Shown here: in pieces, positions 1-64,000 of the stretch
Layout of the letters: each line of letters starts with the position of its first letter
How positions within the stretch are numbered: position 1 is the first letter of the stretch
NCBI RefSeq assembly: GCF_013149275.1
Contig: NZ_JABGNA010000003.1
Span: forward strand, 372,001 to 436,000
Length of the DNA: 64,000 nucleotides
Reading direction: 5' to 3'
Origin: Mucilaginibacter sp. SG564
GTDB lineage: Bacteria > Bacteroidota > Bacteroidia > Sphingobacteriales > Sphingobacteriaceae
Notes under the pieces: model-generated
Databases searched by the model: none
Told to the model about the DNA's origin: nothing
What the model saw: only the letters and a program-made list of their open reading frames with translations
Position numbers and translations under genes: made by a program

Positions 1-584
1 TCCTGTTCCTGGCGGCTTTGTATGAAAGCTGGTCGGTTCCTTTCTCTGTACTGTTGGCTGTACCGGTAGGCGCTATGGGCGCGATCCTTGCCCTGGTACT
101 AGTGCCGAGTTTAACCAATAACGTGTACGCGCAGATCGGTCTCATCACATTGATAGGTCTCGCGGCCAAAAACGCGATCCTGATAGTAGAATTTGCCAAG
201 GTGCGGGTAGATATGGGCGAAGAGCTGATCAAATCAACGCTGGAAGCCGTAAGTCTTCGTTTACGCCCTATCATCATGACCTCCCTTGCCTTCGTTTTGG
301 GTGTATTGCCTTTGGTATTGGCAACAGGTGCGGGTGCGGTAGCGCGAAGGACTATCGGTTTTACCGTTTTAGGCGGTATGATAGCGGCTTCAACGCTGGC
401 CATATTTATTGTACCGGTACTGTTTGTGCTGATAACCCGCTTCTCCTATGGCAAAGAAAAGCTGGAGTATTTACAGGCACACAAAGAAAATCTGAAGGAA
501 AAAGCAAGAAAAGTTGAAGCTCAAAACATTGATCCCGAACTGGAATATGAGATTGCAAAATCCCGTGAATTACATAAAAGCTAA
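1..584 (+). CDS. RND efflux permease, C-terminal end (5'-truncated by the window)
   Basis: The reading frame is open from the first bases (…[16 protein letters not shown]) and ends at 584, so this is the last ~194 residues of a hydrophobe/amphiphile efflux (HAE1, AcrB-type) inner-membrane proton antiporter. It covers the last transmembrane helices: the [13 protein letters not shown] helix carries the proton-relay Lys, and [10 protein letters not shown] carries the Arg and Thr equivalents. The end is a charged cytoplasmic tail ([18 protein letters not shown]). The stop is 5 nt before the next permease, so the two are co-transcribed. Its C-terminal region is highly similar to that of the downstream permease at both protein and DNA level, indicating a tandem duplication. 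The TTG at 18 is only an internal Leu codon. The true start, and probably the membrane-fusion and TolC-like partners, lie upstream of the window. Confidence 0.93.
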
Positions 585-589
585 CAAGG

Positions 590-3500
590 ATGGTTTCAAA
601 TACATTTATAAAAAGGCCGGTAACCGCTATTGTTATATCATTAGTATTAATGATAGCGGGACTGATCTGCCTTTTCAATCTGGCGGTTGACCAATATCCT
701 AATATATCACCGCCAAGTGTGTCGGTAAACGGATCGTATACCGGCGCAGATGCTCAAACAGTTGAGCAAAATCTGGCCACTCCCATCGAAGAGCAGGTAA
801 ACGGTACACCGGGCATGGAATACATGACCAGTACCAATACCAACAGCGGCAGCATGGGTATAAGGGTAACCTTTAAAATAGGCACCAACGTACATATCGC
901 CGCGCTTAACGTTCAGAACCGGGTGGGCATAGCCACGCCCTTGCTACCTTCCGTGGTAAGTAAACTGGGGCTGACCGTACGTGCGAGTAACCCCGATCAG
1001 TTAATGCTGGTCGCGATTTACTCACCTAAACGCACCCATAACATCACCTTCCTGGATAACTATACCAATACGTTTATCCAGGATGCCATACTTCGTGTCC
1101 CCGGCGTGGGCGATGTTAGTGCACGTACCGATAATTTCAGTATGCGTATCTGGCTCAATCCGGATAAAATGGCATCTTACAGTTTAACGCCTGCTGATGT
1201 TACTGCTGCCCTTAACGGTCAGAACGTTTACGTTGCAGCTGGTTCTGCAGGTGCTCCACCCCAACAATCCTCACAAACTTTTGAAACGGGAATTTTGGTA
1301 AATGGGATGCTGAGCAAAGTTTCGGACTATGAAAAGATCGTGGTAAAAACCATTCCCGGAACCGGGCAATTGGTTTACCTTAAGGATGTGGCCCGGGTTG
1401 AACTGGGTAAGTTCACCTTCTCCAGTAATGCCTTTGTGGATGGCAACCGGGCATCAACCATACAGGTATATCAATCGCCGGGAAGTAACGCGCTGCAAAC
1501 TGCCGAGAATGTTTACGCGGCATTGGCCAAACTCAAAAAATCCTTCCCAAAAGATGTGGATTATGTGGTTCCCTTTGAATCGATAACCATCATCAAAGTG
1601 TCGATGCAAGAAGTAATAGGCACCCTGGTTAAAGCATTGGCATTAGTGGCTATTGTGGTGTTCCTGTTCCTGCAAAACTGGCGCTCAACACTGATACCTA
1701 TACTGGCTATCCCGGTATCTATTCTGGCAACGTTCATATTTTTTATACCGCTGGGATTTACCATCAATACGCTAACCATGTTTGGCTTTGTGCTGGCTAT
1801 TGGTATTGTGGTGGATGATGCCATTATTGTGGTAGAGGCGGTGCAGCATTATATAGATGAGAAGGGGTTGTCACCCAAGGAAGCTACCTATCAGGCCATG
1901 AAGGAGATCGCCGCACCGGTGATTGCCATAGCATTGATCCTGGCATCGGTATTTGTGCCGGTGGGCTTTATTCCGGGTATTGTGGGGCGTTTGTACCAGC
2001 AATTTGCCATTACCATTGCCATATCGGTTATGCTTTCGGCTTTTGTGGCCTTGTCGCTAACACCAGCGCTTTGTACTTTGCTGTTAAGGCCAACGCCACC
2101 GGTAACCGAAAAATCAAACTGGCTAACCAAATTCTTTGATGCTTTTAACAAGCGATTTGAAAAGATCACCCTGAAATATACTAACGGCGTTCACCGCAGT
2201 ATTAAAGGGGCCCGGTATATTGTTATCATACTGGTGTGTATTTGTGTAGGTACCTATATCATGTTCAGGGTTAAACCATCCGGATTTGTACCGGCAGAAG
2301 ATGGCGGGCGTTTATACGTAACCTACCAGCTACCCGAGGCCTCATCAACCATTCAGTCCGTTACGGTCATGGAGAAGCTGATGAAAATAGTGGCCTCGAC
2401 ACCGGGCATATTGCATTACACGGCCATATCGGGCTTTAACATACTCAATGGCGGGGCCAACTCCAACAATGGTTCCATGTTTTGTATGCTTACTCCCTGG
2501 GACGATCGTACCACTCCAAATACCCGTGTACCCGGACTGATGAATGTGATCAAACAAAAGATAGCCAAAGCGGGTATCAAAAATGCTAACGTGGTGGTAG
2601 CTCAACCTCCTCCCATCAGGGGTATAGGCCAGGCAGCCGGTTTTAGTATGCAGATTGAACAAGGTAACACCACCGACGATATTTATGCTTTTGAAAAAGT
2701 GGTTAAAAAGTTTGTGGCAGCGGCAAAAGCCAATCCGGCCACAGCAGGCGCGTATAGCTACTTTTCGGCACATACGCCAAGTTATGAGTTGAATGTCGAC
2801 CGTGAAAAATGCGAAAAGCTGGGCATTAATATATCTGATGTTTTCTCGACCATGCAAGCCTACATGGGTAGTTTGTTCGTCGACAACTTTACGCTGTATA
2901 ACCGCACCTACCACGTAGTTGTGCAGGCCGATACCGCTTATCGCGCACTCATCTCCAACATGAACAAGTATTACGTACATAATTCTGTTGGACAAATGTT
3001 GCCTTTAAGCACAGTGATCAGCTATAAGCCTATTGTAGCGGCCCCGTTGATCACCCACTTCAATATTTTCCGCTCGGCCGAGGTTGATGGTTCTATACCG
3101 CCGGGATATAGCAGTGGCCAGGCTATTGAGGCGTTAAAAGCATTAGCAGCTAAAACATTACCGCGCGGATACACCTATGAATTTTCGGGCTTAAGCTATG
3201 AGGAGATCAAGGCGGGTTCAACCACGGTTTACATCTTCATGTTTTCCATCATTTTTGTATTCCTGTTCCTGGCGGCGTTGTACGAAAGCTGGTCGGTACC
3301 TTTCTCCGTAATGCTCGCGGTTCCCATCAGTGCTTTTGGCGCTATTCTGGCGCTTACTGTTGTGCCTACGGTTACCAATAACGTATATGCTCAGATAGGA
3401 TTAATCACCTTGATAGGCCTTTCGGCAAAAAACGCCATCCTCATTGTGGAATTCGCCAAAATAAGGGTGGATCGAGGTGAGGAGTTGATCAAATCGACAT

Positions 3501-3874
3501 TGGAAGCCGTACGCCTGCGTTTGCGCCCTATCATCATGACCTCCCTGGCATTTATTTTAGGCGTATTACCGCTGGTTTTAGCAACAGGTGCTGGTGCCGA
3601 ATCCAGAAATACCATTGGCATCACGGTTTTAGGGGGGATGATAGCCTCGTCAACCATTTCCATATTTATTGTGCCTGTGCTCTTTGTATTATTTACCCGT
3701 TTTTCTTACGGTAAAAAGCAGCTGGCTTATTTGCAGGAACATCATGAAGAATTAATGGAAAAGGCCCGCAAAGTAGAGGCCCAGAATATCGACCCCGAAC
3801 TGGAATATGATATTGCCGAAGCCAATGCCAAACATAACGCGGACAAGCAAACAGCAAATGAAAATAACAAATAG
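590..3874 (+). CDS. RND (HAE1/AcrB-type) multidrug efflux permease
   Basis: This 1094-residue inner-membrane transporter of the AcrB/MexB family exports hydrophobic or amphiphilic compounds across both membranes with a periplasmic adaptor and a TolC-type channel. The N-terminal helix begins FIKRPVTAIVISLVLM. Helix 4 holds the GIVVDDAI pair (Asp409/Asp410) and helix 10 holds GLSAKNAI (Lys947), the proton-relay residues, followed by RLRPIIMTS; all key residues are intact. Two large periplasmic loops lie between helices 1-2 and 7-8. It begins 5 nt after another RND permease gene, an arrangement recalling MdtB-MdtC heteromeric pumps (inference). The tail [18 protein letters not shown] is shared with the upstream copy. 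A MarR gene follows 11 nt downstream and is the likely regulator. The substrate is not predictable. Confidence 0.96.
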   Translation: MVSNTFIKRPVTAIVISLVLMIAGLICLFNLAVDQYPNISPPSVSVNGSYTGADAQTVEQNLATPIEEQVNGTPGMEYMTSTNTNSGSMGIRVTFKIGTNVHIAALNVQNRVGIATPLLPSVVSKLGLTVRASNPDQLMLVAIYSPKRTHNITFLDNYTNTFIQDAILRVPGVGDVSARTDNFSMRIWLNPDKMASYSLTPADVTAALNGQNVYVAAGSAGAPPQQSSQTFETGILVNGMLSKVSDYEKIVVKTIPGTGQLVYLKDVARVELGKFTFSSNAFVDGNRASTIQVYQSPGSNALQTAENVYAALAKLKKSFPKDVDYVVPFESITIIKVSMQEVIGTLVKALALVAIVVFLFLQNWRSTLIPILAIPVSILATFIFFIPLGFTINTLTMFGFVLAIGIVVDDAIIVVEAVQHYIDEKGLSPKEATYQAMKEIAAPVIAIALILASVFVPVGFIPGIVGRLYQQFAITIAISVMLSAFVALSLTPALCTLLLRPTPPVTEKSNWLTKFFDAFNKRFEKITLKYTNGVHRSIKGARYIVIILVCICVGTYIMFRVKPSGFVPAEDGGRLYVTYQLPEASSTIQSVTVMEKLMKIVASTPGILHYTAISGFNILNGGANSNNGSMFCMLTPWDDRTTPNTRVPGLMNVIKQKIAKAGIKNANVVVAQPPPIRGIGQAAGFSMQIEQGNTTDDIYAFEKVVKKFVAAAKANPATAGAYSYFSAHTPSYELNVDREKCEKLGINISDVFSTMQAYMGSLFVDNFTLYNRTYHVVVQADTAYRALISNMNKYYVHNSVGQMLPLSTVISYKPIVAAPLITHFNIFRSAEVDGSIPPGYSSGQAIEALKALAAKTLPRGYTYEFSGLSYEEIKAGSTTVYIFMFSIIFVFLFLAALYESWSVPFSVMLAVPISAFGAILALTVVPTVTNNVYAQIGLITLIGLSAKNAILIVEFAKIRVDRGEELIKSTLEAVRLRLRPIIMTSLAFILGVLPLVLATGAGAESRNTIGITVLGGMIASSTISIFIVPVLFVLFTRFSYGKKQLAYLQEHHEELMEKARKVEAQNIDPELEYDIAEANAKHNADKQTANENNK

Positions 3875-3885
3875 CGTAGCGATCT

Positions 3886-4317
3886 ATGAAACACACACAG
3901 CTGATATCAGAAAATTTAAGACTGATCAATTATTTATATAATAAGAACCTCTCCAGGGAATTATCATCTATCAAGGTGAATCATCATTTTGAAGTATTGT
4001 TGATTTTGGCCCAACAAAAGGGCCCGATAACGCAAAATAAATTAGCAGAATTGCTGCACGTTGATAAATCGAGGGTGGTGAGTATTGTTTATTCACTGGA
4101 ACAGCGAAAAATGCTGATCGTGAAAACAAACCCCGCCGACAGGCGTCAGCATTATATCTCCTTATCACCTCATGCTTTACTGTCTATTCCTTATATCGAA
4201 ACAAAAGTAAAAGAGGTAAATGAATTGGCTAATACCGGCATCAGCGAAGAAAAACTGGATACTTTTTTCGAGGTGGCCGAAGCGATAATGCAAAACCTGA
4301 CTAAAAACAAGCATTGA
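3886..4317 (+). CDS. MarR-family transcriptional regulator
   Basis: The 143-residue protein carries a winged helix-turn-helix of the MarR type at about residues 30-95: FEVLLILAQQKGPITQNKLA, the recognition helix around HVDKSRVVSIVYSLEQR, and the wing motif DRRQHYISL. The flanking helices would form the dimer interface. It starts 11 nt after the RND permease stop on the same strand, so it is probably the last gene of the efflux operon. By analogy with other MarR-efflux operons it would repress the operon until a ligand binds (inference). No operator can be checked because the operon promoter lies outside the window. Confidence 0.9.
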   Translation: MKHTQLISENLRLINYLYNKNLSRELSSIKVNHHFEVLLILAQQKGPITQNKLAELLHVDKSRVVSIVYSLEQRKMLIVKTNPADRRQHYISLSPHALLSIPYIETKVKEVNELANTGISEEKLDTFFEVAEAIMQNLTKNKH

Positions 4318-4371
4318 AACATACTATGCCTTTCATAAAAGTATAATATTTTTCAGATCGCAGTCAGGGTT

Positions 4372-4430
4372 ATCTGCTGTTAAATGTGTCATGGTTCAAA
4401 ATATCTACCATGAAATATTTAACAGCAGAT
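4372..4430 (+). promoter_or_regulatory. Long hairpin enclosing the start codon of the M1 peptidase gene
   Basis: A perfect 14-nt inverted repeat (ATCTGCTGTTAAAT at 4372-4385, its complement at 4417-4430) encloses an inner 6-nt repeat (CATGGT at 4390-4395, ACCATG at 4407-4412). Three of the four positions between the two can also pair. The RNA could form a stem of about 24 positions with an 11-nt loop. The ATG at 4410-4412 is the 3' end of the inner stem. Such a structure would occlude initiation; alternatively it is a DNA palindrome bound by a regulator. Confidence 0.6.
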
Positions 4431-6326
4431 TTAAAATTCATCAAAAAAAGCCTATCACTCATCTCCTTCATAACCGCCCTCCTGCTTATTGAACATGCAC
4501 AATTACGTGCCCAATGCCTGTACTATCCCCGCGACCTGAAACAAGCTTTTAAAAACAAAACCCGGTCGGCAGATGGGAAACCTGGTAAAAATTACTGGCA
4601 AAATCACAGCAGCTACAACATCACCTTAACTGTATTACCTCCCAGCAGAAATATCCAGGGAACCGAGCAGATCATCTACAGTAACAACAGTCCGGATACG
4701 CTCAAAGAACTGAATATGAAGCTAATCATGAACATACACAAACCGGGAGCGGCACGATTTGCCAATGCGCAAGCCAACTATTTAACCCAGGGTGTGCAGA
4801 TGGATAGTTTTTCAATAGATGGCCAGCCTGTAACGGTAAACAATCAGGATGCCACAACCAATCAAACTATCGCCCTGTCAAAACCTTTACTGCCACATCA
4901 ATCTGTAAAATTGGATATTACCTGGCATTATGAACTGGCTTTGGGTGCGGGTCGCGAAGGGGTTATTGATTCCACCTCTTTCTACCTGGGCTATTTTTAC
5001 CCGAGGGTAGCCGTTTATGACGATTATAATGGCTGGGATAAACTCCCTTTCTTAGATATCCAGGAATTTTACAACGATTTTAATGACTATACCCTGCAGG
5101 TTAAAGTGCCATCTGATTTTTTGGTGTGGGCAACAGGAACCTTACAAAATCCAAAGGAGGTACTACAACCAGAGTATGCCAAGCGTTTGCAAAGCTCCAT
5201 GAACAGCGACTCTAGCATACACGTAGTCACTCCTGCCGACCTTGCCCAAAAGAACATCACCGCAAAAACCAAGCTCAATACCTGGATCTGGAAGGCGGAT
5301 GATATCAGCGACATGGCTGTAGGCATAAGCGATCATTATGTTTGGGATGCGGCAAGTGTAGTTGTTGATCATTCTACACGTAGAAGAGCAAGCATACAGG
5401 CAGCTTACCTGGATAGTGCCGCCGATTTTCACTCTGCAGTAAAATTTGGGCAGTACGCCTTAAAGTGGTTTTCGAACAATTTACCAGGTGTACCTTACCC
5501 GTATCCAAAAATGACCGTTTTTCAGGGATATGCGGATATGGAATACCCCATGATGGTTAACGCCAGCCATAAAGATGATCTGAACTTTGCTCAGCTTTTA
5601 CTGGATCATGAGATCTCTCATACCTGGTTTCCGTTTTATATGGGTACCAATGAAAGTCGCTATGGTTTTATGGACGAAGGCTGGGCCACCACCTTCGAAA
5701 GGTTGATAGGCGCCACAGAAATAGGTCAGGAAAGCACCGATGCGCTATGGACTGAGCTCCGGGTAAAACCGTGGATCAGTGATCCATCAGCCCCGGAAGA
5801 TCTGCCCATCATCACGCCTACGAGCGAATTAAGAGATGGCCTTTCCAATAACGAATATGGAAAACCGGCTTTGAGCCACTTTGCGTTGAAGGACCTGTTG
5901 GGTGATGACCTGTTTAAAAGATCGTTAAAAGGTTATATGGACAACTGGCATGGTAAACATCCGGTTCCCTGGGATTACTTTAATTCCATGAGCGATAAAT
6001 CTGGCCGAAACCTGAACTGGTTCTTCAACAATTGGTTTTTCAGCAATGGTTATATCGATCTGTCATTACAAAAGGTAAACAAAACCAAAGATGGCTACGC
6101 CATCACTATCAAAAACACCGGTGGGTTTTATATCCCCTTTGATGTTAAAATTATCTGCCTGGATGGCACCTGCAAGATCATACACCAAACACCTGCCATA
6201 TGGGAGCAAAATCCGCAGGCTGTCAGCTTTGTGTTTCAAACAGACAGGGTAGTAAAAGCCGTTGAGATAAATACAGGGGTATTTTTGGATGCCAATACCT
6301 CGGATAATAGCTATGTGGTTAAATAG
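4410..6326 (+). CDS. M1-family zinc metallopeptidase, exported
   Basis: The protein is an aminopeptidase-N-like (gluzincin, M1) enzyme of 638 residues. The zinc site is clear: HEISH with His400, Glu401 and His404, then Glu423 in DEGW exactly 18 residues later. The exopeptidase motif GxMEN is represented by ADMEYPMM. An N-terminal hydrophobic segment (SLSLISFITALLLIEHAQLRAQ) is a signal peptide, so the enzyme should act in the periplasm or on the cell surface. I chose the ATG at 4410 over the GTG at 4386, because the GTG would put charged residues before the signal and would be an unusual start. There is no obvious operon partner. The start lies in a stable hairpin, suggesting translational control. 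Confidence 0.9.
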   Translation: MKYLTADLKFIKKSLSLISFITALLLIEHAQLRAQCLYYPRDLKQAFKNKTRSADGKPGKNYWQNHSSYNITLTVLPPSRNIQGTEQIIYSNNSPDTLKELNMKLIMNIHKPGAARFANAQANYLTQGVQMDSFSIDGQPVTVNNQDATTNQTIALSKPLLPHQSVKLDITWHYELALGAGREGVIDSTSFYLGYFYPRVAVYDDYNGWDKLPFLDIQEFYNDFNDYTLQVKVPSDFLVWATGTLQNPKEVLQPEYAKRLQSSMNSDSSIHVVTPADLAQKNITAKTKLNTWIWKADDISDMAVGISDHYVWDAASVVVDHSTRRRASIQAAYLDSAADFHSAVKFGQYALKWFSNNLPGVPYPYPKMTVFQGYADMEYPMMVNASHKDDLNFAQLLLDHEISHTWFPFYMGTNESRYGFMDEGWATTFERLIGATEIGQESTDALWTELRVKPWISDPSAPEDLPIITPTSELRDGLSNNEYGKPALSHFALKDLLGDDLFKRSLKGYMDNWHGKHPVPWDYFNSMSDKSGRNLNWFFNNWFFSNGYIDLSLQKVNKTKDGYAITIKNTGGFYIPFDVKIICLDGTCKIIHQTPAIWEQNPQAVSFVFQTDRVVKAVEINTGVFLDANTSDNSYVVK

Positions 6327-6393
6327 CATGTAGTCTGTCGCAAACTGCCCTTAATTTGTCGTTTTCACACGCTTGCTCTTTTTGCATGTACGC

Positions 6394-6401
6394 TATTTTT
6401 G
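6394..6401 (+). promoter_or_regulatory. Bacteroidota -7 promoter element (TATTTTTG)
   Basis: TATTTTTG fits the TAnnTTTG consensus of Bacteroidota primary-sigma promoters and lies 12 nt before the likely ATG of the SRPBCC gene, giving a very short leader. No clear -33 TTG was assigned. Confidence 0.45.
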
Positions 6402-6413
6402 TATCATAAATTC

Positions 6414-6845
6414 ATGAATATGAACAGTAACAATAAAACGATCCTTACCGCGGAGGTAGAAATAAACGCCCCGATTGAAACAGTTTGGGCCAGGTGGACT
6501 GAACCGGAGCACATTATGCAATGGAATAACCCATCTGAGGAGTGGCGTAATTCTAAAGTAGAAAATGATCTGCAGGCGGGCGGCAGATTCCTTTTTGCCA
6601 TGGAATTAAAAGATGGCAGCTCCCGTTTCGATTTTAAAGGCACCTATGATGAGGTCAAAATTCATGAACTGATCTCCTACACCCTTGACGACGACCGCAG
6701 ATCAACCATAACTTTTACAACAGGCCATATGGTGAAAATAACCGAAGCCTTTGAACCCGAAAAGAACCACCCACTCGATATGCAAAAAGATTTTTGCCAG
6801 GCCGTATTAGATGGCTTTAAAAGATATGCGGAATCTGATATTTAA
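6414..6845 (+). CDS. SRPBCC (AHSA1/START-like) domain protein
   Basis: The protein has about 143 residues and begins with the SRPBCC strand-turn AEVEINAPIETVWARWTEPEHIMQW, followed by the mid-domain GGRFLFAMELKDGSS…F.FKGTYDEV and a C-terminal helix (DMQKDFCQAVLDGFKRY). This is the AHSA1-like branch, a helix-grip fold that binds hydrophobic ligands; many members are stress-induced proteins of unknown substrate. The frame opens at a TTG at 6399, but that codon overlaps the promoter-like TATTTTTG, so ATG 6414 (or 6420) is more likely. It is monocistronic: the next gene is on the other strand, and a repeat element fills the gap. Confidence 0.85.
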   Translation: MNMNSNNKTILTAEVEINAPIETVWARWTEPEHIMQWNNPSEEWRNSKVENDLQAGGRFLFAMELKDGSSRFDFKGTYDEVKIHELISYTLDDDRRSTITFTTGHMVKITEAFEPEKNHPLDMQKDFCQAVLDGFKRYAESDI

Positions 6846-6941
6846 TTAAAAAACGAAAACCCCAAAGCCCCTCAGAACTAAACCTATGACAATTTATTCT
6901 TTGGGCACATTGATAAAGTTGGGGCAAGAAGCAACCTCAGG

Positions 6942-7073
6942 AGCCCAAAAGTGGGTTTACACTAAAACCCATAAAATAGCATAAAAATAAAATTAACTAT
7001 CTGATTGTTAATTAAATACATAAATGCAAACCATAAAAAGTGTAAACCATGTAAACCCACTTTTTAGGCTTTA
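6942..7073. repeat. MITE-like repeat, copy 1
   Basis: The roughly 130 bp AT-rich sequence is bounded by CCCAAAAGTGGGTTTACAC on the left and GTAAACCCACTTTTTAGG on the right, which are imperfect terminal inverted repeats. A second copy in reverse orientation lies at 15869-15990 and aligns along its whole length, including AAAAAGTGTAA and CCATGTAAACCCAC. It has no coding capacity. It sits between two genes that converge on it. Confidence 0.7.
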
Positions 7074-7089
7074 ATGAGCATATGGTTTA

Positions 7090-7581
7090 TCAGGCCCTGC
7101 CCTGTAAAAAGGATTCTATGGCTGCCAAAACTTCTGTTTCAAATTCCTCTTGCCTTTTCAGGTCTTTTTTAGTGCTGCCAAACTCATGGCTGATGGGATA
7201 GCTTTTGCCGAATTTATTTTTCTTGTTCGAAATGGCGTAATGCAGCAAACCATTCAACTCCACGGGCAGCAGGTGCACATCTTCAAAATTCATTAATTTA
7301 CGGGTGTATAATCCCGGAAATTTGCGGTAAATGGTTTGGGCGTACTGATCAAACTCATAAGTAACATTTACCCTGAACAAAAAGTCATAAATGGCATAAA
7401 GTGCTGGCACCATGCCTACGGTAAGCCATCCCCAGGTACTATCATGCCCAAGGTTTAGCACAGGTACTATGATAAATACGGCTACGGCTATCGAGGCCGA
7501 AATAACAATATTGATCCAGTAGTTGCGCATCGGCTGAAAACTCAGCTTCCCACCCATTATTTTCAAATTATAGCGATCCAT
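7090..7581 (-). CDS. Unknown two-helix membrane protein with C-terminal soluble domain
   Basis: I do not recognise a named family. The 163 residues contain a short N-terminal cytoplasmic segment, two close transmembrane helices (about 25-45 and 50-67), then a soluble domain with strands around VNVTYEFDQYAQTIYRKF and a C-terminal amphipathic helix. The helix pair followed by a beta-rich domain resembles bacterial PH-like membrane proteins. The protein two genes upstream of its lipoprotein neighbour (9358-9822) has the same layout and a matching FxD/ARxxTF-like strand pattern, so the two may be distant paralogues. It is the last gene of a five-gene minus-strand operon, 22 nt after the lipoprotein gene. 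Confidence 0.7.
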   Translation of the reverse strand: MDRYNLKIMGGKLSFQPMRNYWINIVISASIAVAVFIIVPVLNLGHDSTWGWLTVGMVPALYAIYDFLFRVNVTYEFDQYAQTIYRKFPGLYTRKLMNFEDVHLLPVELNGLLHYAISNKKNKFGKSYPISHEFGSTKKDLKRQEEFETEVLAAIESFLQGRA

Positions 7582-7603
7582 CTTTATTTTTTAGTTGGCG
7601 ATA

Positions 7604-8332
7604 TCAATCCTGCCTGAAGCTTTTTAGTGTACCGTCGTTGTTAAATTCTATGGAGTAACGTTGGCGGCTGCCATTGATGGTGCCAGGATACCAGCGCATC
7701 ACTTTATCCCAAACCACCATATAAGCGCTGGTTGTTGGCCTGGCACCTTCAATTTCCGCAGCCTTTTCATTATATAAGCGGGTAATGTTGGCTATCGTAG
7801 TAAAGTCGACCTCATCCAGGGAAACCGACCGGCTGTCTATATCAGCATTTACCGATACCTGTTCTGGTTTAGGTTTTGACCAGGCACCATTCCGGTATTC
7901 ATAACTATCCACATCATCCGGATTTTCAGGATGACGGAGCATTATACTAATGCTGCCGTCATCATAAAAATGTACCGACCGGTAAATAAAGATCTCTTTA
8001 CCCCGGTACTGCGGCAGGTTTCTTAAAGATGCCTCCGCTTTTTTCAGCGCCGTGGTGTTTGTTAAAAAATCCTTACTCTTTACAGGCCTACTACGATGCG
8101 AGGTAGCATTAACCTTTGATAAGGCTGTTGTTAACTGATCTTGCATCTGCATTATTGCTCTGCTGGTGGTACTGTCAATCGCCTGCTGCACCAAAGCACG
8201 TTTACTTACCCTCTGTTGTGGGTTTGGTTTAGGTATAAAAGTCTCTTCGACACTCCTGGTGATCTGTTTGCAGCCCACAGAAGTTAAACTGCAAACTACT
8301 GTAATGATTATAAAGGAGCTTAACGTTTTCAT
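7604..8332 (-). CDS. Putative lipoprotein of unknown function
   Basis: The 242-residue protein starts with a lipoprotein signal ending in a lipobox (LTSVGC, Cys at about residue 21), so it should be anchored to a membrane on the periplasmic side. The mature part has a basic, glutamine-rich helical region and then a beta-rich C-terminal half (IFIYRSVHFYDDGSISIMLRHP and WYPGTINGSRQRYSIEFNNDG). No enzyme motif is visible. It starts 4 nt after the stop of the 326-residue membrane protein, so the two are tightly coupled in the same operon. Confidence 0.72.
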   Translation of the reverse strand: MKTLSSFIIITVVCSLTSVGCKQITRSVEETFIPKPNPQQRVSKRALVQQAIDSTTSRAIMQMQDQLTTALSKVNATSHRSRPVKSKDFLTNTTALKKAEASLRNLPQYRGKEIFIYRSVHFYDDGSISIMLRHPENPDDVDSYEYRNGAWSKPKPEQVSVNADIDSRSVSLDEVDFTTIANITRLYNEKAAEIEGARPTTSAYMVVWDKVMRWYPGTINGSRQRYSIEFNNDGTLKSFRQD

Positions 8333-8336
8333 CGGT

Positions 8337-9317
8337 TTAATCTATTTCGTCTAAATCGGTGGCAAAAGCTATTTTTTGTGGGTCATCCTGCAGATAAAAG
8401 ATGTCTGCCGTTTTCTGTTTTGTGCTATCCAGATCGAGCAAACTCACAATTTTTTTGATGCTGGCCCTATGTGTATGATTCTGGTAATCCACAAATTCCA
8501 GTTCGAAGTTCACCATCGGCTGCTCGTTAATGTAGGTACCGGTAAGGTTTGCCGCGATTTGTTTAGCCGTTGTTCTGACCCCCTTAAATTTAATTAAAGG
8601 AGCATTATCCAGTCCACTGTTTAGTTTACTGCTAATAAAGCCGAGAAGTACACGATAAAACAGTAGTACCGCCGGGCAAATCAGCAGCGGATGTCCAAAG
8701 CTCATAAAGCGCCAGCCCATCCCCTCGCTTTCTGACTGATAGGAGTATATGTAATATCCAACCACTACCGTTAAAAGCAGCAGCCAGCCCAGGTTTATCA
8801 ACGCTATTATTCCTCTACGGATACTGCCTTCGCTATTTTCAAAAATAAAGTACGGGATATGTTTCATCTCCTTATCAATTAACAAACCAACCCGTTTACC
8901 TACTTCAAAGCGGCGCTCATAGGGCTTCATATCATTTATGCCAGCCTTTTGTACAATCTCGGTATTAGCCAGATTTTTAAAGCTCAGACTAAGCTCGTAG
9001 GTATTATACCCTGCGTCGGGTTTCGTTAGGTTGACTGATTCCAGTATTTTGGCCTCGCGCCGCACTCCATTTTTCTTAAGGCGATCCATATTCCGTTTGG
9101 CCGAAAACGCCTTCAAAACCCATTTACGATAATACCCTGCCAGCAAGATGATCCAAAGCACCATTGACAAAGCCGTCAGTCCTAACGAAAGCCAGGGATC
9201 CGATCCTTCGATATCAAGTGGGTTTTCGCTTTTGATGTTATAATATAACAGCATCGGAAAAGGGATAGCGAAAAACAACATGTAAAGCATCCAGAATATA
9301 GCAACACCGCGTTTCAT
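8337..9317 (-). CDS. Unknown membrane protein with two DUF3592-like soluble domains
   Basis: This 326-residue protein has two N-terminal helices (about 5-28 and 42-63), a soluble domain (about 80-165), two more helices (about 170-225), and a second soluble domain (about 240-326). Each soluble domain opens with a GV/R-x-A-x-I type strand (GVRREAKILESV; GVRTTAKQIAANL) and contains a hydrophobic strand pair (YELSLSFKNL; VNFELEFVD), then a segment ending with a DK/DD turn. This internal duplication resembles DUF3592-type beta domains, although the assignment is tentative. Its neighbours are four other small membrane or lipoprotein genes in one operon, suggesting an envelope complex of unknown role. 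Confidence 0.72.
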   Translation of the reverse strand: MKRGVAIFWMLYMLFFAIPFPMLLYYNIKSENPLDIEGSDPWLSLGLTALSMVLWIILLAGYYRKWVLKAFSAKRNMDRLKKNGVRREAKILESVNLTKPDAGYNTYELSLSFKNLANTEIVQKAGINDMKPYERRFEVGKRVGLLIDKEMKHIPYFIFENSEGSIRRGIIALINLGWLLLLTVVVGYYIYSYQSESEGMGWRFMSFGHPLLICPAVLLFYRVLLGFISSKLNSGLDNAPLIKFKGVRTTAKQIAANLTGTYINEQPMVNFELEFVDYQNHTHRASIKKIVSLLDLDSTKQKTADIFYLQDDPQKIAFATDLDEID

Positions 9318-9357
9318 TGTCGATTGGTTTTAGTTAAAAGCCAGTTACTTCTTAATT

Positions 9358-9822
9358 TCATTTGGGCAAGCCCATAATATCACTCAACTCGTCCGTAAAG
9401 TTTTGCAGGGGTTTGGTAACAAAAAAGCCTTGCCGCACCAGTATCCTTTTTTCTTTACCATTCTTATAAAAAATCATGGTAGCTGACACATTAAGCGTGA
9501 TGCCGATGTTGGTCATTTTGGAGATCAGGAAATGATCAAAATCATCAAAGCTGTATTCCTTTTCAGGAGTAAAGAAAAATGTTTTAAAGGTCATGCTCCT
9601 GGCTGCTGTGTTAAAGCTTATTTTGGCGGTGGTACGCAGGATTCCTATCGTACCCAGGATACCCAGGCACGCCGCAAAAAAATAGGCACCTTTGCTGTTT
9701 CCATAAATCAAAGTAGCAACCATACCCCCGAATGAGAGTAAGGAAAGAAAATAGAACATACCCTTTTGTATTTTCACCTGGTAGGTATTCCCATCCTGTT
9801 CAAAATATTTAAGTGATTGCAT
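9358..9822 (-). CDS. Unknown two-helix membrane protein
   Basis: The 154-residue protein has an N-terminal soluble strand, two adjacent transmembrane helices (about 24-41 and 47-62), then a beta-rich cytoplasmic domain (AKISFNTAARSMTFKTFFF…YSFDDFDHFLISK) and a C-terminal helix. The layout is the same as in the 163-residue protein at the end of the operon. It lies 21 nt after the DUF4870-like gene and 40 nt before the 326-residue gene. No catalytic motif was seen. Confidence 0.7.
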   Translation of the reverse strand: MQSLKYFEQDGNTYQVKIQKGMFYFLSLLSFGGMVATLIYGNSKGAYFFAACLGILGTIGILRTTAKISFNTAARSMTFKTFFFTPEKEYSFDDFDHFLISKMTNIGITLNVSATMIFYKNGKEKRILVRQGFFVTKPLQNFTDELSDIMGLPK

Positions 9823-9843
9823 AAGGCTATATTTTAAAAATGA

Positions 9844-10167
9844 TCAACCTATAAAAGGGAAACTATTTTCAAATGCTTTACCAAATACAGGAATGGGCTT
9901 TTGGGCGTTATTGGCTGCATTGATCATACCCAATATCCAGAATACAATGATCACTAAGCCTATCAATCCCAAAAAGGCCAGTGCAGGCACCAACGATACA
10001 ATAAATCGTAAAACGATATTAAGAATGATGCTCACAATGGCTAAACCCAATGATTGTCTTAAATGATATTTGAGCAACGCATCTGCTTTATCTTTTCCCG
10101 AAAAATACGCGACCAGCCACCCAATAAGAGTTATGTACGATACGATGGATAATGTTTTGTTGTTCAT
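9844..10167 (-). CDS. DUF4870/Tic20-like small membrane protein
   Basis: The 107 residues hold three hydrophobic helices. The N-terminus (LSIVSYITLIGWLVAYFSGKDK) and the central KYHLRQSLGLAIVSIILNI match the YHxxQ-type signature of the DUF4870/'import component' family, whose biochemical role is unknown. It is the first gene of the five-gene minus-strand operon and faces the divergent TPR/HTH regulator gene across a 230 bp gap, so that regulator is a candidate to control it (inference from position only). Confidence 0.78.
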   Translation of the reverse strand: MNNKTLSIVSYITLIGWLVAYFSGKDKADALLKYHLRQSLGLAIVSIILNIVLRFIVSLVPALAFLGLIGLVIIVFWILGMINAANNAQKPIPVFGKAFENSFPFIG

Positions 10168-10397
10168 GATAATTTAGTTTTTTCGTCTGGCGATATTGCC
10201 GTAACAAAATTGCAGACAACTACCATGCAATGCTAATTTTTGCATTCTACAAAGCGTCTACCCATTTACAGCAGAGCGTCTACAATATATCTACAGGTTT
10301 TATAAATAATTGATTGTATGAATATTACAAATACACCCCAAGCACCAATCCTGGCGTTTCCGTATTAATTTTCAGTTAATTGTAGTAATTTGGCTTC

Positions 10398-12257
10398 ATG
10401 ACATCTCCATGGAATAAGCTCTTTATTGGGGCCTGTATGATAATGCTATCATTTGTTGCCCGGGCCCAGAATGTAATAATAGATAGCTTACGCTCTGTTA
10501 TTGATAACCCCGCATTAAATGAAAAAGAAAAACCTGCTTTACTTTACCAACTGGGCCAGGCAAACCGGGTCAGTAAAAATTATGAGATTGCCGTATCCAA
10601 TGCTAAACAATGCATTGTCCTGGCTTTAAAGTATAAAAACTTTACGGTAGCCACTAAGGGCTATACTCTATTGGCTACTATTAAAGCCAACACACAGCAG
10701 TTGGCCACTTTAAAACAAACCTGTGATACGGCCGTAATCATGGCACAACAGGCTAATGACCCCATAGCTATGGCCTATAGCTATTACGCAAAAGTATGGT
10801 TATATAGAATGCTCGGTAATTCGGATAATGTAGTAAAATACTGCCAGTTGGGATTAAAAGAGCTCGAAAAAAAAGCTGACCCCGGTTTAGCCGCTGGTTT
10901 TTATTACCGGCTTTACGCCGTAAACTCCGACTGGAACAATGAAGCTAAAGTGAATTTTTATGCCCGAAAAGCCGTTGAAAACGCCTTGCAGGCCAAAAAT
11001 TATGACTTATTAAGTAATGCTTATACCGCGCTGTCAGTAGCTCATGAATACAATTACAATAAATCAAAAAACAAGGCCCAACTTGACAGCTTTTTCTTTT
11101 ACCTGAATCGGTCAGAAATACTCTACCGGCAACATTCAGGAAGGGTATCTGCTAATACCTATGGTATTACTTGCATTAATATCGCCAACGCTTACTATAA
11201 ATACTTCCCGCAAACTGATAAAAATGCCCGGAACCAGGCTATCGAGCATGCTAATATTGCCCTTTCAGTATTAAAAAACTCAAATAACGGTCAGGAAATT
11301 ATGGCCAGCGGCTTGGGGATACTAAGCGAATATGCCCGGCGCGACGGAAATACCCCTCAGGAGGAAAAATATTTACTGGAAGCTTACCGTGTCATGCAAA
11401 CTGATAAGCAACCTTATTATTACACGATGATCAATGTGGTTACGGGCTTATCGGAGTTTTATGAAAAAAGAGGAGAACTTGGAAAAGCGCTGGATTTTCA
11501 AAAGAACATAACGGAGTACAACATCAAAAACTTTAACCAGGAACAAGCTCTCAATACTCAAAAACTGGAAATACAATACGAGACCGAAAAAAAGAACAGT
11601 GAAATGCAGGCCTTAAAGGAAAAAGAGAAAAGCCGCAGATTGCAAAATTACCTTTACGGCTGTATAGCCATCGCTTCTGTTTTGGGTTTGTTATTCATGT
11701 TTAGGTCATATCACTTCAAGTTGCGTTATTCTATGCAGCGCGAAAAACAATTACAATTGGAAAATCAGGAATCTGAGCTACAGGTAAAACTGGAAAAAGA
11801 AGAACAGGCCAGGCTCAGAGCCGAGCAGCAATTACTGGAAACACAGCAGCAACAACTAAAATTAGAAATGATGGCCAACACGCTTCAACTGGAACACAAG
11901 AACCGGATGCTGCACGATATAAAAGATAAGCTAACCGAGGGTGACCCTGTAAATATGCAGCGGATACTAAAAGAAGAAATGCTGCTGGATAACGACTTTG
12001 AACATGCCACATTACAAATACAACATGTGCATCCAGAATTTTTCAATCTGCTTAATGATAAGGCAAAAAAGAAACTAACCCTGCTCGATTTAAAACTTTG
12101 CGCCTACCTGTATCTTAAAATGGATACCAGGCAAATTTCGCAACTGATGCATATCGAAGCCAAAAGTGTACGAATGAGCCGCTACCGGATAAAACAAAAA
12201 TTAGGATTGGAAAAAGAAGAAGATTTGAACCTCTTTTTACAGAAATTAGGGAATTAG
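10398..12257 (+). CDS. Membrane-anchored TPR protein with C-terminal LuxR-like HTH
   Basis: The 619-residue protein has a signal peptide (to about residue 23), a periplasmic tetratricopeptide-type helical array (about 30-385), a single transmembrane helix (about 417-436), a glutamine/glutamate-rich coiled coil (about 440-525), and a C-terminal helix-turn-helix (about 560-612: LTLLDLKLCAYLYLKM, then QISQLMHIEAKSVRMSRYRI). This architecture is common in Bacteroidota as one-piece regulators that link an envelope signal to transcription. There is no kinase or receiver domain. It is divergent from the five-gene membrane operon. The start ATG is 18 nt after a TAATTTGG sequence that could be a weak -7 element. 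The signal and targets are unknown. Confidence 0.85.
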   Translation: MTSPWNKLFIGACMIMLSFVARAQNVIIDSLRSVIDNPALNEKEKPALLYQLGQANRVSKNYEIAVSNAKQCIVLALKYKNFTVATKGYTLLATIKANTQQLATLKQTCDTAVIMAQQANDPIAMAYSYYAKVWLYRMLGNSDNVVKYCQLGLKELEKKADPGLAAGFYYRLYAVNSDWNNEAKVNFYARKAVENALQAKNYDLLSNAYTALSVAHEYNYNKSKNKAQLDSFFFYLNRSEILYRQHSGRVSANTYGITCINIANAYYKYFPQTDKNARNQAIEHANIALSVLKNSNNGQEIMASGLGILSEYARRDGNTPQEEKYLLEAYRVMQTDKQPYYYTMINVVTGLSEFYEKRGELGKALDFQKNITEYNIKNFNQEQALNTQKLEIQYETEKKNSEMQALKEKEKSRRLQNYLYGCIAIASVLGLLFMFRSYHFKLRYSMQREKQLQLENQESELQVKLEKEEQARLRAEQQLLETQQQQLKLEMMANTLQLEHKNRMLHDIKDKLTEGDPVNMQRILKEEMLLDNDFEHATLQIQHVHPEFFNLLNDKAKKKLTLLDLKLCAYLYLKMDTRQISQLMHIEAKSVRMSRYRIKQKLGLEKEEDLNLFLQKLGN

Positions 12258-12289
12258 GGCTATAGCTGGCCGAGGTCATGATTGCGCAC

Positions 12290-12320
12290 AAAAAAAGCCT
12301 CTCATTTTCATGAGAGGCTT
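12290..12320 (-). terminator. Rho-independent terminator of tRNA-His
   Basis: A perfect 10-bp stem (12295-12304 with 12311-12320, loop TTTTCA on the plus strand) is followed on the minus strand by a run of Ts (plus-strand A run at 12291-12296). It lies 4 nt beyond the tRNA 3' end. Confidence 0.85.
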
Positions 12321-12323
12321 TCG

Positions 12324-12398
12324 GGTAAATGATGGGGCTCGAACCCACGACCCTCGGTACCACAAACCGATGCTCTAACCAACTGAGCTACATCTACC
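12324..12398 (-). tRNA. tRNA-His (GUG)
   Basis: The minus strand folds into a full cloverleaf. The acceptor stem is GTAGATG/CATTTAC with one G-U pair, the D arm is GCTC…GAGC, and the anticodon stem TCGGT/ACCGA carries the loop TTGTGGT (anticodon GTG). The T arm is GTGGG-TTCGAGC-CCCAT. An additional G precedes position 1 opposite C73, the identity element of histidine tRNA. The 3' CCA is not encoded, so a CCA-adding enzyme is required. Confidence 0.97.
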
Positions 12399-12513
12399 GT
12401 TTGGAGAGTGCAAAAATAGAAATCTTACGGCTATTTGCAAACTCTTTTTAAAATTACATTCGGCTTACCTGTTTAATTTAGAACGATTTTAATTAATTAT
12501 TAGATTTGTATTT

Positions 12514-14610
12514 ATGGCTGAGCAATTAATTGAATTGAACGTGACAGGGATGCATTGTAATAATTGTGCCTTATCTGTACATAAACTACTTGAAAAAAGG
12601 GGCTTACATAATATACTGGTCGACTTTGCCAGCGAAGAGGTAAAATTTTCAACCAACGATAGCTCCAAATTGCCCGAAATAAAAAAGGGAATAGAAAATT
12701 TAGGTTTTAGAGTGATTGACGATATTTCGCAACATCAGCCTTCATTTTACGATAAAGTAGAGAATAAATTTGTCTTCTGCGCCCTGTTTACCGTACCTCT
12801 TTTACTCGGCATGTGGTTGCCCTGGCATGTATTACATCAACCTATTGTACAACTATTATTATGCCTGCCGGTATTTATAGTAGGCTGCCTGCATTTTGGT
12901 AAAAGTGCATGGAGTTCTGTAAAAGGTGGCGTACCCAATATGGATGTGCTCATATTTATCGGTTCAACATCGGCATTTGTATATAGCCTTACGGGTACAC
13001 TGCAGCATTTAGGTCCGCAGTATCAGTTTTACGAAACGTGTGCTACTATTATTACCCTGGTACTATTAGGCAATGTGTTTGAAAAACGATCCGTGACCCA
13101 AACCACGTCGGCAGTAAAAGATCTGATCAAATTTCAGCAGGTAAATGCTAACCGTGTTGTTAACGGCGGTGTGGAAGTGATCAGCGCCAAAGAAGTACGC
13201 CCAGGTGATACCTTATTAGTAAATCAGGGAGATAAAATACCTGTTGACGGCGAAATTCTGTCTGGCAGCGCGTCTGTAGATGAGGCCATGCTTACCGGCG
13301 AAAGTTTACCCGTTGAAAAGAAAAAATATGACAGGGTAATAGGCGGTACTATACTAGTTAACGGCAATATACATATGCTGGCCACCAAAGTTGGCTCCAA
13401 TACTATCCTGTCGCAGATCATCGAGCTGATGAAAAAAGCCCAGGCAGCCAAGCCGCCTATTCAAAAACTGGGTGATAAGGTTGCTTCTATATTTGTACCA
13501 GCAGTGCTGGGTATCTCCCTGCTTACCTTTGTACTTACTTTTTACATCGTTCATGCCGGTCTGCAGCATTCGTTGCTGAACGCGATAGCCGTATTGGTGA
13601 TATCATGCCCTTGCGCTATGGGACTGGCTACCCCTACTGCGGTAATGGTAGGTCTTGGTCGTGCGGCTAAGAGTGGCATCCTCATCAAGGGTGGTGACAC
13701 GATTGAAGCCGTAGCCCATACCAAATATGTGGTATTTGATAAAACAGGCACCTTAACCACCGGCAAGTTCAGCATCAATGAGATCAAAGCCGAAGCTGGC
13801 GTCGATATCGAATTGATCCGAGGCATCATTATCGCCATTGAAGAGCGATCAAACCATCCAATAGCCAAATCACTGGTGAGCGGATTAAAAAATCTCCCCC
13901 GGCAAAAAGTAATCCTCAAAGTAGCCAAAGAGGAAAAAGGCCTCGGTATGCGTGCCGAAGACGTACAAGGCAGCAATTACTTCCTCGGTACTGCCAAACT
14001 GAATAAGGACGATCATTTTAATCTCTCCCTTTATAAAAACCAGCAGTTACTGGCCCAGATAGCGCTTGATGATGAAATAAAACCCGAAACGGCCTCCCTT
14101 ATAGCCCAACTCAAAAAAATGGGCATCAAACCCATACTATTGAGCGGCGACAAAAAAGACCGTTGCCTCAAAGTGGCCTCTGCTATAGGCATTAAGGAGG
14201 TGCATGCCGAAAAACTGCCCGACGAAAAGTTGAAAGTGATCGAGATGTATAAGCAAAAAGGTAAAACCATCATGATAGGCGATGGAATAAATGATGCCCC
14301 TGCATTAACCAAAGCCGATGTGGGCGTATCCATGAACGATGCCAGCCAGGTGGCTATACAATCAGCCAGTGTTGTGCTGCTTAATACCGATCTGAATTCG
14401 GTGATTAAATTTTTACAGATCAGCAAGCATACCCTGCTCACCATTAAACAAAATCTGTTTTGGGCATTTGCATATAACATTGTAGCCATTCCTCTGGCAG
14501 CCCTGGGCTTTTTAAACCCGATGGTAGGCGCATTTACCATGGCTTTTTCAGATGTGGTGGTGATTGGTAATTCGCTGAGGTTGAAAATTAAAAAGGTCGA
14601 TGGTCGATAG
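12514..14610 (+). CDS. copA: Copper-translocating P1B-type ATPase
   Basis: The 698-residue protein begins with one heavy-metal-associated domain (GMHCNNC, Cys15 and Cys18). It contains the actuator motif LTGES, the membrane copper site CPC (Cys365-Pro-Cys367 in SCPCAMG), the phosphorylated Asp409 in DKTGT, the HP dipeptide of the nucleotide domain (SNHPIA) and the hinge GDGINDAP. Helix 7 has N-x6-YN-x4-P ([14 protein letters not shown]). Together these indicate a P1B-1 Cu(I) exporter in the inner membrane. Helix 8 reads MAFSD where MxxSS is often seen. TAGATTTG at 12501-12508 fits the Bacteroidota -7 element and would leave almost no leader. The 3' end of the gene overlaps one arm of an inverted repeat. 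Confidence 0.94.
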
Positions 14611-14706
14611 ACCATAGTCCATGGCCCTTTCATTTTCTGTTTTATTTACGCATAAGTCAAAGTTTCTTACTTTTGCAGCTGTGGACTATGGTCTATCGTC
14701 CATGGA
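14595..14706. repeat. Inverted repeat of 'CCATAGTCCA' words
   Basis: The two arms share the exact 17-mer CGATAGACCATAGTCCA (14604-14620) and its complement (14682-14698), and similarity continues on both sides. The left arm covers the copA stop codon, and the right arm ends 10 nt before rnhA. The rnhA promoter lies between the arms. Confidence 0.8.
14668..14675 (+). promoter_or_regulatory. -7 promoter element of rnhA (TACTTTTG)
   Basis: TACTTTTG followed by C fits TAnnTTTG(C). It sits about 40 nt upstream of the rnhA ATG, inside the loop of the surrounding inverted repeat, so the transcript leader would carry only the right arm. Confidence 0.5.
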
Positions 14707-14715
14707 CTAACAATT

Positions 14716-15174
14716 ATGATAGAAATATTTACAGACGGTGCATCAAGCGGGAATCCGGGTCCGGGTGGTTATGGGGTAATTTTGCGTTCGGGGAAGCATT
14801 ATAAAGAGCTTTCTGAAGGCTTTCGCAAAACCACCAACAACCGTATGGAACTACTGGCTGTAATCAAGGGACTGGAAGCGCTGAAAACCCCTAATCAGCA
14901 GGTGATGATCTTCTCCGACTCCAAATATGTGATCGATTCCATTGAAAAACGCTGGGTAAATGGCTGGGTGCAAAAAGGTTTCGCGGGCAAAAAAAATAAA
15001 GACCTCTGGCTCCGTTATCTCGATATCAGCAAGCACCACCAGATCAAATTTACCTGGGTACGCGGTCATAACGGTCACCCCGAAAACGAACGCTGTGATG
15101 AACTGGCTGTAGCCGCCGGGAAACAGAAACCACTGCTTATAGATTCGGTTTTTGAAGTGGAGAATGGGAAATAA
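14716..15174 (+). CDS. rnhA: Ribonuclease HI
   Basis: The 152-residue enzyme cleaves the RNA strand of RNA-DNA hybrids in the cytoplasm and helps remove primers and R-loops. All four carboxylates are visible: Asp7 (IFTDGASSGNPGPGGYG), Glu45 (NNRMELLAVI), Asp68 (IFSDSKYV) and Asp128 (NERCDEL). His at about 118 lies in the WVRGHNGHPEN loop. The basic handle WVNGWVQKGFAGKKNKDLW is present, as in E. coli RNase HI. The length is normal. It stands alone between two inverted-repeat blocks. Confidence 0.96.
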   Translation: MIEIFTDGASSGNPGPGGYGVILRSGKHYKELSEGFRKTTNNRMELLAVIKGLEALKTPNQQVMIFSDSKYVIDSIEKRWVNGWVQKGFAGKKNKDLWLRYLDISKHHQIKFTWVRGHNGHPENERCDELAVAAGKQKPLLIDSVFEVENGK

Positions 15175-15178
15175 TTAG

Positions 15179-15268
15179 TATCAAGTAGCTAGTATCAAGT
15201 ATCACGACTTTTTTCTTTTTATATTGAAGAGGCATAGCATCTTGATACTTGATACTAGCTACTTGATA
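15179..15268. repeat. TATCAAG-word inverted repeat, locus 1
   Basis: A 26-nt arm at 15179-15204 is perfectly complementary to 15243-15268 across a 38-nt loop. Each arm is built of partly repeated words (TATCAAGTA, GCTAGTATCAAG). A near-identical element lies at 61168-61276. This copy is between the convergent rnhA and phosphodiesterase genes and could also end transcription. Confidence 0.88.
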
Positions 15269-15270
15269 CC

Positions 15271-15295
15271 CTACCTACCTACCTACCTACCTACC
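15271..15295. repeat. CTAC tetranucleotide microsatellite
   Basis: Just over six tandem CTAC units run into the stop codon (TAG on the minus strand, 15291-15293) of the phosphodiesterase gene. Changes in copy number by slippage would leave the coding sequence intact. Confidence 0.9.
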
Positions 15296-15788
15296 ACCTT
15301 CCCGCCAGCTCTATTACCTGTAAATCCTGAATTTTATCGCCATCGATATTAAAACGCATCAGCGTACGTACTTTATGCCAGCCTTGCTGCCCGGCCGCGC
15401 CTGGGTTAAGATGCAGGCAGCCAATAGTTTTATCGGGCATCACTTTCAATATATGCGAATGGCCTGAGATAAACAACTTAGGCGGGTTTAAGTAGATCTC
15501 CTTTTTCACCGCCGGACTATATTTACCCGGATAACCGCCAATGTGGGTCATCCATACATCAACACCCTCACAATTAAAACGCAGATTTTCCGGGTATATC
15601 AATCTTACATCCTTTTGGTCGATATTGCCATATACCCCTTTTAGCGGTTTAAAAGCGGCCAGTTTATCGGCCAGCTCCAGGGTGCCGAAATCGCCGGCAT
15701 GCCATATTTCATCGCAATTTTCAAAATGCTTAAAAACGGCCTCGTCGAGGTAACTGTGGGTATCGGATATCAGGCCTATGCGGGTCAT
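15291..15788 (-). CDS. YfcE/MJ0936-type metallophosphoesterase
   Basis: The 165-residue protein has the compact metallophosphoesterase fold. The metal ligands are visible in order: DTH (Asp9, His11 in GLISDTHSYLDE), GDFG (about 37-40), GNID (about 55-58), the later MTHIGGYPGKY, and GHSH (about 109-112). Members hydrolyse phosphodiesters in vitro; the physiological substrate is usually unknown. A TATATTTG element just upstream gives a very short leader. The stop codon lies in a CTAC microsatellite. Confidence 0.92.
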   Translation of the reverse strand: MTRIGLISDTHSYLDEAVFKHFENCDEIWHAGDFGTLELADKLAAFKPLKGVYGNIDQKDVRLIYPENLRFNCEGVDVWMTHIGGYPGKYSPAVKKEIYLNPPKLFISGHSHILKVMPDKTIGCLHLNPGAAGQQGWHKVRTLMRFNIDGDKIQDLQVIELAGRW

Positions 15789-15793
15789 GGGAG

Positions 15794-15801
15794 CAAATAT
15801 A
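15794..15801 (-). promoter_or_regulatory. -7 promoter element (TATATTTG) of the phosphodiesterase gene
   Basis: On the minus strand TATATTTG, followed by CT, lies 5 nt before the ATG at 15788, consistent with a nearly leaderless transcript. Confidence 0.45.
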
Positions 15802-15868
15802 GATACAAGCGGTAAGAGTCAAGAATCAAGAGTTCATAAATCTGTCGTTGTGCGCAAAAAAACTGGAT

Positions 15869-15990
15869 AAAGGCTAAAAAGTGGGTTTACATGGCTTACA
15901 CTTTTTAGGGTTTAAATTGATTTAATTTATTGATAATCAAATAATTAACTACAATAAAGGTCTATTTTGTGTTAACCCACTTTTGGGTCT
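15869..15990. repeat. MITE-like repeat, copy 2 (inverted relative to copy 1)
   Basis: AAAAAGTGGGTTTACATGG on the left and GTTAACCCACTTTTGGGTC on the right mark the ends. The reverse complement aligns with 6942-7073 from end to end, with several small length differences in the AT-rich middle. It lies upstream of the phosphodiesterase gene. Confidence 0.7.
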
Positions 15991-16067
15991 GTTTTTGGTC
16001 GAATATCATAAGTCAATCATTTCCAACATCAGCAGCACAAGGTGCACGAAAATATACCAGGATAAAA

Positions 16068-16151
16068 TTTGTCATGCTGAACGTAGTGAAGCATCTATTA
16101 GTCGACAGGCAAAGCTCACGAATAGATCCTTCGTCCCTCAGGATGACAAAT
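16068..16151. repeat. GTCATCCTGAGG-family inverted repeat, copy A
   Basis: The left arm TTTGTCATGCTGAAC…GAAGCATCTATTA and the right arm (complement of TTTGTCATCCTGAGGGACG…GGATCTATT) form an imperfect hairpin just downstream of trmN6. Related pairs are at 41415-41495 and 53800-53878. Confidence 0.8.
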
Positions 16152-16168
16152 AAGAGCTAAAATGGTGA

Positions 16169-16873
16169 TTAAAATATCGTCAAAAAGTTCTCCAATACTT
16201 TTTGGTATTGCCTGCTGTAAACTTTAGGCGAATCGTAAATCACTAATTTCTCCGCTTTTGATTCTCCCTTACCAAAACCAAAAGCCAATATTTCCCGATG
16301 AAGTTCATCACTTTTAAACGAATGTATACTGATTACTTTTTGTAAATGAAGCTGATGTTGCGTGGCCAAAGCTTTAACCAACGCCGCGGTATCAATTGGT
16401 AATACCAACCAACAAGTCCCATTTTCTGTTAAATGTTCAGCCACACCAGATATCAAGCCTTCAAAAAAACCATCACCTGCATGTTTGGCCAAATTCTTCT
16501 TTACCCCCGGCGATTGAAGGGAGTTGATATAGAAAGGCGGATTGGATACAATCAGGTCATATTTTTTACTGGGATGATCGGAAAAAAAATCGGCAAAGCT
16601 TACTGGAAATAAAGCCAGCCTGTCAGCAAAAGGTGAGCTTCTAAAATTGCTTTCGGCGGTTCTAGCCGCACTTTCATCAATCTCAACTGCGTCAATTTGG
16701 GCATCGGTATAACGCTGGGCCAGCATCAGGGCAATTACGCCGGTGCCTGTGCCTATATCTAATATGGATAGAGGTTTATCTGCATCAGCCAATGCACCCA
16801 GTAAAACACCATCGGTATTGATCTTCATAGCGCAACCGGTTTGGTCGACACTGAATTGTTTAAAGCGAAACAT
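16169..16873 (-). CDS. trmN6: tRNA1(Val) adenine(37)-N6-methyltransferase
   Basis: This class-I SAM-dependent methyltransferase (YfiC family) makes m6A at position 37 of tRNA-Val. The N-terminus FRFKQFSVDQTGCAMKINTD is the conserved substrate-side motif. SAM motif I is ILDIGTGTGVIAL, the acidic ribose ligand is VEIDES, and the catalytic NPPF motif is in LIVSNPPFYINS. I chose the ATG at 16873 (MFRFKQF), which matches family starts; a longer frame begins at 16921 but adds a non-conserved segment. The RAYT-associated repeat starts 63 nt upstream of the start, so the insertion may affect its promoter. Confidence 0.92.
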   Translation of the reverse strand: MFRFKQFSVDQTGCAMKINTDGVLLGALADADKPLSILDIGTGTGVIALMLAQRYTDAQIDAVEIDESAARTAESNFRSSPFADRLALFPVSFADFFSDHPSKKYDLIVSNPPFYINSLQSPGVKKNLAKHAGDGFFEGLISGVAEHLTENGTCWLVLPIDTAALVKALATQHQLHLQKVISIHSFKSDELHREILAFGFGKGESKAEKLVIYDSPKVYSRQYQKVLENFLTIF

Positions 16874-16935
16874 TGATGCGAATTTATTACTAAATGTTAA
16901 GATGCGTATCAACGTTGACATTTAGCGGGTTTATA

Positions 16936-17020
16936 TTTGTTGGTGACAACACCAACAAAGTGCGAAGTTGTCCTCGCTGCCGTTGTTTTTGCCGCCCGTT
17001 GTTGGTGTTGTCACCAACAA
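16936..17020. repeat. Left REP pair (BIME-like)
   Basis: There are two hairpins facing each other, with 28 nt between them. The stem is TTGTTGGTG/CACCAACAA with loop ACAA (TTGT in the second unit). The tails are AGTGCG after unit 1 and CGCCCG before unit 2. Confidence 0.85.
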
Positions 17021-17050
17021 CTCTTATCTTGAAAGTTATAACCGATTTAA

Positions 17051-17578
17051 ATGGCCGAAATCAATTTTGACTATCACCCTCAATTTTTCACCGCAACTAT
17101 ACTGGAATGGAAACCCTTATTACAGGACAACGCTTTTAAAGATATCATCATCAAAAGTCTTTTATTTTTAACCAATGAAAAAAGCATTGTTGTTTATGGT
17201 TTTGTGATCATGCCGAATCATATTCATTTAATATGGCAGATTCAGGATGGTTATAAACAGGATGTTATTCAATTACGTTTTTTAAAATTCACCGCACAAC
17301 AATTCAAATTTAAATTATTGGATACTGACGATGATAGGCTACCCCTATTTTTAGTAAACGCTAAAGATAGAAAATATCAATTTTGGGAAAGAAATTCATT
17401 GAGCACTGATTTATGGGGTCCGAGAGTGTTTATGCAAAAGTTGGATTATATACATAATAACCCGCTCCAAAAAAAATGGCAATTAGCTACTTTACCGGAA
17501 GACTATAAATATTCATCAGCAAGGTTTTATTTGACAAATGAGGATAATTTCGGCTTTCTGAAACATCATAATGAATAA
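17051..17578 (+). CDS. REP-associated tyrosine transposase (RAYT, Y1/IS200-like HUH)
   Basis: The 175-residue protein has the HUH motif His57-Ile-His59 in MPNHIHLIW and the catalytic tyrosine Tyr133 in QKLDYIHNNP, with the typical end YKYSSARFYL. These are the hallmarks of Y1 single-strand transposases of the RAYT/IS200 superfamily, which cut DNA at REP hairpins. The gene is flanked on both sides by matching REP pairs, which supports the RAYT assignment over an ordinary IS200 element. It appears intact. It lies between trmN6 and a VOC gene. RAYTs are usually vertically inherited and single copy, so the host may use them rather than suffer them (known for the family, not shown here). Confidence 0.9.
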   Translation: MAEINFDYHPQFFTATILEWKPLLQDNAFKDIIIKSLLFLTNEKSIVVYGFVIMPNHIHLIWQIQDGYKQDVIQLRFLKFTAQQFKFKLLDTDDDRLPLFLVNAKDRKYQFWERNSLSTDLWGPRVFMQKLDYIHNNPLQKKWQLATLPEDYKYSSARFYLTNEDNFGFLKHHNE

Positions 17579-17611
17579 AAGCATAATGGTATTTGTTGGT
17601 GATAACTGATG

Positions 17612-17724
17612 TTTGTTGGTGACAACACCAACAAAGTGCGGGGCGTGAGCATTAAATTTTTACTTCGAAGATTATTTTAAATAAAAATCTTCTTACCGCC
17701 CGTTGCTGGTGTTGTCACCAACAA
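17612..17724. repeat. Right REP pair (BIME-like)
   Basis: There are two facing hairpins with the same 9-bp stems as the left pair, separated by 56 nt. Unit 2 reads GCTGG where the left copy reads GTTGG. It ends 6 nt before the stop codon of the VOC gene, so it may also act in the 3' end of the purL-VOC transcript. Confidence 0.85.
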
Positions 17725-17730
17725 GCATAA

Positions 17731-18120
17731 TTATTTTTCATAAAGCTCCAACGGTAAACCATCCGGATCGGCAAAAAAGGTGAAACGTTTACCGGTAAAT
17801 TCGTCTATGCGAATAGGCTCTGTAGTAATGCCATTAGCTTGTAAACTATCAATCGCTTCATCAATATCATCAACCTCAAAAGCCAGGTGACGCAACCCAG
17901 CGGCTTCGGGGCGTGATGGCCGGGCAGGTGGCTCGGGGAAGGAGAAAAGCTCGATCTGGTATTGGTCGCCCACTTCCAGATCGAGTTTATAGGATTGCCG
18001 CTCTTCGCGGTATACTTCTAATAATATCTTGAAACCCAGTATCTCGCTATAAAAATGCTTCGACTTTTGATAGTCGGAACAAATAATAGCGATATGATGT
18101 ACCCGGTTCAGTTTCAGCAT
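17731..18120 (-). CDS. VOC-family (glyoxalase I-like, YaeR-type) protein
   Basis: The 129-residue protein is a two-module vicinal-oxygen-chelate protein. Metal-ligand candidates are the N-terminal His in VHHIAIICSDYQKSKHFY, Glu in QIELFSFP, His in GLRHLAFEVDDID, and the C-terminal Glu in LPLELYE. YaeR/GloA2-like members are of uncertain substrate, although many are annotated as lactoylglutathione lyase-like. The start codon overlaps the purL stop by one base (TAATG on the minus strand), so it is translationally coupled to purL. The right REP pair follows its stop. Confidence 0.88.
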   Translation of the reverse strand: MLKLNRVHHIAIICSDYQKSKHFYSEILGFKILLEVYREERQSYKLDLEVGDQYQIELFSFPEPPARPSRPEAAGLRHLAFEVDDIDEAIDSLQANGITTEPIRIDEFTGKRFTFFADPDGLPLELYEK

Positions 18121-20342
18121 TATTCGCCTAATATGGAGTGTAGCACGTTGCTGTGAACCATTTTCAGGTCGGTAACATGACCAAACGGAACTTCGTCAAC
18201 AGTAAGCGAGCCATTGTTCACGGTACCCAGCAAGCTGAATTCTACATCGCTGGTAGCCATAAATTCAATAAAGCGCTCTTGCTCTTCGGGAGCTACGGTT
18301 ACCACTACCCTGCCTTGTGCTTCGCCAAACAGGAAGGCATCTTTACGGATCTCATCATCAGTTTCGATATCAAAACCTAAGCCGTTTGGCATAGATGACT
18401 CTAACAGGGCGATGTATAGGCCACCATCGGCAACATCATGTGCCGATTCGATCACACGGTGTTGGATGAGCCCTTTAACAGCCTGCTGTACCTCGTATTC
18501 CTGGTCGATATCAAAATGCGGTGCAGGTGCTTTTAGTATTTTGTGCCATGAAGCCAGGTACTGTGATGAAGCGATATCATTAACCGATTCGCCGATTAGG
18601 TAAATCAGGTCGCCGGGCTGTTTAAAGTCGGCGGTCATGATGTTCTCTACATCGTCCATTACGCCCAGCATACCAATGGTTGGTGTCGGGAATACCGAAC
18701 CACCATCTGCCGACTGGTTGTAAAAGCTTACGTTACCACCAGTTACCGGGGTTTCGAACTTACGACAGGCATCGCCCATACCTTTTATGGCGCTTACAAA
18801 CTGCCAGTAAACCTCTGGGTTATAAGGGTTACCAAAGTTTAAGCAGTTGGTAATAGCCACAGGCTCGCCACCGGCACAGACAATATTACGTGCAGCCTCG
18901 GCAACGGCAATGGAGGTACCTTTATAAGGATCGGCATATACGTAGCGCGAGTTGCAATCTGTGGTTAACACAATGGCTTTATCAGTATCCTTAACCGCCA
19001 CAACGGCTGCATCGCAGGCCAGGTTGGCGGTCATGGTTTGTACACCTACCATGCTATCGTACTGATCGGTTACCCAACGTTTTGAAGCCAGGTTAGGATG
19101 TGCAGCCAGGTGCTCGGCCACTTCAATCAGGTTTTCAGGCTCCTTAACATCATCGATGTTGAATTTTTGGTTCTCGGCAAAGTAAGCAGGCTCACGGTAT
19201 TCGCGCTGATAAACCGGTGCACCGCCACCTAAAACAAGGTCGTCGGCAGGTACGTCGGCAACCAGTTCGCCGTTCACAAAATATTCCAGGCGTTTGGTAT
19301 CGGTTACCTCGCCTATTACGGCGCAATTCAGATCCCATTTGTCAAAAACAGCCTCTACATCCTTTTCGCGACCTTTATGAACCACAATCAGCATACGCTC
19401 CTGTGATTCGGACAGCAAAATTTCGTAAGGCTTCATATGATCCTGGCGGGTTGGTACTTTATCCAGGTGGATACGCATGCCATGCTCGCCTTTGGCGCTC
19501 ATTTCGGAGTTGGAGCAGATGATACCGGCAGCGCCCATATCCTGCATACCTACTACGGCACCGGTTTTAATTACTTCTAAGGTAGCTTCCAGCAACAGTT
19601 TTTCCTGGAAAGGGTCGCCTACCTGTACGGCAGGAAGATCATTTACAGAATCGGCAGTGATATCTTTAGATGCGAAAGCCGCGCCATGGATACCATCTTT
19701 ACCGGTTGCAGAACCTACTATATAAACTGGATTGCCTACACCGTAGGAGGTTGCCGAAACGGTTTCGCCCGCTTTTACAATACCTGCCGACATGGCGTTA
19801 ACCAGCGGATTTACATTATAACAATCGTCAAAAAACAGCTCGCCGCCTACGGTTGGGATACCGAAAGCGTTACCGTAATGACTGATACCTTTTACCACGC
19901 CTTTTACCAGCCATTTGGTTTTATCCAGGCTCAGATCGCCAAAACGCAGGGAATTCAACTGCGCTATAGGGCGTGCGCCCATGGTGAATATATCCCGGTT
20001 GATACCGCCCACGCCGGTAGCAGCGCCCTGGTAAGGCTCCAATGCTGATGGGTGGTTATGCGATTCGATCTTGAAGGCGCAGCCGATGCCATCGCCAAGG
20101 TCAACCAGGCCGGCATTTTCTTCACCAGCCTTAGCCAGCATCCGCGGACTATCCTTAGGCAGTGTTTTTAGCCAGGTGATAGAGTTTTTATAGGAACAGT
20201 GCTCGCTCCACATTACCGAGAATATAGAAAGCTCGGTAAAGTTGGGTACGCGGCCCAATATTTCTTTTATACGTTCAAATTCTTCGGGTAATAAGCCTAA
20301 ATCTTTGGCGGTTTCAACGGTGGTTAATTCCTGGTGCTCCAA
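18120..20342 (-). CDS. purL: Phosphoribosylformylglycinamidine synthase subunit PurL
   Basis: The 740-residue enzyme performs the ATP-dependent fourth step of de novo purine synthesis, FGAR to FGAM. It is the 'small' PurL that needs separate PurS and PurQ subunits; these are not in the window. Recognisable parts are the entry [14 protein letters not shown], the nucleotide/Mg region [16 protein letters not shown], the glycine-rich [23 protein letters not shown], and the second half [16 protein letters not shown] with GGNVSFYNQ. The length fits. Upstream is a TACTTTTG promoter; downstream is the overlapping VOC gene. Confidence 0.97.
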
Positions 20343-20371
20343 TGTACTATTGTTTTATTTGAAAGGATGCG

Positions 20372-20379
20372 CAAAAGTA
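20372..20379 (-). promoter_or_regulatory. -7 promoter element of purL (TACTTTTG)
   Basis: TACTTTTG followed by CG lies 29 nt before the purL ATG on the minus strand and fits the Bacteroidota consensus TAnnTTTG. Confidence 0.5.
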
Positions 20380-20820
20380 GGAAAAAAGGCTGAAAGCTGA
20401 AAGGTAAAAGGCGAAAGGTTTTGGACGGCGTGGGGTTCGGGTTACGGGTTGCGAGGTTTGGGTGACGGAATGGTTAGTTTACTTTCTTCACCTGAAAATG
20501 AAACCTGTAAAATTCAAATCGTAAGAACTTTTTAAACCATCGATTTTAACATTTTTTTACTCAAAAACGAATGAAAAACCGATCAAAAACGATTTAAAAT
20601 TTGATTAAAAGCATCAACTTTAACGCTTTTAACAAATTTTTGATGGTTTTTAAAATTTTAAAAAGTATTAAATAACTGACATTTAAATAGCGATATACCA
20701 AATGGTCGGTTTTTGTTGCTTTTTTTGAAAAGGGTAATTCTGTTTTTCAAACGGGATAAAAAGCCGGGCTGGTTCATTTAAATGTTCGGGGAACAGCAAT
20801 GGAGGGATATATCTATTTAA

Positions 20821-20854
20821 CCTGATGGTGCAGTGATATCACCGCACCACCAGG
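20821..20854 (-). terminator. Palindrome downstream of the SDR gene
   Basis: A 24-nt near-perfect palindrome (TGGTGCAGTGAT joined to ATCACCGCACCA, 20826-20849) is extended by CCTG/CAGG. It lies 18 nt after the SDR stop on the minus strand and has no T run. A similar core, CGGTGATAACACCG, lies after the LLM gene at 28838-28851, so it may be a dispersed repeat that serves as an mRNA end. Confidence 0.5.
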
Positions 20855-20871
20855 CCAATAATCAGAACAAC

Positions 20872-21741
20872 TTAAACTCCATAAGTGCTCGTCAGGAACT
20901 CTTTTAGCCCTAATGTTTTCCTTCCAAGCAGTTTTTCCAGATCGCTTCGGCGGGTATCAAACTCTCCTTTGGCTATTGCCGTTCCGAACCCTGCCAAAAA
21001 TGAAGCGTTTTCCCGGGGAACGCCAGCCTTTACCAATTCATCTACATAAGTTTCTGCATCAGGTTTATGATATTGGATGTTTTTGCCCGTAATCTCGGAG
21101 ATCATTTGCGCGATATCTTCAAATGAATAGGTTGTATCGGCAGCCATGGCATATGCTTTATTTTCGTGTCCCGGGGTTGTCAACACAACCGCTGCTGCTT
21201 CGGCCATCTCTGTCCGGGCAACAAAAGGTGTTTTACCGTCCCCGGCGGGGAAGAAAATGCCATTTTCCAAAACCTTATCGCCTAAAAACAAAGGAATCAC
21301 ATCGGCATAAAGTGTATCGTTTAACAGCGTATAAGGAATACCCACTTCCTGAAGGTAGTTGGCCGTATCGCGATGAATATGGCTAACGTAGGGAATAGCA
21401 GTTTCATCAAAGCTTTTAATATCTATACCCGTATAAACGATATGTTTAACGCCATTTTCTTTAGCCGCATTGATAACGTTTTTATGCTGAACAAGCCTAT
21501 CCACCATTTCGTTGGAAGAAATAAGCAATAGCTTGTCGACACCCCGAAGGGCATTTTTAAGCGAATCGTAATCATTATACTGACCGATTTTTATCTGAAC
21601 GCCTTTATCTTTTAAATGTGCTGCCTTGTTTTCATCCCTTACCAAAGCGGCAATTTCATGAGCCGGAATACCTTTATTTAAAAGCGATTCGATTGTCGCG
21701 TTTCCTAAATGTCCTGTTGCACCTGTTACTAAAATCATCAT
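20872..21741 (-). CDS. NmrA-type SDR, probable NAD(P)H:quinone oxidoreductase
   Basis: The 289-residue atypical short-chain dehydrogenase has the N-terminal dinucleotide motif GATGHLGNATIESL and the adenine-side segment ALVRDENKA, and lacks the classical YxxxK in the usual place. This fits the NmrA/QOR2 (YtfG-like) group that reduces quinones or senses NADPH. The C-terminus ends in GRKTLGLKEFL, typical of the group. It is divergent from an HxlR regulator across a 120 bp gap packed with GTTAC/GTAAC dyads, the common arrangement for redox- or electrophile-responsive HxlR control. Confidence 0.88.
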   Translation of the reverse strand: MMILVTGATGHLGNATIESLLNKGIPAHEIAALVRDENKAAHLKDKGVQIKIGQYNDYDSLKNALRGVDKLLLISSNEMVDRLVQHKNVINAAKENGVKHIVYTGIDIKSFDETAIPYVSHIHRDTANYLQEVGIPYTLLNDTLYADVIPLFLGDKVLENGIFFPAGDGKTPFVARTEMAEAAAVVLTTPGHENKAYAMAADTTYSFEDIAQMISEITGKNIQYHKPDAETYVDELVKAGVPRENASFLAGFGTAIAKGEFDTRRSDLEKLLGRKTLGLKEFLTSTYGV

Positions 21742-21774
21742 TTGTATACTTAGAATTAATACTTATTTTTGTTT

Positions 21775-21849
21775 GTTACACAAAGTAACTAATAATGATT
21801 TCAAAAAGTAACTTGTTACCTTTTGGTAACTATGAAAATAGTGGTAACC
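21775..21849. promoter_or_regulatory. Clustered GTTAC/GTAAC dyads, probable HxlR operator
   Basis: The SDR-hxlR gap contains GTTAC-n5-GTAAC (21775-21789), GTAAC-TT-GTTAC (21808-21819), GTTACC-TTTT-GGTAAC (21815-21830) and another GGTAACC (21843-21849). Overlapping dyads of one pentamer are expected for binding by a dimeric winged-helix protein. Confidence 0.65.
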
Positions 21850-21861
21850 TTTACGTGACTA

Positions 21862-22188
21862 ATGGATAATAAAGCAGAAATTAACCCCTGCCCGTTTACG
21901 GCAACCATCGCTTTAATTGGGGGGAGATGGAAAACAATCATCATCTATTTATTGCTGGATCATACCAGGCGCTTTGGTGAAATAGCAGCGCGAATGCCTT
22001 CTATTTCGAGAAAAGTATTAACCGAACAGCTGAAAGAACTGGAAAGTGACGGATTAATTAACCGGAAGCAATACAAAGAAATTCCACCCCGTGTAGAATA
22101 TTCGCTAACGGAGCTGGGCCAGAGCCTTAAGCCAATATTATCTGATATGGCCGTGTGGGGGCAGGAAAAACTATTGGATACGATGTAA
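21862..22188 (+). CDS. HxlR-family transcriptional regulator
   Basis: The 108-residue winged helix protein has the HxlR signature: NPCPFTATIALIGGRWKTIIIYLL with the redox-candidate Cys near the N-terminus, the recognition helix region MPSISRKVLTEQLKELESDGL and the wing PPRVEYSLTELG. Members such as YodB, HypR and QorR sense quinones, aldehydes or disulfide stress through that Cys. It is divergent from the NmrA-type reductase gene. The shared control region has repeated GTTAC/GTAAC dyads, so autoregulation and control of the reductase are likely. Confidence 0.9.
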   Translation: MDNKAEINPCPFTATIALIGGRWKTIIIYLLLDHTRRFGEIAARMPSISRKVLTEQLKELESDGLINRKQYKEIPPRVEYSLTELGQSLKPILSDMAVWGQEKLLDTM

Positions 22189-22357
22189 TATCATATTTTT
22201 TGTTCGTTCAGAAGACTCTGGGGTCCTCTGCGAGAGCCCTGAGGAGACGAAAAAGTTTGTTTACATCTGCTCAGACATTCCCATAAAGAAACATTTAGCC
22301 TGTGGTTGTTGTTATCAAAGTAACGCTTTATCAATACTATATCTCATAATTAAAACT

Positions 22358-22801
22358 ATGGCAAAAAGTAAATTACTGAGGATGGACAACATCGGCATTG
22401 TTGTGGAATCTCTCGATGACGCTATCGCTTTTTTCACGGAAGTGGGCTTAAAGCTCGAAGGACGGGCCACCGTTGAAGGTGAATGGGCCGGTCGCGTTAC
22501 CGGACTGGGCGATCAACGTGTAGAGATTGCTATGATGGTTACTCCCGATGGCCATAGTCGGCTCGAAATTTCGAAATTTATAACCCCGCCTACTATTGCA
22601 GATCACCGGACTGCCCCAGTGAACGCGCTCGGTTATTTACGCGCTATGTTCACTGTTGAAGATATCGACGAGCTGGTACCCAGGCTCATCAAGCATGGCG
22701 CCCAGCTTGTTGGCGAAGTGGTTAAGTACGAGAATTCCTATAAACTTTGCTACGTTCGCGGAGCCGAAGGATTGCTGATTGGTTTGGCAGAAGAACTCTA
22801 A
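22358..22801 (+). CDS. VOC-family protein
   Basis: The 147-residue protein has the paired beta-alpha-beta-beta-beta modules of the vicinal-oxygen-chelate superfamily: LLRMDNIGIVVESLDDAIAFFTEVGLKLEGR, then LGYLRAMFTVEDIDELVPRLIKHGAQ and the closing CYVRGAEGLLIGLAEEL. The first metal ligand position is Asn (DNIGIVV) in place of the usual His, so metal binding is doubtful. The substrate is unknown. A Crp/Fnr gene begins 71 nt downstream on the same strand. Confidence 0.85.
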   Translation: MAKSKLLRMDNIGIVVESLDDAIAFFTEVGLKLEGRATVEGEWAGRVTGLGDQRVEIAMMVTPDGHSRLEISKFITPPTIADHRTAPVNALGYLRAMFTVEDIDELVPRLIKHGAQLVGEVVKYENSYKLCYVRGAEGLLIGLAEEL

Positions 22802-22872
22802 TCGCAAGCCTTCTGCCCGAACCGGGCCGAAAACATTTATCTTTGATCCAGGCCATCAATCAGCCCAAACAA

Positions 22873-23448
22873 ATGGAAGCATTAATCTCCTTATTTACCA
22901 AAAACTTGGGGCTAAACATGGATCATTTCCAGGCGTTTGCTGCGGAGTTGAAAGTAAAAAACCTAAAGAAAAAGGAACACCTCATTCGTGAAGGCTCGGT
23001 TTGCAATTTTATTGGATTTGTATCATCCGGGATGTTTAGGTCCTATATCCGGAATAATGACGAGGAGTTTAATAATGATTTTTATTTCGAGCATGATTTT
23101 GTAAGCGCCTATACCAGTTTTTTAACCCAGGCGCCAACCAATTGCAATATAGAGGCCTTAACCGACAGCACCATCCATTATATCAGTTACGATAAACTAA
23201 ATAAACTCATCGGGCAGGACAATGCCTTTCTGGAACTGGGCAAATATGTTTCCGATACTTACTTTATCAGGAAATGCAGGCGGGAAACATCTTTCTTAAA
23301 ACATTCGGCAGCGGAACGGCTCGAGGCTTTATCGTCCCTTTATCCCGGGATAGAGCAGCGGGTTTCGCAATACCATATAGCCTCTTATCTGGGTGTAAAA
23401 CCCGAATCGCTGAGCCGCATCAAACTCTTAACATACATCAATAAATAA
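22873..23448 (+). CDS. Crp/Fnr-family transcriptional regulator
   Basis: The 191-residue protein has an N-terminal cyclic-nucleotide-binding-like beta barrel (KKEHLIREGSVCNFIGFVSSGMFRSYI) and a C-terminal helix-turn-helix (VSQYHIASYLGVKPESLSRI). The cAMP-contacting RxS motif is not evident, as usual for Bacteroidota members of this group, whose effectors are unknown. ATG 22873 is preferred over the frame's upstream codon at 22747, which lies within the VOC gene and gives a basic, non-homologous N-terminus. It is likely co-transcribed with the VOC gene and possibly the tautomerase. Confidence 0.88.
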   Translation: MEALISLFTKNLGLNMDHFQAFAAELKVKNLKKKEHLIREGSVCNFIGFVSSGMFRSYIRNNDEEFNNDFYFEHDFVSAYTSFLTQAPTNCNIEALTDSTIHYISYDKLNKLIGQDNAFLELGKYVSDTYFIRKCRRETSFLKHSAAERLEALSSLYPGIEQRVSQYHIASYLGVKPESLSRIKLLTYINK

Positions 23449-23498
23449 GCGCTTTTTTACCCGGAGCTTTACTTCAGTAATTCACTAAATATTGAAGT

Positions 23499-23927
23499 AT
23501 GCCCATCATCAATTTAAAAGTAAGCGGCCCGGAAGACCGCATTTTGGCACAAGAACTTGTAAACGAGATCGGTCGTCTCACCAAGGAGATCCTCAACAAA
23601 AAGCCCGAAGTTACGGTAGTAGTCATATCCTTTGTACCAGATCATCTTTGGTTTGTTAATGCTGTATCGCTGGCCGAATTAAATACAAGGAGCTTTCATC
23701 TCGACATTAAAATTTCAGACTCTACCAACCTTAAAACCGATAAGGCTAATTATATTAACGCTGTACACAGCTCGTTAGCCCGTATTTTAGGAGATATCCA
23801 CCCGGTAAGCTATACTGCTATACAGGAAATGAAAGCAGATGCTTATGGCTATGAGGGGTTAACCATAGAATATAAGCTGGTTACCAATCAACAAAAGCAA
23901 GCTATTTTGCCGGAGCCTATCGCTTAA
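23499..23927 (+). CDS. Tautomerase-superfamily (4-oxalocrotonate tautomerase-like) protein
   Basis: The 142-residue protein begins MPIINLKV, which leaves Pro1 as the catalytic base after Met removal, the hallmark of the superfamily. Helix RILAQELVNEIGRLTKEILNK and strand VTVVVISFV follow. The second half repeats the beta-alpha-beta pattern with a less conserved start, as in fused or long tautomerases. The substrate is unknown. It lies 50 nt after the Crp/Fnr gene and 46 nt before a secreted NTF2-like gene. Confidence 0.85.
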   Translation: MPIINLKVSGPEDRILAQELVNEIGRLTKEILNKKPEVTVVVISFVPDHLWFVNAVSLAELNTRSFHLDIKISDSTNLKTDKANYINAVHSSLARILGDIHPVSYTAIQEMKADAYGYEGLTIEYKLVTNQQKQAILPEPIA

Positions 23928-23973
23928 TAGCATATAAGTTTCTGTTTTCCAACATCCATAAAATCTTAACAAA

Positions 23974-24525
23974 ATGAAAGCTATAAAATTACTATTCATT
24001 GCACTTCTGATAAGTATTGGGCAGGCCTACGCCCAGCAACCGTCAGATAATAAAAAGGAAATAACCGACATCATTAATAAATACACCCAAAGCGTAATTG
24101 CCAGGGATTCCGTTACTTTTTATAGTTTGTTTAATGATGGGCCGGTTACCTGGTGCGGTGCCATTAAGGGCAAATCTCAAGCCAAAGAAATAGAAAAAAG
24201 GGGCGTGAAAGCGGCCGGGAGCAATTATTTTTCGGGTAGTTATAAAGACTTTTTAAGAAGCTTGTTCCGCCTTAAATCATCCGAAGATAAGTTTGATAAC
24301 ATCCAAATTACGGAGGATGGAAACGTGGCGTCGGTAACTATGGATTACAGTTTTTGGGCGAATAATAAAATGACCAATTGGGGCGGCAAATACCTGGGGC
24401 TGGTGAAAAAAGATGGAAAATGGAAGATCACCAGTGTTATCTACTCCCTGGAACTTACGGAATACTTTAAACAGCCCCAGCTTAAAGAACGGCAAAAATT
24501 AACTTTACATCATGTGATAAAGTAA
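23974..24525 (+). CDS. Secreted NTF2/SnoaL-like (DUF4440-type) protein
   Basis: The 183-residue protein has a clear signal peptide (KLLFIALLISIGQAYAQ, cleavage near residue 21) and then a cone-shaped NTF2-like fold: helix ITDIINKYTQSVIARDSVTFYSLFND, strands with VTWCGAIKG and a C-terminal WKITSVIYSLEL. These proteins act as hydrolases, isomerases or binding modules, and nothing in the pocket identifies a substrate. It follows the tautomerase gene on the same strand. Confidence 0.83.
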   Translation: MKAIKLLFIALLISIGQAYAQQPSDNKKEITDIINKYTQSVIARDSVTFYSLFNDGPVTWCGAIKGKSQAKEIEKRGVKAAGSNYFSGSYKDFLRSLFRLKSSEDKFDNIQITEDGNVASVTMDYSFWANNKMTNWGGKYLGLVKKDGKWKITSVIYSLELTEYFKQPQLKERQKLTLHHVIK

Positions 24526-24540
24526 GCCGTTAGATGAGTC

Positions 24541-24639
24541 GCTCACGTACGCTACCGCAAGCGTCCCGCTTGTGGTCATCATGATGATAATATTACCTTG
24601 CTAAATACCACAAGCGGGACGCTTGCGGTGGCGGTGAGC
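24541..24639. repeat. Perfect 23-nt inverted repeat
   Basis: ACCGCAAGCGTCCCGC… (24554-24576) pairs exactly with 24607-24629, with GCTCAC/GTGAGC (24541-24546, 24634-24639) as outer arms. The GC-rich arms contrast with the AT-rich loop and neighbours. Confidence 0.88.
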
Positions 24640-24642
24640 TTA

Positions 24643-24738
24643 AATCCCCTCTTGAGAGGGGGCGTGCGGGATTGTGTGACAGCAGGGGTGTGTTAGTAAA
24701 GCTGAAGAACACACCCCTCCCCCCTCTCAAGAGGGGAA
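24643..24738. repeat. CCCCTCTTGAGAGGGG-type compound hairpin
   Basis: The outer arms (24643-24662 and 24719-24738) are self-palindromic CCCCTCTTGAGAGGGG words. The inner arms AGGGGTGTGTT (24684-24694) and AACACACCCCT (24708-24718) pair as well. The tail GGAATCGCACATTC, followed by CTG and TTTTAAAA, recurs at 27620-27647, so it is a dispersed element. Confidence 0.82.
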
Positions 24739-24825
24739 TCGCACATTCTCTGCTTTTAAAAGTCTTCCGAACATTCATGATGCAGCCCTGCTTTAATCAC
24801 CTCATTTGATTAGATTTGCTTAACC

Positions 24826-25407
24826 ATGTTTGAGGTATTCGAAAAATATTTACGCGGCTGGGTTGAAATCACTGACGAAGAGATGGAACGCATCCGTTTA
24901 GCAAGCACTGAAAGGTCGATACGAAAATGGCAGTCGATACTGCATGATGGCGAAGTATGGCGCATCGCTTGTTTTATCACCAGCGGATGTTTCAGGCTTT
25001 ACCGGTTTGGAAAAGACGGAACAGACCATACCGCGCGATTTGGTGTTGAAAACTGGTGGATAAGCGACCAGGAAAGCTATAATCACGAAACACCTTCTGA
25101 TTACAACATAGAAGCATTAGCTGCAAGTAAGGTTATTATATGGACAAAGGAATCATGGGAGGAATTGAGGAATACCATCCCCGCGGTGAAGCTATTTAAC
25201 GAGCGCTTGCTGGCCCGTGCATTCGAAACAAGCCAGCAGCGGATATTCTCTTTGATCAGCAGTTCGGCAGAAGAAAAATACCTGGAATTTCAAAAAACCT
25301 ATCCCAGCGTATTTAATAAAGTCCCGTTGCACATGGTAGCCTCCTACCTCGGCATATCGCGCGAAACACTCAGCCGCATTCGGAAAGATTTTACTAAGCG
25401 CAAATAA
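24826..25407 (+). CDS. Crp/Fnr-family transcriptional regulator
   Basis: The 193-residue protein has an N-terminal cNMP-like barrel (WQSILHDGEVWRIACFITSG and DHTARFGVENWWISDQESY) and a C-terminal HTH (PLHMVASYLGISRETLSRIRKDF). It is paralogous in design to the regulator at 22873. TAGATTTG at 24811-24818, 8 nt before the ATG, is a probable -7 promoter element. A strong terminator shared with the convergent amidase gene follows the stop. The effector and targets are unknown. Confidence 0.9.
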   Translation: MFEVFEKYLRGWVEITDEEMERIRLASTERSIRKWQSILHDGEVWRIACFITSGCFRLYRFGKDGTDHTARFGVENWWISDQESYNHETPSDYNIEALAASKVIIWTKESWEELRNTIPAVKLFNERLLARAFETSQQRIFSLISSSAEEKYLEFQKTYPSVFNKVPLHMVASYLGISRETLSRIRKDFTKRK

Positions 25408-25440
25408 GAAAGCTCCCGGACTATTCCGGGAGCTTTCTTA
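25405..25440. terminator. Bidirectional terminator between crp/fnr and amidase genes
   Basis: A perfect 16-bp stem (25405-25420 with 25425-25440), loop CTAT, has A-rich and T-rich ends on both strands. It serves both convergent genes. Confidence 0.9.
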
Positions 25441-25458
25441 TTATATCAATTGCTTTGA

Positions 25459-26886
25459 TCAGGCTATCGGGTGTTTACCGTAAGCATCGCTGCCTATCTG
25501 GATCAGTTCACCCAATTGAAGGATCGTGGCTTCATCAAACCACCGGGAAACCAGCTGAACGTTGACAGGCAAATTTTCGGAACTTAAAGTTACCGGTACC
25601 GAAAGCGCGGGTAAGCCCGTAGCGTTAAAAGGCGCGGTGGCAGCCATTACATGATAAGCAGATACGGTTTTACCATCTACCACATACTCCTGCAAACCAT
25701 GGCCGGTAGCCGTCATCGGGTTTACGGGCAGCAACAACACATCATATTGTACAAAGTAATTGGCAAAATGGCTTTTCAGTTGTTCTATGCCGGCTTCGGC
25801 TTTTACATAGTCGGTAACGTTAAGCAGCGGAGCATCCATAGTAGCTTTACCAATAAAATGCAGTTCCGATTCGCGGCCTTTGGTAAACTGCTCTATATAA
25901 GGCACCAGTTCGCCATACAGCAAACCGAAATAAGGGGTGAGCCAATCGGTGTTTTCCATAAAAGGCAAACGCACTTCTTCTACCTCACAACCGGCCTCTT
26001 TCAGCAACAGGGCGGTAGCTTTAATAGCGGCTGTTATCTCCGGATCAACCGGGCCAAAAGCGGTATCCGATACCCACCCTACGCGGATCTTTTGCCCGGG
26101 GATCCTGAAACTGGCAGGTTTGGCATCATTGGCGAAAATGCTGTAGCCATCAATTCCATCAGCACCATTAATAATAGAGTACCCCAGAGCCACATCTTTA
26201 ACCGTACGGGCCATGGCGCCTATATGCCAAAACCTGCTCAGGGCCGCCGGGAAATGCCCCGTATAAGGCACCCTGCCATGTGTTGCTTTTAACGCGGCGA
26301 TACCCGTGAATGCCGCAGGGCCACGAACAGATATGGCTACATCGCTGCCCAAACCAATAGGCGAAAGGCCGGCGGCGATCACTGCCGATTCACCACCGCT
26401 TGATCCGCCGGGGGTACGCTCGGGACTCCAGGGATTCAGGGAGCGGCCGGTAAGCAGATTATCGGATTCCCAATGCGCAGAAAACTCGGGTATATTGGTT
26501 TTCATTAAGGGGATAGCACCCGCGTTTTTCATACGGCTAACCACGGTTGCATCCCTATCGGGAATAAACCCGGCGAATATTTTGGAGCCACGTTGTGATG
26601 GTACACCTGCTGTATCTATGGCATCCTTAATAGAAAAAGGTACACCATGCAGCGGGCCTAATTTATCGCCGTTGCTTACTGCCTTGTCGGCAATGGCGGC
26701 AGATCGCAATGCCTCTTCGCCCATGAGGGTAACCACGCCATTAATGCGGGGATTTATTTCGGCTACGCGATCAAGATGGGCCTGTACAACTTCAACCGAA
26801 GTTATTTCTTTATCGCGGATCATTTGGGCCAGTGTACCGGCCTCCTGGTAGTAAACAGGATCTATTTTACTGTTTTGGGTTTTCAT
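25459..26886 (-). CDS. Amidase-signature family hydrolase
   Basis: The 475-residue protein has the amidase signature Ser-cisSer-Lys triad in order: Lys in PFSIKDAIDTAG, cis-Ser in GGSSGGESA, and the nucleophile Ser in SDVAISVRGPAAF. The usual sequence before the nucleophile is GGSIR, and here it reads AISVR, so the oxyanion-hole glycines are changed. ATG 26886 (MKTQNSKIDPVYYQ) is chosen over the frame start at 26955, which adds a basic non-conserved stretch. There is no signal peptide, so it is cytoplasmic. The substrate amide is unknown. It is divergent from a GNAT gene. Confidence 0.9.
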   Translation of the reverse strand: MKTQNSKIDPVYYQEAGTLAQMIRDKEITSVEVVQAHLDRVAEINPRINGVVTLMGEEALRSAAIADKAVSNGDKLGPLHGVPFSIKDAIDTAGVPSQRGSKIFAGFIPDRDATVVSRMKNAGAIPLMKTNIPEFSAHWESDNLLTGRSLNPWSPERTPGGSSGGESAVIAAGLSPIGLGSDVAISVRGPAAFTGIAALKATHGRVPYTGHFPAALSRFWHIGAMARTVKDVALGYSIINGADGIDGYSIFANDAKPASFRIPGQKIRVGWVSDTAFGPVDPEITAAIKATALLLKEAGCEVEEVRLPFMENTDWLTPYFGLLYGELVPYIEQFTKGRESELHFIGKATMDAPLLNVTDYVKAEAGIEQLKSHFANYFVQYDVLLLPVNPMTATGHGLQEYVVDGKTVSAYHVMAATAPFNATGLPALSVPVTLSSENLPVNVQLVSRWFDEATILQLGELIQIGSDAYGKHPIA

Positions 26887-26994
26887 ATACTTTCTTTTTA
26901 TGTTCAGCACCCGGGCATTTTTATTGATCAGGTGCGGAACAAAAGTGGGTACCAAACGCTACCCAAAACGAAGCTATATGACACAATTTGGCGT

Positions 26995-27006
26995 TGACAT
27001 TTGTCA
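26995..27006. promoter_or_regulatory. TGACA-TT-TGTCA dyad between amidase and GNAT genes
   Basis: A 12-nt dyad (TGACATTTGTCA) lies 108 nt upstream of both the amidase and GNAT genes, and another TGACAC precedes it at about 26980. It could be a regulator site; no cognate regulator is adjacent. The -7 element TATATTTG for the GNAT gene is at 27049-27056. Confidence 0.35.
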
Positions 27007-27114
27007 CAGTTTTAGCCACGGATTGTTGTTATCATTGAGCCGCCATGTATATTTGTTTACTGCATAGTGCTGTGCGACATCAGCTAAAGGCTAATTGCAA
27101 CCTCAAAACCAACT

Positions 27115-27579
27115 ATGGAAATATCCGTACAAAATTTCCTTACCGATACACAGCTCCACGCGGCTTATCAATTATGGAATGACGAATACCCAGGAAAATT
27201 ACAACACCATCATATAGCTGATTTCAGCAATTACCTGGACAATCTGGCGCATAAAACATACTTCCTGTTAATTAATGAAGACGGGATTCTGATGGGCTGG
27301 TCGGCAACTTTTTTGCGCGAAGATGAGCGGTGGTTCGCAATCATTTTGAACAGCAACGTTCAAGGAAAAAAATACGGAACCAGTATATTGAATGAAATAA
27401 AAAAACACGAAAATTATTTAGCCGGCTGGGTGATAGATAAAGAAGGAGAGTTAAAGGCCGATGGAAAGCCATACGCATCACCGTTGATGTTTTATATCAA
27501 GAATGGCTTTGCCGTACATGAAGATCAGCGAATAGAATCCAATAAAATATCAGCGGTAAAAATCAGCTGGCGGGGTTAA
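27115..27579 (+). CDS. GNAT-family N-acetyltransferase
   Basis: The 154-residue protein carries the GNAT acetyl-CoA loop QGKKYGTSILNEI (pattern QxxxxGT) after a strand DERWFAIILNSNV, and a preceding beta hairpin FLLINEDGILMGWSA. The C-terminal LMFYIKNGFAVHED matches the usual 'FYxxxGF' ending. The acceptor substrate is unknown. It is a single gene with a TATATTTG promoter element at 27049-27056. Confidence 0.85.
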   Translation: MEISVQNFLTDTQLHAAYQLWNDEYPGKLQHHHIADFSNYLDNLAHKTYFLLINEDGILMGWSATFLREDERWFAIILNSNVQGKKYGTSILNEIKKHENYLAGWVIDKEGELKADGKPYASPLMFYIKNGFAVHEDQRIESNKISAVKISWRG

Positions 27580-27619
27580 AAGATATTGCAGAAACCCCTT
27601 CCTCCCCTTCCCCAGGGAA

Positions 27620-27647
27620 GGAATCGCACATTCCCCTGTTTTTAAAA
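27620..27647. repeat. GGAATCGCACATTC dispersed tail, copy 2
   Basis: GGAATCGCACATTC followed by CCCTG and TTTTTAAAA matches the tail at 24735-24761 after a CCTTCCTCCCC/GGGAAGG hairpin. The shared tail with different hairpin sequence suggests a family of mobile or degenerating intergenic repeats. Confidence 0.6.
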
Positions 27648-27809
27648 AACAAAACAATATCACATTCAATTCCTCCCTCTTGACTCTTGTTTCTTGTATC
27701 TTCTTCCTCCTCTACTAAATGACATTCCTATAACGATGTATATTTGGTTTGAAGAAGATTTGGTCCGATCTTTGAATTAGATGTTTAAACATTTATTTAA
27801 AATAATCAA

Positions 27810-28829
27810 ATGGAAATAGGAGTTGACAGCTTCGCTTCGGCGATGTACGGCAGTAAGGAATTGAGCAGTGTGGATGCCATGGAACAATTGCTTGACCGCA
27901 TCGCTTTTGCCGATGAGGTTGGTCTGGATGTTTTCGGTATCGGCGAACACCATAAAAAGGAGTTCCTGGATTCGGCAACAGCGGTGATTCTGGCCGCGGC
28001 TGCGGCACGGACTAAAAATATTAAACTCACCAGCGCGGTAACGGTACTGAGCGCCGCCGATCCGGTACGGGTATACCAGAGTTTTGCCACGCTTGACCTG
28101 ATATCCAAAGGCCGGGCCGAAATGGTTGTCGGCCGGGGATCGTCGGTAGAAGCCTACCCCTTGTTTGGCTTTAATCTTGACGACTATGACGCACTGTTTA
28201 GGGAAAAACTGGACCTATTATTAAAGGTACGTGATAACGAATTCGTAACCTGGTCTGGCAAATTCCGCGCGCCTATAAACAACCGCCCCGTGTATCCAAG
28301 AACATTGCAGGAAAAACTACCCATTTGGCTGGGTGTTGGCGGCACGCCGGAGTCATTCGCCCGTGCCGGAACCCTGGGATTGCCACTGATGGTAGCCGTG
28401 ATTGGCGGCGAAACACACCGGTTCAGGCCATTGATCGACCTGTATCGCGAGGCAGGCAAAAGAGCGGGTTTTACCCCCGATCAGTTAACCGTCGGCCTGC
28501 ATTCGCCGGGTTATGTGGCCGCGACCAATGAACAGGCCGTTGCAGATTATTACCCCGGCTACGCCGAACTGTGGACCCGGTTGGGCCGCGAGCGTGGCTG
28601 GCCACCGGTAACCAAAGCGCAGTTTGACACCCTGATAGCACCCAAAGGCGTATTAGTAGTAGGCGGCCCCGAACAGGTTGCCGAAAAACTATTGCGCCAC
28701 AGCGAAGCCCTGGGTGGTGTGGATCGTTTTACCTTCCAGATGGATAATGCAGGTTTAACACATGCCCAGCTCATGAGCTCTATTGAGCTGATCGGTAAAA
28801 AAGTAATTCCGCTGGTGAATTCCAGATAA
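27810..28829 (+). CDS. LLM-class flavin-dependent oxidoreductase
   Basis: The 339-residue luciferase-like monooxygenase fold protein begins MEIGVDSFAS and has the family features GLDVFGIGEHHKKEF, KLTSAVTVLSAADPVRVYQSFATLDLISKGRAEMVVGRGSS (flavin phosphate-side loop) and LPIWLGVGGTPES. It belongs to the group lacking a defined substrate (FMN or F420; FMN is likely in this phylum). TATATTTG at 27739-27746 is a candidate -7 element. The codon use is GC-richer than that of its neighbours but consistent with the chromosome. Confidence 0.88.
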   Translation: MEIGVDSFASAMYGSKELSSVDAMEQLLDRIAFADEVGLDVFGIGEHHKKEFLDSATAVILAAAAARTKNIKLTSAVTVLSAADPVRVYQSFATLDLISKGRAEMVVGRGSSVEAYPLFGFNLDDYDALFREKLDLLLKVRDNEFVTWSGKFRAPINNRPVYPRTLQEKLPIWLGVGGTPESFARAGTLGLPLMVAVIGGETHRFRPLIDLYREAGKRAGFTPDQLTVGLHSPGYVAATNEQAVADYYPGYAELWTRLGRERGWPPVTKAQFDTLIAPKGVLVVGGPEQVAEKLLRHSEALGGVDRFTFQMDNAGLTHAQLMSSIELIGKKVIPLVNSR

Positions 28830-28837
28830 GTATGACG

Positions 28838-28851
28838 CGGTGATAACACCG
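28838..28851. repeat. CGGTGATAACACCG palindrome
   Basis: This palindrome is 8 nt after the LLM stop and has the same core as the one after the SDR gene (20826-20849). It is possibly a 3'-end hairpin. Confidence 0.5.
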
Positions 28852-28888
28852 ACCATCGGCTGAAACACCTACTGTAAACTAAATAAAA

Positions 28889-29012
28889 GCTGTCATTTCG
28901 AACGAGGTACGAGGAGAAATCTTATACGATTAACCAGACGAACATTGCAAGGTGTAAAAAATTTCTCCTCACGCCATCTCACCACCCAAACTTGTTCGTT
29001 CGAAATGACAGA
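28889..29012. repeat. GTCATTTCGA-family inverted repeat, full copy
   Basis: The left arm begins GCTGTCATTTCGAACGAGG and runs to GAGGAGAAATC. The right arm is its complement (ATTTCTCCTC… to CGAAATGACAG). The loop is about 40 nt. A half copy is at 31903-31938. Confidence 0.8.
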
Positions 29013-29123
29013 TTTTTTTGACTTTTAAATTTTGAATTTTGACTTCTCCTTCCAACTCACTTCATTACCGAAAGCACCTGCACAACCGGCAGATAGGGTG
29101 TTAAAAGTTTACGGATGAACTTG

Positions 29124-29714
29124 CTAAAGAAAGTCGTCGCTTTTTTTTAAAGCGTTGATCACCTCATTGGTATTCAATACGGTGGCAAATTCTTCGTTTA
29201 TTTGTGCCAGGGCGGTTAAATGGATGGTTTCCGCATCGTAATGTTCACCGTTGATGCCTGTTTTGGCAAAGGCGGCTGTGGCATCGGCTACTACAAAGGT
29301 GTTGTAGCCTAAATTACCGGCCATCCGGGTGGTGGTGGATACGCAATGTTCGGTGGTAAGGCCCACAATAACCAGGGTATCAATACCAGCGGCGTCCAGT
29401 TGCTGCTGCAAATCGGTACCGATGAAAGAGCTATTCACCGATTTTTTGATCACCGGTTCGCCTGGCAGTGGCTTTACAATTTCTTTGTGTGCGTTGCCCG
29501 GGTTACCTTCGGCCAGCGGGGAATTAGGGTTGGTTGAGCAATGCTGAATGTGAAAAATGGGCAAGTTGTTTGTGCGCCAATGATTAAGCAATTTACGGAC
29601 GTTTGCCTCGGCGCCGGGGTTATTGCGTTCGCCGCCCCAGTAAGGAATATTATCAAAACCCTGCTGTATATCAATCAGTATCAGCGCCGGGTTGGTATTT
29701 GTTAATGTTTTCAT
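29124..29714 (-). CDS. Isochorismatase-type cysteine hydrolase
   Basis: The 196-residue protein has the family triad: Asp in LILIDIQQGFDN, Lys in EPVIKKSVNSSF, and Cys in GLTTEHCVSTTTRMAGNLGY, preceding the cis-peptide-type region and the DATAAF segment. Such enzymes hydrolyse amides (nicotinamidase-like) or isochorismate; no substrate-specific motif is clear. An AraC-type regulator gene lies 58 nt upstream on the same strand and may regulate or be co-transcribed with it. Confidence 0.9.
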   Translation of the reverse strand: MKTLTNTNPALILIDIQQGFDNIPYWGGERNNPGAEANVRKLLNHWRTNNLPIFHIQHCSTNPNSPLAEGNPGNAHKEIVKPLPGEPVIKKSVNSSFIGTDLQQQLDAAGIDTLVIVGLTTEHCVSTTTRMAGNLGYNTFVVADATAAFAKTGINGEHYDAETIHLTALAQINEEFATVLNTNEVINALKKSDDFL

Positions 29715-29772
29715 ACCTCAAAATTGCAGCTTTGGCGGCACCCGTTTTTTGCTGTGAGGCTTTATTTGTTTG

Positions 29773-30630
29773 TTATGATAATACCTGATGGTTACGTGCG
29801 CAACTGGGCGGAGCGCCAAACTTTTGCTTATACACTTTTGAAAAATGCGAAATATTCTCGAACCCGCTGCTATAAGCTATTGCCGATACCGGATGGCTGG
29901 AGTTTTTGAGCTGATAAGCCGCATATTCCAGCCGGCGGTTGATCTGCCATTTTACGGGTGTAGTATTAAAACGTTCGGTAAATTCCTTTTTAAAGGCGCT
30001 TACACTCCGGCCGGTTAGTTTAGCCATATCCTGCAGGGAGAGCTGCCGGTTAAAGTTTTGTTCCATAAAATAAGCCAGATCGATCTTATTTTCGCTCACC
30101 ATATGTTTTAAAAACGAAACAAAGGTTTTGGAACTGTCGTTCGATAAAATTTGAAGCAATACCTGGTGGGTGATAAATTTCACGATACAGCGCGAATATT
30201 CCTGCGGATGCAAAATATGATGAATAGCCTGCGCAATGTTGGCCGTTATAAACTCGGATGTTTTAAAGATAAAGGGCAGCACATCATCGCTAGATTTTTC
30301 CTGCCTGAACTCGGGCACGTGGCTGTCCAGAAAATAATCAACAAACTCATTTTCCATAAAAATGAGCATGCTGGTATAATCATCCGACGGGAATATCTGG
30401 TAATTACCCCGCCTCCTGAACTGAATATCACCGGCCTTTAAATGCTGTACGTGGCCGCCATACCAAACATCAATAGATCCGGTTAAAACCACCTCAAGGC
30501 AATGCATGGTTTGCAAGGTATCATCACAGCCGAAGGGCCGTTTTTTATCAATAACAAAACCATACATTTCACACATGCGCAGCTTCACATGCGCATGATA
30601 ACCAACCAGATCCTTAGGAATTTGTATCAT
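29773..30630 (-). CDS. AraC-family transcriptional regulator
   Basis: The 285-residue protein has an N-terminal effector domain of unknown ligand (WYGGHVQHLKAGDIQFRRRG suggests a cupin-like barrel) and two C-terminal HTH motifs: SLQDMAKLTGRSVSAFKKEF and the AraC signature AYSSGFENISHFSKVYKQKFG. It precedes the isochorismatase-type hydrolase gene on the same strand, so that gene is a candidate target. TonB is upstream on the same strand with a terminator between. Confidence 0.9.
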   Translation of the reverse strand: MIQIPKDLVGYHAHVKLRMCEMYGFVIDKKRPFGCDDTLQTMHCLEVVLTGSIDVWYGGHVQHLKAGDIQFRRRGNYQIFPSDDYTSMLIFMENEFVDYFLDSHVPEFRQEKSSDDVLPFIFKTSEFITANIAQAIHHILHPQEYSRCIVKFITHQVLLQILSNDSSKTFVSFLKHMVSENKIDLAYFMEQNFNRQLSLQDMAKLTGRSVSAFKKEFTERFNTTPVKWQINRRLEYAAYQLKNSSHPVSAIAYSSGFENISHFSKVYKQKFGAPPSCARNHQVLS

Positions 30631-30775
30631 CGTTACAATAAATTATACTAAGCTACGGCTTGTTGGGTTATCTTTTTAGCTTTTGGGGTAATTGTAACAA
30701 AAGGATGATAAAAGGTCGCCTACTAATTTCCTTTTGAGAGGGGAATTAGAATTAATCAGATAACTTTTGAGATAA

Positions 30776-30808
30776 CAAAAAAGGGCAAACGAAAATATTC
30801 GCTTGCCC
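30776..30808 (-). terminator. Terminator of tonB
   Basis: On the minus strand an 11-bp stem (GGGCAAGCGAA with TTCGTTTGCCC, one G-U pair, loop TATT) is followed by TTTTTTG. It lies 77 nt after the tonB stop. Confidence 0.8.
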
Positions 30809-30884
30809 ATGGTGGTCATCTAACGATTTCTGTCCCCCCGGAGACGCTATACAACCACCTTATTTTGAATGCCTTATTGCCATA

Positions 30885-31715
30885 TTACTCACTTAGCTGA
30901 AAATTGATGGGGATATTGTACCGAACCCGCACCGGCTGACCGTTCTGGATACCCGGTTTCCAGGCTTTGGCCAGTTTAAGCACGCGCAGGGCTTCTTCAT
31001 CAAACCCATACCCTGCGCCACGCTCAACTTTAATATTGGACAAAGAACCATCTTTCTCAATTATAAAACTCATGATTACCCTGCCTGATACCCCTTGTTC
31101 TTGTGCTACCGCCGGAAAGCGAAGATTTTTTTGTAAAAATTTCCCCCAAGCTGCCGCTCCGCCAACCGGCTCGGGCATTACTTCAAGGCCGCCGTCATTT
31201 ACGTTAACTATTTCCGTATTTGAGGGTACAGTTCCGTTACCACCAGGTCCTGTTTCAGTTTTAGCAGTAGCATTATCTCCACCGGCGGGCCCTTTAATTG
31301 TTTCGGGGCCTATTGCTCCTGTGATTTCCTTAATCACAGGTGGATCAGCCGGAGGATCTGTAGGCACAATATGAGGAGTTGTAAATGCTGTGGTTTGTAT
31401 TGGCGCCGAAGCTTTTACAGGAGCCGCAGGTTTTGATGCAGGTTCAGCTGGTTTAGGCTTAGCTTCCACAGGAGGCGTTATAATAGGCGGTGTATTATTA
31501 AACTCGTGAATTATAAACTCTTGCTGCTGTTTTGCCCTGAATACAAAACTTGCCACAATAAAAAGCGCCACAGCAATAAAGCTAAGCCCTATGGCTTTCG
31601 CCATGGTGCGGCCATAATTCTTTCTCAGATCATAAGCACCGTACTCTTTGTTACGATGGTCAAATACAAGGTCGAGCCACTCGGCGTTGTACAAATCAAA
31701 TTTGGCAATACTCAT
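30885..31715 (-). CDS. tonB: Energy transducer TonB
   Basis: The 276-residue protein has the N-terminal cytoplasmic segment YNAEWLDLVFDHRNKEYGAYDLRKNYGRT typical of Bacteroidota TonB, one transmembrane helix (about 38-60), a proline/alanine-rich periplasmic spacer (PPVEAKPKPAEPASKPAAP) and the C-terminal TonB domain (GRVIMSFIIEKDGSLSNIKVERGAGYGFDEEALRVL…WKPGIQNGQPVRVRYNIPINF). It transmits the proton-motive force to outer-membrane receptors such as the Oar-like one at 43814-47173. ExbB/ExbD are not in the window. I prefer ATG 31715 to the frame start 31775, since homologues begin MSIAKFDLYNAEW. Confidence 0.92.
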   Translation of the reverse strand: MSIAKFDLYNAEWLDLVFDHRNKEYGAYDLRKNYGRTMAKAIGLSFIAVALFIVASFVFRAKQQQEFIIHEFNNTPPIITPPVEAKPKPAEPASKPAAPVKASAPIQTTAFTTPHIVPTDPPADPPVIKEITGAIGPETIKGPAGGDNATAKTETGPGGNGTVPSNTEIVNVNDGGLEVMPEPVGGAAAWGKFLQKNLRFPAVAQEQGVSGRVIMSFIIEKDGSLSNIKVERGAGYGFDEEALRVLKLAKAWKPGIQNGQPVRVRYNIPINFQLSE

Positions 31716-32155
31716 AATTTTCAGAATTAAATTTCTTATTAAACGAATATACATATATAATATTTTACAAAACAAGAATTATTTTAAAATAATTTTCATC
31801 CTTGATACAAGGCGCAAACCGTACAAAACTTTAAATTCCAGGCAAAAAATCTTCTCTACTGAATTGGTTTAGCAATTACAATCATTCTTATTTAATGATA
31901 AAAAGCTGTCATTTCGACGAGGAACGAGGAGAAATCTTTTGTTTTTTACTTTACAAACAAACTTATAGCGATTTTTTTTACCAACAAGAAGCAAAACAAT
32001 CACACACGTTTAATTTAGTCTAAAAAATTTTCACATTTAAACAATAAATGCAATTTTAAAAGTCATTTACTTATATATTTATCATATAAACAAACAAAAA
32101 GTTAAATTATTTATAAAAAAACTGTATTTATTTTAATTTTTTACTACTTTTAGAC
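31716..32155. other. AT-rich intergenic region with a half repeat
   Basis: About 440 bp between tonB and the small ORF at 32156 is strongly AT-rich. A half copy of the GTCATTTCGA repeat is at 31903-31938 (TGTCATTTCGACGAGG then GAGGAGAAATC) with no complementary arm nearby. The end (TTTTTTACTACTTTTAG) may hold a weak promoter for 32156. I see nothing else. Confidence 0.65.
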
Positions 32156-32512
32156 ATGATCAACAGGCTTTATCAATTTACTGCCTTACTTTTTTTTCTT
32201 TTTTCCGGATTTTCAGCATCCGGACGGGGAGGATCATACCACATTTACCATCAGGACGAAAAAAAGGCTTCTTTAAGAGCCACAAATCTTAATCATCGTC
32301 CCTCAAACTACGAATACAGCCTTAACAATGTACCCTTACCGGTTATTAATGTGCAGCAACACCGCGGGGCGCATTCGTTACAGGGCTTTTGTCATAATCC
32401 CAATTTTTTCTCCATCGGGATCAGATACATCACTTTTTCATGCGGCCGTGGCACAAGTCAGTTGTCGCGCTTCCGCAAACTCATCCTTTTTCCATTTCAC
32501 GCTTTTTGGTAG
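32156..32512 (+). CDS. Small putative exported protein (doubtful)
   Basis: The frame encodes 118 residues with a plausible signal peptide (RLYQFTALLFFLFSGFSASG) and then a polar, histidine/asparagine/serine-rich region without recognised domains (HRPSNYEYSLNNVPLPVINVQQHRGAHSLQG). The C-terminal third looks less protein-like (cysteine, arginine and phenylalanine rich), and an overlapping frame is open too. It may be a real small secreted protein, possibly frameshifted near its end, or a chance frame. TACTTTTA just upstream is close to the promoter consensus. Confidence 0.4.
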   Translation: MINRLYQFTALLFFLFSGFSASGRGGSYHIYHQDEKKASLRATNLNHRPSNYEYSLNNVPLPVINVQQHRGAHSLQGFCHNPNFFSIGIRYITFSCGRGTSQLSRFRKLILFPFHAFW

Positions 32513-32587
32513 CAGGAAAAACAATGCTATCCCGGTGCCCTGATTAAGCACCCGGATCTTATTGTTTTTAAAAATTTAGTTTTAATA

Positions 32588-32619
32588 CCGCCCGGCATTT
32601 TTGATTGGGTGCCGGGAGT
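32588..32619. repeat. TTTTGATTGG-loop hairpin, copy 1
   Basis: The stem CCCGGCA (32591-32597) pairs with TGCCGGG (32610-32616). The loop TTTTTGATTGGG is nearly the same as in copy 2 at 32787-32824, while the stem differs by paired changes. Confidence 0.75.
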
Positions 32620-32624
32620 TATTT

Positions 32625-32784
32625 AAGAATCAAGAGATAAGAATCAGGAATCGAGACAAAAAAAAACAAAACAGTTGATCGTTAACCCCTTCGTTTGAAT
32701 ATTTATTCCTCAGATCAAGGACAACACCAAACCCATCACTGTTTTTCTTTCGTCCTGATTCCTGGCTCTTAACATCCTGACTCT
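32625..32784. repeat. 'AAGAATCAAGAG' word inverted repeat
   Basis: The left arm (32625-32658: AAGAATCAAGAGATAAGAAT then CAGGAATCGAG) is imperfectly complementary to the right arm (32751-32784). It sits exactly between the two TTTTGATTGG hairpins, so the entire block is symmetric. Confidence 0.65.
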
Positions 32785-32786
32785 CC

Positions 32787-32824
32787 AATACTGCCTGGTA
32801 TTTTGATTGGTGCCAGGCAGTATT
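32787..32824. promoter_or_regulatory. TTTTGATTGG-loop hairpin, copy 2, 36 nt before amt
   Basis: A perfect 12-bp stem (AATACTGCCTGG with CCAGGCAGTATT) closes a 14-nt loop containing ATTTTGATTGG. It would be in the leader of the first ammonium transporter mRNA if transcription begins upstream. There is no T run, so it is not a simple terminator. Confidence 0.6.
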
Positions 32825-32860
32825 GATCAAACCTTTACTAAACACCCTAAAACCCGAAAC

Positions 32861-34168
32861 ATGAAAAAATTCATACCCTTTGGCGTACTTATCCTTGTAA
32901 TTGTACTTGCCCTTATATATCCATCAGTTACCCTTACCACCATCAAAGACAGTAAAATTGACAGCGGTGATACCGCATGGCTTTTGGTAAGTACCGCCCT
33001 TGTACTCATCATGACACCCGGCCTGGCCTTTTTTTATGGCGGCATGGTGAGCAAAAAAAACGTACTATCAACCATGCTGCAAAGCTTTGTTTGTATGGGT
33101 GTTATCACCGTTATATGGGTGATATTTGGCTTTAGCCTGGCCTTTGGCGATTCTATCGGCGGCTTCATCGGCGATCCCCGCACCTTTTTTATGATGAAAG
33201 GCACCCTGGGTAATGCCACCTGGAAACTGGCGCCAACTATTCCATTGGTATTATTTGCCATGTTCCAGTTAAAATTCGCTGTAATTACACCGGCGCTTAT
33301 CACTGGTGCTTTTGCCGAGCGTATCCGCTTTAACTCCTATGTGATTTTCCTTTGCCTGTTCATGATATTTATATATGCCCCACTGGCTCACTCTACCTGG
33401 CACCCGGATGGTTTTCTGTTTGGCAAAGGCGTACTGGATTTTGCCGGCGGTACGGTAGTACACATGTCGGCAGGTTGGGCTGCATTGGCTTCGGCATTAT
33501 ATTTAAAACAACGTAACGATAAAGCACACGCGCCTGCACGCATCAGCTATGTGTTATTAGGCACCGGTTTATTATGGTTCGGCTGGTTCGGCTTTAACGC
33601 AGGTTCGGCTTTAGGCTCAGGCACATTGGCAGCTACTGCTTTGGCAACTACTACCACCGCATCAGCAGCTGCAGCTATGGCATGGATGTTTTTTGACATA
33701 TTGCGTGGTAAAAAACCCGGGGTTATGGGTGCTTGTATAGGCGCGGTAGTAGGCCTGGTAGCTATCACACCGGCAGCGGGCTTTGTAACCATCCCCCACT
33801 CTCTCATCATCGGCATCGTAGCCGCGGTAGTAAGTAACCTGGTTGTGATCTGGAGAACATCAACCAGCATTGATGATACGCTCGATGTATTCCCTTGTCA
33901 CGGCGTAGGCGGTATGGTGGGTATGTTATTAACCGGCGTATTCGCGCATCAAAATGTAAACGCGGGTAACACAACCGGCAATGGCTTATATTATGGCGAA
34001 ACCCATTTGTTTTTCCTTCACCTCATTACATTGATAGGTGTTTCTGCCTTCGCATTTTTTGGCTCCTTATTATTATTAAAGATCACAGATATGATCAGCA
34101 CTTTACGTGTTAGCCCAGAAGAAGAGCTTGCAGGCCTGGATATTAGCCAGCACGACGAAGAGCTTTAA
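32861..34168 (+). CDS. amt: Ammonium transporter (Amt/MEP/Rh), first copy
   Basis: The 435-residue inner-membrane channel has a signal/first helix, about eleven transmembrane segments, the signature FFYGGMVSKKNVLSTMLQSF, and the two pore histidines in GGTVVHMSAG and VFPCHGVGGMVG. It conducts ammonium into the cytoplasm. ATG 32861 is chosen because the longer frame from 32807 passes through the leader hairpin. The short C-terminus (SPEEELAGLDISQHDEEL) is typical. It is separated from a second amt by a DUF4468 gene and a porin. No P-II gene is adjacent. It ends at a terminator at 34215. Confidence 0.95.
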   Translation: MKKFIPFGVLILVIVLALIYPSVTLTTIKDSKIDSGDTAWLLVSTALVLIMTPGLAFFYGGMVSKKNVLSTMLQSFVCMGVITVIWVIFGFSLAFGDSIGGFIGDPRTFFMMKGTLGNATWKLAPTIPLVLFAMFQLKFAVITPALITGAFAERIRFNSYVIFLCLFMIFIYAPLAHSTWHPDGFLFGKGVLDFAGGTVVHMSAGWAALASALYLKQRNDKAHAPARISYVLLGTGLLWFGWFGFNAGSALGSGTLAATALATTTTASAAAAMAWMFFDILRGKKPGVMGACIGAVVGLVAITPAAGFVTIPHSLIIGIVAAVVSNLVVIWRTSTSIDDTLDVFPCHGVGGMVGMLLTGVFAHQNVNAGNTTGNGLYYGETHLFFLHLITLIGVSAFAFFGSLLLLKITDMISTLRVSPEEELAGLDISQHDEEL

Positions 34169-34214
34169 GCTACATAGCGCTATAAAAATCAAAACCAAAC
34201 AACAAGAAAAAACT

Positions 34215-34246
34215 AAAGCTGCATTTTTAAAGATGCAGCTTTTTTA
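34215..34246 (+). terminator. Terminator of the first amt gene
   Basis: A perfect 10-bp stem AAAGCTGCAT/ATGCAGCTTT with loop TTTTAAAG is followed by TTTT. Confidence 0.88.
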
Positions 34247-34372
34247 ATTATTGAATTATTGATTTAGTGAATTAGTGATTTCTTTGTCGGAACCCGAATT
34301 AGTAGAATTTAAGAATTAACTCGGTTGAGGGCTGCGCCGTTTTCAGGATTTGACTAACTTGCTTACCAATTT

Positions 34373-34440
34373 CTCACTACTCACTACTCACTACTCACTA
34401 CTCACTACTCACTACTCACTACTCACTACTCACTACTCAC
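34373..34440. repeat. 7-bp tandem repeat (TCACTAC, about 9.6 copies)
   Basis: TCACTAC is repeated perfectly about nine and a half times, ending 4 bp before the stop codon of the DUF4468 gene (minus strand). There are no spacers, so it is not a CRISPR. It probably varies in length by slippage. Confidence 0.93.
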
Positions 34441-34444
34441 CAAA

Positions 34445-35038
34445 CTACCACTCCTTGGTTGAAATCTTATTGATCTTTTTTTGCTCTTTGGGCAGGGCTG
34501 ATATTTTGAGCATGTATGACCTGAGCACTGCTCCTACTTTGCGACTGTTTAATAACATTCGGTTTAAAAACTCCGCCACATCGCGCTTGTCCAGCTTATC
34601 TTTGGCTTTTTCCATGGGAATGGTTACACCCGGTACAGCTTCATATACATTATAGCGGTTGCGTTGATAAGGCACATATACAAAATCGGTAAACCAGTAG
34701 CGGTATTTATTATCCTTTACCTCAACCCTCAGGGTGTAGGTTATTTCGCCATCTTCATGGGTGGTTACGAATGATTTTTTTGATACCAGGAAACCACTGC
34801 TACCTACCAGTACACCCTGGGCCTTATCGGCAGTCGACTGCTTTAGCTTACCTTTTGGATAGGCCGACTTAAAAAAGTAAAGCCCGCGGTTATACAAGGT
34901 ATCAGCGCTCAGGCCATCCTGGGCAACCGTTTGATAATAGATATACTTATCATTTTCATCCAAAGCCAACGAATCTGTCTGAGCCGAAGCACTTTTCACA
35001 AACAACACACAAACAAGCGCTATCAATATATTTTTCAT
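34445..35038 (-). CDS. DUF4468 domain protein, exported
   Basis: The 197-residue protein has a signal peptide (ILIALVCVLFVKSASAQ, cleavage near residue 20) and a DUF4468 domain beginning YIYYQTVAQDGLSADTLYNRGLYFF, which is widespread in Bacteroidota with no known function. Mixed strands follow (GEITYTLRVEVKDNKYRYWFTDFVY), then a C-terminal helical region. I chose ATG 35038 (MKNILIAL) over the frame start at 35062, which has a basic lead. It lies between the first amt and the porin, but it is separated from both by repeats, so a nitrogen role is not implied. Confidence 0.82.
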   Translation of the reverse strand: MKNILIALVCVLFVKSASAQTDSLALDENDKYIYYQTVAQDGLSADTLYNRGLYFFKSAYPKGKLKQSTADKAQGVLVGSSGFLVSKKSFVTTHEDGEITYTLRVEVKDNKYRYWFTDFVYVPYQRNRYNVYEAVPGVTIPMEKAKDKLDKRDVAEFLNRMLLNSRKVGAVLRSYMLKISALPKEQKKINKISTKEW

Positions 35039-35060
35039 TTTATACTTTATTAAGTTGAGC

Positions 35061-35184
35061 AAGGATTTTTTGGAGCAAGAAACAAGGACTTTTGGAGCAA
35101 GAACAAAAGGAACAAAGAGTAAGGACTTTTAACCCACCTGAATTCTATTTTTTTTCTATCCTTGTTCTTTGCTCAAAAATCTTT
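35061..35184. repeat. 'GGAGCAAGAAACAAGGA' word inverted repeat
   Basis: The left arm (35061-35090: GGATTTTTTGGAGCAAGAAA then CAAGGA) pairs imperfectly with the right arm (35159-35184: TCCTTGTTCTTTGCTC then AAAAATC). Within the left half the word recurs as a tandem copy (TTTTGGAGCAAGAACAAAAGG). Confidence 0.65.
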
Positions 35185-35292
35185 GTTCGAAAATCTTTAT
35201 CCTCAAAGATAAAAGCCGTTCCGGTAATAGGAACGGCTTTTATAAAAAGAATTTATTTATTTTTTCTTAGAAATGGGTTAAAACATCTTTTA

Positions 35293-35390
35293 TGTAGAGA
35301 CGCATAATTGCGTCTCCCACAGGACAAGCCACTTTGCATTGTTTAACCTCCTTAATCTGTAAACGAGAGACGTAATTATACGTCTCTACA
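35293..35390. repeat. GAGACGC-family repeat pair, copy 1
   Basis: TGTAGAGACGCATAATTGCG then TCTC (35293-35316) is complementary to 35367-35390. Each arm is also self-complementary (GAGACGCATAATTGCGTCTC). The other copy is at 51048-51110. Confidence 0.85.
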
Positions 35391-35404
35391 TTTAGAACCA
35401 CCTC

Positions 35405-36442
35405 TTAGAACGCGTAAACCGCCGCTAACACAAACTGCGAAGCTTTATTGGTTGCTACACCGCTGCTGTTAACAAAAGGCGCGTAGAATTTATCGCTCTT
35501 TTTATCAAACCTCACCTCCGGTATCAGCGTTAGCGGACCGGCCTTAATATTTGAGGTTACGGTGATCGCTTTTACATTGCCGCCATCTTTTTTAACTTTA
35601 AAATACTCACCCCTTAAACCAAAGCTCACTATTTTTGAAACAGCATACTGCGGGTAAAGAGCAACACCTTCAAAACCGCCACCATCATGAGGAGCCGAGA
35701 AGGTGGCACCATTTAAGCCTAATTTAAAGGCATCGGTTATCTGATAGGCTGTTGTCAGGTCAAATTCTGTTCCGGAGTATGACCCGGTTAATACGTTCAG
35801 ATAAGCAGTCCAGCCTTTAACCGGGGCAACCATCAATTGCGCGCCAAAGGTTGATACATCACCAGAGGTTGTAGCACCTTCACCTACAGACCTGTAAGAG
35901 TTATAGGCATTCCAGTAGTTATTAAATATACCGGCCATTAAGCTCACTTTATCAGAGAAAGCATAGGTAGCTTTTAAACCCGCGTTTTGGAACGGACCAT
36001 TGGTGAACAGGTATGAAGTTGAATAGTTATAATTGCCCGTTGGCGCAATTACCTCATAACCCACAAAAGTTGCCATATAACCCGCTGTTAAATTAAACTG
36101 ACTGGTAACATCATAGGAAACATACAGGTTTTGGATATGATAATTAGGGTTAGGGATTGACTGATCATTTCGCGGACCGAAAGACAATTCACCTACAAAT
36201 GAAGCCTTGCCTACCTTTTTCTTCAAACCCAGGTCAATCATACCTATCGAAACCGAATTCTGATCTGATGCGAAACTGGTTGGTATATTGGCGTGTTTAG
36301 AAAAATCGTATTTATAGTATGCATCAACAGATCCGGTTATGGTCAGGGGTGGATCTGCCGCTGCTGTTTTTGTGGTGTCCTGTGCTTTCACCGTGAAAGC
36401 CGCGATAGAAAATAAACATAATAGTAAAGCTGTTTTTTTCAT
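35405..36442 (-). CDS. Outer-membrane beta-barrel porin (OmpL-like, bbp2 type)
   Basis: The 345-residue protein has a signal peptide (TALLLCLFSIAAFTVKAQ) and then alternating amphipathic strands with aromatic ends, closing with the terminal aromatic FVLAAVYAF. Sequence blocks VDAYYKYDF, NLYVSYDVTSQFNLTAGYMATFVGYE and LVPEVRFDKKSD-like strands fit the 'putative beta-barrel porin-2, OmpL-like' family. It lies directly downstream of the second amt (minus strand), an arrangement suggesting that it admits ammonium or small nitrogen compounds to the periplasm (inference). Confidence 0.87.
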   Translation of the reverse strand: MKKTALLLCLFSIAAFTVKAQDTTKTAAADPPLTITGSVDAYYKYDFSKHANIPTSFASDQNSVSIGMIDLGLKKKVGKASFVGELSFGPRNDQSIPNPNYHIQNLYVSYDVTSQFNLTAGYMATFVGYEVIAPTGNYNYSTSYLFTNGPFQNAGLKATYAFSDKVSLMAGIFNNYWNAYNSYRSVGEGATTSGDVSTFGAQLMVAPVKGWTAYLNVLTGSYSGTEFDLTTAYQITDAFKLGLNGATFSAPHDGGGFEGVALYPQYAVSKIVSFGLRGEYFKVKKDGGNVKAITVTSNIKAGPLTLIPEVRFDKKSDKFYAPFVNSSGVATNKASQFVLAAVYAF

Positions 36443-36656
36443 GATAACGATTTAATTGTTAATAAAATTGGGTTTGTTAATTTTTTGATTTAAAATATTG
36501 ATATACAAATAGTTATTACCTTACAGGACCTTTTATTGTCGGCATAAAAAATCCCTGTGCAGTTGGCGATGCCATTGCATTAAAGCCACACACCAACCAC
36601 ACAAGGTATTACAAGACCCCGACCGGGAATCTTTTTGTTATTATTTATTCGTCGTC

Positions 36657-38279
36657 TTAAACTTCGGTAGTCGACTTAACCCCCTTGTCAAAAAGACCGC
36701 TCAAGCTGATCTCTTCTTCCTGAGCTGGGTAAACTTCGATACCGTGATCAAACACATCGATACCGCCTAAGCCAGCTTCGCCATGTTCTTCGATACGCAG
36801 TTTCCATGGATTTGGCAATTTGTTGATGATAAACATCATGGCAAAAGTTACTATAAACACCGAAGCTGTAATAGCAAAGCTGCCGATGAATTGAGCCTTC
36901 AGTACACCAAAACCACCACCATAGAATAAACCTGCAACCGGAGCAGAGTTATCGGCACCTGTTGGCCCCGTGGCACCAAACTGACCAGAAGCGAATAAGC
37001 CTAATGATAAAGTACCCCAGATACCGCACAGACCGTGAACAGAAACCGCGCCAACCGGATCGTCAATGCGGAACCACTCGATCAGGTAAACACCAGCAAA
37101 TATCACGAAGCCGGCAACCGCGCCTAATAAAATAGAGCCAAACGGACTTACCCAGTAGCATGGACAGGTAATAGCAACCAAACCGCCTAAAAATCCATTG
37201 ATAGTAAAGGCCAGATCGAACTTGCCTTTTGTTGGGCCCCACCAAAGCGCGGCAAGCATAGCAGCAAAACCACCAGCGCAAGCAGCAAGGGTAGTATTAG
37301 CAGCAACACGGCCAATACCCTGCATATCCATTGCGCTTAAGGTTGAACCAGGGTTGAAACCATACCAGCCAAACCATAATATAAAACCACCTACGGCAGC
37401 AACTAATAAGTTATGACCTGCAGGCAATCCTCCTTTTTCTTTATCGTCACGGGCAAATATTCTGCCTAACCGAGGGCCTAATACCATAGCGCCAGCCAAT
37501 GAGGCCACACCACCTATAGTATGTACCACGGTTGAACCTGCAAAGTCACGGAAAGGCTGAGCGGTTAAGTGAGCGAAAATTCCCGAAGTTCCCATGGTAG
37601 CCAGGAAACCATCCGGACCCCATGCCCAGTGACCAATTATTGGATAAATAAAACCTGTAATACCTATACTGTATAAAATATCGCCACGGAAACTGGTACG
37701 ACCGATCATGGCACCAGAAACAATTGTTGAACAAGTATCGGCAAACGCATATTGGAAAATCCAGTGTGCCAAAAGCGGAATACCGGTTGAACCATAAGTA
37801 GCGGGCGTATTTTGTAAAAAGAACCAGTTAGTAATGGTTTTGCCGTCGGCGCCTAAGCCACCCCAGCCAATAAAGCCATTACCGTTACCAAACATAAAGG
37901 CATAACCTATTGCGTAAAACAATAACCCGCAAAGACATGTATCAAAAATACACTCCATTAAAACGTTAACCGTTTCTCTTTTACGGGCAAAGCCAGCTTC
38001 AAGCATCACAAAACCAGCCTGCATACCGAAAACCAAAAAGGCGGCCACCAGTGTCCATACCGTATTAACAGTATTGATCAGTGCCGTCTCGTGAGCGGTG
38101 TAAGTGTCGGCAGCGTGAGCAGATGTACCTAATATACCAGGTAAACTCATCATGGCCACCAATACCAACCCTAACCCAATCATTTTTCCTGTTAAAATGG
38201 TAGCTCCCAGCGCCCATTTTTCACGTGACAGTTGTCGGACTGCACTCAGGAGGTTGTGTTTTGTTGAACTTACTTTCAT
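36657..38279 (-). CDS. amt: Ammonium transporter (Amt), second copy, with N-terminal extension
   Basis: The 540-residue Amt channel has about 60 extra N-terminal residues including a hydrophobic segment and signal-type end (MMSLPGILGTSAHAAD) before the conserved start ALINTVNTVWTLVAAFLVFGMQAGFVMLEAGFARKRE. Pore histidines are in GSTVVHTIGG and VSVHGLCGIWG. The tail is longer than in the other copy and ends with IEVYPAQEEEISLSGLFDKG. It precedes the porin gene (215 bp gap) and faces glutamine synthetase III. It is likely co-regulated by nitrogen supply. Two direct repeats lie just upstream of its start. Confidence 0.95.
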   Translation of the reverse strand: MKVSSTKHNLLSAVRQLSREKWALGATILTGKMIGLGLVLVAMMSLPGILGTSAHAADTYTAHETALINTVNTVWTLVAAFLVFGMQAGFVMLEAGFARKRETVNVLMECIFDTCLCGLLFYAIGYAFMFGNGNGFIGWGGLGADGKTITNWFFLQNTPATYGSTGIPLLAHWIFQYAFADTCSTIVSGAMIGRTSFRGDILYSIGITGFIYPIIGHWAWGPDGFLATMGTSGIFAHLTAQPFRDFAGSTVVHTIGGVASLAGAMVLGPRLGRIFARDDKEKGGLPAGHNLLVAAVGGFILWFGWYGFNPGSTLSAMDMQGIGRVAANTTLAACAGGFAAMLAALWWGPTKGKFDLAFTINGFLGGLVAITCPCYWVSPFGSILLGAVAGFVIFAGVYLIEWFRIDDPVGAVSVHGLCGIWGTLSLGLFASGQFGATGPTGADNSAPVAGLFYGGGFGVLKAQFIGSFAITASVFIVTFAMMFIINKLPNPWKLRIEEHGEAGLGGIDVFDHGIEVYPAQEEEISLSGLFDKGVKSTTEV

Positions 38280-38284
38280 TTGTC

Positions 38285-38333
38285 TTTAATTTAGTTTGAT
38301 TGTTTTTAAAAGTTTAATTTAGTTTGATTGTTT
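38285..38333. promoter_or_regulatory. Direct repeats upstream of amt2
   Basis: The 20-mer TTTAATTTAGTTTGATTGTT occurs at 38285 and again at 38313, spaced 28 bp. A third, weaker match TTTAATTAAGCTTGATTG begins at 38336. Regular spacing of about 2.6 helical turns just ahead of the amt2 start suggests regulator sites. Confidence 0.55.
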
Positions 38334-38857
38334 ATTTAATTAAGCTTGATTGCAGGGTAAAAATCCACAAAAACCATCATCCCACCTCACAAATACTACC
38401 TTTTAACAATTCAATTATTGATAATTTTATAAAAAACTCAATAATTATGATGTTTCTGTAAATTATTTTCTGAAATTATGCAGTAATTTTAAGAATAACA
38501 AATTTTTAACAAAAAAATAACGCTAAAAAATGCAATATTTACGAAAATTGTAAATCAAAACTAAAATTTAAGGTAAATTTTAATGATTTTGAAATTTTAT
38601 TCACCTACAAATCAATTTAAATTCACACATTCAAAAAAAATGAAGAATTTTTCAGACAAAATTTGATTTTTTGAATATTTCAGAGCAAAAAACAAGAAAA
38701 AACAGCATAAAATTCAAATTTAAACTCAACTCAAGGCGCCAAATGAGTGATTTTCTTAGAAATATTCAGAATTTAAGTTTTATTGACCAGGGCAATCACT
38801 TTTTAAAATTCATGTGTTTTTTATTAGCTCGAAAAGGGGGCGAAAGCTAAAAGGCGG

Positions 38858-38974
38858 AGGTTACGCCGAATTTATTCAGCATCTCACTCACAGATACACC
38901 GCCGCAACAGGCAAATTTTTGACCCGACAAGGGTGAATATCCTTAGGTATGCCCAAATAAATTCGGCATAACCT
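38858..38974. repeat. AGGTTACGCCGAATTTATT inverted repeat
   Basis: A 19-nt arm (38858-38876) pairs with 38956-38974 with one mismatch (C/T, a G-U pair in RNA). The 79-nt loop is GC-richer than the surrounding DNA. It lies 120 bp before glnA. Confidence 0.75.
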
Positions 38975-39095
38975 ATTTTTTTATTGATTTTTCTATTCAT
39001 TTACTTACTTATATCATATTTCCGCTAAATTTTGCACATATTTTAAAGGATAGTTCTATTTTTGAGAGTTGACCTTTATTTAAACCGTATATCTT

Positions 39096-41270
39096 ATGTC
39101 TAACATCCGATTTAAAGCACTACAGGACGTCCTGGGCAGGACCATCCCGGAAGTGAAACCACCTTCTTCAAAAATTTCAGATTATTTTGGTGCCAATGTT
39201 TTCGATAAAAAGAAAATGAAGGAATACCTTTCAACAGAGGCCTATCAGGGAATCATTAACTCTATCGAAAAAGGTGAACCAATCCCGCGCGACCTGGCCG
39301 AGCAAATTGCCGCAGCTATGAAATCATGGGCGTTGGGTAAAGGAGCAACGCATTATACGCACTGGTTTCAACCGCTTACCGGCACTACCGCCGAAAAGCA
39401 CGACGCTTTTTTTGAACCAACTGCCGATGGAGGCGCCATTGAGCGTTTCTCCGGTGATGCATTGGCGCAGCAAGAGCCAGATGCTTCAAGCTTTCCGAGC
39501 GGCGGCATCCGCAATACCTTTGAGGCCCGTGGTTATACCGCCTGGGATCCATCATCACCTGCATTTTTGATGGCCCGCACTTTATGTATACCTACCGTTT
39601 TTGTCTCCTACACCGGCGAGGCCCTGGATTATAAAGTACCATTATTAAAAGCATTAAGCGTTTTAGATAAAGCCGCTGTAGATGTTTGCCACTATTTTGA
39701 TAAAGGCATCGAAAAGGTAAATGCGTCCTTAGGTATCGAGCAGGAATATTTCCTGGTTGATATTGCCTTATTTAATGCGCGTCCCGATCTGTATTTAACC
39801 GGCCGTACCCTGTTCGGTCACATATCGGCCAAAAACCAGCAATTGGAAGATCATTATTTTGGATCGATACCGGAGCGCGTGTATGCTTACATGCAGGATA
39901 TGGAAGCCGAGGCCTTGTTACTAGGTATACCTTTAAAAACCCGCCACAACGAGGTTGCACCTTCGCAGTTTGAGTGCGCCCCTATTTATGAAGAGATAAA
40001 CCTGGCCATTGACCACAACCAATTATTAATGGACCTGATGGACCGTGTTGCCCGTCGCCACAATTTCAAAGTGTTGTTGCACGAAAAACCTTACGCCGGC
40101 ATCAATGGTTCAGGTAAGCACAATAACTGGTCACTGATAACCAATACAGGTAAAAACCTGTTGTCGCCAGGTAAAACGCCTAAGAACAACCTCATGTTCC
40201 TCACCTTCTTTGTAAATACAATTAAAGCGGTTTATGAGCATGCAGATTTGTTAAGAGCGTCTATCGCTTCGGTAAATAATGATCACCGCTTAGGTGCTAA
40301 TGAAGCCCCTCCGGCTATCATCTCTATTTTCCTGGGCAGCCAGCTGAATGATGTGCTGGACGAAATAGAAACTTCGAGGATCAGCAAAAAGATCAAAGAA
40401 GATAACTTGCTATGGCAGGGCATCCCTAAAATACCACAGATATTGCCCGATAATACCGACCGTAACCGTACCTCGCCTTTTGCCTTTACCGGTAATAAGT
40501 TTGAGCTGCGCGCCGTAGGGTCATCAGCAAACTCTGCCAGCCCGATGACGGTGTTGAATCTGATTGTGGCCGATCAGCTTAAAAAATTCAAGTATGATGT
40601 AGATAAGCTGATCAAAAAGGGCGAGAAAAAAGATGTGGCCCTGTTAATGGTGATCAAAAAATACATCAAAGAGTCGAAAAACATCCGCTTTGAGGGCAAT
40701 GGCTACAGCGATGCATGGGAAAAAGAAGCAGAAGAAAGAGGCTTATCAAACATCAAAACTACGCCAAAAGCGCTGGATGCCATGTTATCCGAAAAAACAG
40801 ATATCCTTTTTGCAGAAACTGGCATATTTACTCCTCGCGAAGCACATGCCCGTCACGAGATCTTGCTGGATGCTTTCTACAAGAAATTACAGATAGAGGC
40901 GCGCGTTATTGGCGAGCTGGTACTGAATGTGATCATTCCATCGGCTATTGCCTATCAATCTAAATTGATCGAGAACGTAAAAGGCCTCAAAGATCTTGGC
41001 CTAAGCGCCGATACTTACGCCGCCCAACTTGACATTATCACCAAAATAGCCGAACACGTGAACTTTATAAAAGCAAACGTGGAGCAAATGGTTGATGAAC
41101 GCAAAAAAGCTAATGTGATAGAAGATATACGCCAACGTGCCATTGATTATGACGAAAAGGTTAAAACGTTCTTCCAGCCGATACGCTACCATGTAGATAA
41201 ACTGGAGCAATTGATAGATGACACCCTTTGGCCACTACCAAAATTCAGGGAGCTGCTATTTATAAAGTAA
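39096..41270 (+). CDS. glnA: Glutamine synthetase type III
   Basis: This 724-residue GSIII (GlnN-type) makes glutamine from glutamate, ammonia and ATP in the cytoplasm; it is about 250 residues longer than GSI. Family marks are KGATHYTHWFQPLTG, the IEQEYFLVD metal-binding segment, RHNEVAPSQFECAPI, HEKPYAGINGSGKHNNWSL (active-site His and ATP site), and the GSIII signature NRTSPFAFTGNKFELRAVGSSAN. It lies beside two amt genes and a porin, forming an ammonium assimilation cluster. A terminator follows at 41290. Confidence 0.97.
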   Translation: MSNIRFKALQDVLGRTIPEVKPPSSKISDYFGANVFDKKKMKEYLSTEAYQGIINSIEKGEPIPRDLAEQIAAAMKSWALGKGATHYTHWFQPLTGTTAEKHDAFFEPTADGGAIERFSGDALAQQEPDASSFPSGGIRNTFEARGYTAWDPSSPAFLMARTLCIPTVFVSYTGEALDYKVPLLKALSVLDKAAVDVCHYFDKGIEKVNASLGIEQEYFLVDIALFNARPDLYLTGRTLFGHISAKNQQLEDHYFGSIPERVYAYMQDMEAEALLLGIPLKTRHNEVAPSQFECAPIYEEINLAIDHNQLLMDLMDRVARRHNFKVLLHEKPYAGINGSGKHNNWSLITNTGKNLLSPGKTPKNNLMFLTFFVNTIKAVYEHADLLRASIASVNNDHRLGANEAPPAIISIFLGSQLNDVLDEIETSRISKKIKEDNLLWQGIPKIPQILPDNTDRNRTSPFAFTGNKFELRAVGSSANSASPMTVLNLIVADQLKKFKYDVDKLIKKGEKKDVALLMVIKKYIKESKNIRFEGNGYSDAWEKEAEERGLSNIKTTPKALDAMLSEKTDILFAETGIFTPREAHARHEILLDAFYKKLQIEARVIGELVLNVIIPSAIAYQSKLIENVKGLKDLGLSADTYAAQLDIITKIAEHVNFIKANVEQMVDERKKANVIEDIRQRAIDYDEKVKTFFQPIRYHVDKLEQLIDDTLWPLPKFRELLFIK

Positions 41271-41289
41271 ATAAACACTAATTTTTTGA

Positions 41290-41317
41290 AGGAGTTGACT
41301 TAGGTCAGCTCCTTTTT
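41290..41317 (+). terminator. Terminator of glnA
   Basis: A 10-bp stem AGGAGTTGAC/GTCAGCTCCT (one G-U pair), loop TTAG, is followed by TTTT. Confidence 0.85.
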
Positions 41318-41348
41318 GTTTAAAGTACATTGGATCATCACGCGGCGA

Positions 41349-41571
41349 CGACTCACCCTGTCATCGCTGCGCTCGACATCCCTCTCTTCGCCTACGGCGT
41401 AAAGAGGGAGTTTTTTGTCATCCTGAGGAACGAAGGATCTATTTTAAGATTGAAAAGTTCAATAATAGATGCTTCACTTCGTTGAGCATGACAGATCTAT
41501 TTTTCCCTTCACCCTCTTTCCGCAGTAGGCGAAGAGAGGGTCGCCTAGCGAAGCGTAGGCGGGGTGAGTCG
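41349..41571. repeat. Nested inverted repeat: 60-nt outer arms around a GTCATCCTGAGG pair
   Basis: The outer arm 41349-41409 (CGACTCACCC … CCCTCTCTTCGCCTACGGCG) is imperfectly complementary to 41512-41571 (… GTAGGCGAAGAGAGGG … GGGGTGAGTCG). Enclosed at 41415-41495 is copy B of the GTCATCCTGAGG family. The whole block lies between the glnA terminator and the purM promoter. Confidence 0.8.
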
Positions 41572-41654
41572 GTACCGGGCCCAATTCGCGCAATCCGTGT
41601 TTCATCGCATTCGTGCAATTCGCATAAATTCGTGACAATTAATGTCAAAATCAT

Positions 41655-41662
41655 TAGTTTTG
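41655..41662 (+). promoter_or_regulatory. -7 promoter element of purM (TAGTTTTG)
   Basis: TAGTTTTG followed by CG lies 4 nt before the purM ATG and fits TAnnTTTG. Transcription from it would be essentially leaderless, unless the start codon is a later one. Confidence 0.45.
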
Positions 41663-41666
41663 CGCT

Positions 41667-42845
41667 ATGGTTTCTTCACAACGTTATGATCAACGTGGCG
41701 TATCTGCCTCCAAGGATGATGTACACAATGCAATAAAAAATATCGACAAGGGTATTTTCCCACAAGCTTTCTGCAAAATTGTACCCGATATATTAACCGG
41801 CGACGAGGATTATTGCAATATTATGCATGCAGATGGTGCGGGCACCAAATCATCCTTAGCTTATACTTACTGGAAAGAAACCGGCGATATATCGGTATGG
41901 CGCGGTATTGCCCAGGATGCTATTATCATGAACCTTGACGACCTGCTTTGTGTAGGTGCTACGGATAACATCCTGCTGTCATCAACCATTGGCCGCAACA
42001 AAAATTTGATACCGGGTGAAGTGATCGCGGCCATCATCAACGGTACCGAAGAAATTCTGAGCGAGTTGCGTGAAGCTGGCATCGGCATCTACTCCACTGG
42101 CGGCGAAACCGCTGATGTGGGCGACCTGGTGCGTACCATCATTGTCGACTCCACCGTTACCTGCCGCATGAAACGCGAGGATGTGATATCAAACCACCGT
42201 ATCCAACCCGGTGATGTGATTGTTGGCCTGGCCTCATACGGACAAGCCAGTTATGAAAAAGAATATAACGGCGGCATGGGCTCCAACGGTTTAACCTCGG
42301 CCCGTCATGATGTATTTAACAAAACCATAGCCGATAAATATCCCGAAAGTTACGATGCGGTCATTCCTTACGAATTGATCTTTAGCGGCAGTAAAAACCT
42401 GACTGATAAAATTGATATAGGCAACAACCAATCAGTAACTGCAGGCAAACTGGTACTGAGCGCTACCCGCACCTACGCCCCTATCATCAAAAAAATGCTC
42501 GATGCTTACCGCAACCAGATACATGGCATGGTACATTGCAGCGGCGGCGCGCAAACCAAGGTGCTGCACTTTATTGACAACCTGCATATCATCAAGGATA
42601 ATCTTTTCCCTGTACCACCGCTATTTAAGCTCATCCACGAGGAATCAAAAACCAGCTGGCAGGAAATGTACAAAGTTTTCAATATGGGTCATCGTATGGA
42701 GCTTTATGTACCCCAGGAAATAGCGGCAGAACTCATAACCATATCCAAAAGCTTTGGTGTCGACGCGCAGGTTATCGGTCGCGTTGAAGCGGCTGATAGC
42801 AAAAAGGTGACGGTAACATCTGAGTTTGGGGTGTTTGAGTATTAA
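41667..42845 (+). CDS. purM: Phosphoribosylformylglycinamidine cyclo-ligase (AIR synthetase)
   Basis: The 392-residue enzyme converts FGAM to AIR in purine synthesis, the step after PurL (18120-20342). The N-terminus YDQRGVSASKDDVHNAI matches PurM; the metal/ATP segments are MHADGAGTKSSLAY and AQDAIIMNLDDLLCVGA, and YSTGGETADVGD is the conserved mid-domain. The C-terminal half has GMVHCSGGAQTKVLHF and the ending. It is longer than E. coli PurM (about 345), as in other Bacteroidota. It stands alone between repeats. Confidence 0.95.
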   Translation: MVSSQRYDQRGVSASKDDVHNAIKNIDKGIFPQAFCKIVPDILTGDEDYCNIMHADGAGTKSSLAYTYWKETGDISVWRGIAQDAIIMNLDDLLCVGATDNILLSSTIGRNKNLIPGEVIAAIINGTEEILSELREAGIGIYSTGGETADVGDLVRTIIVDSTVTCRMKREDVISNHRIQPGDVIVGLASYGQASYEKEYNGGMGSNGLTSARHDVFNKTIADKYPESYDAVIPYELIFSGSKNLTDKIDIGNNQSVTAGKLVLSATRTYAPIIKKMLDAYRNQIHGMVHCSGGAQTKVLHFIDNLHIIKDNLFPVPPLFKLIHEESKTSWQEMYKVFNMGHRMELYVPQEIAAELITISKSFGVDAQVIGRVEAADSKKVTVTSEFGVFEY

Positions 42846-42850
42846 AAGCC

Positions 42851-42984
42851 GAGAAGCAAGATAATAAGAGTCAAGAATCAAGACAGAAAAATATCTGTAT
42901 ATAAAAACCTTGTTTCAATAGCCGCGTTTAAAGGCTGACAACTATTATTGTTTTTCTTGTATCTTGACTTCTTGGTTCTTGATT
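42851..42984. repeat. 'AAGAGTCAAGAATCAAGA' word inverted repeat
   Basis: The left arm at 42851-42890 (GAAGCAAGATAATAAGAGTC then AAGAATCAAGACAG) pairs imperfectly with 42952-42984 (TTTCTTGTATCTTGACTTCT then TGGTTCTTGATT). The left arm begins 6 nt after the purM stop and the right arm ends 15 nt before the desaturase ATG, so it fills the gap. Confidence 0.65.
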
Positions 42985-42999
42985 ACAAAAAACTCGCCT

Positions 43000-43689
43000 A
43001 TGCTTAGGTTCCTGTCGGCACAATCAACTTTTAATCTTTGGGTGATATTTTTGACCGAGAACCTGTTGGTGACCGTATTAGCATTGTTGTTTGGCTGGCT
43101 GATACTCAAATTCAATCACAAACCTATCAAACCTGCTTCCCGCAAGGAGGTATTCATTTGTATTTTAACCAACGTAATTAATACAGCTATAACCTACGCC
43201 GGCTTTTGGTTATGGAAACATGGTTATATTCTGCTCAGCTATACCATATCCTGGCGTATCGGTTTTGATTTTTTAGTTCTTTTTATGCTGATGGATCTGG
43301 CGATGTTTTTGTTTCATTACGCCATACATCGGTCAATATTATACAAAGCCATCCATAAATTTCATCACCATTATGCCGATCCTATCCCCATTGATCTGTT
43401 TGTATTGCACCCGCTGGAAACGGTAGGCTTTGGCTGCTTATGGCTGGCCCTGCTCCTGTTGTTCAACTTTAATATTTATGCTGTTTTCATTTACCTGGTA
43501 GTGAATGTTTTTTTTGGCATCATGGGCCATTTGGGTATAGAGCCCGTCCCGGCAAGCATCCGAAGAATTATACCTTTTAAATATCTGGGTACATCATCAT
43601 TTCATCACCAGCATCATTTAAATATCAACCACAACTTTGGCTTTTATACCAATATCTGGGATAAGATCTTTAGAACTTATAAGGGATGA
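43000..43689 (+). CDS. Sterol desaturase / fatty acid hydroxylase family membrane protein
   Basis: The 229-residue integral-membrane di-iron protein has histidine boxes HYAIHRS, HKFHHHY and SFHHQHHLNINHNFG, the pattern of the fatty acid hydroxylase superfamily. About five hydrophobic helices are present. Substrates in this phylum include fatty acids, sphingolipids or carotenoid-like lipids; none can be assigned. ATG 43000 is used because the longer frame's TTG at 42964 lies inside the repeat arm. A strong shared terminator follows. Confidence 0.9.
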   Translation: MLRFLSAQSTFNLWVIFLTENLLVTVLALLFGWLILKFNHKPIKPASRKEVFICILTNVINTAITYAGFWLWKHGYILLSYTISWRIGFDFLVLFMLMDLAMFLFHYAIHRSILYKAIHKFHHHYADPIPIDLFVLHPLETVGFGCLWLALLLLFNFNIYAVFIYLVVNVFFGIMGHLGIEPVPASIRRIIPFKYLGTSSFHHQHHLNINHNFGFYTNIWDKIFRTYKG

Positions 43690-43745
43690 TTTTGGGAGTA
43701 AAGATTTGGGGAAACAAGGAGCAAAAACTTTAGGACAAAGGACGA

Positions 43746-43790
43746 TAAAACAAAAAGACCAGGCCAAATTGGCCTGGTCTTTTTGTTTTA
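43746..43790. terminator. Bidirectional terminator, desaturase / TonB receptor
   Basis: A perfect 20-bp stem (43746-43765 with 43771-43790) with loop AAATT is A-rich on the left and T-rich on the right, serving both convergent genes. Word-like A/G-rich sequence (GGAGCAAAAACTTTAGGACA) precedes it. Confidence 0.92.
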
Positions 43791-43813
43791 TATCTCTGTT
43801 TCAGGAGAAACGA

Positions 43814-46800
43814 TTAGTTAAATATGTATCTAACACCGATCTGAGCCTGGAAACGTGAGAACTGACTGATATCTGTTTTGTATGAATTAGTAACGGGTAT
43901 CTGGTTGTTGGCATCAAGATAAGGGAACGAATAAGTTGCCTGAGTTGAACCATCTGCATTTTTTTGAGGGCCCATATATCTTAACACAGTTGTTGCACCA
44001 TTGTTGAAACCACTGTACGATACTTGTTGGTTACCCCAGTTACGGTTCAACAGGTTAGTAAAGTTAATTACGTCGAAAGTAAGTTCGAGTGTATTTTTAG
44101 TTTTACCTGCTTGTATGAAAAAGTCTTGTGCAAAGTGCAAGTCAACTCTTTTGTAGGTAGGTAATATCGCACCGTTTCTTTGAGCAAACTGACCTCTGTG
44201 CTGGCTCAGATAAGGATCCTGGTTGATGAAGTTATTCAACTGAGTCCAGATCTGATCTGCTGTACGGGTATCCTTGGTTCCATTTGCTGCTGTAGGCGCT
44301 GCAACCAGAATAAGATCACTCTTATTTTTAGGGATATACATCAAATCGTTGGTAGCACCATCCCCGTTAGGGTCATTAGCAGTAATATATGATATAGCGC
44401 CGTTGTTAGCCGCTTCAAATACTAAACCAATGGTTGATGCAAAGTTTTTAGCATATTGTTTGCGGTATGATACGGTTGCAATAATACGGTTTGGCTGTAC
44501 ATAAGAACTGTTTGACAGATTATCTGCGTTCGGGTTACCTGCAACATAACGTGTGTTCCAGATAGTTGCAGCGGTTGAACCACCATCGTTAACATCCTTT
44601 GATTTGGTATAAGTATAAGCTACGCTGGCGGCAAAACCGTTGCTGAAGCTTTTTTGCAACTGACCGGTAATAAAGTATGAGAAACCTTTGCTGGTATTTC
44701 TCATATAATATAAACCATTGATAAATGGATTAGTGGCAGTGGTAGGATTGGCCGTTGTTGGAGCTGTAGTATTTTTTGAAGCGTACTGGATTTGACCTTC
44801 AGGACCAGCCAAAGTGGTGTATGAATCAGATAATACTAAGTTCTGGTGATAAATAGCACGGATATCTTTGGTATAAGCACCTTCGATAGTACCTATAATA
44901 CCGCCAGGTAGTTTTTGGTCAACCGCTAAGTTGGTTCTCCAGATTTTTGGATATTTCAGGTTCGGGTCAGCAACGTCAAGCTCGTATGAGTTATTGGCTG
45001 CCGCATTAGCCGGACGATTCGCGTTAACATTTTGATTGAATAACAATCTTGGATCGCCAGGAGAGTTTTTCTGCGTAACGGTATATGAACCAAATAACAA
45101 ACCGTTGTTTGATGCCTGGTTAGATATCCACACAAATGGTACCGGACCGGTAAACAAACCAGAACCACCACGTATTTGGGTAGACTGATCGCCATTTACA
45201 TCCCAGTTAAAACCTACACGAGGTGAAAGCTGTACCCTATTTTTTGGCAGCTTAGAAACATCAACATGTGTACCACCCTGAAAAGTAAGGGCAGCAGCAT
45301 TGCTGTTAGAAGCTAATGTAGTTGGGAATACGTTATAATCGGCTCTTAAACCATATGTTAATCTGAAGTTATCAGTTACATGGTATTTATCCTGTACATA
45401 TACACTATAAATAGACGCTTTGATCTTAGCAAATGGGAACCCGCTGCCAACAGCCGAATAGCGGTAAGTATAAGCTTGTGCTGGCAATCCATTGATAAAG
45501 TCAGAAGCTGAATTATAAGTATATAAACCATTGTAATCTGGAGCAAAACCGTTAGTGTAGCTCTGGATCTGGTTACTCGTACCTATAGTGAACTCATGTT
45601 TACCAGAATAAATGGTAAAGTCATCAGCAAACTGCCAAATGTTGGTATTTAATAAGTTACCCGCAGTATAAAGCTCAGAACCAAAGCTGGTTGCTGTAGC
45701 ACTTGCAGGAGAGGTAACAACGCCATTGGCATCAGAAGAACCATTACCTATATCAACCATTGGTAATGAACCATTACCCAGGAAATTACGGAAGTCCCTT
45801 AATGCAGAGTAACCCACAGTCAATTTGTTTGACATAGAGTTGCTGATGCGGCTATTTAACTCAACTATACCGATATTAAAGTTATTGTTGATAGTATAAC
45901 CAGATCCGTAGAAAGGCAAAGTATTTGGACCAGGTGCGCGGGTGGTACCATAACCTACGGTGGTTATACCATCGCTGTTAGGGATACCCGAGTTACTGGC
46001 TGGCTGATCTTTAAATGATTTTAAGTAAAAATACTTAGCACTTAAAGTATTATTCTTATCAATATTCCAATCTAACTTAGCAGTTAACTTGTTGCTTGAA
46101 GTTCTGTAAACATAGTTTTCATAAGCTCCCGGATCATAACCATAGCTTGCCAGTTTTGCTTTGATAGCATCTAATGTGCTGGCTTGTACGTTTGATACGT
46201 TCGATCCGCTTAAACCCGGACGGCCTGCTACTAAAGCATTTGCCGGTGGCGCGCTAACTCTTTCCTGTTCACCTGATACAAATAAGAACAATTTATTTTT
46301 GATGATCGGACCACCTACAGCAACACCATCGGTATGGTAATCAAACGGAGTAATAGGCACGTTGGTTGTACCTGCATGGTAACCTGTTAACCTGGTACCA
46401 CGACCATAATAATAAGCAGTACCTTTTACCTGGTTAGTACCTGATTTTACTACGGTATTAACACCAGCGCCGGTAAAGTTACCCTGGCGTACGTCATAAG
46501 GGGCAATATCAACCTGAATCTGATCGATCGCGTCTAATGATATAGGCTGTGAACTGGCCTGGCCACCCAAAGTACTTGATAAACCAAAAGAGTTATTGAA
46601 CAATGCACCGTCAACAGTTACGTTATTATAAGCTCCGCTACGGCCACCGAAACTATTAAAAGTACCGGTTGAGTTTGCAGAAGGTGTTAATTTGGTAAAA
46701 TCCTGTAATGAACGGGCAACAGTTGGTAAGTTTTCAATTTGCTGACGGTTGATTGTTTCGCGCGCTCCGGTACGTGATGAGTTGATCACTTTACCTTGCG

Positions 46801-47173
46801 AACCGGTAATTACTACCTCTTTTAACGCAGTCAGATTATCCTCCAGTTTGGAATTGATCTTTTGATCCTGACCAATAGAAAGGGTAATACCTTCCTGAAC
46901 AAAGTTTTTGTATCCAACAAAACTTACTTTAAAGGTGTACGGGCCACCTACTCTTAAGTTGGGGATATTATAACGCCCATCGGCACGGGTTACTGTTGAA
47001 TACACAGTACCGGTAGGTTGGTGGGTGATGGTTACGGTAGCACCCGGAATTCCACCCTTGGCATCGGTTACAATACCGTTTACACTGGCTGTTGTTACAC
47101 CCTGTGCAAAGGCATTCCTGTTAAGGAACATAAAACCGGCCAATAATAATAAAAGAAGTAAAGGCTTCCTCAT
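43814..47173 (-). CDS. Oar-like TonB-dependent outer-membrane receptor
   Basis: The 1119-residue protein has a signal peptide (LLLLLLLAGFMFLNRNAFAQ), a carboxypeptidase-regulatory-like domain (about 27-110: VNGIVTDAKGGIPGATVTITHQPTGTVYST), a plug region (SRTGARETINRQQIENLPTVARSLQDFTKLTP… IDQIQVDIAPYDVRQGNFTGAGVN) and a large C-terminal beta-barrel ending FQAQIGVRYIFN. This is the Oar subgroup, which often lacks a SusD partner; none is adjacent. The substrate is unknown. It depends on TonB/ExbBD energy. TATCTTTG upstream at 47212-47219 is a good promoter. Confidence 0.93.
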   Translation of the reverse strand: MRKPLLLLLLLAGFMFLNRNAFAQGVTTASVNGIVTDAKGGIPGATVTITHQPTGTVYSTVTRADGRYNIPNLRVGGPYTFKVSFVGYKNFVQEGITLSIGQDQKINSKLEDNLTALKEVVITGSQGKVINSSRTGARETINRQQIENLPTVARSLQDFTKLTPSANSTGTFNSFGGRSGAYNNVTVDGALFNNSFGLSSTLGGQASSQPISLDAIDQIQVDIAPYDVRQGNFTGAGVNTVVKSGTNQVKGTAYYYGRGTRLTGYHAGTTNVPITPFDYHTDGVAVGGPIIKNKLFLFVSGEQERVSAPPANALVAGRPGLSGSNVSNVQASTLDAIKAKLASYGYDPGAYENYVYRTSSNKLTAKLDWNIDKNNTLSAKYFYLKSFKDQPASNSGIPNSDGITTVGYGTTRAPGPNTLPFYGSGYTINNNFNIGIVELNSRISNSMSNKLTVGYSALRDFRNFLGNGSLPMVDIGNGSSDANGVVTSPASATATSFGSELYTAGNLLNTNIWQFADDFTIYSGKHEFTIGTSNQIQSYTNGFAPDYNGLYTYNSASDFINGLPAQAYTYRYSAVGSGFPFAKIKASIYSVYVQDKYHVTDNFRLTYGLRADYNVFPTTLASNSNAAALTFQGGTHVDVSKLPKNRVQLSPRVGFNWDVNGDQSTQIRGGSGLFTGPVPFVWISNQASNNGLLFGSYTVTQKNSPGDPRLLFNQNVNANRPANAAANNSYELDVADPNLKYPKIWRTNLAVDQKLPGGIIGTIEGAYTKDIRAIYHQNLVLSDSYTTLAGPEGQIQYASKNTTAPTTANPTTATNPFINGLYYMRNTSKGFSYFITGQLQKSFSNGFAASVAYTYTKSKDVNDGGSTAATIWNTRYVAGNPNADNLSNSSYVQPNRIIATVSYRKQYAKNFASTIGLVFEAANNGAISYITANDPNGDGATNDLMYIPKNKSDLILVAAPTAANGTKDTRTADQIWTQLNNFINQDPYLSQHRGQFAQRNGAILPTYKRVDLHFAQDFFIQAGKTKNTLELTFDVINFTNLLNRNWGNQQVSYSGFNNGATTVLRYMGPQKNADGSTQATYSFPYLDANNQIPVTNSYKTDISQFSRFQAQIGVRYIFN

Positions 47174-47536
47174 AAATTGCTTTTTTAATTATACTTTGTG
47201 TTGATTAGCCGCAAAGATAAGTAATAGGCTGATTGTCAATGTTAATTTTATGTTAACAATTATTATATATTTTTCAACAGTTTCATTCGTACATAATATG
47301 AATCACAAGTAAACCGGTAGATATTATATAATATTTATAATAATTTACCGGGCTGGCCGGGTAAATAGCATCTGATTGTAAATAATAACGCGGGGCTCTC
47401 TGAGCCTTCTTATTCCATTTTTCCTTTTCAGCCCTTTTACTTAGCTTTGGGCCATTAAAATTAACGCCTGTGTGTAACAACACAGTTTAGCTTTAATCCG
47501 TACAAAGCGAAAATTTAAATTATACATCATTAAAAT
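47174..47536. other. 363 bp divergent intergenic region, TonB receptor / lpdA
   Basis: Apart from the receptor promoter at 47212-47219 it is AT-rich, with a TATATAATATTTATAATA-type run at about 47320-47345 and a small GGGCTGGCCGGG palindrome nearby. No small gene is apparent and no clear lpdA promoter was found. Confidence 0.6.
47212..47219 (-). promoter_or_regulatory. Promoter of the Oar-like receptor (TTGACA … TATCTTTG)
   Basis: On the minus strand TATCTTTG is preceded by TTGACA with 17 nt between TTG and TA, close to the Bacteroidota TTG-n19-TAnnTTTG layout. It lies 38 nt before the ATG. Confidence 0.6.
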
Positions 47537-48928
47537 ATGGATTACGATTTAATTGTTATAGGATCAGGCCCGGGTGGTTACGTAGCAGCAATCCGCGCTT
47601 CCCAACTTGGTTTAAAAACTGCTGTTATTGAAAAAGAATCAGTAGGCGGCATATGTCTTAACTGGGGTTGTATCCCCACTAAAGCCCTATTAAAAAGTGC
47701 CCAGGTATTTGAATACATCAACCACGCTTCTGATTATGGCATCAATGTAAATGGTACCGGCGAGGTTAATTTTGAATCGGTTATCAAACGCAGCCGCGGT
47801 GTTGCCGATGGCATGAGCAAAGGCATCCAGTTTTTGATGAAGAAAAACAAGATTGATGTAGTTGCCGGTTTTGGTAAATTAAAATCAAAAGGTGTTGTTG
47901 AAGTAAAGGCCGCTGATGGCTCAACCAAACAAATCACCGCTAAACATATTATACTGGCCACTGGCGGCCGCTCACGCGAATTACCTAACCTGAAACAGGA
48001 TGGCAAAAAAGTGATTGGCTACCGCGAGGCTATGTCATTACCCAAACAACCAAAATCATTGGTAGTGGTAGGTTCTGGCGCTATCGGTATCGAATTTGCT
48101 TATTTCTATAACTCTATCGGCACTAAAGTTACCGTAGTAGAGTATTTGGATAACATCGTTCCGTTGGAGGATGAAGAAGTTTCAAAAGGATTGAACCGTA
48201 TCCTGAAAAAACAAGGCATCAACATTATGACCAGCGCTAATGTGGAGTCTGTTGATACCAGCGGCGAGCTTTGCAAAGTGAACGTTAAAACCGCATCGGG
48301 TGTTGAGATATTGGAAGCCGAGGTTGTATTATCAGCCGTGGGTATCTCTACCAATATCGAAGGCATCGGTTTAGAAGAAAACGGTGTTAAAACAGATAAA
48401 GGCAAAGTACTCGTTGATGATTTTTACCGCACCAATGTAGAAGGCGTTTATGCTATTGGCGATATTGTAAAAGGTCAGGCGCTGGCACACGTAGCCTCCG
48501 CCGAAGGCATCATCTGCGTAGAGAAAATTGCAGGTCACCACCCTGAGCCATTAAATTACAACAACCTTCCGGGTTGTACTTACTGCTCGCCCGAAGTTGC
48601 CTCTGTGGGTTATACCGAAAAAGCCGCTAAAGAAGCCGGTTACGAAATTAAAGTGGGTAAGTTCCCATTCTCGGCATCAGGTAAAGCCAGCGCAGCCGGT
48701 GCTAAAGATGGTTTTGTAAAACTGATATTTGATGCCAAATACGGCGAGTTCCTGGGCGCACACATGCTGGGTAATAACGTTACCGAACTGATTGCCGAAG
48801 TAGTTACCGCACGCAAGCTGGAAGCAACAGGTCATGAGATCATCAAATCGGTTCATCCGCACCCAACCATGAGCGAAGCTGTAATGGAAGCTGCCGCCGA
48901 AGCTTACGGCGAATGTATACATTTGTAA
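47537..48928 (+). CDS. lpdA: Dihydrolipoyl dehydrogenase
   Basis: The 463-residue flavoprotein is the E3 component of 2-oxo acid dehydrogenase complexes, reoxidising dihydrolipoamide with NAD. FAD motif: VIGSGPGGYVAAIRASQLG. The redox disulfide is Cys40/Cys45 in GGICLNWGCIPTKALL. The NAD domain has VVGSGAIGIEFAYFY. The second FAD contact is VYAIGDIVKG, and the catalytic base pair is HPHPTMSEA (His-Glu). It has a strong terminator and no E1/E2 genes nearby. Confidence 0.97.
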   Translation: MDYDLIVIGSGPGGYVAAIRASQLGLKTAVIEKESVGGICLNWGCIPTKALLKSAQVFEYINHASDYGINVNGTGEVNFESVIKRSRGVADGMSKGIQFLMKKNKIDVVAGFGKLKSKGVVEVKAADGSTKQITAKHIILATGGRSRELPNLKQDGKKVIGYREAMSLPKQPKSLVVVGSGAIGIEFAYFYNSIGTKVTVVEYLDNIVPLEDEEVSKGLNRILKKQGINIMTSANVESVDTSGELCKVNVKTASGVEILEAEVVLSAVGISTNIEGIGLEENGVKTDKGKVLVDDFYRTNVEGVYAIGDIVKGQALAHVASAEGIICVEKIAGHHPEPLNYNNLPGCTYCSPEVASVGYTEKAAKEAGYEIKVGKFPFSASGKASAAGAKDGFVKLIFDAKYGEFLGAHMLGNNVTELIAEVVTARKLEATGHEIIKSVHPHPTMSEAVMEAAAEAYGECIHL

Positions 48929-49033
48929 AATTCAAAAGTTAAAATTCAAAAGCCGGTTGCTTATATAGTTACCGGCTTTTGTTTTTATATCAACCGGAGT
49001 AGAGTTTTTGAATTTTGAATTTTTACTTTTGAC
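48927..49033. repeat. 'AAAATTCAAAAG' word inverted repeat around the lpdA terminator
   Basis: The left arm (48927-48951: AAAATTCAAAAGTTAAAATT then CAAAA) pairs imperfectly with the right arm (49005-49033: TTTTTGAATTTTGAATTTTT then ACTTTTGAC). The lpdA terminator hairpin lies in the loop. The right arm ends 5 nt before the next ATG. Confidence 0.6.
48948..48987 (+). terminator. Terminator of lpdA
   Basis: A perfect 10-bp stem AAAAGCCGGT/ACCGGCTTTT with a 13-nt loop is followed by GTTTTTA. Confidence 0.85.
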
Positions 49034-49038
49034 TTACT

Positions 49039-49878
49039 ATGAAACTCCACACAATAGATACCGGTTTTTTTAAGTTGGATGGCGGCGCCATGTTTGGCGT
49101 AGTACCCAAAACCATCTGGAACAAAACCAATCCTGCCGACGATAATAACCTCTGCACCTGGGCCATGCGCTGCCTGCTGGTAGAGGATGGTAAGCGACTG
49201 ATATTGATCGATACCGGCATCGGCAATAAACAGGACGAAAAATTCTTCGGTCATTATTACCTGCATGGCACTGCCACTATTGACAGTTCGCTGGCAGCTC
49301 TTGGCTTTCATCGCGACGATATTACCGATGTATTTTTAACCCACCTGCATTTTGACCATGTTGGCGGCGCAGTGATACGTGATGGTGATAAGTTACTACC
49401 TGCCTTTAAGAATGCGGTTTATTGGAGCAATCCGCAACACTGGGAATGGGCGGTAAACCCCAATGAGCGTGAAAAAGCATCATTTCTGAAAGAGAATATA
49501 CTGCCCATACAGCAAAGCGGCCAATTACAGTTTGTGGATAGTACAGATGGCATAAAATTCGCCGAAAACTTTCATATACGCTTTGTTTATGGCCACACCG
49601 ATGCCATGATGCTGCCATTGATAGGTTATAAAGACAAAAAGATACTCTATATGGCCGATCTGCTGCCATCTGTTGGGCATCTGCCACTTCCCTACGTAAT
49701 GGCCTATGACATGTTTCCGCTGAAAACGCTGGCCGAAAAGAAACTATTTTTAAATGAAGCCGTAGAACAGGAATATATATTGTATTTTGAACACGATCCC
49801 ATTAATGAATGTTGTACATTGCAGCAAACGGAGAAAGGACCGAGGTTAAAAGAGGCGTTTAAACTGAGTGATATTTAA
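49039..49878 (+). CDS. Metallo-beta-lactamase-fold hydrolase
   Basis: The 279-residue protein contains the zinc signature HLHFDHVGG (HxHxDH), a preceding LILIDTGIGNK strand, and later His and Asp ligands in FVYGHTDAMM and YMADLLP. The C-terminal EHDP segment is shared with the lactonase-like (AttM/AhlD) group. Substrates of this fold vary, so none is claimed. It is a single gene 110 bp after lpdA with a repeat arm immediately upstream. Confidence 0.88.
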   Translation: MKLHTIDTGFFKLDGGAMFGVVPKTIWNKTNPADDNNLCTWAMRCLLVEDGKRLILIDTGIGNKQDEKFFGHYYLHGTATIDSSLAALGFHRDDITDVFLTHLHFDHVGGAVIRDGDKLLPAFKNAVYWSNPQHWEWAVNPNEREKASFLKENILPIQQSGQLQFVDSTDGIKFAENFHIRFVYGHTDAMMLPLIGYKDKKILYMADLLPSVGHLPLPYVMAYDMFPLKTLAEKKLFLNEAVEQEYILYFEHDPINECCTLQQTEKGPRLKEAFKLSDI

Positions 49879-50064
49879 TAAGTGTTTTATGGATACCACA
49901 AAAACCATACCGCTTGCGGGTTTTAACAATTAATAATACAAAAATGAACAATTTGTTAACATTGCAATAGCTAACCACTCATAGTCAATTACTTATAAAA
50001 GCAATTAACGACGCGTTTTTTTTCAAAATACAATTTGCAATTATATTTTTTTAGAACAATTTTA

Positions 50065-50072
50065 TAACTTTG
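50065..50072 (+). promoter_or_regulatory. -7 promoter element of rpoD (TAACTTTG)
   Basis: TAACTTTG followed by CAC matches the Bacteroidota -7 consensus (TAnnTTTGY) and lies 45 nt before the ATG in an AT-rich region. Confidence 0.6.
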
Positions 50073-50116
50073 CACGTTCTGTACTAAATAGAAAGTACCG
50101 AAGGTTTATTAAATAA

Positions 50117-50977
50117 ATGAGACAACTCAAAATAACGCAATCCATTACCAATCGCGAGTCACAATCGCTGGACAAATATCTTCACGAGATTGGTAAAGTT
50201 GATCTGATAACTGCCGAAGAAGAAGTAATATTAGCTCAAAAAATACGCGAGGGCGACCAGGCCGCTTTGGAACGGTTAACCAAAACCAATTTACGCTTTG
50301 TGGTGTCTGTTGCTAAACAATATCAAAATCAGGGTTTAACGCTGGGCGATCTCATTAACGAAGGTAACCTCGGTTTGATCAAAGCCGCCAAACGTTTTGA
50401 CGAAACCAAAGGTTTTAAATTCATCTCCTACGCGGTATGGTGGATCCGTCAATCAATCCTGCAGGCAATTGCCGAGCAATCACGTATTGTGCGTTTACCA
50501 TTAAACCAGGTAGGTTCATTAAGTAAGATTAGTAAAGCGTTCTCCAAACTGGAGCAGGAATACGAGCGTGAGCCTTCACCGGAAGAACTGGCCGATATAC
50601 TGGAAACTACTGTAGATAAGATCTCTGATACGCTGAGTAATTCAGGCAGACATGTATCTATGGATGCGCCGTTTGTACAGGGCGAGGAAAACACCCTGCT
50701 TGATGTACTCGAAAACCAGGAACCCAACACCGACTCCATCCTGATCAACGAATCATTATCAGAAGAGATCAAACGGTCACTATCGACCTTAACCGAACGC
50801 GAACGTGAGATCATCGTATTGTTCTTCGGCCTGGGAACCAACCATCCGCTTTCATTGGAGGAAATAGGCGAGAAGTTTAATCTTACCCGTGAACGTGTAC
50901 GCCAAATTAAGGATAAGGCACTACAACGTTTACGCCACACTTCCAGAAGCAAAATATTAAAATCATACCTGGGTTAA
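50117..50977 (+). CDS. rpoD: RNA polymerase primary sigma factor (RpoD/SigA)
   Basis: The 286-residue protein is the short primary sigma typical of Bacteroidota, lacking the long region 1.1 and non-conserved insert of E. coli sigma-70. Region 1.2 is [20 protein letters not shown], region 2 has [41 protein letters not shown], region 3 starts RLPLNQ, and region 4 has [29 protein letters not shown]. It recognises the TAnnTTTG promoters seen throughout the window. It is monocistronic with a terminator. Confidence 0.96.
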
Positions 50978-51000
50978 TCTATAAACCCCGATCATATTGA

Positions 51001-51032
51001 AAAGCCATCAGTAATACTGGTGGCTTTTTTGT
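51001..51032 (+). terminator. Terminator of rpoD
   Basis: The stem AAAGCCATCAG/CTGGTGGCTTT (one G-U pair), loop TAATA, is followed by TTT. Confidence 0.85.
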
Positions 51033-51047
51033 TTTGCCTCTTTATCA

Positions 51048-51110
51048 GGAGACACAAATATGCGTCTCTACAACACATTTCTTCCTGTAGAGACACATAT
51101 TTGTGTCTCC
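51048..51110. repeat. GAGACGC-family repeat pair, copy 2
   Basis: Arm 51048-51072 (GGAGACACAAATATGCGTCT then CTACA) pairs with 51086-51110 over a 13-nt loop. It is related to 35293-35390. It is upstream of the endonuclease V gene. Confidence 0.85.
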
Positions 51111-51153
51111 ATTTTACATCAAACAAACCAAGATCCTTCTGCGTTTTAAACCC

Positions 51154-51858
51154 ATGCAACCCTCCCAGTATGAAAACCTTACAGCAGCCCAGGCCATCGC
51201 CTACCAGCATGAGCTACGCAGGCAGATAGACCTTACACCGCTGAATAAACCTATCCAAACCATAAGTGGGGCCGACATCTCGTTCAATAAATACTCGGAT
51301 GTGGTATATGCCGGTATTGTACTGTTCAACTACCCCGAATTGAAAGTTATAGGCACAGCAACAGCTATCAGCAAAACTAAATTCCCTTATATCTCGGGCC
51401 TGCTGGCTTTTCGCGAAGTACCCGCTTTATTGGATGCATGGAACAAACTGCCCATAAAACCCGATATAATGGTTTTAGATGGCCAAGGCATTGCTCATGA
51501 GCGTCGAACTGGCATCGCCACACATTTTGGATTGATAACCAATACACCATCCATAGGCAGCGCTAAAAGTCGCCTTACCGGGCGTTATGACGAACCCGGC
51601 AACAATCCATTTGATCAAAGCCTCATGTATGATAAAGGCGAAGTCATCGGCATCGCGCTGCGCAGCAAAACCAATTGTAACCCCATTTATATTTCGCCCG
51701 GCCACCGGCTAAGCATGAAGCAGAGTGTGGAGATCATCAAAAACTGCATCCGCGGTTACCGCATCCCCGAACCAACCCGCCAGGCACACCTCCTGGTAAA
51801 TAAAATACGCGTTGACGACGGCGACAACAATAATCGGCAGATTAATCTGTTTGATTAG
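51154..51858 (+). CDS. nfi: Endonuclease V (deoxyinosine-specific)
   Basis: The 234-residue enzyme nicks DNA (or RNA) near deoxyinosine, starting alternative excision repair of deaminated adenine. Catalytic region I is GADISFNKYSDVVYAGIVLF (Asp). Region II is LLAFREVPALLDAW. Region III is MVLDGQGIAHERRTGIATHFG (Asp), with Glu-Arg-Arg where many have Pro-Arg. Region IV is GSAKSRLTGRY. ATG 51154 is chosen (MQPSQYENLTAAQAI); the earlier in-frame start at 51103 lies in the repeat arm. A membrane protein and ABC ATPase gene follow closely. Confidence 0.93.
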   Translation: MQPSQYENLTAAQAIAYQHELRRQIDLTPLNKPIQTISGADISFNKYSDVVYAGIVLFNYPELKVIGTATAISKTKFPYISGLLAFREVPALLDAWNKLPIKPDIMVLDGQGIAHERRTGIATHFGLITNTPSIGSAKSRLTGRYDEPGNNPFDQSLMYDKGEVIGIALRSKTNCNPIYISPGHRLSMKQSVEIIKNCIRGYRIPEPTRQAHLLVNKIRVDDGDNNNRQINLFD

Positions 51859-51880
51859 CTGTTACCTATCTATTATCGCA

Positions 51881-52213
51881 TTGAAACGTTTAAGCATTAT
51901 TACTTTCCAGTTTTACCGCTTGCTCCTGCTGTATAATATAGCATTTACTATATTGGCGCTATTTCTTTTGCTTTTCAATGCGGCCTCTCTAAATGCCGGA
52001 ATCTTTGTGTTTGCCAAGGTAATTGGGTTCACATGCGCCGTAGCCCTTCATTATTTTTTTTCGGCCAAGGAGAATTACTTTTATTTCCGCAATGCGGGCT
52101 ATGGCATGAGGCGTATGTTCGTGAGCGCTTTCGCTATTGATCTTTCTATCTGTATATCATTGATCACCATAACTAAAATCATATTATATGCAGGCCTCTA
52201 TCTTAAAGGTTGA
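51881..52213 (+). CDS. Small membrane protein, partner of the downstream ABC ATPase
   Basis: About 110 residues with three hydrophobic helices (LLLLYNIAFTILALFLLLFN; GIFVFAKVIGFTCAVALHYFF; MFVSAFAIDLSICISLITIT) and a polar loop SAKENYFYFRNAGYGMRR. I recognise no family. TTG 51881 is the preferred start, 22 nt after nfi; the longer frame (ATG-like start at 51812) would overlap nfi by 47 nt. It overlaps the ATPase gene by 26 nt, so the two are translationally coupled and are presumably a minimal ABC system. No ordinary permease is visible. Confidence 0.7.
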   Translation: MKRLSIITFQFYRLLLLYNIAFTILALFLLLFNAASLNAGIFVFAKVIGFTCAVALHYFFSAKENYFYFRNAGYGMRRMFVSAFAIDLSICISLITITKIILYAGLYLKG

Positions 52214-52853
52214 CAGCATACAGCTCGAATTTGATGGTCGAAAAATCCTGCAGGATATTTACCTCGACTGTAAGCAGGGGGAGATCGTGGGCTTGTTGGG
52301 CCGCAATGGTTGCGGAAAATCGTCATTGCTACGTATCATATTCGGTATTTTAACGCCTGGCTTTAAACATGTAAGTATTAACGGCCAGTACATAGCCAAA
52401 GGTTATCATCAAACCCGGATAGCCTATCTGCCTCAGCATAATTACCTGCCACACGGCATTCCGATAACAAAATTGGCCAAAAATTTTATCGACCCGATTT
52501 TCTGGGACGAATTCAGCAGCCTGGATATCTATAAAGGCCATTTTAATAAAACAGTAGGTCAGCTCTCAGGCGGCGAACTCCGCCAACTGGAAACCTTGAT
52601 GATCATTTACAACAAGGCCGATTTTATCCTGCTCGACGAACCTTTCACACACATCTCACCCATACAGGCCGAACTGTTTAAACCCATCATCAAAAGATGC
52701 GCAAGGCACAAAGGTTTTATCATTACAGATCACCAGTACCGCAACATTATCGATATAAGCGATAGGATCATCCTCATCAGCGAGGGCAGCACCAAACATG
52801 TTAAAAGCAAGGATGATCTGATTACCTGGGGCTATGTGAGTCACTTAGATTGA
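52188..52853 (+). CDS. ABC transporter ATP-binding protein
   Basis: The 221-residue nucleotide-binding domain has Walker A GRNGCGKSS, the Q-loop region YLPQHNYLP, the signature LSGGELRQLE, Walker B FILLDEPFTH and the switch His in IITDHQY. The H-loop and D-loop are intact, so it should hydrolyse ATP. The N-terminal VDSIQLEFDGRKILQDIYLDC is standard. It overlaps the small membrane protein gene, its probable membrane partner. The cargo or function is unknown; it may be a regulatory or efflux ATPase. Confidence 0.9.
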   Translation: MQASILKVDSIQLEFDGRKILQDIYLDCKQGEIVGLLGRNGCGKSSLLRIIFGILTPGFKHVSINGQYIAKGYHQTRIAYLPQHNYLPHGIPITKLAKNFIDPIFWDEFSSLDIYKGHFNKTVGQLSGGELRQLETLMIIYNKADFILLDEPFTHISPIQAELFKPIIKRCARHKGFIITDHQYRNIIDISDRIILISEGSTKHVKSKDDLITWGYVSHLD

Positions 52854-52973
52854 TGTTTCAGTCATAAAATAATCATCTGGGAATCGAATATAATTGCCGA
52901 TATTCCGTTATGTTGATGTGATTTAATATTCACATAATAAAAAAGTAATTTAGCTTCACCAGAACATTTTTTT

Positions 52974-53765
52974 ATGACCATCCCCATATACCAGGCCGAC
53001 GCGTTTACCGATAAGTTATTTGGCGGTAATCCCGCGGCTATTTGTCCGCTTACCAAATGGCTGCCCGATGATGTGATGCAAAAAATAGCCATCGAAAATA
53101 ACCTGGCCGAAACCGCTTTTTTTGTAAAAACGACTACCGGTTACAAACTACGTTGGTTTACCCCCGAATATGAGATTGATCTTTGCGGTCATGCTACCCT
53201 GGCATCGGCACATATACTGTTTACCGAACTGGGGTTCGCAGGTGACACCCTTCATTTTGAAACGGTAAAAGCAGGTACATTGATCGTAAAAAAAGATGGC
53301 GACAAATATACCATGGATTTCCCTTCGAGGCCACCAATCCCTATCGAACAACCCATGGGACTGGCCGAAGCCCTGGGCGATAAGCAACCTGTTGCCTTTT
53401 TACGCTCACGAGATTACTTCCTGGTTTATGAAAGCGAACAGGATATCAAAGACATTACCCCCGATTTTTTTGCACTCTCCAAAATGGATACCGTTGGGGT
53501 AATTGTAACCGCCCGCGGTGATAACTCCGATTTTGTATCGCGCTTTTTTGCCCCCGGCGCTGGCATTCCCGAAGATCCGGTAACCGGTTCGGCACATTGC
53601 AACCTGATACCTTACTGGGCAAAAGTGCTGGGCAAAAATACCCTGCACGCCTACCAGATCTCGGCCCGCCGCGGCGAGCTATGGTGCGAACTCAAAGGCG
53701 ACCGCGTACAAATGAGCGGCAAAGCGATGACTTACTTAAAAGGAGAGATAAGCGTTGTTCATTAG
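52974..53765 (+). CDS. PhzF-family isomerase/epimerase
   Basis: The 263-residue protein has the PhzF double hot-dog-like fold with the N-terminal signature IYQADAFTDKLFGGNPAAICP, the catalytic Glu in NNLAETAFFV, GHATLASAHILF, and the C-terminal DPVTGSAHCNLIPYW. PhzF itself isomerises a phenazine precursor, but no phenazine genes are present, so a general metabolite role is likely. Single gene. Confidence 0.9.
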   Translation: MTIPIYQADAFTDKLFGGNPAAICPLTKWLPDDVMQKIAIENNLAETAFFVKTTTGYKLRWFTPEYEIDLCGHATLASAHILFTELGFAGDTLHFETVKAGTLIVKKDGDKYTMDFPSRPPIPIEQPMGLAEALGDKQPVAFLRSRDYFLVYESEQDIKDITPDFFALSKMDTVGVIVTARGDNSDFVSRFFAPGAGIPEDPVTGSAHCNLIPYWAKVLGKNTLHAYQISARRGELWCELKGDRVQMSGKAMTYLKGEISVVH

Positions 53766-53799
53766 TTCATTAAGAAAACTTCATATCGTTTAAATATTG

Positions 53800-53878
53800 T
53801 TTGTCATCCTGAGAAACGAAGGATCTATTTATAGTCATGCCTGTTGCACATTAGATTCTTCGTTCCTCAGAATGACAA
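53800..53878. repeat. GTCATCCTGAGG-family inverted repeat, copy C
   Basis: The left arm TTTGTCATCCTGAGAAACG…GGATCTATTTATAG pairs imperfectly with the right arm (complement of TTGTCATTCTGAGGAACGAA then GAATCTAATG). Confidence 0.8.
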
Positions 53879-54240
53879 CGTTTTTAAATATCTTTTTCTT
53901 CTCCCCCGTCAGCAGAACGGCTTCGGACGAAAGCGGGCAGAACAATGGTGGCCTGTGCAGCTGTAAGGGCATTAGCAATTTTGCCTTAAGCGGGGATATG
54001 AGCGAACGAGGTAGCGGCAAAATTAAGCAGCCCGTGGTTCTGCCAGGTTTGCAGGGCAAAGGCCATGAGCGCACAGAAGCATTTCTGCTGACAGCCTTTT
54101 TGGTTACTTTTGTGGCGACAAAAGTAACTGGCCCTCCCGCGGCCAAGAGCGGATATGCGCCACGCTCCCACCCAAACTTCCAGACTTTCCGTCTTTCTGA
54201 CTTTCGGTCTATATCCCTCAAAAAAAGTTTAATAAAATCA
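53879..54240. repeat. Non-coding block with a GTTACTTTTGT hairpin upstream of smc
   Basis: This GC-richer block contains no convincing gene. A perfect 11-bp stem (GTTACTTTTGT 54103-54113 with ACAAAAGTAAC 54118-54128, loop GGCG) lies in its second half. CAGAACGG…GGGCAGAACAATGG and CCCGTGGTTCTGCC are partly complementary. The end (ACTTTCCGTCTTTCTGACTT then TCGG) is word-like. I recall similar TTGGTTACTTTTTGGCG sequences between genes in this family, so it is likely a dispersed element. Confidence 0.6.
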
Positions 54241-54294
54241 TTTTTTTATGATTACTTTGAAGGTTCGATCTTTTATACGGACACAATAATATAA

Positions 54295-57200
54295 ATGCAG
54301 CTTACCCGCTTAGAAATCAAGGGCTTTAAAAGTTTTGGAGATAAGATCACCATTAATTTTAATGAGGGTGTAACTGCTATTGTGGGGCCAAATGGCTGCG
54401 GAAAATCAAATGTGGTCGACTCGATACGCTGGGTTTTAGGCGAACAAAGCACCCGGATGCTCCGGTCCGAGAAGATGGACAACGTTATTTTTAACGGAAC
54501 CAAGAGTCGCAAATCCGCCAATCTGGCCGAGGTTTCCCTCACTTTTGATAATACCAAGAACGTACTGCCTACTGATTATTCGCAGGTTACCTTAACCCGC
54601 AAGCTATACCGCACCGGCGAAAGCGAATACCGTCTGAATGATGTTCAGTGCCGCCTCAAAGATATTACAGATCTTTTCCTGGATACAGGCATCGGGTCCG
54701 ACTCCTACTCCATCATCGAGCTGCGGATGATCGACGAGATCATTACCAATAAGGAAGGCTCGCGCCGTAACCTGTTTGAAGAAGCATCGGGCATATCCAA
54801 ATACAAGCTTCGTAAAAAGCAAACTTTTAGTAAGCTTAAAGATACCGAGGCCGATCTGGAACGTGTGGAGGATCTGTTATTCGAGATCGAGAAGAACTTG
54901 AAAACGCTGGAGAACCAGGCTAAAAAAACCGAACGCTACTACCGCATCAAGGAGCAGTATAAAACGCTCAGCATTATGTTGGCTTCGTTCCGCATTGTAT
55001 CGTTCAGCGAGTCGTTAAAGAAAATTGAAGACCAGGAGCAACAGCAAAAAGCCGAAAAAGGCGGTATTGTTGCCCAGATAGATACTTTGGAGGCCGCTCT
55101 GCAGCAACAAAAGCTGGATAGCATCACCAAAGAAAAAAACCTGTCGGTTCAGCAAAAGACCACCAATGAGTTTGTATCCAAGATCCGTGCTTATGAAAGC
55201 GAGAAAAAGATCAAGAACGAGCAGCTCAAATTTCAGCAGGATAAGGAAGCCCGTTTAAGTGAAGAACTGGAACGCGATAAAAACCAGCTAAACCACGTAC
55301 TGTACAACATCAAGCGCCTGAGCGAGGAAAAAGCTATTGAAGATGAAAACCTACAAGCCATACAAAGCAAAGTAACCGACCTGAAAGAAGCGGTTGATGA
55401 ACTGCGGCAGCAGCAAACCGAAGCCCGCAACGAACTTAACGAGCTTACCAATATCAATACCCGGTTACAAAACCAGGCTTACAAAGCCGAAAAGGATATT
55501 GATATTTTGCAGATTCAGCAACAGGCCCTGGAACAGGAAAGCCAGCGTAACATGGAGGACACCACCAATAAGGAGGTGGAACTTTCGCACTTTAACCAGG
55601 TGGTTGCCGAACTGCAAACCCGCAAGGAAACGCTGGATGATGAATATCAGGCATCTTTAGAGGCAGAAAATAAGCTTAAAGAACAAATCGCGGCAACTGA
55701 TACCGAGCTTACCGAGATAAAGGATACCATTATTAAGGAGAGTCGTAAGCTCGACGCCAAGCAAAACGAATACAACCTCACCAAAAGTATGGTCGACAAC
55801 CTGGAAGGTTTCCCGGAGTCGATCCGATTTTTGAAAAAAAATACCGACTGGGCCAAAAACGCGCCGCTGTTCAGCGATGTGTTGTTTTGCCGCGAGGAGT
55901 TCCGTGTAGCCATTGAAAACTATCTGGAACCCCTGATGAACCATTATGTGGTGGAGAGCTATGACGAGGCTATAAAGGCCATCAATTTACTCAGCACCGC
56001 GTCAAGAGGAAGGGCGCATTTCTTTATCCTGGAAAATTACAGCGAAACCAAGCCAACCGAACCCGCGTTTGAAAACGCCGGCGCAGTATCGGCGCTCAAA
56101 GTGATCGAGGTGGATAAGCGTTATACCAACCTGTGTAACCATTTATTAAAAAATGTGTACCTAGTTGACGACGATAAAGACCAGCAGATCAACAACGCGC
56201 AATTACCCGAGGGCGTGGTATTGATCGGTAAAAGCGGCAAGTTCAACAAATCAAAATATACCATGGCCGGTGGTTCGGTAGGTTTGTTTGAAGGTAAAAG
56301 GATAGGCAGGGCCAAAAACCTCGAGAACCTGGCCAAGGAGATCAAAGGGATCGAGAACCAGGTGAACGGCTTAAAAACCCGCGTGGATGACCTGCAAAGC
56401 AAACTGGCAGCTCTCAAAGCATCCACCAAAACCGCTGAGCTGAATGAGCAGCAAATGATCATCAACCGTTTAAATACGGAGCTCATTACGGTTAAAACCC
56501 GGCAGGAACAATACCAAACCTTCATTGAAAACAGTCTGAACCGTAAGGAAGATATCGCCCGCAAAATAGCCACTATTACAGAGGAGATGCAAAACCTGCA
56601 CCCCCTGTTAGCCGAGCTGAAAACGCAAAAGCAAATTCAAAACGACCTGCTTGTTGAAAAACAGGCGGCGTTTAACGAGCTGAACGAGTATGTTTCGGTA
56701 CAGTCAAACGCTTATAACCAGGAGAATATCCGTTTCCATCAACAGCAAAATAAGGTATCGGGCCTGGTAAAAGATCTGGATTACCGCGATACCCAGCAGG
56801 AAAGCCTTGAAAGCCGTATCAAGCAAAACAGTGCTGAATTTGAAAATGTAAAAATAGCCATACAGGAAAACCTGAAACAGGCCGATAACTCTGACGAGGG
56901 TCTGCTGGAAATGTATGAGCAAAAGGAGGCACTGGAAAAAGCCACTCAACAAGCCGAACAGGAATACTACCAATGGCGCGGCGTCATCACCGAAAACGAG
57001 AACGAAATAACCGCCCTGCGCCGCAAAAAAGATAACAGCGAGGTTATAGAGAACGAACTGCGCGAGGAACGCAACAACCTTAAACTGGAACTGAACGCCC
57101 TGAAAGAGCGCCTTTCTGTAGAGTTTAATATCGATATTGAAGAACTGCCTGAAACCGAAACCCCGGTTGACGAAAGCGAGCATGACCTGCGCGAAAAGGC

Positions 57201-57837
57201 TGAAAAACTGAAACGCCAGCTGGATGATTTCGGCGCCATTAACCCTATGGCGGTAGAGGCTTATAACGAAATGAATGAGCGCTATACCTTCATCCAGGCA
57301 CAAAAGAAGGATCTGAGCGAAGCTAAGGCCTCTTTACTGGCCACTATACAGGAGATTGATGATACCGCCAAAGAGAAGTTCATGACGGCCTTTATCATGG
57401 TGCGCGAAAACTTTATTAAAGTATTCCGTTCGTTGTTTAATGAAGAGGATTCCTGCGATCTGGTGCTGACAGACCCTGATCATCCACTGGAATCAGACAT
57501 CGATATTATTGCCAAGCCAAAGGGCAAACGCCCATTGTCTATCAACCAGCTATCAGGTGGTGAAAAAACATTGACCGCTACAGCCATCCTGTTCTCACTT
57601 TACCTGTTGAAGCCAGCCCCCTTCTGTATTTTTGATGAGGTTGACGCACCGCTGGATGATACTAATATTGACAAGTTCAATAACATTATCCGTACATTCT
57701 CCAAAGATTCGCAGTTCATCATCGTATCCCATAACAAAAGAACCATAGCCAGCACCGATGTAATTTACGGGGTGACTATGGTTGAACAAGGTATCTCGCG
57801 CGTTGTTCCCGTGGATCTGCGGGAACTTGCTGATTAA
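54295..57837 (+). CDS. smc: Chromosome segregation protein SMC
   Basis: The 1180-residue condensin ATPase organises the chromosome. Walker A GPNGCGKSN is at residues 31-39. Long coiled coils (about 170-515 and 665-1020) flank a hinge (about 520-660: FPESIRFLKKNTDWAKNAPLF … GRAHFFILEN … MAGGSVGLFEGKRIGR). The signature LSGGEKTLTA is near 1087 and Walker B FCIFDEVDAPLDDTN near 1110. The N- and C-terminal ABC halves join to form the head. The length is normal. The gene follows the long repeat block and is convergent with the S41 protease gene, leaving only 9 nt between the stop codons. Confidence 0.97.
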   Translation: MQLTRLEIKGFKSFGDKITINFNEGVTAIVGPNGCGKSNVVDSIRWVLGEQSTRMLRSEKMDNVIFNGTKSRKSANLAEVSLTFDNTKNVLPTDYSQVTLTRKLYRTGESEYRLNDVQCRLKDITDLFLDTGIGSDSYSIIELRMIDEIITNKEGSRRNLFEEASGISKYKLRKKQTFSKLKDTEADLERVEDLLFEIEKNLKTLENQAKKTERYYRIKEQYKTLSIMLASFRIVSFSESLKKIEDQEQQQKAEKGGIVAQIDTLEAALQQQKLDSITKEKNLSVQQKTTNEFVSKIRAYESEKKIKNEQLKFQQDKEARLSEELERDKNQLNHVLYNIKRLSEEKAIEDENLQAIQSKVTDLKEAVDELRQQQTEARNELNELTNINTRLQNQAYKAEKDIDILQIQQQALEQESQRNMEDTTNKEVELSHFNQVVAELQTRKETLDDEYQASLEAENKLKEQIAATDTELTEIKDTIIKESRKLDAKQNEYNLTKSMVDNLEGFPESIRFLKKNTDWAKNAPLFSDVLFCREEFRVAIENYLEPLMNHYVVESYDEAIKAINLLSTASRGRAHFFILENYSETKPTEPAFENAGAVSALKVIEVDKRYTNLCNHLLKNVYLVDDDKDQQINNAQLPEGVVLIGKSGKFNKSKYTMAGGSVGLFEGKRIGRAKNLENLAKEIKGIENQVNGLKTRVDDLQSKLAALKASTKTAELNEQQMIINRLNTELITVKTRQEQYQTFIENSLNRKEDIARKIATITEEMQNLHPLLAELKTQKQIQNDLLVEKQAAFNELNEYVSVQSNAYNQENIRFHQQQNKVSGLVKDLDYRDTQQESLESRIKQNSAEFENVKIAIQENLKQADNSDEGLLEMYEQKEALEKATQQAEQEYYQWRGVITENENEITALRRKKDNSEVIENELREERNNLKLELNALKERLSVEFNIDIEELPETETPVDESEHDLREKAEKLKRQLDDFGAINPMAVEAYNEMNERYTFIQAQKKDLSEAKASLLATIQEIDDTAKEKFMTAFIMVRENFIKVFRSLFNEEDSCDLVLTDPDHPLESDIDIIAKPKGKRPLSINQLSGGEKTLTATAILFSLYLLKPAPFCIFDEVDAPLDDTNIDKFNNIIRTFSKDSQFIIVSHNKRTIASTDVIYGVTMVEQGISRVVPVDLRELAD

Positions 57838-57846
57838 ATTCAGTAT

Positions 57847-59415
57847 TTATTTCTTTCCTTTTAACGTCAGGAACATGGAGCTTTTAAGGAGCGGCTGTGC
57901 CTTCACAGCAAGCACCCTTCGCTGGTAATCGCTCATGGTTATAGCATTGGTTGATAAGCCCTGAACCTTTAAGGTTGTACTTGCCGGATAAGCTCCGTTT
58001 TCGATATAACCTATGGCCTGGGCTAATAAAGTTTCATTGGTGTCGCCAAAATCATTCTGAATATTTTCTAATATCCGCTTACCCTGAAATGTTCCACCGC
58101 CTGATAAGCTGCCAACAGGTGGCATACCGGTATAATAACCGCCTTCGTTGTTTGAATTTTTTGTTTCAAACTCAGGTGTATAAAAATAATAGCCATTAAC
58201 TTTAAGATCTGACAAAAAACCAACCGGTTTACCAAAAGTGGTGTCACCAACTAACTGAACATTCATTTTAGGTCGCAGGTTATTGATGGTAAGCTCACTG
58301 GCCGATGCCGTATTACCCGTTACCAGAAAGAAAACGCGATTGATATTTAAAGGTCCTTTTTTTGCAAACTTTTCTATTTGCGCGGCGTTAGTTGGCTTAA
58401 AATACCCGGTAGGGAAAGGACCCAGTTTTTTCTGTATGATAGGATATTTATCATTTTGCATGTTGGCTGTCCAATAAGTGGTATTCATTACGCTGCCGGT
58501 TGCGCTTGACGGCGCTATAAGATTGGTGAGGTAAATACTCATATCCACATCACCCCCGCCGTTATAACGCAGATCAACAATCAGGTCGGTCACATTTTTA
58601 CTGGCAAAAGCATTAAAAACAGAATCAAGCCTGGCCTGTACATCTGGATTTTTGTCCAAAGTCACAAAACTGTTAAACACCATATAGCCCGCTGTTTTAC
58701 CCCCTTTAAGGGCGTAAGTATTGGTATAAACAACCGGGTTAACTGTATAACTTTTGGCGTTTATGGTAACCGTTTTTTCGGTACCATTTGCCTTACGGAT
58801 CTGAAGCGTTATTGTACTGCCGTTATTCACCGCGTTACTTACAAATTTGTAGCCTGCATCATTAGCCGGGTCTTTAAGATTGGTAATGTAAATACTATTA
58901 CCAGTTTGACCATTGATCCCGATAATCTGATCGCTTCGTTGCAAACCAGCTGAAGCCGCTGGCGAGCCCGGATAAACCAGGCTTACCCTGATTACGTTGG
59001 CGTAAGTATAAAAGTAATTGAAACCAAAATCGCCTTTTACAGCATTTAACTCACCATTAATGGTACCATCATCAATAAATGAATATTTGGAGCTGCCAGG
59101 GTTAAACGGATCATACTCATAAGGCAGGTTATGATCTGCCGGGTTTGCTGATAATTGGGTATAATGATCAATCTCGTCACTATAATTAAGCAGATCCGTG
59201 CTCTGCCTGGTATACTTCCTCGGATTAAAATCATTATAGGAGGGCAATGAATTATTCCAGTAATAATCCTCCTGGGCTATCATGTAAATGGAGTCCTGGG
59301 TGAGCTGGAGTTTAGTAGCATCGGTATTATTAGGTCCGTTGTTCGGGCTACTTTTTTTACAAGCCGAAACAACAATTGCGCAGGAAAAAAGTATTGGGTA
59401 AAATAATTTTTTCAT
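57847..59415 (-). CDS. S41-family (C-terminal processing-type) peptidase lipoprotein
   Basis: The 522-residue protein has a lipoprotein signal (FSCAIVVSAC, Cys at about residue 19), an N-terminal helical domain, a PDZ domain (about 160-225: PGSPAASAGLQRSDQIIGINGQTG) and an S41 catalytic core (LIVDLRYNGGGDVDMSIYLTNL; nucleophile in TGNTASASELTINNLRP; later DTTFGKPVGF with the Lys). Membership indicates a periplasmic protease clipping protein C-termini. It is convergent with smc. The substrate is unknown. Confidence 0.9.
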   Translation of the reverse strand: MKKLFYPILFSCAIVVSACKKSSPNNGPNNTDATKLQLTQDSIYMIAQEDYYWNNSLPSYNDFNPRKYTRQSTDLLNYSDEIDHYTQLSANPADHNLPYEYDPFNPGSSKYSFIDDGTINGELNAVKGDFGFNYFYTYANVIRVSLVYPGSPAASAGLQRSDQIIGINGQTGNSIYITNLKDPANDAGYKFVSNAVNNGSTITLQIRKANGTEKTVTINAKSYTVNPVVYTNTYALKGGKTAGYMVFNSFVTLDKNPDVQARLDSVFNAFASKNVTDLIVDLRYNGGGDVDMSIYLTNLIAPSSATGSVMNTTYWTANMQNDKYPIIQKKLGPFPTGYFKPTNAAQIEKFAKKGPLNINRVFFLVTGNTASASELTINNLRPKMNVQLVGDTTFGKPVGFLSDLKVNGYYFYTPEFETKNSNNEGGYYTGMPPVGSLSGGGTFQGKRILENIQNDFGDTNETLLAQAIGYIENGAYPASTTLKVQGLSTNAITMSDYQRRVLAVKAQPLLKSSMFLTLKGKK

Positions 59416-59471
59416 ATAGGATCAGTTTATTTAAATGCTTAACGCCATATAACCAACTATGTTACGCTGGC

Positions 59472-60080
59472 TTATAAAAATTTGTCGATATTAATATAGT
59501 CTATTCCTACGGCTTCGGCACATATCCTGTCCACTTCAGAATTTTCTATCATGATAATATCCCTTCTTTGTAAACTATGGTCTTGCATAAGCAGGTGCAA
59601 AACATCAGGTTCGGGTTTTGGGGCCGTTTCTTCGGCAAAATAGCAGGCCAGGTATTTTTCCAACCCGTGCCACTCTGTTTGTTTAATTTTATTTACCTGC
59701 TGTTCAATGTTTCCATTGGTTACAATGAACAGCTTTTTACGATCAACAACAATTTCCTGCATCAGCGTCAGCATATTCTGATACAGCAACAACTTCAATG
59801 GCAGCTTGGCGGTGATCAGCAGGTTTTCAAATTTATCCCTATATTTTTCAGCAATGGGGAAAGCTTCGGCTACTTGATTAAAAACCGCGTCCTTGCCTAT
59901 AGTTGTATACGCATCAACCATGATATCGGTTGTCTGTTTCGCGTCAACTAATTCGGTATATTCCAATAAATTGGCAAACAGGTAATAAACCTGGTATAAA
60001 TAATCTTTTTCGGGATACAGTACGTTATCCAATTCAAAAATAAAAGCGCTCTTGCGCCCGTCGATGTCCCTATAGTTCAT
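59472..60080 (-). CDS. HAD-superfamily protein with altered catalytic motifs
   Basis: The 202-residue protein has the HAD fold with an alpha-helical cap (about 22-95). Motif I reads FIFELDNVLYP: the nucleophile position, normally Asp, is Glu16, with Asp18 kept. Motif II (LFIVTNGN) and the motif III Lys (PKPEPDVLHLLM) are present. Motif IV, normally GDSxxD, is IENSEVD. The replaced nucleophile and lost GD suggest weak or no phosphatase activity. It is 104 nt downstream of the 98-residue pre-ATP-grasp gene in the lolD cluster, with repeats in the gap. Confidence 0.8.
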   Translation of the reverse strand: MNYRDIDGRKSAFIFELDNVLYPEKDYLYQVYYLFANLLEYTELVDAKQTTDIMVDAYTTIGKDAVFNQVAEAFPIAEKYRDKFENLLITAKLPLKLLLYQNMLTLMQEIVVDRKKLFIVTNGNIEQQVNKIKQTEWHGLEKYLACYFAEETAPKPEPDVLHLLMQDHSLQRRDIIMIENSEVDRICAEAVGIDYINIDKFL

Positions 60081-60180
60081 TGGTTCATTAGTTCATTGGT
60101 CAACCTCACCCCAACCCTCTACAAAGGAGAGGGCTTCAAAATATTTTTTTGATGTTTCCCCTTTTGGGGGAGATTTAGAG
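60077..60180. repeat. Intergenic repeats upstream of the HAD gene
   Basis: The tandem word GTTCATTGGTTCATTAGTTC (from about 60076) precedes the CCCTCT…AGAGGG hairpin (about 60115-60133) and CCCCTTTTGGGG (60158-60169) with AGATTTAGAGGGGG. The short hairpins may help separate the HAD gene from the upstream genes. Confidence 0.6.
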
Positions 60181-60184
60181 GGGG

Positions 60185-60481
60185 CTACTCCACCAGTATC
60201 TTTATATTGTATTCATTAAACAATGTTTCGGCTTTCATCAACAGATCAATTTCCAATTGCCGAAACAGGTAAAGCGTTTCCACCCCCATATCCAGGCATA
60301 AGGTAAGCATTTCATGCGTATAACTTGCCGATTTTGGATCGGGCAAACGGATGAGCTTACCGGGTTTCAGCATAAAATCGGGCAGATCCATGTGATCGCC
60401 CATAATTACATCATCACTATTCAGCAGGTTTTTCAGTTTATAGGCCGGTGCAGAATTGGCCGCGGTTATCAGTATACTCAC
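60185..60481 (-). CDS. Small pre-ATP-grasp (Rossmann-like) domain protein
   Basis: The 98-residue protein consists of one domain: strand SILITAANSAPAYKLKNLL, DDVIMGDHMDLP, KLIRLPDPKSASYTHEMLTLCLDMGVETLYLFRQLEIDLL, ending LFNEYNIKILVE. The pattern (first strand with a glycine-less loop, a substrate-side Leu-Pro-Asp-Pro, a final 'G/NIKILV' strand) matches the N-terminal pre-ATP-grasp module of carbamoyl-phosphate-synthase-like proteins, without the ATP-grasp domain. Alone it cannot bind ATP by that fold. It starts 4 nt after lolD on the same strand. Confidence 0.7.
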   Translation of the reverse strand: MSILITAANSAPAYKLKNLLNSDDVIMGDHMDLPDFMLKPGKLIRLPDPKSASYTHEMLTLCLDMGVETLYLFRQLEIDLLMKAETLFNEYNIKILVE

Positions 60482-60485
60482 AATC

Positions 60486-61151
60486 TTAGGCTAAAGGTTG
60501 TTCGGCAATTAAACCATCTTTCATTAATATGGTACGATCAGACAAATTGGCCAGATCCTCATTATGCGTAACGATCACAAAGGTTTGATTGAAATCTTTA
60601 CGCAGCTTGATAAACAATTCGTGCAGTTCCAGCGCGTTCACCGAATCGAGGTTGCCCGATGGTTCATCGGCAAATATCAAAGCCGGGCTATTGATGAGCG
60701 CACGTGCCACGGCTACCCTTTGCTGCTCGCCGCCTGATAGTTCATTAGGTTTATGGTTCACCCTATCGGCCAAGCCCAGGCGTTCCAGTAGTTCTGTGGC
60801 TCTTTTTTCGGCCTCAGCGCGGGCTGTACCTGCTATAAACGCGGGGATACACACATTTTCAACAGCTGTAAACTCGGCCAGTAAATGATGAAACTGAAAA
60901 ATAAAGCCAATTTTACGGTTACGAAAATCGCTCAGCTGCCGGTTGCTTAACTTGCTCAACTCGATATTATTGATAAACAACTGACCAGAATCGGGCCTGT
61001 CCAGCGTACCCAATATATTAAGTAAGGAGCTTTTACCCGCGCCGGATGCGCCAACAATGGTTACAATTTCCCCCTGCTGTACATCCAGGTCAACCCCTTT
61101 TAATATTTGCAGCTGCCCGTATGATTTATGGATAGATGTAGCTTTAAGCAT
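60486..61151 (-). CDS. lolD: LolD-type lipoprotein-release ABC ATP-binding protein
   Basis: The 221-residue ATPase of the MacB/LolD group drives release of lipoproteins, or related MacB-type export, from the inner membrane. Walker A is [12 protein letters not shown], the Q-loop [13 protein letters not shown], the signature [16 protein letters not shown], Walker [14 protein letters not shown], the H-loop [10 protein letters not shown]. The LolD-type [10 protein letters not shown] segment favours LolD over MacB. The permease subunits LolC/E are not in the window. It begins the minus-strand cluster lolD-60185-HAD. Confidence 0.92.
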
Positions 61152-61167
61152 TTACAAATGTAAAATT

Positions 61168-61276
61168 AGTATCAAGTAGTTAGTATCAAGTATCAAGATT
61201 TTTTACAATGGAGTCTAAATCCTATAATCTGCATACAGAAAACGGTCGTGATACTTGATACTAACTACTTGATACT
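61168..61276. repeat. TATCAAG-word inverted repeat, locus 2
   Basis: A 28-nt arm (61168-61195) is perfectly complementary to 61249-61276 across a 53-nt loop. The arm differs from locus 1 (15179-15268) at one position, and both arms carry the same change. It lies between divergent lolD and sucC. Confidence 0.88.
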
Positions 61277-61388
61277 TCCCCCTATTGTAAACACAATGTT
61301 AATAAAAGCAACAAGGGTAAATAAACTCCATTTTGGGCATGAACCTTTGAAACAAAATTGTAGATTTACCGCAAATTCTTCAAAAAAC

Positions 61389-62582
61389 ATGAATATTCAC
61401 GAATATCAGGGTAAAGCTATATTAAAGAGCTTTGGCGTTAGAGTTCAGGAAGGCATTGTTGCCGACAATCCTGAAGAGGCTGTTGCGGCTGCGCAAAAAA
61501 TGAAGGAAGACTTTGGGTCTGACTGGGTAGTTATAAAAGCACAAATACATGCCGGTGGCCGTGGAAAAGGTGGTGGCGTAAAGCTGGCCAAAAATCACGA
61601 TCAGGTTAAAGAGATTGCCGGTAACATTATAGGTATGCAACTGGTTACTCCGCAAACCGGACCAGAAGGTAAAAAAGTAAAAAAGGTTTTAGTAGCACAG
61701 GATGTTTACTACCCGGGCGAAAGTGAAACAAAAGAGTTTTACATGAGCGTACTGCTTGATCGCGCCCGTGGCCGTAACATCATCATGTACAGCACCGAAG
61801 GTGGTATGGACATTGAGGAAGTTGCACACTCAACCCCCGAATTAATATTTAAAGAAGAAATTGACCCTAAAGTTGGTTTGCAACCATTCCAGGCACGTAA
61901 AATTGCCTTTAACCTGGGTGTTAGCGGCGATGCTTTTAAAGATATGGTAAAATTCATTACCGCTTTATACAAAGCTTATGATGCTACCGATTCTTCGCAA
62001 TTTGAAATTAACCCGGTATTAAAAACATCCGACAATAAAATTTTAGCGGTTGACGCTAAAGTAAACCTGGATGATAACGCGTTATACCGTCACCCGGATT
62101 ACGCCGCTATGCGTGATACCGATGAAGAAGATCCAACCGAGGTTGAAGCCGGTAAATCAAACCTTAACTATGTAAAACTTGATGGTAACGTGGGTTGTAT
62201 GGTTAACGGTGCCGGTTTAGCCATGGCTACCATGGATATCATTAAACTGGCCGGTGGCGAGCCCGCTAACTTTTTGGACGTAGGTGGTACCGCAAACGCG
62301 CAAACTGTTAAAGCTGGTTTTAACATCATCCTGAGCGATCCAAACGTAAAAGCTATCCTGATCAATATTTTTGGCGGTATAGTACGTTGCGACCGTGTGG
62401 CGCAAGGTGTTATTGACGCTTATAAAGAAATTGGCAACATCCCTGTACCTATCATCGTTCGTTTGCAAGGCACCAACGCTGCCGAAGCCAAAGAACTGAT
62501 CGATAACTCAGGCTTGAAAGTATTCTCGGCTATCCTGTTAAAAGAAGCTGCCGAAAGAGTAAAAGAAGTATTGGCTTTGTAA
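61389..62582 (+). CDS. sucC: Succinate-CoA ligase (ADP-forming) subunit beta
   Basis: The 397-residue beta subunit of the TCA-cycle succinyl-CoA synthetase begins MNIHEYQGKAILKSFGV and has an ATP-grasp region (WVVIKAQIHAGGRGKGGGVKLAK), FEINPVLKTSDNKILAVDAKVNLDDNALYRHP, and the C-terminal CoA-ligase half with GLAMATMDIIKLAGGEPANFLDVGG and INIFGGIVRCDRVAQGV. ATG 61389 is chosen because the longer frame from 61248 reads through the repeat and has no homology. SucD is not adjacent. A terminator follows at 62603. Confidence 0.96.
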   Translation: MNIHEYQGKAILKSFGVRVQEGIVADNPEEAVAAAQKMKEDFGSDWVVIKAQIHAGGRGKGGGVKLAKNHDQVKEIAGNIIGMQLVTPQTGPEGKKVKKVLVAQDVYYPGESETKEFYMSVLLDRARGRNIIMYSTEGGMDIEEVAHSTPELIFKEEIDPKVGLQPFQARKIAFNLGVSGDAFKDMVKFITALYKAYDATDSSQFEINPVLKTSDNKILAVDAKVNLDDNALYRHPDYAAMRDTDEEDPTEVEAGKSNLNYVKLDGNVGCMVNGAGLAMATMDIIKLAGGEPANFLDVGGTANAQTVKAGFNIILSDPNVKAILINIFGGIVRCDRVAQGVIDAYKEIGNIPVPIIVRLQGTNAAEAKELIDNSGLKVFSAILLKEAAERVKEVLAL

Positions 62583-62602
62583 TTAAAGCTGGTATTTAAT
62601 AT

Positions 62603-62636
62603 AAAAAAGCGATGGGTTTTACCTGTCGCTTTTTTT
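62603..62636 (+). terminator. Terminator of sucC
   Basis: The stem AAAAAAGCGA/TCGCTTTTTT with a short GC-rich extension ends with a T run. Confidence 0.85.
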
Positions 62637-62682
62637 ATGCCCGTTTGACTACAATAAACTTTGACAAAAAATGACATAAACA

Positions 62683-62715
62683 AGAAAACCTGCTTCTGGT
62701 AAAAGCAGGTTTTCT
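62683..62715 (-). terminator. Terminator of the DUF3276 gene
   Basis: A perfect 13-bp stem AGAAAACCTGCTT/AAGCAGGTTTTCT with a 7-nt loop lies 30 nt after the stop on the minus strand. Confidence 0.8.
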
Positions 62716-62744
62716 TTATAGTATTAATTTAGTTTTGTTCTGTT

Positions 62745-63080
62745 CTATATGTCGAATGAAAAATCATCGTCGGCACCGGCAGCTTTGGCCACTTCAGAGC
62801 CTTCGCTGTATTCGTAACGTTTTTCAACTACTTCCTGGTTTGCTTTGATATACTCAACGGTTTCTTTTAAACCTTCAGCAAATTTTTCGAAGTCTTCTTT
62901 GTACAAAAATATTTTGTGTTTAATAAACACACCGTCTTCCAAACGCTTTTTGCTTTCAGTTATTGTAACATAATAATCGTTTGAACGGGTTGCTTTCACA
63001 TCAAAAAAATAAGTCCTCTTCCCGGCTCTCACCTTCTTTGAAAAAACCTCTTCACGCTCTCTATTGTCAAAATCTCCCAT
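62745..63080 (-). CDS. DUF3276 PUR-alpha-like nucleic-acid-binding protein
   Basis: The 111-residue protein has the PUR repeat-like fold: VFSKKVRAGKRTYFFDVKATRSNDYYVTITESKKRLEDGVFIKHKIFLYKEDFEKFAEGL. The family is widespread in Bacteroidota and a Borrelia relative binds DNA and RNA. The C-terminal tail is acidic (SEVAKAAGADDDFSFDI). ATG 63080 (MGDFDNREREE) is preferred to the frame start 63155. Possible roles include RNA or single-strand DNA binding. It is a single gene with a terminator. Confidence 0.92.
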   Translation of the reverse strand: MGDFDNREREEVFSKKVRAGKRTYFFDVKATRSNDYYVTITESKKRLEDGVFIKHKIFLYKEDFEKFAEGLKETVEYIKANQEVVEKRYEYSEGSEVAKAAGADDDFSFDI

Positions 63081-63210
63081 AATGAATATACCTGTAATTA
63101 GTTTTGGTTGGCATAAATATAAATCAAAATTTGAAAGCGCAAGTATTTTATTCAATTTTATTGAACTTTTTGAAACATTTCTGTCATTTTATTGTGTTTG
63201 CGCAAAAAAA

Positions 63211-64000
63211 TCAGGCGTCTTGTTCTTCTTCAAGCAATTGTTTTTCGTATAACTCAAAGTAGGTACCTTTCAATTGCATCAGGTGATCGTGGTTACCGTG
63301 TTCAACAATCTGGCCATTATCCATTACCAGAATTTTGTCGGCATTTTTTATGGTTGATATGCGGTGGGCTATAATGATGCTGGTTTTGTTTTGCATTACC
63401 CGCCCCAGGTTGTTTAATATCGCCTCTTCGGTACGGGTATCAACTGCCGAAAGGCAATCATCAAAGATCAATATCTGCGGATGCTTAAAAATTGCCCGGG
63501 CTATGGACACCCGCTGCTTTTGGCCACCTGATAAAGTTACGCCCCGCTCCCCTATCAGGGTTTCAAAGCCCTGCTCCAGCTCAATGATATTATCATATAC
63601 GGCAGCATCCTTGGCAGCCTGTTCTACAACCGGCATATTGAGCACATCGGCGCTAAAAGCGATGTTATTGGCAATAGTGTCCGAAAACAGGAAAACTTCC
63701 TGCGGTACAAAACCCACCTGCGAGCGATAACTCTCCAGGTTCAGTTGCTTTACCGAAGTACCATCGACGGTTATCTCACCGCCAGTAGTATCATACATGC
63801 GCATGACCAGATTGGCAATGGTTGATTTCCCTGACCCTGTACGACCGATAATGGCTACCATTTGCCCCGGTTCTACCGTGAACGACACATCCTTTAAAGC
63901 TTCGATGCCCGTATCGGGGTAAGTAAATGACACATGGTTAAACTCGATAGCTCCCTGAACCGTACGCTCGGGCTGATCAGGCGATATAATATCCGGTTTT
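63211..64000 (-). CDS. ABC exporter (MsbA-type), C-terminal nucleotide-binding domain, 5'-truncated
   Basis: The frame runs from the window edge (…KPDIISPDQPERTVQGAIEFNHVSFTYP) to the stop at 63211, giving the last ~262 residues. Walker A is IIGRTGSGKSTIANLV, the Q-loop GFVPQEVFLFSD, the signature TLSGGQKQRVSIARAI, Walker B LIFDDCLSAVDTRTE and the H-loop IIAHRIST. This is the NBD of a fused permease/ATPase exporter; the membrane part lies outside the window. A frame-internal GTG at 63933 is not a start. Walker B carries Asp-Asp in place of the usual Asp-Glu (FDDCLSAVD), a variant found in many Bacteroidota exporters. Confidence 0.93.
   Translation of the reverse strand, partial: KPDIISPDQPERTVQGAIEFNHVSFTYPDTGIEALKDVSFTVEPGQMVAIIGRTGSGKSTIANLVMRMYDTTGGEITVDGTSVKQLNLESYRSQVGFVPQEVFLFSDTIANNIAFSADVLNMPVVEQAAKDAAVYDNIIELEQGFETLIGERGVTLSGGQKQRVSIARAIFKHPQILIFDDCLSAVDTRTEEAILNNLGRVMQNKTSIIIAHRISTIKNADKILVMDNGQIVEHGNHDHLMQLKGTYFELYEKQLLEEEQDA

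Follow-up and report, generated by a model that had tools for sequence, protein, structure and literature searches.

S23p, or IVP (PF05635), is a four-helix-bundle protein. To our knowledge it has no assigned function or catalytic domain and is known from rRNA intervening sequences; the structure of an S23p-like protein of Xanthomonas campestris, XCC0516, has been solved (2gsc). For the heptanucleotide repeats of bacteria we know of no explanation. In the sections of the report drawn on here, the intervening sequence (IVS) of the Coxiella burnetii 23S rRNA is 428 nt long, has terminal repeats forming a 28-bp stem and tandem heptamers near its 5′ end, upstream of S23p, and is cut out by RNase III (PMC4990558).

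Tandem heptamers are also described from several other bacteria, here again following the sections cited. GGGAATC repeats of Xanthomonas form 70–75 inverted pairs per genome and are reported to be stable and generally without association with mobile elements, and the GGGGA(C/T)T repeats of Nostoc include few inverted pairs, none of them on plasmids (PMC4692102). The STRR of cyanobacteria are usually 7-mers and capable of forming hairpins (PMC2670836), and TAACTGA repeats, counted as 169 direct and one indirect, occur in Beggiatoaceae, Cyanobacteria and Bacteroidetes (PMC4679880). As for hairpins in general, template switching between the arms of an inverted repeat homogenises the arms and inverts the spacer (PMC8604942), and hairpins have been suggested to arise and persist through it (PMC8794818), according to the portions of these papers used here. 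A link between heptamer repeats and S23p outside rRNA was found neither in the cited parts of these papers nor in searches of an open-licence library with few subscription papers or preprints.

Two heptamer hairpins and their neighbours

The window, a stretch of 64,000 nucleotides from Mucilaginibacter sp. SG564, holds two near-perfect hairpins (15178–15269 and 61168–61276). A repeat search of the window confirmed the two loci of the first-pass annotation, and they belong to one family. They are listed with their neighbours and two further gene-less hairpins.

14596..14707, no strand: gene-less hairpin, arms GTCGATG GTCGATA GACCATA GTCCATG
14716..15174, plus strand: rnhA (ribonuclease HI), its stop codon followed by 3 nt and then hairpin 1
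15178..15207, plus strand: left arm of hairpin 1, TATCAAG TAGCTAG TATCAAG TATCACG
15208..15239, no strand: loop of hairpin 1 (32 nt)
15240..15269, minus strand: right arm of hairpin 1, an inverted copy
15291..15788, minus strand: YfcE-family phosphodiesterase, convergent with rnhA
48927..49035, no strand: gene-less hairpin, arms AAAATTC AAAAGTT AAAATTC AAAAGCC
60486..61151, minus strand: LolD-like ABC ATPase, its start 16 nt from hairpin 2
61168..61198, plus strand: left arm of hairpin 2, TATCAAG TAGTTAG TATCAAG TATCAAG
61199..61245, no strand: loop of hairpin 2 (47 nt), orientation unchanged in sister species G080
61246..61276, minus strand: right arm of hairpin 2, an inverted copy
61389..62582, plus strand: sucC, succinate-CoA ligase beta, divergent from the LolD-like gene

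The arms are 30 nt at locus 1 (15178–15207/15240–15269) and 31 nt at locus 2 (61168–61198/61246–61276), 97% complementary in each case. Variants are matched within the locus, as had been noticed: GTAGCTAG is found in both arms of locus 1 and GTAGTTAG in both arms of locus 2. Two properties had been overlooked, namely that every arm consists of four 7-mers (period 7) on the shared plan TATCAAG TAGYTAG TATCAAG TATCAxG, and that the loop ends next to the arms are common to the whole family. Neither hairpin locus has a match in Rfam. For the gene at 60486..61151, LolD is the best match, scoring under the cut-off of the LolD model; named relatives of this gene, up to 87% identical, agree with an origin of the window in Mucilaginibacter.

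This genome (G000) was compared with those of two sister species, G080 and G083, using about 0.5 Mb per sister genome. In G080 the loop of hairpin 1 has the same orientation and is identical at 37/38 bases between the arm cores. Directly after hairpin 1, at 15270–15299, there is a CCTA tandem run of 7.8 copies, which G083 lacks and of which G080 has a far shorter version (CCCAACCAAC).

Like the Coxiella IVS, as the cited parts of its report describe it (PMC4990558), the elements have terminal inverted repeats with tandem heptamers near their ends, and their long form, of about 430 nt, has S23p inside; for the heptamers, the likeness covers those near the 5′ end of the Coxiella IVS. Unlike that IVS, they are intergenic, mostly gene-less, and present in many copies and with many arm words in one genome; both window loci lie between protein genes and not inside a 23S rRNA gene, and their short loops do not hold S23p. 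Likened by description, and as far as the cited parts of those reports go, they share with the STRR, TAACTGA, Xanthomonas and Nostoc repeats tandem 7-mers in largely intergenic positions, and differ from TAACTGA and the Nostoc GGGGA(C/T)T, which are mostly direct or have few inverted pairs, in that the arms here are inverted. Hairpin formation by STRR and the inverted pairs of Xanthomonas are further points in common, and the stability reported for the Xanthomonas repeats is a further difference; heptamer repeats that are not inverted, or do not look mobile, count against the selfish-element reading given below. With REPIN/RAYT systems they share two short inverted repeats around a variable spacer and intergenic dispersal, and they differ in having arrays of 7-mers for arms in place of REP palindromes, and in that no RAYT lies between arms of this family in the stretches seen. 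Arm homogenisation and spacer inversion are likewise seen in template switching at short inverted repeats; the cases in the cited portions concern yeast coding DNA and RNA genes (PMC8604942, PMC8794818), those here dispersed bacterial hairpins.

TATCAAG hairpins in the genome and its relatives

If at most 2 mismatches are allowed, the window holds 18 occurrences of the word TATCAAGTATCA, where 5.9 would be expected, a count reached in 0 of 100 shuffles. Exact matches to this 12-base core word number 154 across the 6.83-Mb genome, compared with 14 for its reversed control. Within 1.264 Mb of this genome we found 31 two-armed copies of the TATCAAG (T) family, a set that is not an unbiased census because the stretches were partly picked for holding copies. 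Their two-armed architecture is constant. Most copies are polar, one arm running into CAAGATT and the other into CA(C/A)GAC. They occupy tight intergenic gaps, 25 between tandem, 4 between divergent and 2 between convergent genes by our own ORF calls, and their polarity is random with respect to transcription (14 sense, 11 antisense).

A search for the 27-nt arm that allowed up to 3 mismatches gave matches in 30/61 genomes of the genus and in 81/151 genomes of a sample of the order, the latter all from one family (5/12 genera); genomes with 1–3 matches may be there by chance, since the reversed control also matches many (up to 10). The positions are conserved in the sister species. Indeed, 16 of the 17 T copies of G080 lie at a syntenic place with a T copy in this genome, so recent mobility is not seen, and the sister-species comparison gave neither a clean empty site nor a target duplication. 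Automatic classing assigned the same family to the same site at 21/25 places in G080 and 14/26 in G083, counts that are lower bounds since elements visible by eye were missed (e.g., C1:790339 and C2:191949).

The T family is one of several. The same 1.264 Mb holds 121–122 inverted repeats in total, including further families of period 7 (AGTCAAG, GTTCATAG/GTCCATAG, AAAATTC, TGAGATA) and of period 8 (TTAGTGAA, ATGTGCAA). Among non-TATCAAG arms with a self-match of at least 0.7, the best lag is 7 in nine, 8 in six, 10 in one and 11 in one, and 1/122 shuffled arms passes this threshold. The same spot in a sister species can hold a different or unrelated hairpin family. Around lolD, in a set of 80 named Bacteroidota loci, 12/27 repeats of the Mucilaginibacter group were periodic by the same threshold, versus 5/47 other repeats; BLAST with nine S23p queries found no S23p gene at the 80 loci. 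In the window, AATTAGTG-type octamers stand opposite 9.7 perfect CTCACTA heptamers at 34246–34440, possibly a hairpin whose sides have different periods (8 and 7). At 28876–29025 and 41349–41571, similar intergenic slots are taken by hairpins of further types without periodicity, which may form a distinct REP-like class.

S23p genes between heptamer arms

Elsewhere in Mucilaginibacter, arms of this family have a gene between them. Eight long stretches were analysed: those around arm pairs 384–405 bp apart (start to start) in G094, G057, G023, G034 and G049, and three others in G055 and G036. The enclosed ORF is about 115 aa long; an ORF beginning MHNFKELK lies between or beside the arms in 6/8 stretches, and that of G034 matches PF05635 (23S_rRNA_IVP, E 4e-40) and TIGR02436. 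S23p is the sole gene between TATCAAG arms in the eight stretches. Profile searches matched the arm-enclosed gene to no known transposase; for a MITE family, a transposase with the same terminal repeats and a target-site duplication would be expected. The TATCAAG arms thus exist with the gene and without it in different species. The suggestion of the first-pass annotation that the arms moved together agrees with this and with the constant two-armed architecture.

In the gap between metH and metF, 16/30 species have an S23p gene by tblastn. Ten of the 16, from one lineage, have TATCAAG arms, nine of them being 72–80% identical to the tenth, G034. The other six proteins are 40–47% identical to that of G034, and by eye their genes have other 7-mer-like end words, with an inverted repeat of at least 12 in 1/6. 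The remaining 14/30 species have no S23p and, by eye, mostly other hairpins. In G000 and G080 (L340, L347) the gap ends in CGCAACCCGAGC..CGCAACCCGAACC, next to a GTCATTGCGAG-type hairpin; by eye this end resembles the right-hand end of the S23p element in G083, and it is likely a relic of a lost S23p element.

Rich as it is in T hairpins, this genome has no T-armed S23p gene among its 8 PF05635 genes, and for this reason we gave up the idea that the number of T copies follows T-type S23p. The T hairpins were also considered as internal-deletion remnants of S23p elements. The likeness of their loops to the ends of T-type S23p genes did not exceed that of shuffles (2.5, with a null value of 2.96), and an origin by internal deletion is therefore not shown.

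S23p genes in general have an excess of inverted 7/8-mer arms. All 8 genes of this genome have inverted arms scoring at least 12 with a best period of 7 or 8, the self-match of the arms being just 0.52–0.53 for two of them (a first version of the arm search gave p below 0.05 for 7/8). Of control genes of similar length, 10/243 reach 12 (Fisher p 1e-10 versus 8/8) and 5/243 reach 14.5; the RAYT-like gene of the window is one of two among these five with TTGTTGGTG hairpins. For 6 of the 8 arm pairs, this genome has gene-less hairpins that match them at 16 or more, compared with at most 16 for 18 plasmid S23p arm pairs (Mann-Whitney p 0.0009). For example, the gene-less hairpin at 14596..14707 is the best match (score 18) to the arms of S23p element L318 of this genome, and by eye the words of that at 48927..49035 resemble the arms of L322. 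Among 27 Mucilaginibacter S23p genes examined, 21 reach an arm score of 12; the 6 below are five of the six non-TATCAAG metH-metF genes and one TATCAAG-armed gene (11).

The arms are found beyond this phylum. Of 28 plasmid records returned by tblastn, 24 were analysed, the other 4 being near-copies by name; 21 are cyanobacterial and the rest come from Gemmatirosa, Riemerella and Azospirillum. In 20/24 the S23p gene has arms at p<=0.01, and in 19/24 significant arms also have a period-7 or -8 self-match of at least 0.65; the repeat of Nostoc UHCC 0926 is non-periodic. Arm words include AGTAGGG, TTTTAGC, AACAGGG, GTGTAGG, AGGTGAC and AAGTCAG in cyanobacteria, an 8-mer in Gemmatirosa, GTTCAAG in Riemerella and a degenerate 7-mer in Azospirillum. 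The 4/24 loci where significant arms are absent are those of Nostoc HK-01, Calothrix NIES-4105 (gene split), Fischerella and Nostoc 53789 pNsp_b (genes short), and several of them have 7-mers nearby. Gene ends of L367 and L373–L375 were set by hand. On the plasmids of Pseudanabaena, Anabaena sp. 90 and Picosynechococcus the S23p genes lie among cas genes (L357, L362, L365), between cas6 and cas4 or, in type III-B, between cas10 and a Cmr3-family gene. One query each found no S23p in viral contigs or in phages. PF05635 is present in 116/148 sampled Bacteroidota genomes, with up to 16 copies.

Close S23p relatives agree in their arm words. Protein and arm similarity correlate with r 0.51 over 28 elements (0/10000 permutations), and over 27 elements with r 0.25 (6/10000) for pairs below a protein similarity of 0.7 and r 0.20 (62/10000) below 0.6; mean arm similarity is 0.81 above a protein similarity of 0.65 and 0.24–0.36 below it. 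In this set metH-metF was represented by one T-type and one other protein, and proteins under 85 aa and plasmid genes with internal stops or without significant arms were excluded. Of two near-duplicates, L377 was left out of the correlations and the hairpin-match test, and L371 out of the 27-element correlation and the same test. The correlation shows that S23p gene and arms travel together, and the agreement, strong only among close proteins, may reflect co-descent.

Matching of arms and inversion of loops

When the arms of a locus are compared with randomly paired arms, they match above chance in all three species, so that the within-locus identity reported from two loci holds in part for the family. 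The central 4-mer is equal in both arms at 16/30 loci in G000 (9.8 expected; 85/20000 permutations), 14/17 in G080 (7.5; 12/20000) and 10/11 in G083 (4.7; 14/20000). Mismatches per locus in the 27-nt core are 1.53, 1.18 and 2.36 in the same order, against 1.81, 1.64 and 3.44 under random pairing (123, 28 and 630 of 20000). The 30 G000 loci come from the 1.264 Mb, a composite at C2:135363 being dropped. Permutation of whole 30-nt arms gave no excess of matching, the signal being masked by the fixed polar bases at the arm ends. The first-pass annotation had proposed to give up the covariation as chance if arms differ freely within loci; arms do differ in the central 4-mer at 14/30 G000 loci, but the matching exceeds chance in each species.

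Orthologous copies record how the elements change. In 42 pairwise comparisons, the loop has clearly the same orientation in 20, is clearly inverted in 8 and is unclear in 14. The inversions fall at five loci (C1:771518, C1:790340, C2:18849, C7a:12158 and C7b:5976), the strongest being those at C2:18849, C7a:12158 and C7b:5976; the loops at C1:771518 and C1:790340 belong to a subfamily in common with other copies. Among the 567 arm positions compared between orthologues, the same change is seen in both arms in 15 cells and a change in one arm only in 45. The 15 matched cells come from 9 separate changes, spread over 6 loci, and differing 7-mer number accounts for 3 of these changes; about one would be expected under independence, by our estimate from the one-arm rate. 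At C1:771518, for example, GTAG became GTAA in both arms in G080 with the loop preserved. Spacer inversion and matched changes in orthologues, the two marks of an inverted repeat maintained by template switching, are therefore both present, and they back the proposal that one arm is copied onto the other. The number of 7-mers gives weaker backing: by eye, both loop-side arms are equally reduced in three G083 copies (to three 7-mers at C1:790340 and C2:193589, to two at C7b:5976), while at least 4 sister copies and 2 copies here have unequal numbers.

Could the elements have spread as C-type and T-type units, with no arm copying afterwards? Such subfamily structure would account for the many occurrences of both variants, for the constant two-armed unit and for one-arm changes being commoner than matched ones, but not for loops that invert in place or for matched changes inside orthologous elements whose loops are preserved, such as C1:771518, and we judge it rather unlikely. 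Compensatory selection on an RNA stem, be it a regulator, a stabiliser or a bidirectional terminator, had been offered by the annotation as another way of pairing arms. It would fit the folds, which are extremely stable at the two loci whichever strand is folded (z about −10 to −11), and the occurrence of matched changes and retention of stems across species. Random polarity and the predominance of tandem sites (2/31 convergent, 4 divergent) count against it, as do the flipping loops and the unrelated hairpins at some sister-species sites. A scan of locus 1 gave 0 terminator-like sites, as opposed to the short GC-rich stem with a T run of an intrinsic terminator, and locus 2 lies between divergent genes, where a terminator would stand downstream of genes. 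The terminator or RNA regulator is thus weakened as a candidate, and stem selection is not needed and is in our view unlikely; that a gene-specific regulatory role is improbable, as was held before, is supported.

Inverted loops at five loci might also be the work of a site-specific recombinase for which the arms are recognition sites, and paired inverted sites are typical of recombinases. Loops of about 38–80 bp would be short for synapsis of duplex sites, however, and recombination alone does not account for matched base changes in both arms, which makes this quite unlikely. Very improbable is an origin as REP/REPIN elements mobilised by a REP-associated tyrosine transposase (RAYT), even though the hairpins are short, dispersed and intergenic, the window has a RAYT-like gene at 17051–17575 and the genome one PF01797 gene elsewhere. 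The RAYT-like gene (NF047646, 65.7 bits, under the cut-off of 80; no PF01797 match) is bordered on both sides by a different, non-periodic hairpin, TTGTTGGTGACAACACCAACAA, at 16937–17020 and 17609–17728, and is likely a RAYT with its own repeat family. A cognate RAYT would be flanked by the same repeats, but this gene has TTGTTGGTG hairpins and, in the eight long stretches, the gene between the T arms is S23p, and on these grounds the RAYT/REPIN origin was rejected.

Loop flips, matched changes and the known behaviour of template switching lead us to prefer arm-to-arm copying over compensatory selection, and the evidence points to such copying rather than to RNA regulation. The T hairpins are likely gene-less, intergenic selfish elements of the S23p/IVS type, whose arms are matched by template switching. 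Both window loci belong to a single dispersed family of hairpins about 100 bp long ("T elements") with arms of four 7-mers. The class of which this family would be part has, in its other members, a single gene, S23p/IVP (PF05635), enclosed by such inverted arms. From their distribution, the elements would have spread as two-armed units. Later, DNA polymerase may have switched template at the hairpin and copied one arm onto the other, which would keep the arms locus-matched and flip the loop; probably, the arms keep matching in this way. S23p would be a factor that belongs to the element, and it may recognise the 7-mer of that element.

More tentatively, and with more doubt than confidence, S23p elements might be minimal mobile elements found across phyla, whose protein reads its own 7- or 8-mer and spreads gene-less copies, many bacterial heptamers (STRR, the Xanthomonas pairs) being their arms or relics. 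The published TAACTGA and Nostoc repeats, mostly not inverted, speak against so wide a reading. Through the tie between S23p and heptamers, the protein would have in its 7-mer a partner that can be tested, and for the repeats there would be an origin that can be tested. The T hairpins, whose arms match and whose loops flip at many sites, would be a natural record of template switching.
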